Part shown: positions 1-36,399 of the stretch, piece by piece
Position numbering within the stretch: the stretch's first letter is position 1
Layout: each line of letters starts with the position of its first letter
Source: a virus
DNA length: 36,399 nucleotides
Reading direction: 5' to 3' (one strand)
IMG/VR virus record: IMGVR_UViG_3300034103_001590
Span: 1-36,399 of that record
Notes under the pieces: model-generated
What the model was told of the DNA's origin: nothing
Databases searched by the model: none
The model's input: the letters and a program-made list of their open reading frames with translations, nothing else
Program-made: the position numbers and the translations under genes

Positions 1-2220
1 AACTTGATCAACAGGATCACTTGTTTGAACTAACAGCGTTTTTGGATCAGTAGGTTTTACACTATAATCTAATATTTGACCAGGTACTCTAATAACACTT
101 AAAGTTTGTTTAAACACACCTTCTCTAAAAGTACTTAAAATTTCAGTAACTTGATATGATCCACTAAAAGGTACTCTATTTTTATCAAAAAACATAGTAC
201 CTCCGTTTTCTAAAGGTAAAATATCAATTGGATTTCTAAAATTAATTGTTATTAAAAGTTGTCCGTAAAGATGATTCGCTTCGCCATTTTTATTTAGACC
301 TCTTTTTTCTGGTTCCAAATTTATATTGCCTATACCGCCGGTTATTAAAAATAATGGATCGCCTAAAATTTCTAATTTTCCATCAACAAGACTTGCTTTA
401 GAATTAACTACAGCCTCATGCATATGTCTCGCCATAACAGAATATGGATCGTCTAATGGCTGACTTGCATTACCTCCATATGCTTGAACTGGAGTAATTG
501 CTATCTTTTTAGGTGGAAGAGGAACTTGCGATTGTTTTTGATCTCCAACAGTCGGTGATTCTGCTCCAATTTTTTTACCACCATCACTAGTAGATCCAAG
601 TTGAGAACTAGGCCTTTTATCATTAGCCATAGCAGCAGGTAATGCTTCAAAAAACAATGTATTAAAATTTAATCTAAAATTTATAACATCATAGTTTTGA
701 CCAGTATATATGTAATTATATTCTCTTAAACTTAATTTTTTAAGTTCAGATTCATTAATAATTGCATCTGAATAATTTGGTATTTCTGTATAATGAATCT
801 TATATGGTGAAACAACATATGTAATATTTTGTGCTGGTTTTTTTGTTACTTTATTAATTCCGTTTTTTAATGTTACTTCTATTCGAACCGTAAAATAATC
901 AACCATTCCAAACTGGTCTGGAATATTTGGAACTTTTCCTAAGAAAGCAATTAAATTTTTTGTATATTCACTGTCTCTTATAACTGACGCAATAACTTCG
1001 TGAACGTTTGCGTTTTCATTAATATGAATTACTGATTTAGTAGGAGTTAACTTTGACCCTTCAGGATTTCTAGATTGATCCTGAGGAGTAGGTTGAGGAT
1101 TTTGTTGCGGAGCACCTTCTACCTTATAAGCAGTAGGCTGAGTTGTTTCGGCAGGATCTTCCATCTTATATAACGCATTTTCTTTCATAACTTTGACAAA
1201 AATAGATTTTGCCAATGGACTGTCATCACTATCTATCCATCCTTGTTCATTATCAAAAATTTTAAACTTAATAAAATATTCGTCAATTTGTGTACTATCT
1301 AGTCCAGCATTTGTATCTTTATACATTTGAACTGTTTGCGAATTTAAATTTTTAATAAGATTATATAAAATTTCTTTAACTGTATTTCCTTCGGATTTGA
1401 GAGGTTTCTTAATTTGATTTGCTTCACCAAAAAGTTTTTCGTTTGCAGGCACAGCCTCGCATCTATAACGAGTTCCTCTTTCAGTAATATCAACTTCAAT
1501 ATTTGAAAATGTTATAGGAAAATATCGAGTAGATTTTGGAACTGTTTCTGGATCTGAAAATTCGTTGCCATCTTTATAACCTTTAAATTCTAATTTTAAA
1601 ATAAAATTTGCTTGCACATAACTTGTATATCCTGTTGCAATAGAAGTTACATAAAGAGCTTCAAGAAATCCATTTACACTATATGGTTCAATTATTTCAA
1701 ATTTGATTGACGTAGGCATTGATACATTTGACTGTTTACTAAATGATGCTACTGATTGAATTTCTACATTGTCTATAAACATGTCAAATCGACCAGGACT
1801 GTCTTTATTAAAGCCTGCGACTGTAGATGATGCACTATAATCTGTCACAGTAATGTCTTTAGTTCCTGCAACTACAACTTCATTTCCTTCCATTACTGTA
1901 ATCTTTTCTTCTCCAACTTTTCTTTCGATACCTGCAACGTTAGTTGAAAGACCTGTGGTACCTTTACCTCCAGATTTTAAAATTACAAAATCTAATTCTC
2001 CTTCACTTAATAGTTGTGGATTTGAAAGAAATTCTTTTTTACATCCGGCCAATGTCCAATTATATGTAACTGATCTATAATTGTGAAGGATATTTTTTTC
2101 ACCGGACTGAACAACTTCTTGTTTGTTTTGTTCCTGAAATTGATTTTCTTCAGAATTAGTATTTCTAGAAATTTCTGGAGAATCATATACATTATTTTGA
2201 ACATCTATCCTGGAAGACAT
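1..2220 (-). CDS. Large baseplate hub-like virion protein (3' end outside window)
   Basis: An open frame of 740 codons runs without a stop from an ATG at 2220 to the left edge, so the C-terminus is missing. The start lies one base after the stop of the upstream gene. The product is a large soluble protein with no signal peptide. The first third contains 'RFDMFIDNVEIQSV' and 'FGEANQIKKPLKSEG', typical in my reading of large tail structural proteins of marine T4-like phages. A Pro/Gln/Lys-rich low-complexity stretch lies mid-protein. The last visible part ('GSYQVTEILSTFREGVFKQTL') resembles the end of phage tail-hub (gpD/gp27-type) domains. Together with the LysM-like and tube-cap-like genes upstream, this suggests the hub at the centre of the baseplate. 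The structural role is fairly safe; the hub assignment is inference. Confidence 0.6.
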   Translation of the reverse strand, partial: MSSRIDVQNNVYDSPEISRNTNSEENQFQEQNKQEVVQSGEKNILHNYRSVTYNWTLAGCKKEFLSNPQLLSEGELDFVILKSGGKGTTGLSTNVAGIERKVGEEKITVMEGNEVVVAGTKDITVTDYSASSTVAGFNKDSPGRFDMFIDNVEIQSVASFSKQSNVSMPTSIKFEIIEPYSVNGFLEALYVTSIATGYTSYVQANFILKLEFKGYKDGNEFSDPETVPKSTRYFPITFSNIEVDITERGTRYRCEAVPANEKLFGEANQIKKPLKSEGNTVKEILYNLIKNLNSQTVQMYKDTNAGLDSTQIDEYFIKFKIFDNEQGWIDSDDSPLAKSIFVKVMKENALYKMEDPAETTQPTAYKVEGAPQQNPQPTPQDQSRNPEGSKLTPTKSVIHINENANVHEVIASVIRDSEYTKNLIAFLGKVPNIPDQFGMVDYFTVRIEVTLKNGINKVTKKPAQNITYVVSPYKIHYTEIPNYSDAIINESELKKLSLREYNYIYTGQNYDVINFRLNFNTLFFEALPAAMANDKRPSSQLGSTSDGGKKIGAESPTVGDQKQSQVPLPPKKIAITPVQAYGGNASQPLDDPYSVMARHMHEAVVNSKASLVDGKLEILGDPLFLITGGIGNINLEPEKRGLNKNGEANHLYGQLLITINFRNPIDILPLENGGTMFFDKNRVPFSGSYQVTEILSTFREGVFKQTLSVIRVPGQILDYSVKPTDPKTLLVQTSDPVDQV

Positions 2221-2221
2221 A

Positions 2222-2521
2222 TTAGATACCTAACACTCGTTGAATGGTTGTTATTTTAGGAAGATATATATTTGTGCCTGCCCGCATATCAAAAATTGGA
2301 TCTTTAATTTTTGCTTTATTTCTTACAGAAAAAACCCACCATAACTTTTCATTTTTGTACAAATCGTAAGCCAATAAATCTGGCCTATTTTCGTATGTCG
2401 AGGTAATGGTGTATAAAATATCATCCTTTTCTGCAGGTATATCTCTAGGAACATAGGTATCAAGATAACCATTTGATACAGATGTCAAATAATAAGGACT
2501 GTCTTTAGAATACAATGCCAT
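2222..2521 (-). CDS. Small LysM-like baseplate/tail protein
   Basis: This 99-residue protein has the shape of the LysM-like domain found in small tail proteins (P2 gpX type) and in T4 gp53. After about 35 residues it reads 'YTITSTYENRPDLLAYDLY', then 'LWWVFSVRN', 'IKDPIFDMRAG' and 'IYLPK', which is the usual order of the repeat-avoidance helix, the WW segment, the DP(I/F)FD segment and the closing strand. Such proteins sit at the hub-tube junction or in the baseplate wedge. Its ATG overlaps the stop of the upstream gene by one base (TAATG), so the two are probably translationally coupled, and the hub-like gene follows one base after its own stop. The gp53 identity is possible but not proven, since gp53 is normally longer. 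Confidence 0.6.
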   Translation of the reverse strand: MALYSKDSPYYLTSVSNGYLDTYVPRDIPAEKDDILYTITSTYENRPDLLAYDLYKNEKLWWVFSVRNKAKIKDPIFDMRAGTNIYLPKITTIQRVLGI

Positions 2522-3447
2522 TATACAAACCCTTTAGAAGATATAAAATTCGATTCATTGTTAATATATTTTGTAACACTGAAATCTTGCATTTCTGCTC
2601 TACTGTACATAGGTATACAAGTAACAGAAATTGTTGAGACAACAGGAACTGAAGTTGATCCAAAAATTTCATCATCGACGATTGTAAAATAATCAACACT
2701 ATCGGGCAGTTCCATCCTAACACTACCTATGGCTACCGGCACATTATCAAGTATAAATTTTCCATGTGCTACGAGCCTACAAACTGGAGGAGGACTACCG
2801 CTGTCAGGATCCCCTGTCCTTCCTCCAGATCGCATCCTTGTCAAGGATTTAAGAAGATGCATAGTCGATAGCAATACCAATGCATCGTTTTTTGATTCTA
2901 CAGTAAATTTTCCCGAAACACTAATATTTCCTATTGAAGATTTTTGATAAAAATTTATCTGAAAGTTAGAGTGCAGCGGTGTTGCCGAACTATAGTCTGC
3001 TTTTAAATCAAACTGAATGCTAGGGGTATATGGAAAAATTACACCTTTAAGTGTTCTCAATGCGCCATTTGGCCCTGAAGTAATTTTTGTCCAATAATTA
3101 GGAGGAACTAAAATTTTAACTCTAAGATCTTGTCCTAATTTTTTTCCTCCCACATCATAAACATTGACAACAGGATCGCCTTTTTGTTTTTTAGGCATAG
3201 CACCAGGATCTCCTGCAGGAGTCGGTCTAGCACCGTAGTCAACTTCAGGAGTTTCTTCACGAGGCAAGTTTCTTCCTGCTCCATAAATGTCAATTTCTGG
3301 AGTAAAAATTTCTGCTGTTTGTTGCCTGGCTTGTCTTGCATTGTCTGTTCTACTAGGCAATGTTGTTGAATCTATAGAACTTCTAAACGCTTCATACTCA
3401 GCCTTTGAAACTTGCTTTCCATTGATAGTATAAACTTCAGTGCTCAT
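2521..3447 (-). CDS. Tail tube-cap/baseplate structural protein
   Basis: I chose the ATG at 3447 (308 aa) rather than the longer frame to 3636, because AAGGA lies just upstream of it and the extra 63 codons would cross the divergent promoter region. The first ~95 residues are polar and probably disordered. From about residue 100 comes a beta-rich domain: 'RVKILVPPNYW', 'VIFPYTPSIQFDLKADYSS', 'THS'-like 'PLHSNFQ', 'ISVSGKFTVES', 'GSPPPV' and 'LDNVPVAIGSVRMELPDSVDY'. This succession is typical of tail-tube-fold proteins at the baseplate-tube junction (gp48/gp54-like) in marine phages. It is the first gene of the leftward baseplate cluster and overlaps the LysM-like gene by one base. The exact T4 counterpart is uncertain. 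Confidence 0.6.
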   Translation of the reverse strand: MSTEVYTINGKQVSKAEYEAFRSSIDSTTLPSRTDNARQARQQTAEIFTPEIDIYGAGRNLPREETPEVDYGARPTPAGDPGAMPKKQKGDPVVNVYDVGGKKLGQDLRVKILVPPNYWTKITSGPNGALRTLKGVIFPYTPSIQFDLKADYSSATPLHSNFQINFYQKSSIGNISVSGKFTVESKNDALVLLSTMHLLKSLTRMRSGGRTGDPDSGSPPPVCRLVAHGKFILDNVPVAIGSVRMELPDSVDYFTIVDDEIFGSTSVPVVSTISVTCIPMYSRAEMQDFSVTKYINNESNFISSKGFV

Positions 3448-3467
3448 TTCTTTTTTCCTTATCATTG

Positions 3468-3475
3468 TATTTAAC
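3468..3475 (-). promoter_or_regulatory. Candidate late promoter GTTAAATA (leftward)
   Basis: On the minus strand GTTAAATA ends about 20 bases upstream of the ATG at 3447. It resembles the T4 late element TATAAATA and is followed by the AAGGA ribosome site. It would drive the leftward baseplate cluster. This is a motif match only. Confidence 0.4.
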
Positions 3476-3476
3476 C

Positions 3477-3484
3477 AATAAATA
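3477..3484 (+). promoter_or_regulatory. Candidate late promoter AATAAATA (rightward)
   Basis: AATAAATA lies 70 bases before the gp55 start and back to back with the leftward candidate at 3468-3475. It could let gp55 reinforce its own transcription late. It is a short motif in AT-rich DNA, so confidence is limited. Confidence 0.3.
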
Positions 3485-3501
3485 AACCACCCGTTTAATG
3501 G

Positions 3502-3530
3502 TTGACATTTGCAGTTTTTATTAATACAAT
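3502..3530 (+). promoter_or_regulatory. Sigma70-type promoter for gp55
   Basis: TTGACA (3502-3507) is a perfect -35 box. A 17-base spacer follows, then TACAAT (3525-3530), one mismatch from the -10 consensus. Transcription would start near 3537, just before the AAAGGA ribosome site and the ATG at 3554. Host polymerase could therefore make the late sigma factor before late promoters fire. Confidence 0.7.
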
Positions 3531-3553
3531 CAACTACAAAGGAAAAAACAATA

Positions 3554-4459
3554 ATGACCGACCCAGTGTTACCGACTTTACGAAAAGTAAAATATTTAAA
3601 TAATAAAGATTTATTAGCAGAAATCCATAAGAGCAAATGCAGTTTTTCGAGTTTTACTAAAAAAGAATACAGCCAACATGATATAATCTTGTCAAATATA
3701 GATAAAATTAATATTCGATCAATAGCAGAAGCAAAAAGAAATCGAGCAAAAAGATTAGGTTTAGAATTATTTTTAAAATTAAAAACCGAAGGAGATAAAA
3801 AAACAAAACTTTCGGAATGTATCCCAAATTATAAAACTATTCCAAAAACAGATCTAATATTTAGAATAATGACATTTGATCATATTCCCCTGTCTCCGGG
3901 AAGAAAAAAAACAACAAAAACTACCGCAGATAGTCACGATAAAGTTAATTTTCCCCCGTTCCAACATTGGAAATTTGATGAAAACGACGAATTAGTGTGT
4001 GTCGGTAAAAGCCATTGGAAGGGCACTTTAGAAAAAGGAAAATTTTCAAAGGATCATGGAAGAATTACTGAAGAATTGGGAAAGATGTTCTTAAAATTAA
4101 GTGAACGATATGCACAGAGATCAAACTGGCGTGGTTATACTTACGTAGACGAAATGAAGGGACAAGCCATACTACAACTAAGTCAAATTGGGTTGCAATT
4201 TGACGAAAGCAAATCAGAAAATCCTTTTGCATATTATACTGCGGCAGTAACTAATAGTTTTACTAGAGTGTTAAACATTGAAAAGAAAAATCAAAACATT
4301 CGAGACGACATGTTGGAAGAAGCCGGATTAACTCCAAGTATTACTCGACAATATCAACACGAATACGCAGAAGAAACTGCAAGACAGGCCGAAATTTATA
4401 AAAATTTTAGAGCACCTAAAACCAAATCGTTAGAAGATGAAGAAGAACCTGGGGCTTGA
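3554..4459 (+). CDS. 55: Late-transcription sigma factor, gp55-like
   Basis: This is the phage sigma factor that lets host RNA polymerase recognise TAAATA-type late promoters. The ATG at 3554 is preferred over 3509 because AAAGGA lies just upstream and the sigma70-type promoter would start transcription near 3537. The product has 301 residues. The C-terminal half (about 168-255) carries the recognisable gp55/sigma region 2-like part: 'ITEELGKMFLKLSERYAQR', 'GYTYVDEMKGQAILQL', 'NPFAYYTAAVTNSFTRVLN' and 'EKKNQN'. The end is acidic ('EDEEEPG'), as expected for a tail that contacts the sliding clamp, but I cannot verify a clamp-binding motif. The ~165-residue basic N-terminal region has no counterpart in the 185-residue T4 protein. 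The gp47 gene follows, as in other T4-like genomes. Confidence 0.88.
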   Translation: MTDPVLPTLRKVKYLNNKDLLAEIHKSKCSFSSFTKKEYSQHDIILSNIDKINIRSIAEAKRNRAKRLGLELFLKLKTEGDKKTKLSECIPNYKTIPKTDLIFRIMTFDHIPLSPGRKKTTKTTADSHDKVNFPPFQHWKFDENDELVCVGKSHWKGTLEKGKFSKDHGRITEELGKMFLKLSERYAQRSNWRGYTYVDEMKGQAILQLSQIGLQFDESKSENPFAYYTAAVTNSFTRVLNIEKKNQNIRDDMLEEAGLTPSITRQYQHEYAEETARQAEIYKNFRAPKTKSLEDEEEPGA

Positions 4460-4484
4460 CTTTTACTCTTAATATATTTAAAAT
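4456..4484 (+). promoter_or_regulatory. Candidate sigma70-type promoter for gp47 cluster
   Basis: TTGACT (4456-4461) overlaps the gp55 stop codon. After a 17-base spacer comes TAAAAT (4479-4484). Each hexamer is one mismatch from consensus. The predicted start falls at about the AGGAG ribosome site (4491-4495), leaving a very short leader, so this is weaker than the gp55 promoter. Confidence 0.42.
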
Positions 4485-4504
4485 AATACTAGGAGAAAAA
4501 TTAT

Positions 4505-5518
4505 ATGAACCTTTTTAAAAAGGTAGCCTGTTTTACAGATCTTCATGTTGGATTAAAAAGTAATTCACCGATACATCTTAAAGATTGCGAAGAGTTTATC
4601 GATTGGTTTATTTTAGAAGCCAAAAAAAATAATTGTGAGACTGGAATATTTTTAGGGGATTGGAGTCATAATCGAAATAGTTTAAATCTTGTAACACTAG
4701 ATACAAGTATTAAGTTATTAGAAAAACTCGGATCTTCTTTTGAACAATTTTTTTGGTTTCCGGGCAATCACGACTTATTTTACAAAGACAAAAGAGATGT
4801 CCACAGTTCTGCCTTTGGAAGACATATTCCAGGCGTCACTGTAGTCGAAAATGTATGCACCATAGGTGATGTGACTTTAGTACCGTGGTTGGTAGGCGAC
4901 GAATGGAAAGATATCAGTAAAATTAAAAGTCGATATATGTTCGGTCATTTTGAACTACCGTTGTTTTACATGAACGCCATGGTTCAAATGCCAGACACCG
5001 GTGAATTACAAGCAGAACATTTTAAAAATCAAGACTACGTTTTTAGTGGTCATTTTCATAAAAGACAAAGTAGAGGAAAAGTGCATTATATTGGTAATGC
5101 ATTTCCTCATAATTTTGCAGACTCTTGGGACGACGAGCGCGGTATGATGATACTAGAATGGGGAGGTGAGCCACAATATATAAACTGGCTCGATTGTCCC
5201 AAATTTAGACATGTTAAACTTTCAGATTTAATTGATAAGAAGGATGAAATTTTAAAATCTAAAATGTACTTAAAAGTAAATTTAGATATCGATATTAGTT
5301 TTGAAGAAGCAAATTTTATTAAAGAAACTTTCACTAAAGAACACGATATTAGAGAAATAAGTTTAATTCAAGATAAAATAAATCTTGAAGGGACTATTGA
5401 TGACAACCCAGATCAAAAATTTGAAAGTGTTGATCAAATTGTTTCAGAACAACTAGTTAATATTGATAGCAAAGATTTTGACAAAAACGTTTTATTAAAA
5501 ATTTACAACAGCATATGA
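4505..5518 (+). CDS. 47: Recombination endonuclease subunit gp47 (Mre11-like)
   Basis: This is the metallophosphoesterase nuclease subunit of the gp46/gp47 complex, the phage counterpart of Mre11/Rad50. It resects DNA ends for recombination-dependent replication and host DNA breakdown. The calcineurin-like motifs are all present in order: D12-L-H14, G51-D52-W53, G-N-H-D (87-90), G-H-F-E (147-150) and G-H-F-H-K-R (182-187). These supply the two-metal site. Its 337 residues match the T4 size. AGGAG lies ten bases before the ATG. The gene ends in an ATGA overlap with the glycosyltransferase, so all genes to the endonuclease at 8796 look like one transcription unit. Confidence 0.95.
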   Translation: MNLFKKVACFTDLHVGLKSNSPIHLKDCEEFIDWFILEAKKNNCETGIFLGDWSHNRNSLNLVTLDTSIKLLEKLGSSFEQFFWFPGNHDLFYKDKRDVHSSAFGRHIPGVTVVENVCTIGDVTLVPWLVGDEWKDISKIKSRYMFGHFELPLFYMNAMVQMPDTGELQAEHFKNQDYVFSGHFHKRQSRGKVHYIGNAFPHNFADSWDDERGMMILEWGGEPQYINWLDCPKFRHVKLSDLIDKKDEILKSKMYLKVNLDIDISFEEANFIKETFTKEHDIREISLIQDKINLEGTIDDNPDQKFESVDQIVSEQLVNIDSKDFDKNVLLKIYNSI

Positions 5519-6345
5519 AAATAGTAGACTGTTTTATGTTTTTTAATGAATTTGAATTATTAAAAGGAAGATTACAATATCTAAAAGATCATGTCGACTT
5601 TTTTGTTCTTGTAGAATCGAACATTACACAAAGTGGTCATGAAAAACCTTTGCACTTTGCAGAAAATTTATTTAGGTATAGAGAATTTTTAGATAAAATT
5701 CTCTATTTTCCCTTTATTGTAGATCGAGAAAAGTTTAATTATAATAAATTACCTTCCTGGGAAAGAGATTATGACACAGGGCCGTGGCAACAAGAAAATG
5801 CTCAAAGAAACTATATTAGCAAAGCATTAAATTTATTCGATGACCACGATATTATTATGATTAGTGACCTTGACGAAATTCCTCATAAAGAATGTATTAA
5901 CATTGCCAAAGAATATTTTTCTAAAGGTTGGGATAGATTAGCAGTTGAGCAAGATCATTATGCATATAATTTTAGACAAAAACAGGTTGTCCCAATAAGA
6001 GGTACTACAATCAGCACTAACAAAATTGTTAAAGAACTAAGCCCGCAACAACTAAGAAATGAAAAATACGGTTATGGTTTAATTTCTAGAGGCGGATGGC
6101 ACCTAACTTATTGGGGTGATGTAAAAACTATTCAATATAAAATCGAAACATTTGCTCACCAAGAATTTAATCAAGACAAATTTAAAACACCCGAACACAT
6201 CAAAGAAAAAATTTTAAAAGGTGAAGATATGTTCAATCGAAACAATCCTTATGTAAAGGTTGACCCTGAAAAAGAAATTCCCAAAGATGTTCTTGAAATT
6301 TTTGGTGAATTTGAAAGAAAAAACTTAGAATCAATCAATGTTTAA
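5515..6345 (+). CDS. Glycosyltransferase family 17-like protein
   Basis: This 276-residue protein matches the GT17 family (beta-1,4-mannosyl-glycoprotein N-acetylglucosaminyltransferase type). Visible features are the N-terminal 'DCFMFFNEFELLKGRLQYL', 'VESNITQSGHEKPLHF' (34-48), the metal/nucleotide-sugar-binding 'SDLDEIP' (117-123) and 'GGWHLTYWG' (193-201) followed by 'FAHQEF'. It has no membrane segment, so it would act in the cytoplasm on a soluble sugar or protein acceptor. The gene is wedged between gp47 and gp46, with a 4-base overlap upstream and an 8-base overlap downstream, so it is co-translated with the recombination nuclease. The acceptor is unknown. Modification of phage DNA, of a virion protein or of host surface sugar are all possible. 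Confidence 0.85.
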   Translation: MKIVDCFMFFNEFELLKGRLQYLKDHVDFFVLVESNITQSGHEKPLHFAENLFRYREFLDKILYFPFIVDREKFNYNKLPSWERDYDTGPWQQENAQRNYISKALNLFDDHDIIMISDLDEIPHKECINIAKEYFSKGWDRLAVEQDHYAYNFRQKQVVPIRGTTISTNKIVKELSPQQLRNEKYGYGLISRGGWHLTYWGDVKTIQYKIETFAHQEFNQDKFKTPEHIKEKILKGEDMFNRNNPYVKVDPEKEIPKDVLEIFGEFERKNLESINV

Positions 6346-8116
6346 ACTAAAAACTATTACTGTTAAAAATTTCATGAGCGTGGGTAATCAAACTCAGGCA
6401 GTAAATTTTAATAAAGATCATTTAACTCTTGTGCTTGGATCAAACTTAGACCTTGGCGGAGACGATACTGGTTCAAGAAACGGTACCGGTAAAACTACAA
6501 TTATTAATGCATTAAGTTACGCATTGTACGGCCAAGCATTAACTAATATTAAAAAAGAAAATCTTATTAATAAAATCAACGGTAAAAACATGTTAGTTAC
6601 TGTTGACTTTGAAAAAAACAACGCACACTATCGAATTGAGCGTGGCAGAAAATCTAACATTTTAAAATTGTTTGTTAATAACAAAGAATTAAAAGCCAAA
6701 GATGAAGACGAAAGTCAAGGAGATAGTAGAGAAACTCAAAAAACAATTGAAGAAATGCTCGAAATGAGTCATTCAATGTTTAAACATCTTGTTGCCCTTA
6801 ATACATACACTGAACCGTTCCTTGCAATGAGAGCGGCAGATCAACGAGAAATTATTGAACAACTTCTTGGAATTACTATTCTTTCTACAAAAGCAGAAAA
6901 TTTAAAAATTGAAATCAAAAATACCAAAGATAAAATTTTAGCAGAAAATTTAAAAATTGAAACTATTAAAACATCAAACGAAAACATACAAAAAAGTATT
7001 GATAGTTTGCAATTAAAAAGTAATCTATGGGATACTAAACATCAACAAGAATTGGAAAGTTTAGGTCGAGCCATTGTTAATCTCGAATCAGTAGATATTA
7101 TTCAAGAATTAGAAAATCATAAAAATTTAAAACTTTGGGAAGAACTTGATACAAAAATTCGAGGTCTTAACAAACAAAAAGCAACCCTAGAAAGCGCAGT
7201 TATACAGGCTCAAAAAACTAGAGACAAATATGTTCGAGAAGTAGAGTCTCTATCTAGTAAAACTTGCCCGGCGTGTGAACAAGAGTTGCACGATCATAAA
7301 CACCAAGAAATGACTGCAACTGCTATGAATAATTTAGCCGATGCACAAACTTACTTTGATAAGGTAGTAAATGATTTAGAAAAAATATCAGAAGAAATTA
7401 GCGAAAAAAATGTTTTTCCTAAACCTAACACATTTTACGAAACAGAAGCAGAAGCACTGGGACACAAAAATAATCTCGATAATTTAGAAAAATCTTTGTT
7501 AGAAAAAGCAGACGAAAAAAATCCTTATCAAGAACAAATAGATGATTTAAAGAAAACTGCAATTCAAACAGTCGATTGGACTGCCATTAACGATCTAACA
7601 AAATTAAAAGATCATCAAGAGTTTTTATTAAAATTATTAACTAATAAAGATAGTTTTATCAGAAAGAAAATTATAGATCAAAATTTAAATTACCTAAACA
7701 AAAGATTAACCTATTACATTGACAAGTTAGGGCTTCCTCACAAGGTTGTGTTTCAAAACGATTTAACTGTAGAAATTACTCAATTAGGTCAAGAATTAGA
7801 CTTTGATAATTTAAGCAGGGGAGAACGAAATAGACTGATCCTTTCAATGAGTTTTGCTTTTAGAGATGTTTGGGAAGGACTGTACCAAAGTATCAATTTG
7901 TTGTTTATTGATGAATTGGTTGATGCAGGAATGGACTTTGCCGGCGTTGAAGCCAGTTTAGCGGTATTGAAAAAAATGGCCAGGGATAGAAATAAGAATA
8001 TATACTTAATATCTCATAAAGATGAATTGATTGGACGAGTTAACAACGTATTAAAAGTAACAAAAGAAAACGGATTTACAAGTTATTCAAATGATATTGA
8101 TTATGTCGAACATTGA
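6338..8116 (+). CDS. 46: Recombination endonuclease subunit gp46 (Rad50-like ATPase)
   Basis: This is the SMC/Rad50-type ATPase partner of gp47. The 592 residues show the full plan: Walker A 'GSRNGTGKTT' (45-54), a long coiled coil (about 180-300), a zinc hook 'CPAC' (310-313), a second coiled coil (about 320-440), the ABC signature 'LSRGER' (492-497), Walker B 'LLFIDEL' (521-527) and the H-loop histidine (560, 'LISHKDE'). It couples ATP binding to DNA-end processing by gp47. The ATG lies inside the end of the glycosyltransferase gene. The coiled-coil arms are short, as in T4. Confidence 0.95.
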   Translation: MFKLKTITVKNFMSVGNQTQAVNFNKDHLTLVLGSNLDLGGDDTGSRNGTGKTTIINALSYALYGQALTNIKKENLINKINGKNMLVTVDFEKNNAHYRIERGRKSNILKLFVNNKELKAKDEDESQGDSRETQKTIEEMLEMSHSMFKHLVALNTYTEPFLAMRAADQREIIEQLLGITILSTKAENLKIEIKNTKDKILAENLKIETIKTSNENIQKSIDSLQLKSNLWDTKHQQELESLGRAIVNLESVDIIQELENHKNLKLWEELDTKIRGLNKQKATLESAVIQAQKTRDKYVREVESLSSKTCPACEQELHDHKHQEMTATAMNNLADAQTYFDKVVNDLEKISEEISEKNVFPKPNTFYETEAEALGHKNNLDNLEKSLLEKADEKNPYQEQIDDLKKTAIQTVDWTAINDLTKLKDHQEFLLKLLTNKDSFIRKKIIDQNLNYLNKRLTYYIDKLGLPHKVVFQNDLTVEITQLGQELDFDNLSRGERNRLILSMSFAFRDVWEGLYQSINLLFIDELVDAGMDFAGVEASLAVLKKMARDRNKNIYLISHKDELIGRVNNVLKVTKENGFTSYSNDIDYVEH

Positions 8117-8393
8117 ATTAGAAAAATATAAAAATTTATACTCTCAACTAATTTCAGAGTTTGCTACTTTACACAATTCTCACCAACTCTTTATAAGAAC
8201 CAAAGGTAGAGATCCTGCTATGGTTTCTAGAAGGAGTTTAAGATCTATTGCAAAAATTGCTAATGAAATGAAAAGACAAGGTCAAAAAGTATCACAAGAA
8301 TTTATGGCAAACAAAAGATTAGAAAAAATTCGTCTTAGAGAAGAAAAAGCAACGAAAAAGACGAAAAAACATGACTTGGCTATATCAAAATAA
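8103..8393 (+). CDS. Small basic protein of unknown function
   Basis: I do not recognise this 96-residue protein. It is helical and strongly basic toward the end ('RLEKIRLREEKATKKTKKH'), with a central 'RTKGRDPAMVSRRSLRSIAK' stretch that could contact nucleic acid. The frame is also open from an ATG at 8091. I chose 8103 because it lies nearer the gp46 stop (8114-8116), but neither start has a clear ribosome site and both depend on coupling to gp46. Its end overlaps the next gene by 23 bases. A role beside gp46/gp47 is guessed from position only. Confidence 0.6.
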   Translation: MSNIELEKYKNLYSQLISEFATLHNSHQLFIRTKGRDPAMVSRRSLRSIAKIANEMKRQGQKVSQEFMANKRLEKIRLREEKATKKTKKHDLAISK

Positions 8394-8796
8394 TACCATA
8401 ACAGAATTACCCGAAGATTGTGTAGGCTTTGTTTATATCATTACTAACAAAATAACAAATAGAAAATACATTGGCAAAAAATTGGCAAAATTTAGTAAAA
8501 CGACCTACAAGACTGTAAAGTTAAAGAACGGCACAAAAAAGAAAAAGAAAATTCGAAGCAAAATAGACAGCGACTGGCAAGATTATTATGGCTCAAACGA
8601 ACAATTGAATAAAGATGTAGTACAACTAGGCACAGAAAATTTTATAAGAGAAATACTTTATTTTTGTAAATCTAAAGCAGAATGCAGTTACATTGAGGCA
8701 AGAGAACAATTTTCAAGGCGAGTTTTAGAAACAAACGAATATTATAACGGGCATATACAAGTCCGTGTCCATGGCTCACACATATTAAAATCTTAA
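8371..8796 (+). CDS. SegE-like GIY-YIG endonuclease
   Basis: This 141-residue protein carries the GIY-YIG nuclease signature in the form used by T4 SegE-like proteins: 'VYIITN' (21-26), 'KYIGKK' (32-37), a basic insert (about 46-64), 'DWQDYYGSNEQL', and the metal-binding glutamate in 'CSYIEAREQ' (E109). An Asn follows in 'EYYNGHI'. T4 Seg enzymes are free-standing homing endonucleases that cut related phage DNA so their gene spreads. No second DNA-binding domain is seen, so it is a minimal version. It is the last gene of the gp47 cluster and stands directly against the structured, gene-free region at 8797-9237. Confidence 0.8.
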   Translation: MTWLYQNNTITELPEDCVGFVYIITNKITNRKYIGKKLAKFSKTTYKTVKLKNGTKKKKKIRSKIDSDWQDYYGSNEQLNKDVVQLGTENFIREILYFCKSKAECSYIEAREQFSRRVLETNEYYNGHIQVRVHGSHILKS

Positions 8797-8798
8797 GG

Positions 8799-9159
8799 CA
8801 CTTTTAAGCGGTAAAGGCTCAGCGTAGGCTAATTTCTTATGCCCAATACCTGGATCTCGGATCGCAGGGAACGGAAAACTCTCGCCGCTGTGAGTACTCA
8901 ACCACTACCCGAAAGGATGAGGATCGCTACTAAGCCCTGCGATTTGGTTGTTTGAAGAGGATTGAATAGGCAAAAAGAAGGGTAATTCCCTAACGGACAT
9001 ATAGGTGATAGCATGCCTAGATGCTCCTGCCGTCGAATAAAGACGCTGCTCGTGGTACCGGTCGACCGCCACTGTAATGCAGTAATGCTATGTGACTGTG
9101 CAACTCAGATGATGTTCAGTTATTTTTTTGCCCTGCTCGGGCAAAGAGTGACCACTTAA
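8799..9159 (+). ncRNA. Candidate large structured non-coding RNA (~360 nt)
   Basis: No convincing gene lies here. By hand count 147 of 300 bases (8821-9120) are G or C, against about 30% in the neighbouring genes. Complementary segments nest well. 8804-8812 pairs with 9151-9159 (one mismatch), or alternatively 8799-8805 with 9144-9150. 8861-8869 pairs with 8935-8943 (9 perfect pairs). 8967-8972 pairs with 9014-9019. Hairpins lie at 8979-8991, 9031-9045, 9095-9120 and 9127-9145 (7 pairs, 5-base loop). CAACC (8899-8903) and GGTTG (8946-8950) could form a pseudoknot. The strand is assumed from the flanking genes. I cannot match it to tRNA, tmRNA, RNase P or a group I intron. Large phage RNA classes such as GOLLD, ROOL or HEARO should be tested. 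Confidence 0.65.
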
Positions 9160-9191
9160 TCTAGATGATATATCTCTCTTAACTATCTAAA

Positions 9192-9236
9192 TATGCTTCG
9201 AGTCCTTAGACGAAGAAGCATACGAACGCAGTTCGT
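9192..9236 (+). other. Two adjacent hairpins before the late promoter
   Basis: TATGCTTC (9192-9199) pairs with GAAGCATA (9215-9222), and ACGAAC (9222-9227) pairs with GTTCGT (9231-9236) around a 3-base loop. They end two bases before the TATAAATA box. They may end the upstream RNA transcript or form its 3' structure. The downstream T run is too short for a classical terminator. Confidence 0.45.
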
Positions 9237-9237
9237 T

Positions 9238-9245
9238 TATAAATA
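9238..9245 (+). promoter_or_regulatory. T4-type late promoter TATAAATA
   Basis: TATAAATA is an exact match to the T4 late promoter core. It lies 23 bases before the chosen ATG at 9268 and after two hairpins, with no -35 box needed for gp55. It is the best late promoter in the window and would drive the gene pair 9268-11479. Confidence 0.65.
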
Positions 9246-9267
9246 GTGATATAGAGTGGATAAAATT

Positions 9268-10758
9268 ATGCCTTTAACTTTTTCTCAAAGATTAATTGTA
9301 GAAGAAAAATTAAACGAAAGCCGAATTCTCTTAGAGAATATATGCCGAGGTTTGACTGAAGAACAAAATACAATAATTAAAAGAATACATAGAGAGTTTT
9401 TACCTTTAATTGAAGCAACATTAACTACAGATCAAATATCTCAATTATTTAAAAATGTAGAGCAATCAGCAACTGCTAGTGGATCTAACAGAACTGGATT
9501 GGGAAAAGCCGTAGATGTTGCAAAATTGCCTGTCCAAGCAGTTCAAAAAGTTAACGATATTATTAACAAAGCAGGGCAGTGGGCGCAAAACACTAAACCT
9601 GTACAGGCGTTTGATCAAAAATTTGAAGAACTAAAAGCAAAGATTAGTTCTAAGTTTCCAAATTTAACTCAAAACTTAACTCAAGCAGGAGAATGGGCTA
9701 AAGCAAATCCTGGAAAAACCGCAGTAATTATTGGTGTATTAACTGCTGTGGCATCATTAGCAGGAGGACCTTTAGGTGGTGCTATCGCAGGTCAAATACT
9801 GAGAGGCACTACTGAATTAATGAAAGGTGAAAAACTTTCGACTGCAATTGGCAAGGGTGCTAAAGCAGCCGCAGTTGGTGCTTTAGCCGGTTGGAGTATT
9901 GATAAAATTGGAGATTTCTTAGGCAGTGGGTTAAAAATGGTTGCTGATAACTTATTTCCTGGGGCACGTAGACTTAATCTTTCCTTTATGGTTAGTGGTA
10001 CGGGACCTTCTACATTTCAAAATTTACGAGATGTAATAGGCAAACCTGAAGATTTAGAACCTATACGTGGTGCATGGAATCAAGCAGCAGAGGCTTGGAG
10101 GAACGGTCAATATAGTCAAGCAGAAGCATTGTTTCAGCAGGCAAAAGATGCAGCAGCCAAATTAGCCGATCCTGGTTATGCTGCTCAATTAGCACAAGAT
10201 GAAAATGCAAGACAAGCAATTGTAGATGGTGCTAAAAGTGTAATGGCTGCGTCTGACGCTTTGGCAGTGGCTGCACAAGGCGCTGTTACAGGTGCGGTTG
10301 GAAATCAAAAACCAACGCAGCAATCAACGCCGGAAAGTTTATCTTTTCAACAAATTAAAAAAATATTCTATACTGTAGATAGAAAATATCTAGTTCAAGA
10401 AGGTATTGCAGATACAATTAAACAATTTGGTTCAAATTTAACTACTAAAATTACCGCCGATAAGTTAATGAAAGCATGGAAGGCGGCAGGAAGTCCGACA
10501 GACAGCAATGCTATTGCTGATATTTTAAAAAATGCCGGAGTTGACGATTCTATTATTTCGTCAACTTTTCAATCTATGAATATTGCATCAACTCAATCTT
10601 CACCGGTATCTCAAACATCAAGTCAGCCATCTACAAAACTTACTGTGGCTCAAATTAATCAAGCAATTAAAATTTTAAGATTACGAGATTTACAAAGTAT
10701 TCAAAAAACAGTAAATAACGTATTATCGAAGAGATCTAATCAACCTACTACTCCTTGA
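9268..10758 (+). CDS. Glycine-zipper structural or ejected protein, unknown function
   Basis: I do not recognise this 496-residue protein. I chose the ATG at 9268 over the GTG at 9256, because transcription from the TATAAATA box would start close to 9252 and GAGTGGA lies about 7 bases before the ATG. The N-terminal 70 residues are helical. A segment near residues 150-175 ('TAVIIGVLTAVASLAGG', then 'GGAIAGQIL') is hydrophobic with glycine-zipper spacing and could insert into a membrane. The later part is Ala/Gln-rich. The C-terminus ('QINQAIKILRLRDLQS') recurs in the next gene. The late promoter and late-gene setting suggest a virion or internal head protein delivered with DNA, but this is inference. 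Confidence 0.6.
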   Translation: MPLTFSQRLIVEEKLNESRILLENICRGLTEEQNTIIKRIHREFLPLIEATLTTDQISQLFKNVEQSATASGSNRTGLGKAVDVAKLPVQAVQKVNDIINKAGQWAQNTKPVQAFDQKFEELKAKISSKFPNLTQNLTQAGEWAKANPGKTAVIIGVLTAVASLAGGPLGGAIAGQILRGTTELMKGEKLSTAIGKGAKAAAVGALAGWSIDKIGDFLGSGLKMVADNLFPGARRLNLSFMVSGTGPSTFQNLRDVIGKPEDLEPIRGAWNQAAEAWRNGQYSQAEALFQQAKDAAAKLADPGYAAQLAQDENARQAIVDGAKSVMAASDALAVAAQGAVTGAVGNQKPTQQSTPESLSFQQIKKIFYTVDRKYLVQEGIADTIKQFGSNLTTKITADKLMKAWKAAGSPTDSNAIADILKNAGVDDSIISSTFQSMNIASTQSSPVSQTSSQPSTKLTVAQINQAIKILRLRDLQSIQKTVNNVLSKRSNQPTTP

Positions 10759-10768
10759 AGGATATAAA

Positions 10769-11479
10769 ATGCGTATTGAAGAACTTATTATTGAAAACCA
10801 ACAACTTGATGAACTAACAGCAGCGCAAGTCGGACAAGGAATTGGTAGAGCTGCTACTGCTACTGGTACAGCATTAGGTGCAACTGCTGGCGGAGCAGTT
10901 CAAGCAGGTAAAAATTTCTGGCAAGGAGTAAAGCAAGGTTGGCAATCAGGAAAAAGTTCAGTCGGCGGTGGAGCAGCACCTGCTGCGGGAACAGCACCTA
11001 CAACTGGGGCAGCACCTGCAACAGCACCTGCTGCGGGAACAGCACCTACAACTGGGGCAGCACCTGCTGCGGGAACAGCACCTGCTGCGGGAACAGCACC
11101 TGCTGCGGGAACAGCACCTGCTGCGGGAACAGCACCTGCTGCGGGAACAGCACCTGCAACAGCACCTGCTGCGGGAACAGCACCTACAACTGGGGCAGCA
11201 CCAAAAGTTACCGTAACACAAATTAATCAAGCAATACCAACTTTAAGAACAAGAGATTTGCAAAGTGTTAAGAAAAATGTAGACGCTATTGTTGCAAAGA
11301 AAAGCAGAGGAGCAGCGCCTGCAACTGGAGCAGCACCTACAACAGCGCCTGCAACTGGGACACCTAATTTACAAGTACAACAAGGTGGTAAGAAGAAAAC
11401 TGCTGCCTTGTTACAACCTAAACAACAAGCAGTTCCTGAATCAAAATTTTACAGTAAATTTTTAAATATGGACATTTAA
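10769..11479 (+). CDS. Ala/Pro-repeat protein sharing a C-terminal motif with its neighbour
   Basis: This 236-residue protein follows the previous gene after 10 bases, with AGGA before the ATG. The N-terminus is acidic and helical ('MRIEELIIENQQLDEL'). A Gly/Ala/Thr segment with glycine-zipper spacing follows. Residues about 68-148 are a tandem APAAGT-type repeat encoded by 18-bp units. Next comes 'VTQINQAIPTLRTRDLQSV', nearly the same as the end of the upstream protein, then a second short Ala/Pro/Thr repeat and a basic 'GGKKKT' stretch. The repeat is probably a flexible linker. The function is unknown, and the gene pair is likely a duplication in part. Its stop overlaps the convergent reading frame by four bases. 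Confidence 0.65.
   Translation: MRIEELIIENQQLDELTAAQVGQGIGRAATATGTALGATAGGAVQAGKNFWQGVKQGWQSGKSSVGGGAAPAAGTAPTTGAAPATAPAAGTAPTTGAAPAAGTAPAAGTAPAAGTAPAAGTAPAAGTAPATAPAAGTAPTTGAAPKVTVTQINQAIPTLRTRDLQSVKKNVDAIVAKKSRGAAPATGAAPTTAPATGTPNLQVQQGGKKKTAALLQPKQQAVPESKFYSKFLNMDI
10973..11200 (+). repeat. 18-bp tandem repeat encoding APAAGT
   Basis: The unit GCACCTGCTGCGGGAACA and close variants (APTTGA, APAT) follow one another for about 225 bases. Five consecutive near-identical copies lie at about 11057-11155. Copy number is likely to vary by slippage or recombination. The lack of stop codons in the unit explains the overlapping open frames on both strands. Confidence 0.9.
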
Positions 11480-11694
11480 AAGAAAGGTAGTCCAGTTTTT
11501 TTAGTTGTTTCTAAATTATCTTCAATGATTTTAGAAATTAACATTCTTTCTTCTTGACTAAGTTCATAGGCTTCAGATAAAGTTATTCCGCCCCTCATGT
11601 ACCAACAAATTTTGTAAAGTTCTGATTTTAAGGCTTTTGTATCTTTATCGTATTCTTTGATAAACTTATCAATACCTTCAACGTCTAGATACAA
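11476..11694 (-). CDS. Second frame of tail-assembly chaperone, probably reached by -1 frameshift
   Basis: This frame encodes 72 residues from a TTG codon. There is no ATG before codon 33, and the only upstream AAGG is two bases from the TTG, too close for normal initiation. The protein is helical and contains 'ELYKICWYMRGGITLSEAY', 'SQEERMLISKIIEDN' and ends 'TTKKTGLPFF', which looks like a conserved small T4-type tail assembly protein. The frame is open upstream through the end of the gp26-like gene, where T_TTT_TTC (11712-11706) would shift ribosomes by -1 into it and give a fusion of about 364 residues. This copies the layout of lambda G/GT tail chaperones. Separate TTG initiation is the alternative. 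Confidence 0.6.
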   Translation of the reverse strand: MYLDVEGIDKFIKEYDKDTKALKSELYKICWYMRGGITLSEAYELSQEERMLISKIIEDNLETTKKTGLPFF

Positions 11695-11712
11695 AAGCCT
11701 TAGACGAAAAAA
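11682..11712 (-). promoter_or_regulatory. Putative -1 ribosomal frameshift site (T TTT TTC plus stem)
   Basis: On the minus strand the zero frame reads ACT TTT TTC GTC TAA. The heptamer T_TTT_TTC (11712-11706) fits the X_XXY_YYZ rule and sits one codon before the stop. CGTCTA (11706-11701) can pair with TAGACG (11687-11682), a 6-bp stem directly after the slip site. The stem touches the heptamer rather than lying 5-8 bases beyond it, which is unusual. Confidence 0.55.
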
Positions 11713-12569
11713 GTTGATGGGTCAAACACTAGTGGTACTTCAATTTTATCTTCTGTGTAACCTTTATCTTTAATATCTTGCGGTGTTGTAATAGTTAAAT
11801 TGGGAACAGCATTGTTGGCTTTTTGTGTTTCTAAAAAATTTTGTATTGTATTAAACATTTGTTTGTCAATGTTATTAACAAATTCTTTTATATGTTGAGG
11901 ATTGTCAGTACTACCGGCTGATGAATCAATTTTATAAACACTATTTTGAACAATACTAATTGTTACTTCAGTTAGTTTATTAAAACTTTCTTTAAACGCT
12001 TTTATTTTTTCTTCTTCAGAAATTTCATCATTGCCTACAATTGACATTATTTTTTGAGTTTCAAAAGATTTTAATGCTGCTTCTGAAATATGTTTATATG
12101 TTAATGGTTTTACAAAAACAGTTAAATTATCATTAATAGATATAGCATCTTCCCAAGAAATTTTTGCATATAATGAATCTAAAACTTGTCGTAGGTCAAC
12201 ATTACATGTAAATTCGTTTTCTCCTACTGTAATAGGAGTTTCCATAATTTCACCGTAGGTTGCTAATCGTAGTCCAATTAATATTATATCTAAATCAATA
12301 GCCGGAATATGCCAAGCATTTTTTATGTGTGGCATACAATTTTGAATTACATCAACCACTGCTTGACCGCTCATAACAGCATCCGGAATTTTTAACATTA
12401 ACTCATCTCTAGCAGTCATTGAATAAACAGGATATTCTCCTGTTTCGGTTACTTCTAAACTTCCATTAGGCCAAAATTTACCTTGGCTAGGTAATTTAAT
12501 ATAAATCTTTGGCTGACGCATAAATGCAGCCAAAGGATTCGGTGTAATTTTTAGTGGATCAGATGTCAT
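11700..12569 (-). CDS. 26: gp26-like baseplate hub/tail assembly protein
   Basis: This 289-residue protein matches the T4 gp26/gp51 baseplate-hub assembly family. The N-terminal part has the family order 'IKLPSQGKFWPNGSLEV', 'YPVYSMTARDELMLKIPDA', 'SGQAVVDVIQNCMPHI', 'IDLDIILIGLRLATYGE', followed by a domain with 'CNVDL'. The usual C-x-x-C pair is reduced to one Cys here. A helical C-terminal region (about 150-240) follows. It is longer than T4 gp26 (208 aa). GGAG lies 7 bases before the ATG. The gene runs against the flanking plus-strand genes and ends in a slippery heptamer that may fuse it to the 72-residue frame. In that light the protein may act as the tail-assembly chaperone for the tape measure encoded divergently next to it. 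Confidence 0.75.
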   Translation of the reverse strand: MTSDPLKITPNPLAAFMRQPKIYIKLPSQGKFWPNGSLEVTETGEYPVYSMTARDELMLKIPDAVMSGQAVVDVIQNCMPHIKNAWHIPAIDLDIILIGLRLATYGEIMETPITVGENEFTCNVDLRQVLDSLYAKISWEDAISINDNLTVFVKPLTYKHISEAALKSFETQKIMSIVGNDEISEEEKIKAFKESFNKLTEVTISIVQNSVYKIDSSAGSTDNPQHIKEFVNNIDKQMFNTIQNFLETQKANNAVPNLTITTPQDIKDKGYTEDKIEVPLVFDPSTFFV

Positions 12570-12579
12570 TTTAATCTCC

Positions 12580-12587
12580 GATAAATA
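12580..12587 (+). promoter_or_regulatory. Candidate late promoter GATAAATA (rightward)
   Basis: GATAAATA lies 54 bases before the tape-measure ATG (12641). It forms an exact inverted repeat with the leftward copy at 12609-12616. Confidence 0.5.
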
Positions 12588-12608
12588 AACTGATAAACCC
12601 GGATAAAC

Positions 12609-12616
12609 TATTTATC
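12609..12616 (-). promoter_or_regulatory. Candidate late promoter GATAAATA (leftward)
   Basis: On the minus strand GATAAATA lies 40 bases before the gp26-like ATG at 12569. It faces the rightward copy at 12580-12587, so the two transcripts would overlap at their 5' ends. Confidence 0.5.
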
Positions 12617-12640
12617 TACTAATTTAACTCATAAAAAACA

Positions 12641-15532
12641 ATGGCTGACGTAACAGGAACAATTGGCAACGAATACGTTGAATTAAACAACGCAGCAACA
12701 GAAGCGACTTTGCGGGCATTATTAATGGCCGTTACTTCTGCAAATAAGCAGAATGTTTCCGAAATACGACGACTTGCAGAAAAAACAGGTGCTGCCAGTG
12801 CTGGAGGAGCAACAGTTGACCCCGGAGCAGTGCAATCAGTTAATACTGGATTAATGGGGATAGGTCAAAAAGTTGGAGGATTTGCTGCCAGTGTCGTTAG
12901 TGCCGGTATTAATGTAGGAAAGGCTTTAGGAGATTTTGGAGGAAAATTATTAGAAGGACAAGCACAAACTAGCGATCTTTTAAAAGCATTTACAGCATTG
13001 CCCGGTCCTATAGGAAAAGTAGCAGAAGGTTTTAGATTAATACAATTATACCAAGAACAAAATTTTAAAACATTTCAACAAATTACCAGTGTCGGTGTAA
13101 ATTTTGGAGGAGAACTAACTGCGGTAAGGTCAGCAATGGCTGCGATGCGACTTACCCAAGAAGAATACGTTGCATTTAATAAGGCTAACTCACAAAATTT
13201 AGCAAAAATGGGTTCCGATGTAAACAACGGTGCTAAAAATTTTAAAGAACTTTCCAACGCACTTCAAGAAGGTGAAACTGGTATAAGATTAAAAGCATTG
13301 GGATTTACAGCAGCAGAAGTTAACAGCGGTTTAGCAAGTTTTGTCAGTGCGTCTGGTGGTAGAAGTCGTCAAGAAATGCAAAACACAGCGGCTCTTGAAA
13401 AAAGTGCAAAAGCGTATTTAGAACAATTAGATGCATTAGCAAGATTGACAGGTGAAAGTAGAGAAGAGCAAGAAGCACAGGCAAAAGAACGAGCAGCGAA
13501 CGCTGCCTTACAAAATCATTTATCTACATTAAGTGTAGAAGAAAGAGCAAAAGCAGAAGCAGCATTGGCTCAGGCTCGACAACGAGGAGGCAAGGGAGCA
13601 GAACAGGCGTTAATGTCGAGAATATTAGGATTGCCTCCTATGACAGGTCCTGCTAAAAAGTTTGAAGCATTTGCTACTAATGCAGGAGAAGTACTAGGAA
13701 AATATGCAGACACAGTTAAAGATAAAACAAAAACTATTGATGATATTGGAAAATTAGGCGCTTCATTACAAGGTGCGTTAATAAAAGACGTTAAAGACAA
13801 ACAAGAAGTATTAAGAGTATTATCTTTACAACAAGGTGAAAATGCTGAAATAGCAACTGATTTATTAAAAATTCAAAATAGATCAACTATGCAAGGCATT
13901 GAAACTGAAGAAGATGCCCAAGCACAAGAAGAACGAATAAGAAAAGAACAATTAGCACAACAAACTGGATCTCAAGCAAGGACTCAAGCCACATTTCTTC
14001 AATCTATGGAAGAAATAAGAAAATCTCTGATAGATAAATTTATAAATCCAATTGTTCAACTAGTTGAACCTGTATTGAACAGATTTGGAAATTTTTTAAA
14101 AGATGTTCTTGTTCCTAAAATTGAACAGTTAGGGAATTATCTCAATAATGAAATAATTCCCATGTTTAAAAAAATGTGGACTACTGTTAGTGAAATGCTT
14201 GAACCTTGGTTAAGTGCAGCAGGTGTCGCTTTAGAAATTTTATGGGGCATTGTAACAAGAGTTGGAGAGTTTATTGGCGGTGCATTTAAACTATCTTTTG
14301 AAGCATTAAAAGTTGTGGTAGATCTCCTAAAAGAACCTTTTGAATTTTTAGGAAATAAAGTTAAAAGTGCATTAGAAGGATTTCAAAAGTTAGATGCTGC
14401 ATTAGGTGGAAGTTTAACTAATGCAATTGCTGGGGTAGTAACTGGATTACTTGGACTTAAAGCCATTTTAATGGCAAAAGAATGGTTAGATGCAAAAAAA
14501 GCAGCAGGAGCAGCAGGAGCAGCAGGTCCTGGAGGTGGTGGAACTGGCGGAGGTGGATTGTTAACTAGACGCGGTTATAGTCCTGATAAACCACTTTTTG
14601 TACAACTTGTAGGAGGATTTGGTGGAAGAGGCAGAGGAAGGGGAAGAGGCCGAGCACCTACTGCTGGAGGCGGACCTAGACCAGGTGGCGCCCCTGCTGT
14701 TAGTACACCTCCCAGCCCACCTGCAGGAGGCGGCGGAGCAACAGCCGCTAGAGCGGCAACTACTGCCGCAGCCGGTGCCGGTACGACAGCAGCAACCGCA
14801 GCAGGATCTGCAACGGCTGGCGCAGGCGCGGGTGCAGGCGCCACAGGCGCTGCTGGTTCAAAATTTAGTGTTCCAAAACGATTTTTAGATATTTTGAAAA
14901 CTGTGAGAGGTGTGCCCGGACTAGCAGCCTTAGTTGGTGCTTTAGATTTAGTAAACATTGGATTAAGCAAAGGTCAATATCCAGATGAAAGTGCATTCTA
15001 TGCAGATATAGCCAAGTCAATTTCAAGTACAGCCGGCGGTGTCGCCGGAGGGGCATTAGGTTCAGCACTAGGATCATTAGTTTTACCTGGTATTGGAACG
15101 ATTGCCGGTGGCGCAGCAGGTTGGATGATTGGAGCATATGGAGGAGATTGGTTTGCTGGTAAAGTTGTAGATTACTTAAAAGCAGGTAAAGAAAAAGTTC
15201 CAATGGCTGCTGGGGGAATTGTAACTAAACCTACTAATGCCCTTATTGGAGAAGCAGGACAACCAGAAGCAGTATTACCTTTAGATAGATTAGGAGAAAT
15301 CTTACAAAATTATTCAACAGGTCCGACACAAAATTCATCTGCTGCTGCTCAAAAATTGCCCGGAGATGTTAGTTCTACTTCAGATGTGTCGTGGGAAAGT
15401 TTACATAATGAGTTACAACGATTAAATAATATATCGTCGGAAACCTTAAAATATATTAAAGAAACAGCCGAATATTCAAGGAGAACTGTTGATGCGACTC
15501 GCGCTCTAAGCGGCGATCTTTTTAGCATGTAA
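12641..15532 (+). CDS. Tail tape-measure-like protein
   Basis: This 963-residue protein is a probable tape measure that sets tail length and guides tube assembly. It is rich in helix, with long Ala/Gln/Glu stretches (about 60-480), amphipathic and hydrophobic segments (about 480-640), a Gly/Ala/Arg low-complexity linker (about 620-750) with 'RGRGRGRGR', and a glycine-rich hydrophobic part (about 800-845). Near residues 855-880 it has 'GGIVTKPTNALIGEAG' then 'PEAVLPL', the standard C-terminal motif of phage tape-measure proteins. At roughly 1.5 angstrom per residue it would fit a tail of about 145 nm. The closest T4 role is gp29 (590 aa), but sequence identity cannot be judged here. The divergent gp26-like gene is a plausible assembly partner. 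Confidence 0.75.
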   Translation: MADVTGTIGNEYVELNNAATEATLRALLMAVTSANKQNVSEIRRLAEKTGAASAGGATVDPGAVQSVNTGLMGIGQKVGGFAASVVSAGINVGKALGDFGGKLLEGQAQTSDLLKAFTALPGPIGKVAEGFRLIQLYQEQNFKTFQQITSVGVNFGGELTAVRSAMAAMRLTQEEYVAFNKANSQNLAKMGSDVNNGAKNFKELSNALQEGETGIRLKALGFTAAEVNSGLASFVSASGGRSRQEMQNTAALEKSAKAYLEQLDALARLTGESREEQEAQAKERAANAALQNHLSTLSVEERAKAEAALAQARQRGGKGAEQALMSRILGLPPMTGPAKKFEAFATNAGEVLGKYADTVKDKTKTIDDIGKLGASLQGALIKDVKDKQEVLRVLSLQQGENAEIATDLLKIQNRSTMQGIETEEDAQAQEERIRKEQLAQQTGSQARTQATFLQSMEEIRKSLIDKFINPIVQLVEPVLNRFGNFLKDVLVPKIEQLGNYLNNEIIPMFKKMWTTVSEMLEPWLSAAGVALEILWGIVTRVGEFIGGAFKLSFEALKVVVDLLKEPFEFLGNKVKSALEGFQKLDAALGGSLTNAIAGVVTGLLGLKAILMAKEWLDAKKAAGAAGAAGPGGGGTGGGGLLTRRGYSPDKPLFVQLVGGFGGRGRGRGRGRAPTAGGGPRPGGAPAVSTPPSPPAGGGGATAARAATTAAAGAGTTAATAAGSATAGAGAGAGATGAAGSKFSVPKRFLDILKTVRGVPGLAALVGALDLVNIGLSKGQYPDESAFYADIAKSISSTAGGVAGGALGSALGSLVLPGIGTIAGGAAGWMIGAYGGDWFAGKVVDYLKAGKEKVPMAAGGIVTKPTNALIGEAGQPEAVLPLDRLGEILQNYSTGPTQNSSAAAQKLPGDVSSTSDVSWESLHNELQRLNNISSETLKYIKETAEYSRRTVDATRALSGDLFSM

Positions 15533-15537
15533 AAATT

Positions 15538-17256
15538 ATGTCTTGGAAAAAATACTTCACTCCTGTTAATACTTCTGGTGCGTTAAGTCCAATAAATGGA
15601 TCAAATGCATCAAGTTTATCATCAACACCCGCACATAGAAATTATTCTAGTTTTTTGCCAGATGTTTATTCTGGTCATCCGAACCGTTTAGAAAGATATG
15701 GGCAATACGACACTATGGATGCAGATAGTGAGGTAAACGCTGCATTAGATATTTTAGCGGAATTTTGCACACAACAAAACGAAGAAAACGGTACACCATT
15801 TAGAATATTTTTTAAAGAACAAGCCACAACTACAGAAGTAACAGTTATTAAAAAATACCTTCAACAATGGTCAAAACTGAATAAATTTCAAAAAAGAATA
15901 TTTAAAATTATTAGAAATGCATTCAAATATGGTGATGTATTTTTTGTAAGAGATCCAGAAAATCAAAGTTGGATGTATGTTGATCCGGCAAAGGTTGACA
16001 GTATTATTGTTAACGAAAGCGAGGGTAAATTACCTGAACAATATCTAATTCGAGATTTTAATCCTAATTTACAAACATTGGCAACAACTGCTATTAATCC
16101 TAGTAACGTAACAGGCGGTGGAAGTCAATATGCCAGCGGTTATGCAGGTAATAATGCAGGTGTTGGTATGAGTAGGGGCATGACCGGTGCGTATCCTACA
16201 AATTTAAATGCCAATAGATTTCAAAAAAATGAACAGCAATATGCTATAGATGCAGAACATGTTATTCATATCAGCATGAGTGAAGGATTAGATAATAACT
16301 ATCCTTTTGGTACTAGTTTGTTAGAAGCAATTTTTAAAGTATATAAACAAAAAGAATTGCTTGAAGATGCTATTATTATCTATCGAATTCAACGAGCACC
16401 GGAGCGTAGGGTATTTTATATTGACGTTGGAAACATGCCAAGTCACTTAGCAATGGGGTTTGTGGAAAGAGTAAAAAATGAAGTAAACCAAAGACGCATC
16501 CCAAGTGTCACTGGCGGGAGCCAAAGCGTAATAGATGCCGGATATAATCCACTTTCAATTAATGAGGACTATTTTTTCCCACAAACAGCAGAAGGTCGAG
16601 GTAGTAAAGTTGAAGTATTACCTGGGGGCACTAATTTAGGAGAAATTGATGATCTTAAGTATTTTACTAATAAGTTGTTTCGTGCTTTACGGATTCCTAG
16701 CAGTTATCTACCTACTGGTCCCGACGACGGAGGATCTAACTTCAATGATGGTCGAGTTGGAACAGCATACATTCAAGAATTACGATTTAACAAGTATTGT
16801 GAGAGATTACAAAGTTTAATTAACGAACATTTCGATAATGAATTTAAATTGTATCTTCATAACAAAGGAATTAATGTCGACAGCAATATTTTTGAAGTAA
16901 AATTTAATCCTCCTCAAAACTTTGCAAGTTATCGTCAAGCAGAAATGGATGGAGTTAGAATGACTAACTTTACCAATGTTTCTCAAATTCCTTATTTGTC
17001 AAAGAGATTTGCTTTAAAGAGATTCTTAGGATTATCTGCTGAAGAAATGGCCGATAATGAAAAACTTTGGAAAGAAGAAAATGTTGATGAAGATGTAACA
17101 TTATCAGCAGGTGCAGAATTGAGAAGTGTAGGTATTACTGCTTCGGGAATGGGCAGTGATATGTCGGCTTTATCTAATGCTACTACTCCACCGACAGCGC
17201 CTGCAGAAGGAATGCCATCTGAACAGCCACCTGTTGAACCAGCACCACCGGCATAA
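15538..17256 (+). CDS. 20: Portal vertex protein gp20
   Basis: This is the dodecameric portal through which DNA is packaged and ejected and on which the prohead is initiated. The N-terminal 'HPNRLERYGQYDTM' and 'DADSEVNAALDILAEFCTQ' (47-79) are the classic gp20 signature. 'EHVIHISMSEG', 'IFKVYKQKELLEDAIIIYRI', 'PERRVFYIDVGNMP' and 'LRIPSSYL' follow in the expected order. The 572 residues are close to the T4 size (524), with a Pro/Ala-rich acidic end. The gene begins 5 bases after the tape-measure stop and has no clear Shine-Dalgarno sequence, so translation is probably coupled. Confidence 0.95.
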   Translation: MSWKKYFTPVNTSGALSPINGSNASSLSSTPAHRNYSSFLPDVYSGHPNRLERYGQYDTMDADSEVNAALDILAEFCTQQNEENGTPFRIFFKEQATTTEVTVIKKYLQQWSKLNKFQKRIFKIIRNAFKYGDVFFVRDPENQSWMYVDPAKVDSIIVNESEGKLPEQYLIRDFNPNLQTLATTAINPSNVTGGGSQYASGYAGNNAGVGMSRGMTGAYPTNLNANRFQKNEQQYAIDAEHVIHISMSEGLDNNYPFGTSLLEAIFKVYKQKELLEDAIIIYRIQRAPERRVFYIDVGNMPSHLAMGFVERVKNEVNQRRIPSVTGGSQSVIDAGYNPLSINEDYFFPQTAEGRGSKVEVLPGGTNLGEIDDLKYFTNKLFRALRIPSSYLPTGPDDGGSNFNDGRVGTAYIQELRFNKYCERLQSLINEHFDNEFKLYLHNKGINVDSNIFEVKFNPPQNFASYRQAEMDGVRMTNFTNVSQIPYLSKRFALKRFLGLSAEEMADNEKLWKEENVDEDVTLSAGAELRSVGITASGMGSDMSALSNATTPPTAPAEGMPSEQPPVEPAPPA

Positions 17257-17264
17257 ATATTATC

Positions 17265-17507
17265 ATGTTTTTAAGAGAATTCATTTATTTTGATAAAAAG
17301 AATGCAGAAATGCAGGAAGATCCTCGATATGAATCTTCCAAAGACACTAGCGTCTTAAATCCTGATGATTTAAGAAAAACTAGATTAACTCTTAGAATGT
17401 TAAACGAATTAAGAAAAGCAGGCGATGCAAGGGAAAAAGAAAGAAAAGAAGATTTGGCACTGGTAAGAAAAATATATGCTGCACCTCCACCTGAAGCAGC
17501 ACCATAA
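17265..17507 (+). CDS. Small charged protein between portal and core genes
   Basis: This 80-residue protein is helical and highly charged ('LTLRMLNELRKAGDAREKER', then 'EDLALVRKIY'), with a Pro/Ala end like that of the portal. T4 has the small prohead core proteins gp67 and gp68 at this position, so a prohead core role is likely by context, though sequence similarity cannot be shown here. No ribosome site is seen, and CATAAATA just before the ATG overlaps the portal stop codon. Confidence 0.65.
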   Translation: MFLREFIYFDKKNAEMQEDPRYESSKDTSVLNPDDLRKTRLTLRMLNELRKAGDAREKERKEDLALVRKIYAAPPPEAAP

Positions 17508-17529
17508 AAATAATTTTTTTTAATTTTTT

Positions 17530-17555
17530 AGGTCAAAAATTGCTATTTTTGGCCT
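17530..17555 (+). terminator. Weak terminator-like hairpin
   Basis: AGGTCAAAAAT (17530-17540) pairs with ATTTTTGGCCT (17545-17555) with one G-T pair around a 4-base loop. The following ATTTCGTCTGCATTTTTTT has its T run displaced by about 11 bases. It may attenuate transcription before the core protein gene, but the stem is AT-rich. Confidence 0.4.
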
Positions 17556-17581
17556 ATTTCGTCTGCATTTTTTTAATATTT

Positions 17582-17589
17582 TTTAAATA
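17582..17589 (+). promoter_or_regulatory. Candidate late promoter TTTAAATA
   Basis: TTTAAATA lies 43 bases before the ATG at 17633, between a hairpin and the ribosome site AAGGAG. It would give extra transcription of the core, protease, scaffold and capsid genes. The surrounding DNA is very AT-rich, so the match may be chance. Confidence 0.3.
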
Positions 17590-17632
17590 ATAACACAGCC
17601 TTGCCGCAACCAAAATAAGGAGAATATTTGCA

Positions 17633-18676
17633 ATGTCTAAAAAGTTTGAAGAACTTGTAGACTTAGTCGTCAACGAAGAAATGGATAAAGCCCACGAACT
17701 TTTTCACGAAATCGTTGTTGAAAAGTCTAGAGAAATTTACGAAAATTTAATTGCTGAAGAAGCAGAAGACGACGTTGAAGAAGGTATGACGGACGACGAT
17801 GTCGAAGAAGGAATGGAAGACGATGTCGAAGAATCTGCCGAAGATGATGTCGAAGAAGGAATGGAAGACGATGTCGAAGAATCTGCCGAAGATGATGTCG
17901 AAGAAGGAATGGACGACGCCGAATTTGAAGATGCTTACGACATGGACGAAGGAGACGACGACGTAGAACCTTCTGGATTAGAAAAAACTGGCGATTTTGA
18001 AAAAGAAATTTCTGCTGACGAACCTGGTTCTGAAGAAGATGCCATGTCAGGAATTAAAGATGCTATTGCTGAACTAGAAGCAGCCTTTGCTGAATTAGAA
18101 ATGGCAAAAGGTGGAGAAATGGGCAGCATGGATGACATGGGTGACATGGGCGACGCAATGCCCGGTGACGATAAGCCAGAAGATCTAAAAATGGGGTTTG
18201 CTGAAGGCAAACGCATGACCCGTGAATATGTTGAAAAAGTTGGTAATGATTGGGACAAAAATTCCATGAAAAGCCAAGGTCAATATGTCGGAGCAGGAAC
18301 AGGTGATAAAGATGGTGCTCCAGTAGAAGGCCGTAGCCCAATTGCATCCGGTAAAAACAAACCAGGTCCTGCAGGTGTTAATGCAGGAAACCTAGTTCAA
18401 GGTGGAGTTGAAGGACAAAGTAATACTGGAACAAGTCCTGGCAAAGTTAATCATGGTGTTGTAAAAGCATCCGGTGAAAAGTTTGACAAAGGACAAGGAA
18501 ATGTTCCTGGCGGAAAAATGGGTGTTAAAAACCTAAGCAAAGTCGCAGGTGGACACGGTGCCGAGAGGAAGGGCGCAGGTCCAGGTCCAGTAGGTTCCGG
18601 AACAGGCGACAAAGCCGGTCAAACTAGCATTGATCCTGCAACAAGCAAGCAATTCTTAAAGCCATATAGCAAGTAA
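17633..18676 (+). CDS. 67: Acidic prohead core protein, gp67-like N-terminus
   Basis: The first ~45 residues ('FEELVDLVVNEEMDKAHELF', then 'SREIYENLIAEEA') followed by a long Asp/Glu run have the plan of T4 gp67, a small prohead core protein that helps shape the head and is cut by gp21. T4 gp67 has only 80 residues; this one has 347. It includes a 16-residue acidic tandem repeat (about residues 56-93), a Met/Gly/Asp segment, and a long Gly/Lys-rich C-terminal region (about 190-347) without hydrophobic core, likely disordered. AAGGAG precedes the ATG. It stands directly before the protease and scaffold genes, as gp67/gp68 do in T4. The gp67 call rests on N-terminal character and position. Confidence 0.65.
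   Translation: MSKKFEELVDLVVNEEMDKAHELFHEIVVEKSREIYENLIAEEAEDDVEEGMTDDDVEEGMEDDVEESAEDDVEEGMEDDVEESAEDDVEEGMDDAEFEDAYDMDEGDDDVEPSGLEKTGDFEKEISADEPGSEEDAMSGIKDAIAELEAAFAELEMAKGGEMGSMDDMGDMGDAMPGDDKPEDLKMGFAEGKRMTREYVEKVGNDWDKNSMKSQGQYVGAGTGDKDGAPVEGRSPIASGKNKPGPAGVNAGNLVQGGVEGQSNTGTSPGKVNHGVVKASGEKFDKGQGNVPGGKMGVKNLSKVAGGHGAERKGAGPGPVGSGTGDKAGQTSIDPATSKQFLKPYSK
17798..17914 (+). repeat. 48-bp tandem repeat in acidic core protein
   Basis: Two copies (17798-17845, 17846-17893) and a partial third encode DVEEGMEDDVEESAED. The copies appear identical at the nucleotide level, which points to recent duplication. Confidence 0.9.
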
Positions 18677-18689
18677 TTAGAGAACCTGG

Positions 18690-19319
18690 ATGAAATTTGC
18701 ATATTTAAAAGAACATTTAAGTTTTGATCAGTCCGGTATCATAATGGAGTCGGACGACAAAGATGGCAAAAATCTTTATTTAAAAGGTATTGCTATCCAA
18801 GGAGGTATTCGAAATGCTAATCAACGAGTATATCCTGTTGACGAAATTGAACGTGCAGTTAAAACTTTAAATCAACAGATCGAAAGTGGTTATAGTGTTC
18901 TTGGAGAAGTAGATCATCCAGATGATCTTAAAGTTAATTTAGACCGTGTTAGTCACATGATTATGAACATGTGGATGGACGGTCCTAATGGATACGGTAA
19001 GTTTAAAATCTTACCAACCCCAATGGGCAACCTTATTCGCACAATGCTTGAAAGTGGTGTAAAACTTGGCGTCAGTAGTAGAGGCAGCGGCAACGTTGAC
19101 GATATGACTGGCAAAGTATCTGACTTTGAAATTATTACTGTGGATATAGTTGCACAACCTAGCGCCCCAGGTGCTTATCCGACTCCTGTTTATGAGCATT
19201 TGATGAACACTAGGGGAGGAAATAAAGCATTTAGAGTTGCTACAGAAGTAAAAGAAGATCCAAAGGCCCAAAAATATCTTAAGGAATCACTCCTTAATAT
19301 TATTAAAGGTCTAAAATAA
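18690..19319 (+). CDS. 21: Prohead maturation protease gp21
   Basis: This is the serine protease that sits in the prohead core and cleaves scaffold, core and capsid proteins during maturation. The 209 residues have the T4 gp21 pattern: 'NLYLKGIAIQGGIRNANQR', 'VLGEVDHPDD' with the catalytic His76, 'LGVSSRGSG' with Ser129/Ser130 as the nucleophile site, and 'DFEIITVDIVAQPSAPGA'. T4 gp21 has 212 residues, so the size fits. It is flanked by core and scaffold genes, its substrates. The ribosome site (GAGAA) is weak. Confidence 0.93.
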   Translation: MKFAYLKEHLSFDQSGIIMESDDKDGKNLYLKGIAIQGGIRNANQRVYPVDEIERAVKTLNQQIESGYSVLGEVDHPDDLKVNLDRVSHMIMNMWMDGPNGYGKFKILPTPMGNLIRTMLESGVKLGVSSRGSGNVDDMTGKVSDFEIITVDIVAQPSAPGAYPTPVYEHLMNTRGGNKAFRVATEVKEDPKAQKYLKESLLNIIKGLK

Positions 19320-19337
19320 GCCCGAGGAGAAATATAA

Positions 19338-20429
19338 ATGTTGGACGCATTCAAAAAATTGGTTGAAAGTGGGTTAATTAACGAAGACGTTAAGTCTGAG
19401 TTAGAAACTGCTCTTGCCCAAAAATTACAAGAGAATCGCGACCAAGTAACCGCTGAACTTCGTGAAGAATTTGCTCAGAAGTACAATCATGATAAACACA
19501 TTATGGTTGAAGCAATCGACAAAATGTTAAGCGACAGATTGGCCGCAGAAATGGCCGAATTGCATGAAGACAAAAAGGCTCTAGCAGAAGCAAAATCAGC
19601 ATATCTTTCAAAGATGAATGAGAATGCTAAAAAGCTAGAAGGATTTGTAATCAAACAACTCGGTAAAGAAGTAGTAGAATTTCAAAATGATCGCCGTAAG
19701 GTAGGTGAAAATTTTGAAAAATTAGAACAGTTTATTGTACACGCACTTGCTAAAGAAATTAAAGAATTTGCGGTCGATAAACAAGATTTAGCAGAAACAA
19801 AAGTTAAACTTATTCGTGAAGCGAAATCTAAATTTGAAGAACTCAAAACTGCATTCATTAAACGTTCCGCAAAAGTTGTTGAAGAGGCTGTGACTAAGAA
19901 ACTTACTGCTGAAATTACTCAGCTTAAGGAAGATATTGACAGTGCTCGTAACAATGATTTTGGAAGAAGAATTTATGAAGCATTTGCACAGGAGTATGCC
20001 GGTTCTTACTTAAATGAAAAATCTGAAACAAGCAAATTGTTAAAGATTATTCAAAAGAAAGAACAAGAACTAGCAGAAGCAAAACAGGCTGTTGAAGAAA
20101 AGTCGACTTTAGTAGAATCTGCACAACGTGAAATTCGCGTTACTAAAGATCTAATGGAGCGCAAACAATTAATGGCCGAATTAATGTCACCACTTAGTGG
20201 TGAAAAAAGAGGGGTAATGCAAGAATTGTTAGAAAGTGTTCAAACACCAAAACTACGTTCTGCATTCGACAAATACCTACCCGCAGTAATGGAAGGCGCA
20301 AAAACAAAAGTAGAAAAGAAAACTACTTTAACAGAAGGGACTGCTGTAACAGGCAACCGTGAAGTAAAGCCCGAGGTAGGCTTAGATAACATTGTAGATA
20401 TCCGCAAATTGGCGGGTCTATCAAAATAA
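19338..20429 (+). CDS. 22: Prohead scaffold protein gp22
   Basis: This is the major internal scaffold on which the capsid assembles and which gp21 then digests. The 363 residues are almost entirely charged heptad-like helix (Lys/Glu/Ala-rich, e.g. 'EFAQKYNHDKHIMVEAIDKM'), as in T4 gp22, and no enzyme motif is present. 'HIMVEAIDKML' and the conserved block 'RKQLMAELMSPLSGEKRGVM' near residue 275 are typical of the family. GAGGAG precedes the ATG. The position between protease and major capsid genes is diagnostic. Several (L/I)xE sites could serve as gp21 cleavage points. Confidence 0.92.
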   Translation: MLDAFKKLVESGLINEDVKSELETALAQKLQENRDQVTAELREEFAQKYNHDKHIMVEAIDKMLSDRLAAEMAELHEDKKALAEAKSAYLSKMNENAKKLEGFVIKQLGKEVVEFQNDRRKVGENFEKLEQFIVHALAKEIKEFAVDKQDLAETKVKLIREAKSKFEELKTAFIKRSAKVVEEAVTKKLTAEITQLKEDIDSARNNDFGRRIYEAFAQEYAGSYLNEKSETSKLLKIIQKKEQELAEAKQAVEEKSTLVESAQREIRVTKDLMERKQLMAELMSPLSGEKRGVMQELLESVQTPKLRSAFDKYLPAVMEGAKTKVEKKTTLTEGTAVTGNREVKPEVGLDNIVDIRKLAGLSK

Positions 20430-20448
20430 ATTCAAGGAGAAGACTTAA

Positions 20449-21630
20449 ATGTCAAAACTTTTAAATGAAAGATGGTCAGAGACCAAAGAAGCTCTGCTTG
20501 AAGGCCTACAAGGTAACCGTAAAGCTTCTATGGGCGTTTGCCTAGAAAACACACGTCGTTACTTAGCAGAGTCTGCAACAGCAGGTGCAACAAGTGCTGG
20601 AAATATTGCTACACTAAATCGTGTCATTCTTCCAGTTATTCGTCGTGTTATGCCAACAGTTATTGCTAACGAAATCATTGGTGTTCAGCCAATGACAGGA
20701 CCTGTTGCACAGATCCACACTCTACGTGTTCGTTATGCTGACGGTGTTGGTTCTGGTGATGTTGTGACAGCAGGTGAAGAAGCACTAAGCCCATTCAAGA
20801 TTGCTCAAGCATATTCTGGAAATAACGCTTCTGCAGGCGGCGCAGCAACAACTGCCGCTCTAGAAGGTACACCAGGTAAGCGTATGAGCATTCAAATCTT
20901 AAAGACACCAGTCGAAGCTAAGTCTCGTAAACTAAGCGCACGCTGGACCTTTGAGGCTGCACAAGATGCACAAGCACAACAAGGTATTGATATCGAAGCA
21001 GAAATTATGGCTGCTCTAGCACAAGAAATTACTGCTGAAATTGACCAAGAGATTTTAACAAATCTACGTGCTCTAGCAAGTGTTGAAGAAACATACGACC
21101 AGGCTTTAGTTTCTGGTACTGCTACATTCGTTGGTGACGAACATGCTGCTCTAGCAATTCAAATCAACCGTGTAAGTAACTTAATTGCTCAAAGAACACG
21201 TCGTGGTTCTGCTAACTGGGCAGTTGTTTCTAACCAGGCTCTAACAATTCTACAGAGCGCAACAACCAGTGCATTTGCACGTACAACAGAAGGCACATTC
21301 GAGGCTCCAACAAACACCAAGTTCGTTGGTACTCTAAATGGTGCAATGCGTGTTTATGTTGATGCATACATGAGCGACACAAACGACAACAACCAAATTC
21401 TTGTTGGTTATAAGGGTTCTAGCGAAGCAGACGCTGCTGCGTTCTATTGCCCATATATTCCTCTAATGAGTTCTGGTGTTGTTCTAGATCCAGCAACATT
21501 CGAGCCAGTAGTTGGCTTCCTAACACGTTACGGATATGTTGAGTTAACAAACACAGCATCTTCTCTAGGTAACGCTGCTGATTACTTAGGTAAGGTTGCA
21601 ATCACAAGTGCAAACGTAAGTTTCAAGTAA
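20449..21630 (+). CDS. 23: Major capsid protein gp23
   Basis: This is the HK97-fold capsid subunit. The 393 residues show the gp23 block 'TLNRVILPVIRRVMPTVIAN' and 'IIGVQPMTGPVAQIHTLRVRY'. Later 'SRKLSARWTFEAAQDAQAQ', 'EIMAALAQEITAEIDQEI' and 'YVDAYM' fit the family. The N-terminal ~41 residues end in 'LAE', which suits gp21 cleavage after Glu41. It is shorter than T4 gp23 (521 aa), as in marine relatives. AAGGAG precedes the ATG. Codon use differs from the neighbours: CGT is preferred for Arg and CTA for Leu, as expected of a very highly expressed gene. A strong terminator follows the stop. Confidence 0.96.
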   Translation: MSKLLNERWSETKEALLEGLQGNRKASMGVCLENTRRYLAESATAGATSAGNIATLNRVILPVIRRVMPTVIANEIIGVQPMTGPVAQIHTLRVRYADGVGSGDVVTAGEEALSPFKIAQAYSGNNASAGGAATTAALEGTPGKRMSIQILKTPVEAKSRKLSARWTFEAAQDAQAQQGIDIEAEIMAALAQEITAEIDQEILTNLRALASVEETYDQALVSGTATFVGDEHAALAIQINRVSNLIAQRTRRGSANWAVVSNQALTILQSATTSAFARTTEGTFEAPTNTKFVGTLNGAMRVYVDAYMSDTNDNNQILVGYKGSSEADAAAFYCPYIPLMSSGVVLDPATFEPVVGFLTRYGYVELTNTASSLGNAADYLGKVAITSANVSFK

Positions 21631-21655
21631 TCAACTACTTGATTTTTACACCATC

Positions 21656-21679
21656 AAAACCCGCTTCGGCGGGTTTTTT
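21656..21679 (+). terminator. Strong rho-independent terminator after gp23
   Basis: AAAACCCGC (21656-21664), loop TTCG, GCGGGTTTT (21669-21677), then further Ts to 21679. A 9-bp stem with a stable UUCG tetraloop and T run ends the capsid operon. Confidence 0.95.
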
Positions 21680-21687
21680 ATTAAATA
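21680..21687 (+). promoter_or_regulatory. Candidate late promoter ATTAAATA
   Basis: ATTAAATA begins directly after the gp23 terminator and 72 bases before the next gene. A new promoter is needed here, which supports the call. Confidence 0.45.
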
Positions 21688-21758
21688 CAGAGTCTAGAGT
21701 ATTATGCGGAGGTCCAACCGCGTATGGCCTAGAACGCCAAATATAAGGAGAAAAACAA

Positions 21759-22409
21759 ATGGGACGTCCTATTAAATCAAAATATTTCGGAGTACCTAAA
21801 GGAACAGGTACAGGTGGTGAAGGTGTTAGTTTAGTTACACTTGGAACAAACCCTGAATCTACATTAACAGTTACCGTTGTTTTCAGTGCACCGGACTTGC
21901 CGGGCGGAACAACTGCTGCTGGTACTGCTGTAAAAACTGGAAACACAGTAACAAGCGTAACAGTAGATTCTGCAGGATCTGGATACCTAACAGTACCATC
22001 AGTTTCGTTTACTGGAACTAGTATGAGTGTTATTGGAAGTGCAACTGCTACATTAACAACTAGCGTAAGCAACGTTATTCGTGCTACTGCATTTTTAACA
22101 GGCGGTTCTGCATTAGTTGCAGACATCGACGAACAGGTAGCAAGTAAAAAATACCGTGTTCAAACAGCAAATGGTACAGATGTAGCAAGATTAGTCAGTA
22201 CTAATACAGATCAACTAGTTGCAGGTCAGATGAATATTCTTGCAACAGATGGAAATGGAAGTACTTATTGGGTTAAAAAATTAACTGCCCGCAGAGCCGT
22301 AGTTGTTCAATCTACAGCCAGTGGAAGTTTTGTCTTTAACAGCGGTGCTTCTGTTGGATGGAATTTAGATGCAGCAAACAGTACTGATGTCTTAGTTGAC
22401 AATCATTGA
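21759..22409 (+). CDS. Capsid-associated or structural beta-protein
   Basis: This 216-residue protein begins 'MGRPIKSKYFG' and is rich in Thr, Val, Gly and Ser. A repeat-like beta region (about 60-110) is followed by 'KKYRVQTANGTDVARLV' and 'STYWVKKLTARRAVVVQ'. I associate this pattern with virion proteins encoded just after gp23 in marine T4-like phages. It stands alone between two strong terminators, which suggests high and separate expression, as for a head decoration protein. AAGGAG lies before the ATG. The decoration role is inference. Confidence 0.65.
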   Translation: MGRPIKSKYFGVPKGTGTGGEGVSLVTLGTNPESTLTVTVVFSAPDLPGGTTAAGTAVKTGNTVTSVTVDSAGSGYLTVPSVSFTGTSMSVIGSATATLTTSVSNVIRATAFLTGGSALVADIDEQVASKKYRVQTANGTDVARLVSTNTDQLVAGQMNILATDGNGSTYWVKKLTARRAVVVQSTASGSFVFNSGASVGWNLDAANSTDVLVDNH

Positions 22410-22430
22410 TGTCTAGTTAAATCTAAATTA

Positions 22431-22456
22431 ATAGGGGGCTCGCCCCCTATTTTTTT
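22431..22456 (+). terminator. Strong rho-independent terminator
   Basis: ATAGGGGG (22431-22438), loop CTCG, CCCCCTAT (22443-22450), then six Ts. It isolates the gene at 21759-22409. Confidence 0.95.
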
Positions 22457-22461
22457 ATACA

Positions 22462-22469
22462 GGTAAATA
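22462..22469 (+). promoter_or_regulatory. Candidate late promoter GGTAAATA
   Basis: GGTAAATA lies directly after a terminator and only five bases before the ATG at 22475. If used, transcription would begin at or near the start codon. Confidence 0.35.
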
Positions 22470-22474
22470 GTAGT

Positions 22475-22999
22475 ATGACATCAAATTGGGCTTTACCTAC
22501 AAACATCATTCAATATTCCGAAGAAGATAGTGAAACCTCTCATGTTCAATGGACTGAAATTGACAACTTTTATAGTTTAAAAAATTTAGACGGTAAATTT
22601 GTTAAAACTCAAAGAGACTTATTACACATTGCTCGTGATCCAAAAAAAGATTTAGTTGAAAAAACATATTTTTTAAAGTTAACCGGATTTAATTTTATCA
22701 ATATTCCGTCGAACATATCAGGTTTTGAAGTAAAAATTACAATGAATAGATTCGGTAGAATAACTGATGATACCATTCAATTGTGTCTCAATGACAAATT
22801 AATTGGAGATAATAAAGCAAATTTAGATTTAGCACCAATTAAAATTTATGGAAACGAAAATGACTTATGGGAAACAAACATATCAAACTCAGGTGTTATT
22901 AACAATTCATTCGGAATTGTTTTAAGATTTATGAGTCATCCAAGATGGCCTCATAAAAATTCTGCAATGATAGACACGGTACAAATAAGAATCCATTAA
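22475..22999 (+). CDS. Putative virion structural protein
   Basis: I do not recognise a named family in this 174-residue protein. It is beta-rich without signal or membrane segments. Visible stretches are 'KTYFLKLTGFNFINIP', 'GFEVKITMNRFGRITDDTIQ' and 'NNSFGIVLRFMSHPRWP', which look like a jelly-roll-type sandwich, with a probable strand pair at the end ('IDTVQIRIH'). It begins the fibre region and lies 27 bases before the 1878-codon gene, so it may be a fibre base or neck part. No clear ribosome site is present; AGG lies 12 bases before the ATG. Confidence 0.6.
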   Translation: MTSNWALPTNIIQYSEEDSETSHVQWTEIDNFYSLKNLDGKFVKTQRDLLHIARDPKKDLVEKTYFLKLTGFNFINIPSNISGFEVKITMNRFGRITDDTIQLCLNDKLIGDNKANLDLAPIKIYGNENDLWETNISNSGVINNSFGIVLRFMSHPRWPHKNSAMIDTVQIRIH

Positions 23000-23000
23000 A

Positions 23001-23008
23001 AATAAATA
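23001..23008 (+). promoter_or_regulatory. Candidate late promoter AATAAATA
   Basis: AATAAATA followed by CATC lies 19 bases before the ATG at 23027, between two structural genes. Transcription from it would leave a leader of about 10 bases and reach only part of the GAGGA ribosome site. Its use is uncertain. Confidence 0.35.
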
Positions 23009-23026
23009 CATCTGAGGATCGAATAA

Positions 23027-26000
23027 ATGTCACTTACTAATGTATCAAATTATCCCGGAAATTATGTAATTAAGGCCCTAGACGGTTATGTATTAGTTTT
23101 TGTGCCGAATAGTAACATTATTTTACAATCTCCCAAAACTAGGGTGACGGGAGATCTGTTTGTTGATCAAAATGCCACAGTTGAAAGAGATTTAACTGTT
23201 AATAATAACTCTATATTCGGTAACACTGATGCTGATACAATTAACCCTATTGCACAGTTTATTAATAACTTAATTCCTCAAGAAGAAGAAACTTACGATA
23301 TTGGCTCCCAAGAAAATTATTGGAATAGGTTATATGTAGGAAGTTTTTTGACTTTAGGAACAGGTACTACTTACAGAAACACAATTACTAATACAGAAAA
23401 CGTTTGGAATCCGTACTTACCTTCACCACAAGGACGACCATACGATCCAAATGATGTTTACGGTACAAAAGAACAACGAGAACAAGGTGCATTATATATT
23501 GCTGGCGGTGTTGGTATTGAAAAAGATTTAAACGTCGGCGGATACATTTATGGTAGAATCGAAACTGCAAACACAACAACTTTCGTTGATTATACTGCAA
23601 CAAATATAGATCAAGAACTAAAATTAATTTTCATTAACGAAGATCCTTCAAATCAAAGTGCAGTTTTTATTGATGAAATAGGAACTGAAGACGGATTAAA
23701 TTATAATCCTTTCTTAGGAAGAATTACCACAGATAGAATAATCGTTGCTGAAACAGATCAAGCGACTAGTACTTTAACAGGTGCTTTGCAAGTTGTTGGC
23801 GGAGCTGGAATACAAAAAAATGTATTTGTCGGAGAAAATATTAATGTTGCTCAAGATGCTTATGTTGGCGGAAATGTAACAGCGACAAATGTATTACCTC
23901 AAGTAGATTCTACTGGTACAATTGGTCAAGAAAATAGGCAGTGGACAGACGGATTCATTGAAAATTTATACACTAAAATTATTAGATCCACGACAGGTAG
24001 TATACAAATTATACCAAAAGATCCTTTAACTGAGATTATTGGTGATATTAGAGTTCGTGGTACTAATCCAGTTGGTACTGCACCAGTAGTTACAAATACA
24101 TTGTATGTCACTGTTGACGGAAATGATACCAATGACGGTCGTGCGCAAGATTCTAGCCGAGCATGTCGTACAATTGGAGGTGCATTAAACAGTCCGTATT
24201 ATCAACCAGGTACACAGATTTTAGTCAGCGCCGGGCGTTATCTTGAAGATAATCCATTAAGATTAAAACCTTATACAAGTATTCGTGGTTCTGACATTAG
24301 AACTACATTTATTGAACCAATTAATAAAACACAAGATTTATTCCATGTAGATAGTGGATGTTATCTAAACTACATGACATTTTTAAATGGTCGAAGTGGA
24401 TTATTAGAAGGCCCATATGCTCCTGGATTTAATAGAGGAGCCTATGCGACAGCGTTTCCTCCATTAGAAGGTGATAAACGAATTGATTTATTCCATTCTC
24501 CTTATGTACAAAACTGTACAAATCAGAGCGGACCTTGGTTGAAAGATGGAACATTATATCAACCAAATCAAACAGTTCAAATTCCTGAAGCAGTTGGCAC
24601 TGGTACTTGGGTTAAGAACACCACAACTTTATTAGTTACAGTTACTACAGGAACTATTACTGCTGGAATGAGTATAAATTCAGGACAGCAAAATCCTGGA
24701 TTCTTCAATGCTAGAACTTTAATGCTAGCAAATAAACCTTTCTTGCAAGAACAAGTTATTAATTGGATCTCTGATCAAATTACCACCAATATAGGAAATA
24801 CATCAAGTATTTGGTGGAATACTGCAACGAATACATCATTTACTTATAGCCAAGAAAAGTGCAGAAGAGATGTTGGAATATTAGTTGAAAATGTTGCGTA
24901 TGATGCAGCGTTCGGTGGAAACCAAAAATCAGTTGAAAGTGGCTTGGCATATTACAATGGAGTTGTAAGTTTAATCGCAGGTCAAGAAGCACAAACTACT
25001 GCTGCAATTAATTATCTTGGCACTTTAACACAACAAATAATTGTTAATTCTACTGCAACAGTTATAGGCAGTAACAATTATTCTCAAGTCATTAACTGGG
25101 TTTTAACTGGTGGAGAAATAGCAAGTCAGTCAATAGATAATTTGTTTACTATTATAACAGATATTATTAATGACGGGCCTGATGCAAAACCAGATTTATA
25201 TCAAAGTACTGGACCTGATTCTGCATTTGTTAGCGCAGAAATATTAATGCAGGCTAACAGAAAGTTCATGCAAGAAGAAACTATCAATTATATTAATAAT
25301 AACTTAATTGGTGCAAGTTTCCCTTATAGTGAAATAAAATGCCGCAGAGACACTGGATTAATTATTGATTCTATAGCGTTTGATATGCTGTATCCAACTG
25401 CAAATTGGAGTCAATCAACATTTGCTGGATTGCAATATTGGAAGCAACAAGATTTAACACCAACGATTGTAGATGAAATCAATACAACTACGCTGGCTAT
25501 TTCTTACTTGAAAGAATTAGCAGGAAAAATTATTTTAAATATTACACCTGCAGATGATCTAATTCCTAGATATCAAACACTTGTTCCTCAGGTAACAACT
25601 ACATATCAAGCAGCAACACTTAATGAAGTATCTATTATTAATAGTAGATTTGATGAAATTTTAGAAATTTTAAATGGTAAAACTACAGGTTGGACTGATA
25701 TAATAGAATCAAATGGTAAACCTAGTAATTTCTTATCAGTACAAAATGCTACAAATAATTTAAGATCAAACATTGATTACATGGCCAATGAAGTTACTGC
25801 ATACGTAGATTATGTAACTTCAGGAACAGGCTTTGTCTATAACACAGCAACTTGCCAGCGAGACGTTGGATATATTATTGATGCAGTTGCTTTTGATTTA
25901 TTACACGGTGGTAATAGACAAAGTATTCAAAATGGACTTTATTATTATGGATTTAGTGTAACAACATCATCTGTTGAAGCACAGCAATCACAAACTATAG

Positions 26001-28663
26001 AAGCATTTGAATATCTATCTCTGTTAAGTAATCAAGTAATTCAAAATATTCCTGTAACACCAAAACAAAACAAAGTAAAGCAGGTGTTTACTCAAGTAAC
26101 TGCTACAGTTTCTGAATCTGCAATATTAAATTCTGCAATTAATGTAATTAACGGAATTATAACTGGAACATCGGCAGTAGCATTACCTCCTCAATCAATT
26201 GCATTTACTGCTAGTACAGTGACAAATGTATTAGAAGCATTTGACAATCTTTATGCTAATAAAGAATTTTTAGTTGAAGAAGTTATTGCTTATATTGATC
26301 AAACATATAATCCAACTGCATTCAATTATGATGAAGCAAAATGCTACAGAGATATCGGGTTGTTAATTGATGCAGTAAGCCAAGATATATTATTAGGCGG
26401 AAATCAAAAGAGCGTTGAAGCCGGTCTTGCATATTGGAGTGCTGGTTATAATTATGTTTCGGGACAAGTTACTACAACTACATTGGCTATTAATTATGTG
26501 TCTTTCTTAAGCACTATGACCGCAGCCAACGAAGTAATTACACCTCAAACTAATACAGATGCTACTCAAGTAATTAATTTGTTCTTTGATTATGGATACG
26601 AATACGGTCCTCAAGAAGCAATTAAACGAAATTTTAATATCATAACAACAATTATCGAAAAAGGACCACAATATGCTCCTCCTGTGTATGCCGGTGGGGG
26701 CTTATTTGCACTTACCGGCTTAAATGGATCGGATGTTATAATCAGTCCACAGGTTACTGCGGTGTATACTGCATCTACTGGTACTTATTTGATTGGATTG
26801 AATACATCGACTGTAGGTTTTGGTACTAATGCTACTTTATATTTTGGTGATACTACAATATTCCCGTATACTGATGCAGAAGTTGAAAAATTAAGTTTTG
26901 AACTTACAGGAAACACAAGCACATGGAATCAAAGAAAAGTTGATACAATTGGATCCATGGGTGGAAGTTTAGTAGACGGCGCTGTAATTAGTGATCGCAG
27001 TCCAATTCAATCTTTTGTTTATGACGCCTTTACACAGGTAAATCAAGGTGGTAGAGGTATTCATATTACCAATGACGGATATGCTCAGTTAGTTTCTGTG
27101 TTTACAATTTTCTGTTCCGTAGGAGTTCAAACAGACAACGGAGGCATTGCAAGTATTGTCAACAGTAACGCAAACTTCGGAGACATTTGTTTGCTATCTA
27201 AAGGATTTGGTAAACGTAAATTTAGCGGAACTATTTACAACCCTCCAGGAAAAGCATTTGATACAAACACAGGCGCAAGGAATCCAGATTTTGATCAGTT
27301 TTTCCCTGACGGATATTGGCCAAAAGCAGCAAAAGTAGAAGTGTTTATTCCTGATTTAGCAGATAGGCCTCATATATCGTTAATTATGGAAGTAGAGCCT
27401 CCAGAAGGACATCTCAACGAACAATTGTTGCCTGGATTTTTAAATGCTGCTCCAAATAAATCTACATTAACAACAGGAACCATTGTTATTACAGATATAG
27501 ATACAGAAGGAATTGCTATAGGAAATAGCCTCTATATCAGAGATCAAAACAATAATCGATTCTATGCAGATACCGGTACTGTGGTCACAGATGTAGGTTA
27601 TAGAAGTGTTACATTGAACAAAGCATTAATTAGTGGCGGGGGAGACCCAAACAATCCTAATTTCTTTGATTTGTATTTCTGCGGTAACGCATACTATACA
27701 GTATTAAGCAGCGATGTAGCAGTTAATCCTAAAACAAACGGTATAAATTTACTTTCGACTGCTTCTACAGGATTGGTATACGATCAAGTTGAACCACATG
27801 CAGATGCTATTAGATTTTTAAACAGCCTAACATTAAAGGTAATTGATAATCAACCAATAACACCATTGAACACATCTACAACATATACTCCAGATCCTAT
27901 GGTTAAAGGTGGTAGTCAGGCTGCAAACTTTATTAATCTACGTTTTGGTGAAATACTATCTATTTTAACTGCTACTAACGTGACATCAGCAGAAGCAATT
28001 ATACCTGAACGATTGAGAAATAAAAAAGGAACTCAACCTCTTGGTGCAGGTAATGCTGCTACCTTAATTTCAAGGAATATAGAATTTTTAGCAGATGAGG
28101 TATCGGCATATACAACTAATACATATGCAGGAACGATATTTAACGGTATTTCTCAAAGTACATATGATATGATTGTAGAAAAATGTCAACGAGACGTTAA
28201 ATTAATTCTAAGAAGACTAGTCTACGATCTAGAAACCGGAGGTAGATATAATTCTGTAATGTCGGGGTTAAGTTATTGGTCAAGAAATGGTACTCATCAT
28301 TTAGTTGATTTAGGAGAAAACGTAAGAAGAACAGATTTATTCCCAGACGGTTCTACTATAAATTTCTATCAACGTAGTTACATGAGTGCTAGTGGATATG
28401 TGTTTGAATATGTTGGTGCAGGTGTAACTTATGGAGCATTACCACAAAGAGGCCGAGCAGATCCAGTTCAAGGAAAAGAAACAGTTCAACTAAGTGGCGG
28501 TAAAGTATTCTTTACTAGCACAGATCAAAACGGAGATTTTAGAATTGGTCCGGGATTAGTAATTAGTCAAGCAACTGGTGTATTAAGTGGTAGAACATTT
28601 ACTAAATCTCTATTTGCAAATATGACACCGTTTATATTAGCAATCGAAGGCGGCGGAACATAA
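23027..28663 (+). CDS. Giant virion fibre/structural protein, 1878 aa
   Basis: A multi-domain late structural protein. The N-terminal 350 residues hold two 'GALxVxGGxGIxKxLxVGG' fibre repeats and 'DIGSQENYWNRLYVG'-type segments. At about 355-450 a right-handed beta-helix-like region begins ('LYVTVDGNDTNDGRAQDSS', 'YTSIRGSDIRTTFIEP'), and a second lies at about 1310-1405 ('GGRGIHITNDGYAQLVSVF'). Between and after these lie five diverged copies of a ~100-residue helical domain (about 563-680, 735-838, 905-1008, 1068-1165, 1678-1755), each with a C-x-R-D-(V/I/T) core, mostly followed by G and a buried Asp. The end is compact ('TSTDQNGDFRIGPGLVIS'). GAGGA precedes the ATG. It is probably the main shaft of the host-recognition fibre or a baseplate-attached structure. 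Four short fibre-type genes follow. Confidence 0.75.
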   Translation: MSLTNVSNYPGNYVIKALDGYVLVFVPNSNIILQSPKTRVTGDLFVDQNATVERDLTVNNNSIFGNTDADTINPIAQFINNLIPQEEETYDIGSQENYWNRLYVGSFLTLGTGTTYRNTITNTENVWNPYLPSPQGRPYDPNDVYGTKEQREQGALYIAGGVGIEKDLNVGGYIYGRIETANTTTFVDYTATNIDQELKLIFINEDPSNQSAVFIDEIGTEDGLNYNPFLGRITTDRIIVAETDQATSTLTGALQVVGGAGIQKNVFVGENINVAQDAYVGGNVTATNVLPQVDSTGTIGQENRQWTDGFIENLYTKIIRSTTGSIQIIPKDPLTEIIGDIRVRGTNPVGTAPVVTNTLYVTVDGNDTNDGRAQDSSRACRTIGGALNSPYYQPGTQILVSAGRYLEDNPLRLKPYTSIRGSDIRTTFIEPINKTQDLFHVDSGCYLNYMTFLNGRSGLLEGPYAPGFNRGAYATAFPPLEGDKRIDLFHSPYVQNCTNQSGPWLKDGTLYQPNQTVQIPEAVGTGTWVKNTTTLLVTVTTGTITAGMSINSGQQNPGFFNARTLMLANKPFLQEQVINWISDQITTNIGNTSSIWWNTATNTSFTYSQEKCRRDVGILVENVAYDAAFGGNQKSVESGLAYYNGVVSLIAGQEAQTTAAINYLGTLTQQIIVNSTATVIGSNNYSQVINWVLTGGEIASQSIDNLFTIITDIINDGPDAKPDLYQSTGPDSAFVSAEILMQANRKFMQEETINYINNNLIGASFPYSEIKCRRDTGLIIDSIAFDMLYPTANWSQSTFAGLQYWKQQDLTPTIVDEINTTTLAISYLKELAGKIILNITPADDLIPRYQTLVPQVTTTYQAATLNEVSIINSRFDEILEILNGKTTGWTDIIESNGKPSNFLSVQNATNNLRSNIDYMANEVTAYVDYVTSGTGFVYNTATCQRDVGYIIDAVAFDLLHGGNRQSIQNGLYYYGFSVTTSSVEAQQSQTIEAFEYLSLLSNQVIQNIPVTPKQNKVKQVFTQVTATVSESAILNSAINVINGIITGTSAVALPPQSIAFTASTVTNVLEAFDNLYANKEFLVEEVIAYIDQTYNPTAFNYDEAKCYRDIGLLIDAVSQDILLGGNQKSVEAGLAYWSAGYNYVSGQVTTTTLAINYVSFLSTMTAANEVITPQTNTDATQVINLFFDYGYEYGPQEAIKRNFNIITTIIEKGPQYAPPVYAGGGLFALTGLNGSDVIISPQVTAVYTASTGTYLIGLNTSTVGFGTNATLYFGDTTIFPYTDAEVEKLSFELTGNTSTWNQRKVDTIGSMGGSLVDGAVISDRSPIQSFVYDAFTQVNQGGRGIHITNDGYAQLVSVFTIFCSVGVQTDNGGIASIVNSNANFGDICLLSKGFGKRKFSGTIYNPPGKAFDTNTGARNPDFDQFFPDGYWPKAAKVEVFIPDLADRPHISLIMEVEPPEGHLNEQLLPGFLNAAPNKSTLTTGTIVITDIDTEGIAIGNSLYIRDQNNNRFYADTGTVVTDVGYRSVTLNKALISGGGDPNNPNFFDLYFCGNAYYTVLSSDVAVNPKTNGINLLSTASTGLVYDQVEPHADAIRFLNSLTLKVIDNQPITPLNTSTTYTPDPMVKGGSQAANFINLRFGEILSILTATNVTSAEAIIPERLRNKKGTQPLGAGNAATLISRNIEFLADEVSAYTTNTYAGTIFNGISQSTYDMIVEKCQRDVKLILRRLVYDLETGGRYNSVMSGLSYWSRNGTHHLVDLGENVRRTDLFPDGSTINFYQRSYMSASGYVFEYVGAGVTYGALPQRGRADPVQGKETVQLSGGKVFFTSTDQNGDFRIGPGLVISQATGVLSGRTFTKSLFANMTPFILAIEGGGT

Positions 28664-28673
28664 AGGAAAAATT

Positions 28674-29057
28674 ATGGCATTAATTCCATTAAACACATTT
28701 AAAACAAAAACAGCAATATTAACTGATATTACTACAGCAACAGTTTACACAGCACCTGTTGGTGTAACTTCTATCGTATTAATGGCACAAATTTCTAATA
28801 TTTCTACTACAACGCAATATGTTAATGTCAGTCATTATAGAAATTTACCAATTTTAGCCGATGCTCAAGGATTTGGATCACAACTTGCTAATACTGTATC
28901 ACCATTAGTAAAAGATTTTGCAATTCCAGAAAACGATGCTGCTAGTGTATTAACAGGAAAATTAATTATTGAAAGTTTAGACAGTATTAGGGCTTCTGCA
29001 TTAACATCTGGAACTTGTCAGTTAATTTTAAGTATACTTGAAACTGCTAATGAATAA
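28674..29057 (+). CDS. Small structural protein of the fibre cluster
   Basis: This 127-residue protein is beta-rich ('TATVYTAPVGVTSIVLMAQI', 'TGKLIIESLDSIRA'). It resembles small fibre- or baseplate-associated proteins in marine T4-like phages, but I cannot name a family. AAGGA lies before the ATG, 11 bases after the giant gene, and the next fibre gene starts 17 bases after its stop, so it is expressed with them. A trimeric connector or capping role would fit its size and is a guess. Confidence 0.6.
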   Translation: MALIPLNTFKTKTAILTDITTATVYTAPVGVTSIVLMAQISNISTTTQYVNVSHYRNLPILADAQGFGSQLANTVSPLVKDFAIPENDAASVLTGKLIIESLDSIRASALTSGTCQLILSILETANE

Positions 29058-29073
29058 TATTTAGAGACTTATT

Positions 29074-31047
29074 ATGCCAAGATTATTAAGTGGATCAACA
29101 TTAAGACGTGGTGGAAGCGGAGAATTTATCGATCTAAAAGGAGCGATGCCTCAACTCCCACCAACAGAAACTATTGACACAGGATTTACTATTGTTACTG
29201 ATAGTTTATTAAGAACTACTTATAGATCAAGTCTTGGGTTTATTGAATTTAATACTGCTAGCATGAGAAGTGCATTGCCTGAGGGTGTAATTAGAGTATT
29301 GCAAACAGGGTCAACGTACTATTCAACTTCTACTCAAAGTGCAACACTGGTCGTCGAAGGAAGCCTTGGTGTTGGCTTAAACATGCATGTTGGAAAAGAT
29401 TTAGTAGTTAATAAATTACAAATTGGTGCAGGATGGAATATTGAAAATGAATTTCAAGGTTGGAACAACATTGTATTCAAAGGAACAGCAACAACACCAG
29501 GTAATGATTTTAATAATGGACAACAGGTAATTGCTATCGGTCACGGCACTGTAGATGGACTAGAAACTGCAAACAAAGTTATAGCAATAGGTAGATATGC
29601 AGTTAGTTCAGGTACAGATATTAATAATATTATTGCCATAGGTGACAGTGCATTAAAAGAAATTGGAGTGTTGCACGAACAATTTATTGGAAATATTACT
29701 TCGGCAACAAATACTAATCCGGTGATAATTGAAGTAATTGGGCATAATGTTGTTACTGGTACACATGTTCTTATAGAAAATGTTGTGGGAATGACCGAAC
29801 TCAATAATAATGATTATTGGGTAGATGCAGTTAACAATAATGAATTAGCATTATATACAAACAACATTTTATCTACTTCGTTAAACGGAACTGGCTTTTC
29901 ATCGTATGTCAGTGGCGGTACTGTTGGAAAAATTTTACAAAGAAATAACAACATTGCAATAGGAAATAGTGCTGCTGAAAAATTAATAGATGGAACAAAA
30001 AATTTCTTCTTTGGTGATAAGATTGCTAAAAATTTAATAACAGGTTCTAACAATCTGTTTATAGGCAGTGATGTTGCACAAAATATTACCGAAGGAAGTG
30101 GTATAATTTCTATTGCAAGCGACAACTTAGTAGACAAGCGAGATAATCAAATTGCTATTGGTAGTGTATTCTATTATGATGGAACAGGTACTACTAATAT
30201 TAATGCAAATGCAGAAATTGGTATTGGAACACAGTCGACAGGAACAACTTCCGGAGGTTTAAGAGTAATAGGTGGTGCAGCGGTTCAAAGAAATCTATTT
30301 GTTGGTGAAGAATTTAATGTTTTTGGAACTAGCACATTTTATAAAAATTTAATTCCAGGAAATTCTACAGTAAATCTTGGAACAGCAAACAATCCGTTTA
30401 ATAGTTTATACTTAATTGGATCAACTCTTTATCTAGGAACAGTAACACTAAAGTCGTATAACTCTACTGATTTTACTATAGAAAGTCCGTCAGGTTATGT
30501 TACACAAACAGTTGGAAATTTATTTTTAAATTCTGGCGTTATTTCGACTACATCAAATAACGGAAGTTTAGTAGTTACTGGAGGCGTTGGGATTAGTGGA
30601 GGACTTAATGTCGGTGGTACATCTGATGTCGATATAAGTCCATCTGGTGCAACTGTTACTATTAAGCCTTCTGCAGGCGGAACAGTTGATATCAGACCAA
30701 ATGCAACTGGAAACATCGATAATATTGTTATTGGAGCAAATGATCCCGATTCTGCATATTTTACAAGTTTAGAAAGCGGTACTGTTAATGTAACTTCTTC
30801 AGCAACTTCAACTTCTACAACAACAGGAGCGTTAACAGTTGCAGGCGGAGTAGGAATAAGAGGCGATGTGTATTCAAGAACCGGGCATCCCGACGAAAAC
30901 TTACTACTTTACACTCCGAAGTCTGAAGTTTCAACAACTGCTCCATTAAATCCAAGAATTGGAGATTTCTGGATAGATCCAACAGGACCGTATGTTTTAC
31001 AGTATGTTAAAGACGGGTCTAACAGAATTTGGGTTCAAATTACGTAA
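29074..31047 (+). CDS. Tail fibre protein with Hep/Hag-type and GALxVxGG repeats
   Basis: This 657-residue fibre has an N-terminal beta part. At about 150-400 it carries 'IAIG'-type repeats ('VIAIGRYAV', 'IIAIGDSAL', 'NIAIGNSAA', 'NLFIGSDVA', 'QIAIGSVF'), the pattern of Hep/Hag heads in trimeric autotransporter adhesins. Four 'GxLxVxGGxGIxxxLxVG'-type shaft repeats are present. The C-terminus ends 'NPRIGDFWIDPTGPYVLQ' and 'NRIWVQIT', a short domain common at fibre ends. The product is probably a trimeric host-binding fibre segment. The start has a modest AGAG site. Confidence 0.8.
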   Translation: MPRLLSGSTLRRGGSGEFIDLKGAMPQLPPTETIDTGFTIVTDSLLRTTYRSSLGFIEFNTASMRSALPEGVIRVLQTGSTYYSTSTQSATLVVEGSLGVGLNMHVGKDLVVNKLQIGAGWNIENEFQGWNNIVFKGTATTPGNDFNNGQQVIAIGHGTVDGLETANKVIAIGRYAVSSGTDINNIIAIGDSALKEIGVLHEQFIGNITSATNTNPVIIEVIGHNVVTGTHVLIENVVGMTELNNNDYWVDAVNNNELALYTNNILSTSLNGTGFSSYVSGGTVGKILQRNNNIAIGNSAAEKLIDGTKNFFFGDKIAKNLITGSNNLFIGSDVAQNITEGSGIISIASDNLVDKRDNQIAIGSVFYYDGTGTTNINANAEIGIGTQSTGTTSGGLRVIGGAAVQRNLFVGEEFNVFGTSTFYKNLIPGNSTVNLGTANNPFNSLYLIGSTLYLGTVTLKSYNSTDFTIESPSGYVTQTVGNLFLNSGVISTTSNNGSLVVTGGVGISGGLNVGGTSDVDISPSGATVTIKPSAGGTVDIRPNATGNIDNIVIGANDPDSAYFTSLESGTVNVTSSATSTSTTTGALTVAGGVGIRGDVYSRTGHPDENLLLYTPKSEVSTTAPLNPRIGDFWIDPTGPYVLQYVKDGSNRIWVQIT

Positions 31048-31056
31048 GGAATAAAA

Positions 31057-32073
31057 ATGCCATTAGGTTTCCCATCAAATCCTCAAATCGGAGATACCTA
31101 TGTAATAGGTAGTACAACATATATCTGGAACGGTACGGCTTGGTTAATTTTAAGATCAAATGTTAGTGCATCTACGGTTAATTCTACCGGAACTATTATT
31201 ACAACATCAAATTCTCAATCTGTTAATACAACTAGTGGTGCATTAATAGTATCCGGCGGAATAGGTGCCGGCGGAAATTTATACATTGGCGGAAATATTG
31301 TTTCAACTTCGACAAATTCGACAATCATATACTCAAGTGGAAGTTTTGAAACTTTGTATGTAACAAGCGGAATTCCATCAACTAATACATCATCGGGTGC
31401 TCTAGTAGTTACTGGTGGTGCTGCAATTAGCGGAGATCTATATTTAGGTGGAATTTTGTATTCTGGCGGTCAACCAGTATTAACTAGTTCTACTTTTGCA
31501 GAAGGATTCCAAGACGGTGATGACATAGATATCGTTACTGAATCTACAGGAACTATGACGTACCTGATTATTAATAATATTTCTACATTACAATCAGTAA
31601 CTGATCGAGGAAATTCTACTACAAATATAATTAAAGTCTTAAACACAACAAACAGTACAACTACTGATACTGGAGCGTTGATTGTATCAGGAGGTATTGG
31701 TTTAGGTGGAAGATTAAATGCCGAATCAATTCAAATTGCAGATGCAGTTCTTGATTCTACAAAAACTTTGGTAAATACAGATGATCCGACAATAATAGAT
31801 AGTTATAACACACAGCAGTATAGAGGAGCGAAATATTTAATTCAAATAGATGAGGGCACTGGATCAGGAGCAGATTTCGAATTAATTGAAATTTTATTAG
31901 TAGCAGATAACAATGGAAATGTCTTTGCAACTGAATATGGTGTAGTCACCTCGAATGGATATTTAGGAAATTTTGATACAGAATTTGTGGGTGGTGTTGT
32001 TAATTTGTATTTTACTGCAAATACAGCGACAAATAAAACAATTAAGGTATTGAGGACAGGAATAACAACCTAA
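31057..32073 (+). CDS. Tail fibre protein with shared C-terminal domain
   Basis: This 338-residue protein starts 'SNPQIGDTYVIGSTTYIWNG', which is like the end of the preceding fibre ('IGDFWIDP') and may be an interface module. Three 'GALxVxGGxxIxGxLxxGG' repeats form a short shaft. The C-terminal ~95 residues ('YRGAKYLIQI', 'TEYGVVTSNGYLGNFD', 'NKTIKVLR') align with the end of the 991-residue fibre encoded next, so both may carry the same kind of tip or trimerisation domain. AAGGA precedes the ATG. Receptor binding is plausible but not shown. Confidence 0.78.
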   Translation: MPLGFPSNPQIGDTYVIGSTTYIWNGTAWLILRSNVSASTVNSTGTIITTSNSQSVNTTSGALIVSGGIGAGGNLYIGGNIVSTSTNSTIIYSSGSFETLYVTSGIPSTNTSSGALVVTGGAAISGDLYLGGILYSGGQPVLTSSTFAEGFQDGDDIDIVTESTGTMTYLIINNISTLQSVTDRGNSTTNIIKVLNTTNSTTTDTGALIVSGGIGLGGRLNAESIQIADAVLDSTKTLVNTDDPTIIDSYNTQQYRGAKYLIQIDEGTGSGADFELIEILLVADNNGNVFATEYGVVTSNGYLGNFDTEFVGGVVNLYFTANTATNKTIKVLRTGITT

Positions 32074-32088
32074 AGGAATAAAAACACT

Positions 32089-35064
32089 ATGTCGTTAACA
32101 TCAGTTCAAAGAGATTTTTTTGTAAAATCCGGTTTAACTGTTCTAGGAACTTCGACAGTAACTTCATCGACTGGTAATACTGCGGCTTTACAAGTCGACG
32201 GCGGAGCAGGGGTTGCTAAAAATTTAATTGTAGGGCAACAAGCGGATATTTACGGTGCATTGACTGTTAGTGGCGGAACACGACTGCAGGTAACTACAGC
32301 AACAGCATTAACAGTAACAGGGCAAAGCACTTTAGGTGCTGTAAATGCTACTGTTACCACAGTTACAAATTTAACTGCTAGCGGAACATTAAACGTAACA
32401 GGTCAAAGCACATTAGGTGCTGTAAATGCTACTGTTACCACAGTTACAAATTTAACTGCTAGCGGAACATTAAACGTAACGGGGCAAAGTACTTTAGGTG
32501 CTGTAAATGCTACTGTTACCACAGTTACAAATTTAACTGCTAGCGGAACATTAAACGTAACAGGTCAAAGCACATTAGGTGCTATTTCTGGTGCTGCTAC
32601 CACAGTTACAACACTAACTGCTAGCGGTATTACAAATATAACAAATAATACACAATCAACATCTACAACAACTGGTGCATTGACAGTAGTAGGCGGTGTT
32701 GGTATTGGTGGTAATTTATTTGTTGGTGGTAGTATAACTGGAAGTATAACTACTGCAAGTAACTTAGCCGGCGGCGCAACAGGAAGTATTCCATACCAAA
32801 GAAATCCTGGAGTTACAGATTTTATTGCGATTGGAACTGCTGGGTTTCTTTTACAATCGAACGGAACAACAGCAACATGGGTCAGTACTGGTTCGTTAGT
32901 TGCAGGTAATGCTTCCACAGCATCTAACATAGCAGGTGGCGCACAGTATCAAATTCCTTATCAAACAGGTGCTGGATCTACAGCATTCGAAGCAGGATTT
33001 GAATATAATTACACCAGTAATACATTCAATGTTGATAACGCTAAAATTAATGGCACAACCAATGCAGGATCTACTGCCACAGGTGCATTACAGGTAGTAG
33101 GTGGTATAGGAGTTGGGAAAGATATAGTAGTAGGAAATAATTCTCATATTTTAGGATATGAAATTATTTCTGGAAATCTAACGGTCAACGGGGGCAACTT
33201 ATACAGTACAGCAACCACATTTAATATTTTACCTCAAACTGCAACTACAATTAATATTGGCGACTTAGGTACAGCCATTACAATTGGTGCAAACGGCAGT
33301 GGATATACCAGAGTTAGAAATCAATTTACTGTAACTGATACAACAAACGCAACTTCGACATTGACGGGTGCGTTACAAGTTCGCGGCGGCGCAGGGATTG
33401 GTAGAGATCTAGTTGTTGGCGGATCCGTTGATATTTTAGATTTGACTGCCAGCACTACAACCGTTGCTACCAACGCTTTGTATGTAGCAGGGGGTGTGGG
33501 TATTGGAAGTAGTTTATACGTAACAGGCCCTGCGGTATTTAATAATAATGTAGTTTTTTCTGGAACATCTACATTTGTGTACAGTACCAATACTGTCTAC
33601 ACAGATAATATTCTAAATATTCATGCACCTGCAGGAAGTACAGGAATTGATCATGCTTGGACAGTCAATGACGGTAAAGATATTGGATTTGTATTCCATT
33701 ATTACGATAGTGCAGACAAAGATGCATTTTTAGGAATCAACAATACCAGCAAATACTTAGAGTGGTTTAGTAACGGCAGTGAAAATTTATCCACCGGTGT
33801 ATATACTGGAACTACTTACGGTATTTTTAAAACAGGCGGAATTATTTTAGCCGATACTACCGCAAGTTCTAATACAACTACCGGTGCCTTACAAGTAGCA
33901 GGTGGAGTTGGTATTGGCGGTGCTGTGAATATTGGAGGAATACTTGATGTTTTCAATGAAACTGATGCATCAAGTACAGCCACTGGTGCATTACAAGTTG
34001 TTGGTGGAGCCGGAATTGGTAAACACTTATTTGTAGGACAAACAATTACAGCCGGTGGAAGCATTGTTGCTTCAGGCGATGTATTTGTTAATGGTGGCGA
34101 TCTTTATACAAATCAAACAACATTTAACCTTGTTAACACTACTGCTACAACTATTAATTTTGGTGGTGCAGCAACAGCAATAACTATTGGGGCTTCAACA
34201 GGGTATACTAGAGTATCTAATCAATTTACAGTTACAAATACCACAGCAGCAACTTCGACAAATTCTGGTGCTTTGCAAGTTTATGGTGGTGCAGGTATTG
34301 GTGGTAACTTATATGTTGGCGGAAGTATTTACGGAACAATTATTGGTTCTGTAACTACTGCAAGTTCTCTTAATACAATTGAAAGAATAACAAATGCCAC
34401 ACACTATCTAACTTTTGTCGATAGTAATAACGCTAGTGCCACTGCTGAATCATTCTACACAACTAGTAGCGTAACAGTAAATCCTGGAACTGGAAGAGTT
34501 GACATTGGCGGTGCATTGGTAATTGCTGGAAATACTACTGCAACAACGTTGACAGCAACAGGAATTTCTAACTTTACTAATACCACAAATGCTGTAGCAA
34601 CAAATGATGGTGCAGTAAGAATTAGCGGTGGTCTAAGTGTCGTAAAAGATGTTTATGCAGGTGGATTAATTACAGCAGGTGCAACACAGTCTGCTACAAC
34701 AGGATCTACAGTAAACGGATTCTTCTTTAATAATACTTTATTAGCAAGTTGGACCAGCAATCCAATTACAAGTATTGCAACACAAAACTTAGATAGTTTT
34801 AGTGGAACTACATATAGATCGGCAAAATACTACTGCCAGGTAACAATGGAGACAACTCCAACAAAATCTATTCATGTAAGTGAAATTAGTATAATGCATG
34901 ATGGAACTTATGCATATATTAACGAATATGGAATTTTAACCAACAGCGGTCAATTGGGCACTTTTGATGCTACCTATACAGGAGGCAATTTAACGTTAAC
35001 TTGGGCAGCAAACACAACAACATCACACGTTATTAAACTAACAAGATTATCGTTGACCACTTAA
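32089..35064 (+). CDS. Long tail fibre protein, 991 aa
   Basis: A long trimeric-type fibre made almost wholly of repeats. I count nine copies of the 'TSTxTGALQVxGGxGIGxxLxVGG' module. Residues about 77-184 are four copies of a 27-residue repeat ('GQSTLGAVNATVTTVTNLT'). Segments 'TATTINIGDLGTAITIGA' and 'TATTINFGGAATAITIGA' occur twice. Around residues 505-585 lies a distinct globular domain ('ILNIHAPAGSTGIDHAWTV', 'YLEWFSNGSENLSTG'). The last ~95 residues match the C-terminus of the preceding fibre ('YRSAKYYCQV', 'NEYGILTNSGQLGTFD'). AAAGGA lies about 11 bases before the ATG. Confidence 0.82.
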   Translation: MSLTSVQRDFFVKSGLTVLGTSTVTSSTGNTAALQVDGGAGVAKNLIVGQQADIYGALTVSGGTRLQVTTATALTVTGQSTLGAVNATVTTVTNLTASGTLNVTGQSTLGAVNATVTTVTNLTASGTLNVTGQSTLGAVNATVTTVTNLTASGTLNVTGQSTLGAISGAATTVTTLTASGITNITNNTQSTSTTTGALTVVGGVGIGGNLFVGGSITGSITTASNLAGGATGSIPYQRNPGVTDFIAIGTAGFLLQSNGTTATWVSTGSLVAGNASTASNIAGGAQYQIPYQTGAGSTAFEAGFEYNYTSNTFNVDNAKINGTTNAGSTATGALQVVGGIGVGKDIVVGNNSHILGYEIISGNLTVNGGNLYSTATTFNILPQTATTINIGDLGTAITIGANGSGYTRVRNQFTVTDTTNATSTLTGALQVRGGAGIGRDLVVGGSVDILDLTASTTTVATNALYVAGGVGIGSSLYVTGPAVFNNNVVFSGTSTFVYSTNTVYTDNILNIHAPAGSTGIDHAWTVNDGKDIGFVFHYYDSADKDAFLGINNTSKYLEWFSNGSENLSTGVYTGTTYGIFKTGGIILADTTASSNTTTGALQVAGGVGIGGAVNIGGILDVFNETDASSTATGALQVVGGAGIGKHLFVGQTITAGGSIVASGDVFVNGGDLYTNQTTFNLVNTTATTINFGGAATAITIGASTGYTRVSNQFTVTNTTAATSTNSGALQVYGGAGIGGNLYVGGSIYGTIIGSVTTASSLNTIERITNATHYLTFVDSNNASATAESFYTTSSVTVNPGTGRVDIGGALVIAGNTTATTLTATGISNFTNTTNAVATNDGAVRISGGLSVVKDVYAGGLITAGATQSATTGSTVNGFFFNNTLLASWTSNPITSIATQNLDSFSGTTYRSAKYYCQVTMETTPTKSIHVSEISIMHDGTYAYINEYGILTNSGQLGTFDATYTGGNLTLTWAANTTTSHVIKLTRLSLTT
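32317..32640 (+). repeat. 81-bp tandem repeat in long tail fibre gene
   Basis: Four copies begin at 32317, 32398, 32479 and 32560. The first three are nearly identical, and the fourth diverges in its middle. Each encodes 27 residues starting T-G-Q-S-T-L-G-A. In-frame length variation of the fibre shaft is likely. Confidence 0.92.
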
Positions 35065-35068
35065 CCAA

Positions 35069-35076
35069 AATAAATA
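35069..35076 (+). promoter_or_regulatory. Candidate late promoter AATAAATA
   Basis: AATAAATA lies 37 bases before the ATG at 35114, in one of the few gaps of the fibre cluster. A small inverted repeat (GTAAC 35083-35087, GTTAC 35093-35097) follows in the leader. Confidence 0.45.
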
Positions 35077-35113
35077 TCAAAAGTAACTAGCCGTTACGTG
35101 GAAAGGGAAACTA

Positions 35114-35605
35114 ATGGCGGAAAATATCGATTTTAGAGTAAAAAATGGCCTCGTTGTGACAACGACGGCTACAATATTAGGAACAACAAATTCAACTTCA
35201 ACTACTACAGGAGCATTGCAAGTTGCAGGCGGAGTAGGAATTCGGCGTGATGCTTGGGTAGGCGGAACCCTTTCAACTAATGGGTTAAGACAGATTCAAA
35301 CTACTATTTCGGCTTCAACAACTACTGTTTTAGATTTATCAGTGGCAAATAATTTTTACATAGTATTAGATAAGAATGTAACTTTTTCATTGACTAATAT
35401 ATCAAGTAATATAGGTGCATCTGGATATGTAATAATGCAACAAAATGCTACAGGTGGCTGGGTCTTTACTAAAGCATCTGAAATGAAGACCCCCGGAGGA
35501 AGAACGATTGTACAATCTACCACTTCTAATTCATTATCTTTAATTACGTATTACGTTGTATCTACTAATACTGTTGTAATAAATTACATTGGAAACTTTT
35601 CATGA
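35114..35605 (+). CDS. Short fibre protein with one GALxVxGG module
   Basis: This 163-residue protein has an N-terminal adaptor-like stretch ('AENIDFRVKNGLVVTTTATI'), one shaft module ('STTTGALQVAGGVGIRRDAW') and a beta-rich C-terminal domain of ~100 residues ('VLDLSVANNFYIVLDKNVTF', 'GASGYVIMQQNATGGWVF'). That domain differs from the tips of the two preceding fibres and resembles generic phage fibre tip domains. GGAAAGGG lies before the ATG. Its stop overlaps the start of the next frame (ATGA), so the two are coupled. It is probably a distal fibre part or tip. Confidence 0.75.
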   Translation: MAENIDFRVKNGLVVTTTATILGTTNSTSTTTGALQVAGGVGIRRDAWVGGTLSTNGLRQIQTTISASTTTVLDLSVANNFYIVLDKNVTFSLTNISSNIGASGYVIMQQNATGGWVFTKASEMKTPGGRTIVQSTTSNSLSLITYYVVSTNTVVINYIGNFS

Positions 35606-36399
35606 GATTTGCTTTCTGGGAATTAGTTAAGTGGAATACGGAATTTATCACGTATTACAATGTAGTTACACAATATGATGAAATTACTGCTGTTTCAACA
35701 AACTATGAAGAACTAACCCTTGCAAATACCAATATTTTGGCTACGACAAATTGGCTCGTAACCACAAATTATTCTGAAAATACAATTTACGATGAAATAA
35801 CGGTAGTTAATACTAACATACCGGCTATAACAAATTATCTTGTTAATACTTTATATAATGAAAATACTGTCTATGATGAAATCTCTGCTGTAGATGAAAA
35901 CACCATAGTTGTAACTAATTATTTAGATACAACTGTGTATGACGAAACAACTAACATTGCTGCAACAACAAATTATTTGGTCAACACTGCCTATGATGAA
36001 CTAACTGCTGCCACTGCTAACACAAATATCATTGTTACAACAAATTATAATGATACAACTGTGTATGACGAAACAACTAACATTGCTGCAACAACAAATT
36101 ATTTGGTCAACACTGCCTATGAAGAACTAACTGCTGCCACTGCTAATACAAATATCATTGTCACAACAAATTATTCAGAGAACACTGTTTATGATGAAAC
36201 AACAGTGGCTATCACTAATATTATTGCTTTAACTAACTATACCGAAAACACAGTATACGATGAAACAACAGCAATTGGTGCAACAACTAATTATGGAGAA
36301 GTAACATCTTACAACGAGTTAACTGCTGCTACGGCCAATACTAATATCGTCGTTACTACAAATTACTCGGAAAACACAGTATACGATGAAACTACGGTG
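35602..36399 (+). CDS. Highly repetitive 'TNY...YDE' protein (3' end outside window)
   Basis: An ATG at 35602 overlaps the stop of the preceding fibre gene by four bases (ATGA) and opens a frame of 266 codons to the right edge, without a stop. After 'MRFAFWELVKWNTEFITYYN' the protein consists of repeats with the core 'T-N-Y-x-x-N/T-T-x-Y-D-E-x-T', spaced by short Ala/Thr/Asn/Ile segments ('AATANTNIIV'). The alternating spacing gives a 42-residue (126-bp) super-repeat. It has no signal peptide or membrane segment and no Cys. I do not recognise a family. It is Asn/Thr/Tyr-rich and acidic and could form a fibrous beta-structure. Late expression with fibres suggests a virion part. Confidence 0.7.
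   Translation, partial: MRFAFWELVKWNTEFITYYNVVTQYDEITAVSTNYEELTLANTNILATTNWLVTTNYSENTIYDEITVVNTNIPAITNYLVNTLYNENTVYDEISAVDENTIVVTNYLDTTVYDETTNIAATTNYLVNTAYDELTAATANTNIIVTTNYNDTTVYDETTNIAATTNYLVNTAYEELTAATANTNIIVTTNYSENTVYDETTVAITNIIALTNYTENTVYDETTAIGATTNYGEVTSYNELTAATANTNIVVTTNYSENTVYDETTV
35926..36177 (+). repeat. 126-bp direct repeat in the repetitive 3' gene
   Basis: Copies begin at 35926 and 36052. The first ~72 bases appear identical and the rest is close. It is an in-frame duplication of 42 codons. Confidence 0.88.

Follow-up and report, generated by a model that had tools for sequence, protein, structure and literature searches.

A conserved RNA of about 375 nt, almost certainly the product of a real structured RNA gene, lies behind a SegE-type GIY-YIG gene in a virus record of 36,399 nt (IMGVR_UViG_3300034103_001590; this whole stretch of DNA is called the window). 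Judged by its covariance-model match, it is a member of a known orphan family, RF01718 Polynucleobacter-1, over its 5′ third, but it is much longer than the Rfam entry. What is new beyond RF01718 is a 3′ domain, two further forms of the RNA (types B and C, the RNA of the window being type A), and a twin tag in which the same seven bases, here called X, recur about 55 nt apart. The two tags change together and remain the same as each other, which is unusual; to our knowledge, same-base covariation of two tags within one RNA has rarely been reported.

Genomic setting, Rfam identity, and occurrence

Genes of the window include SbcD- and SbcC-like genes (phrog_100 and phrog_77) and genes for a portal (phrog_213), a head protease (phrog_207), and the major head protein (phrog_138), a set by which the phage looks T4-like. 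The SbcC gene is followed by the SegE-type GIY-YIG gene, the RNA stretch, and then the virion genes. The SbcD- and SbcC-like genes flank a glycosyltransferase family 17 gene (Pfam PF04724; 5515-6345, plus strand). PHROGs (phrog_447) and several GenBank records label the SegE GIY-YIG family 'NAD synthetase', a name that looks wrong given the Pfam SegE_GIY-YIG match (E 1.3e-30). A second Rfam RNA of the window, RF02980 freshwater-2 (21681-21761, plus strand; 51.9 bits, cut-off 49.9), adjoins the 3′ side of the major head protein gene (20449-21630).

The sequence-only reading had proposed a large structured phage RNA at 8797-9237, compactly folded over about 360 nt, free of any convincing gene and next to a GIY-YIG gene. 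These points were borne out: the stretch holds no long ORF, only a 55-aa one on the minus strand (8905-9072), the adjoining gene is of SegE type, and the conserved RNA is close to the proposed size (Table 1), with strong covariation support among 70 relatives. The G+C contrast that had been taken as a sign of functional RNA is real (48.7% over 8821-9120 against 35.8% for the window) but not unique, since 86 of 3610 segments of 300 nt equal or exceed it in G+C; those listed outside the locus lie near 10.8-11.1 and 14.4-14.8 kb, inside ORFs. The folding energy of the single sequence does not stand out either (z -1.37, matched by 8 of 100 shuffles), so the case for an RNA rests on comparison.

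The same reading had placed the RNA in no known class, which does not hold for its 5′ 137 nt; these match the whole RF01718 model, the sole Rfam 15 match in the stretch. The consensus helices of RF01718 are present in the RNA of the window, and the same helices covary among its relatives. With 141 positions the model covers about one-third of the RNA, which is nearly three times longer; beyond it lie about 220 nt more, which hold additional helices, another two pseudoknots, and both tags. Part of the supposed novelty is thereby removed, while the 3′ domain, types B and C, and the twin tag remain. A diverged relationship to GOLLD, ROOL, or HEARO, also proposed, found no match in a permissive Rfam 15 scan to E = 5; neither did group I introns or tmRNA, and ARAGORN detected no tRNA or tmRNA in the window.

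RF01718 is an orphan family for which the sources consulted give no function. It originates from a survey whose Table 1 describes Polynucleobacter-1 as probably an RNA and probably cis-regulatory, with ambiguous riboswitch status, and whose distribution for it is Burkholderiales and fresh water or estuary (Weinberg et al. 2010; PMC2864571). Within the open-access literature, the accession was found in that paper only. Its supplementary files discuss each motif together with the flanking genes, and part of the genomic context of the RNA may already be in print there.

At least 120 stretches in viral contigs match the core pattern of the RNA, some by chance. The orphan entry represents about one-third of a large viral RNA that occurs commonly in contigs of uncultured phages. 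When two versions of the RNA were compared by blastn with 50,697 phage records, no match was found, and RF01718 was found in none of seven isolated phages with a related GIY-YIG gene, each searched whole; therefore, no cultured carrier phage was identified in these searches. Nor did RF01718 match in one genome reached through locus L414. A homing-endonuclease element was considered and rejected: relatives of the GIY-YIG protein occur in 490 phage records, and RF01718 is absent from the seven searched whole. A pattern for the 3′ domain also matched at least 117 stretches in genome contigs of unrelated bacteria and archaea, which are presumed chance matches.

A protein search yielded 581 relatives of the GIY-YIG protein, from which 80 loci were kept; 65 of these carry an RNA profile match, every one on the SegE strand. 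At nine of the 80 (L150, L156, L161, L164, L166, L167, L169, L176, and L193) the RNA is replaced behind SegE by an ORF of 334-388 aa whose start looks hydrophobic by eye, one of the nine ORFs being still open at the end of the translated stretch. Record G018, behind one of these loci, has no RNA profile match and no tag pair in 84.5 kb. At the contig ends of L159 and L172, about 117 nt behind SegE resemble, by eye, a further diverged type A 5′ domain, which is cut by the contig end. Several AGGCA-containing words stand directly before the RNA in L290, L249, and L238, and are TTAGGCACA-like in L290 and L249; (T)AGGC also starts many type A RNAs, and TTAGGC is no rarity in other parts of the genomes. 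Once ORFs of 70 aa or more are masked, the RNA is the largest non-coding gap of record G002, though not of G015 or G016.

Covarying structure and other architectures

The first alignment set was drawn from 107 pattern stretches (left out were 11 that lacked the motifs downstream, stretches too close to the end of a contig, and near-duplicates), of which 87 were unique and 73 remained after thinning. Seventy were aligned, with the RNA of the window (L001) as the first; L011 and L105 were dropped as chance matches and L103 as truncated or divergent. A structure of 76 pairs with three pseudoknots fits these relatives, with 97.4% of cells paired (83.9% in shuffled alignments), 50 pairs with changes on both sides (35.6), 702 cells with compensatory changes (190), and a covariation score of 0.414 (0.160 when shuffled, 0.037-0.075 when slid). 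Sliding the partners by 1-3 columns reduces pairing to 36-45%. The structure was guided by a mutual-information scan and RNAalifold and then counted on the same 70-sequence alignment, which favors it, though the excess over the controls is very large. Roughly half of the helices are not part of the RF01718 model, and the P1 pseudoknot extends outside it.

The particular helices that had been drawn from the single sequence do not hold, with one exception. A 9-bp and a 6-bp helix (8861-8869/8935-8943 and 8967-8972/9014-9019) are jointly 69.2% paired among the relatives, which 165 of 500 shuffles reach. The two suggested closing helices are paired in 60.8% (8804-8812/9151-9159; reached by 394 of 500 shuffles) and 54.2% of cells (8799-8805/9144-9150; 40 of 500), and the covariation score of the latter is reached by 4 of 500 shuffles and exceeded by all six slid versions. 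The presumed pseudoknot 8899-8903/8946-8950 is a genuine pairing, present in 100% of cells, but it belongs to the nested helix P5.

Table 1. Coordinates in the window of the RNA, its elements, and the flanking features.
Feature	Position	Strand	Evidence or remarks
SegE-type GIY-YIG gene (neighbor, outside the RNA)	8371-8796	+	Pfam PF19835, E 1.3e-30
Conserved structured RNA, type A, about 375 nt	8796-9173	+	70-sequence alignment; 76 pairs, 97.4% of cells paired
P1 pseudoknot, 8808-8811 with 8885-8888 (P4 loop)	8808-8888	+	3 of 4 pairs change on both sides, 96.4% paired
Rfam RF01718 Polynucleobacter-1 part	8817-8953	+	101 bits, cut-off 37, model 1-141
P5, 8899-8904 with 8945-8950, enclosing P6 and P7	8899-8950	+	100% of P5 cells paired
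P9 hairpin, loop forms PK2	8995-9027	+	12 of 12 pairs change on both sides; segments 95.5% and 96.3% paired
PK2 pseudoknot, 9008-9014 with 9085-9091	9008-9091	+	6 of 7 pairs change on both sides, 99.4% paired
P10 pseudoknot, 9032-9036 with 9062-9066	9032-9066	+	94.5% paired
R1 (NAAG), candidate alternative partner of the P13 5′ strand	9039-9042	+	three-way covariation
P11, 9046-9049 with 9079-9082	9046-9082	+	99.3% paired
P12, 9053-9056 with 9068-9071	9053-9071	+	100% paired
Tag copy 1, ACUC + X (AGAUGAU in the window)	9103-9113	+	mutual-information scan, aligned columns, literal search
P13 stem-loop between the tags; S 9126-9129, R2 9143-9146	9126-9146	+	94.8% paired
Tag copy 2, AUCU + the same X	9159-9169	+	mutual-information scan, aligned columns, literal search
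Two hairpins behind the RNA, 9194-9220 and 9222-9236	9194-9236	+	read from the sequence; terminator scan
T4-late-promoter-like TATAAATA before the next gene	9238-9245	+	sequence; ATAAATA frequent in type A flanks

The RNA has two other architectures. Type B has the 3′ domain without a detectable RF01718 domain and with a 5′ half of its own; unlike the RNA of the window, none of the 13 type B loci scanned matches Rfam at gathering scores, one type B region having no Rfam match to E 10 and another only three at chance level. A fold made from 17 of 20 type B loci has 77 predicted pairs, 30 of which show changes on both sides in one or more of the 17 sequences. Type C, found behind SegE in L181, L184, and L187, matches the profile of neither A nor B, and the one locus scanned against Rfam gave only chance-level matches. 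An exact core string found 28 type C stretches and a looser string one more; 17 were left when one short locus and duplicates had been dropped. The twin tag is common to all three types, whose bodies differ.

Twin tags, the stem-loop between them, and the flanks

X stands after ACUC and again after AUCU, at a distance of 48-60 nt. Among the 184 non-redundant RNAs kept from 281 aligned (both tags gap-free, duplicates removed), X is identical in both copies in 182 by model-aligned columns, the exceptions being L261 and L188. The sequence of X itself varies: AGATAAT occurs in 69, GGATAAT in 54, GGATGAT in 19, AGATGAT in 12, GGATGAA in 11, GCATAAT in 10, GAATAAT in 5, and others in 4. The three bases before X (C/T, T/C, C/T; that is, CUC in one copy and UCU in the other) are different in all 184. 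A tree of 156 full-length RNAs, built from the RNA upstream of copy 1, gives 25, 9, 17, and 9 changes at positions X1, X2, X5, and X7, counts that recombination could inflate, and mixed states number 0, 0, 1, and 2, respectively. Matches are also in excess at the two bases that precede ACUC and AUCU, with 128 and 147 of 184 against 69 and 91 expected. Both tags come after (U)GAC directly behind an RNA helix, PK2 for copy 1 and P13 for copy 2. Tests for complementary pairs would not list such same-base covariation as a helix.

A literal search for ACTC-X followed by ATCT-X with identical X found 207 distinct places in 2.87 Mb from 364 loci, 191 of them in type A or B RNAs, 15 in type C, and one unclassed (L226, near a contig end); this number speaks of specificity, not abundance, because the loci were chosen for the RNA or its neighbor. 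In an order control, counted with a different removal of duplicates, the real order was found 200 times, the reverse once, ACTC-ACTC 14 times, ATCT-ATCT 18 times, and other combinations 0 to 3 times. All 17 type C RNAs keep CUC and UCU before the shared tag, which is the seven bases ACATGAA in 16 and six shared bases in L505. Six divergent RNAs (L238, L258, L290, L277, L194, and L045) also have a matched X by eye, copy 1 of L045 being without CUC.

Several candidate partners and roles of X were sought. No third column of the RNA alignment tracks X; the complement of X at a fixed place, from 1.2 kb upstream to 0.9 kb downstream, reached at best 11 of 177 loci, with some rows misparsed; and no YYY-X string besides that of the RNA was found outside ORFs in five long records (711 kb). 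Promoter-like use of X was rejected on counts by eye in five records and 63 loci, where the phage's own X is not enriched. A helix joining the spacers that precede the tags would form a dyad and readily explain tag identity. Its score (11.70) is above all 30 shuffles, which ignore kinship (mean 10.83, maximum 11.24), but the helix is not general, as the runs do not exceed 3 in 79 of 183 RNAs.

The stem-loop between the tags shows a covariation of its own. Columns 9039 (in R1), 9129 (S), and 9143 (R2) read A/T/A in 77, G/C/G in 42, and T/A/T in 14 of 184 RNAs. Pairing is possible between 9039 and 9129 in 157 of 184 and between 9129 and 9143 in 168 of 184, and 9039 equals 9143 in 142 of 184 (shuffled mean 66, maximum 85, kinship ignored). 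Strings shared by R1 and R2 average 3.79 in 126 type A RNAs (shuffled 3.43, maximum 3.54) and 5.00 in 18 type B RNAs (4.49, maximum 4.89), again against shuffles that ignore kinship. This suggests that S may pair with either R2 or R1, in which case the stem-loop that separates the tags would be able to exchange its partner; a base triple is a possible alternative.

The two hairpins behind the RNA are possibly its terminator, to judge from their form and place; the terminator scan found 9222-9236 terminator-like on the minus strand only. A 6-bp hairpin stands behind the RNA in 162 of 164 type A flanks, an uncontrolled count. Within the 200-nt flank behind the RNA, ATAAATA occurs in 117 of 164 type A loci (between the RNA and the next gene; absent in 47) and 12 of 14 type C loci, against 17 of 206 shuffled flanks of all types. 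It is missing on both strands from all 28 type B flanks, and the next ORF clear of the RNA faces the RNA in six of nine type B loci inspected. A type B RNA is therefore unlikely to be a leader of the next gene, and the RNA is probably not one in general, whereas the 2010 table lists Polynucleobacter-1 as probably cis-regulatory (PMC2864571).

Candidate functions and known systems compared

We favor, tentatively and at somewhat less than even confidence, a phage ncRNA of about 375 nt that would act in trans, its tail providing one partner with two places to dock and possibly working as a switch. The comparison shows a multi-pseudoknot body and a 3′ tail in which P13 separates the two tags, ACUC-X and AUCU-X. 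Both copies would dock the same partner, a phage-specific protein or nucleic acid, and the two X would have to change together for that reason. The fixed difference between CUC and UCU, a C-U exchange at each position, might make the sites unequal in strength or give them different neighbors. A swap of the P13 5′ strand between R2 and R1 could link how the body folds to whether the tags are exposed, with the body sensing or scaffolding and the tail delivering. The covariation, the identity of the tags, the tag pair shared across body types, the R1-S-R2 pattern, the type B flanks without ATAAATA and with a facing next ORF, and the matches on the SegE strand count for this docking proposal. Against it count the failure to find a partner of X, the equality of R1 and R2 in only 142 of 184, L045 without CUC, and a spacer helix scoring above all 30 shuffles. 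If the tags do dock a partner, they point to a phage ribonucleoprotein not known so far. X offers a direct experimental handle.

Several other explanations bear on the same observations. The RNA could be a cis element at the end of an operon, a processed or stabilizing 3′ UTR of gp46-SegE in which the hairpins form the terminator and the tags are processing sites. Its place directly behind SegE on the same strand (65 of 80 SegE loci) and the hairpins in nearly every type A flank agree with such a role, but an extra ORF separates SegE from the RNA in L253, L254, and L295, L249 has other neighbors, and elaborate pseudoknots with matched tags would seem to exceed what a terminator needs; we consider it unlikely. 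The identity of X could also reflect homology-dependent hand-over, by speculative analogy with telomerase-type templates: an RNA-based machine, whose portable tail would consist of ACUC-X, a switchable stem-loop, and AUCU-X, would pass a strand or partner from one copy to the other. Such a machine, quite unlikely in our estimate, would need no phage reverse transcriptase, and its tail would sit on bodies A and B and on body C behind the same gene. As a separate possibility, a polymerase might copy from copy 2 to a boundary set by PK2 at copy 1, with the product re-annealing at copy 2, as in the A-B-A′ template realignment of telomerase and DRT10 (PMC12632851). X1, where the product would have its 3′ end, changed 25 times without a mixed state, as against one at X5 and two at X7, and the PK2 3′ strand lies just upstream of copy 1. 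We nevertheless hold template realignment to be improbable: the reverse transcriptase domain RVT_1 (PF00078) matches none of 22 records, some of them fragments (a host enzyme is possible), about 50 nt with a stable stem part the copies, whereas repeat addition by DRT10 was lost with a 20-mer (PMC12632851), and partial identity extends upstream of CUC and UCU.

The repeats might instead act in DNA, as sites for a fast-evolving phage protein (at an origin, or in packaging or recombination) that fall within the RNA gene by chance. In keeping with this, ACTCRNATRAWG is nearly unique in each record (27 matches in 22 records, 21 of them within the RNA by position), and it is common for repeats to co-vary with the protein that binds them. 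The placement of both tags behind (U)GAC and a helix suggests RNA modules, however, and a fixed CUC/UCU difference would be odd for sites of one protein, making a DNA site likewise improbable. Identity might even lack a function, if gene conversion or template switching homogenizes short direct repeats lying 48-60 nt apart around a hairpin. We regard this as highly improbable, as such a process would have had to spare the adjacent CUC/UCU in all 184 RNAs while homogenizing X, and the whole tag pair is conserved across body types.

Among known systems, translational bypass in T4 gene 60 crosses a gap of about 50 nt, with a hairpin, between matched codons. The tags are likewise separated by about 50 nt with a hairpin, and most forms of X can be read as one codon and then UAA or UGA; however, the identity extends over 7 nt rather than 3, and no long frame enters copy 1 in the window when traced by hand, for which reason translation of the tags was rejected. 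GOLLD and ROOL are linked to phages, and both are larger than the RNA described here. They are large, ornate RNAs (PMC12286853), as is the phage RNA, but differ from it in giving no covariance-model match even at E 5. In its tags the phage RNA resembles the DRT10 ncRNA and telomerase RNA, in which two short copies are kept alike while their sequence varies and a structured element stands beside the 5′ copy (PMC12632851). The phage RNA differs from both in having no reverse transcriptase gene in the 22 records and about 50 nt between the copies, and from DRT10 in sitting in a viral rather than a defence locus. Homology of A and A′ across variants, a criterion for template RNAs, is found here in 182 of 184 RNAs, and if the tags do mean template realignment, the RNA would be a viral parallel to telomerase-type RNAs.
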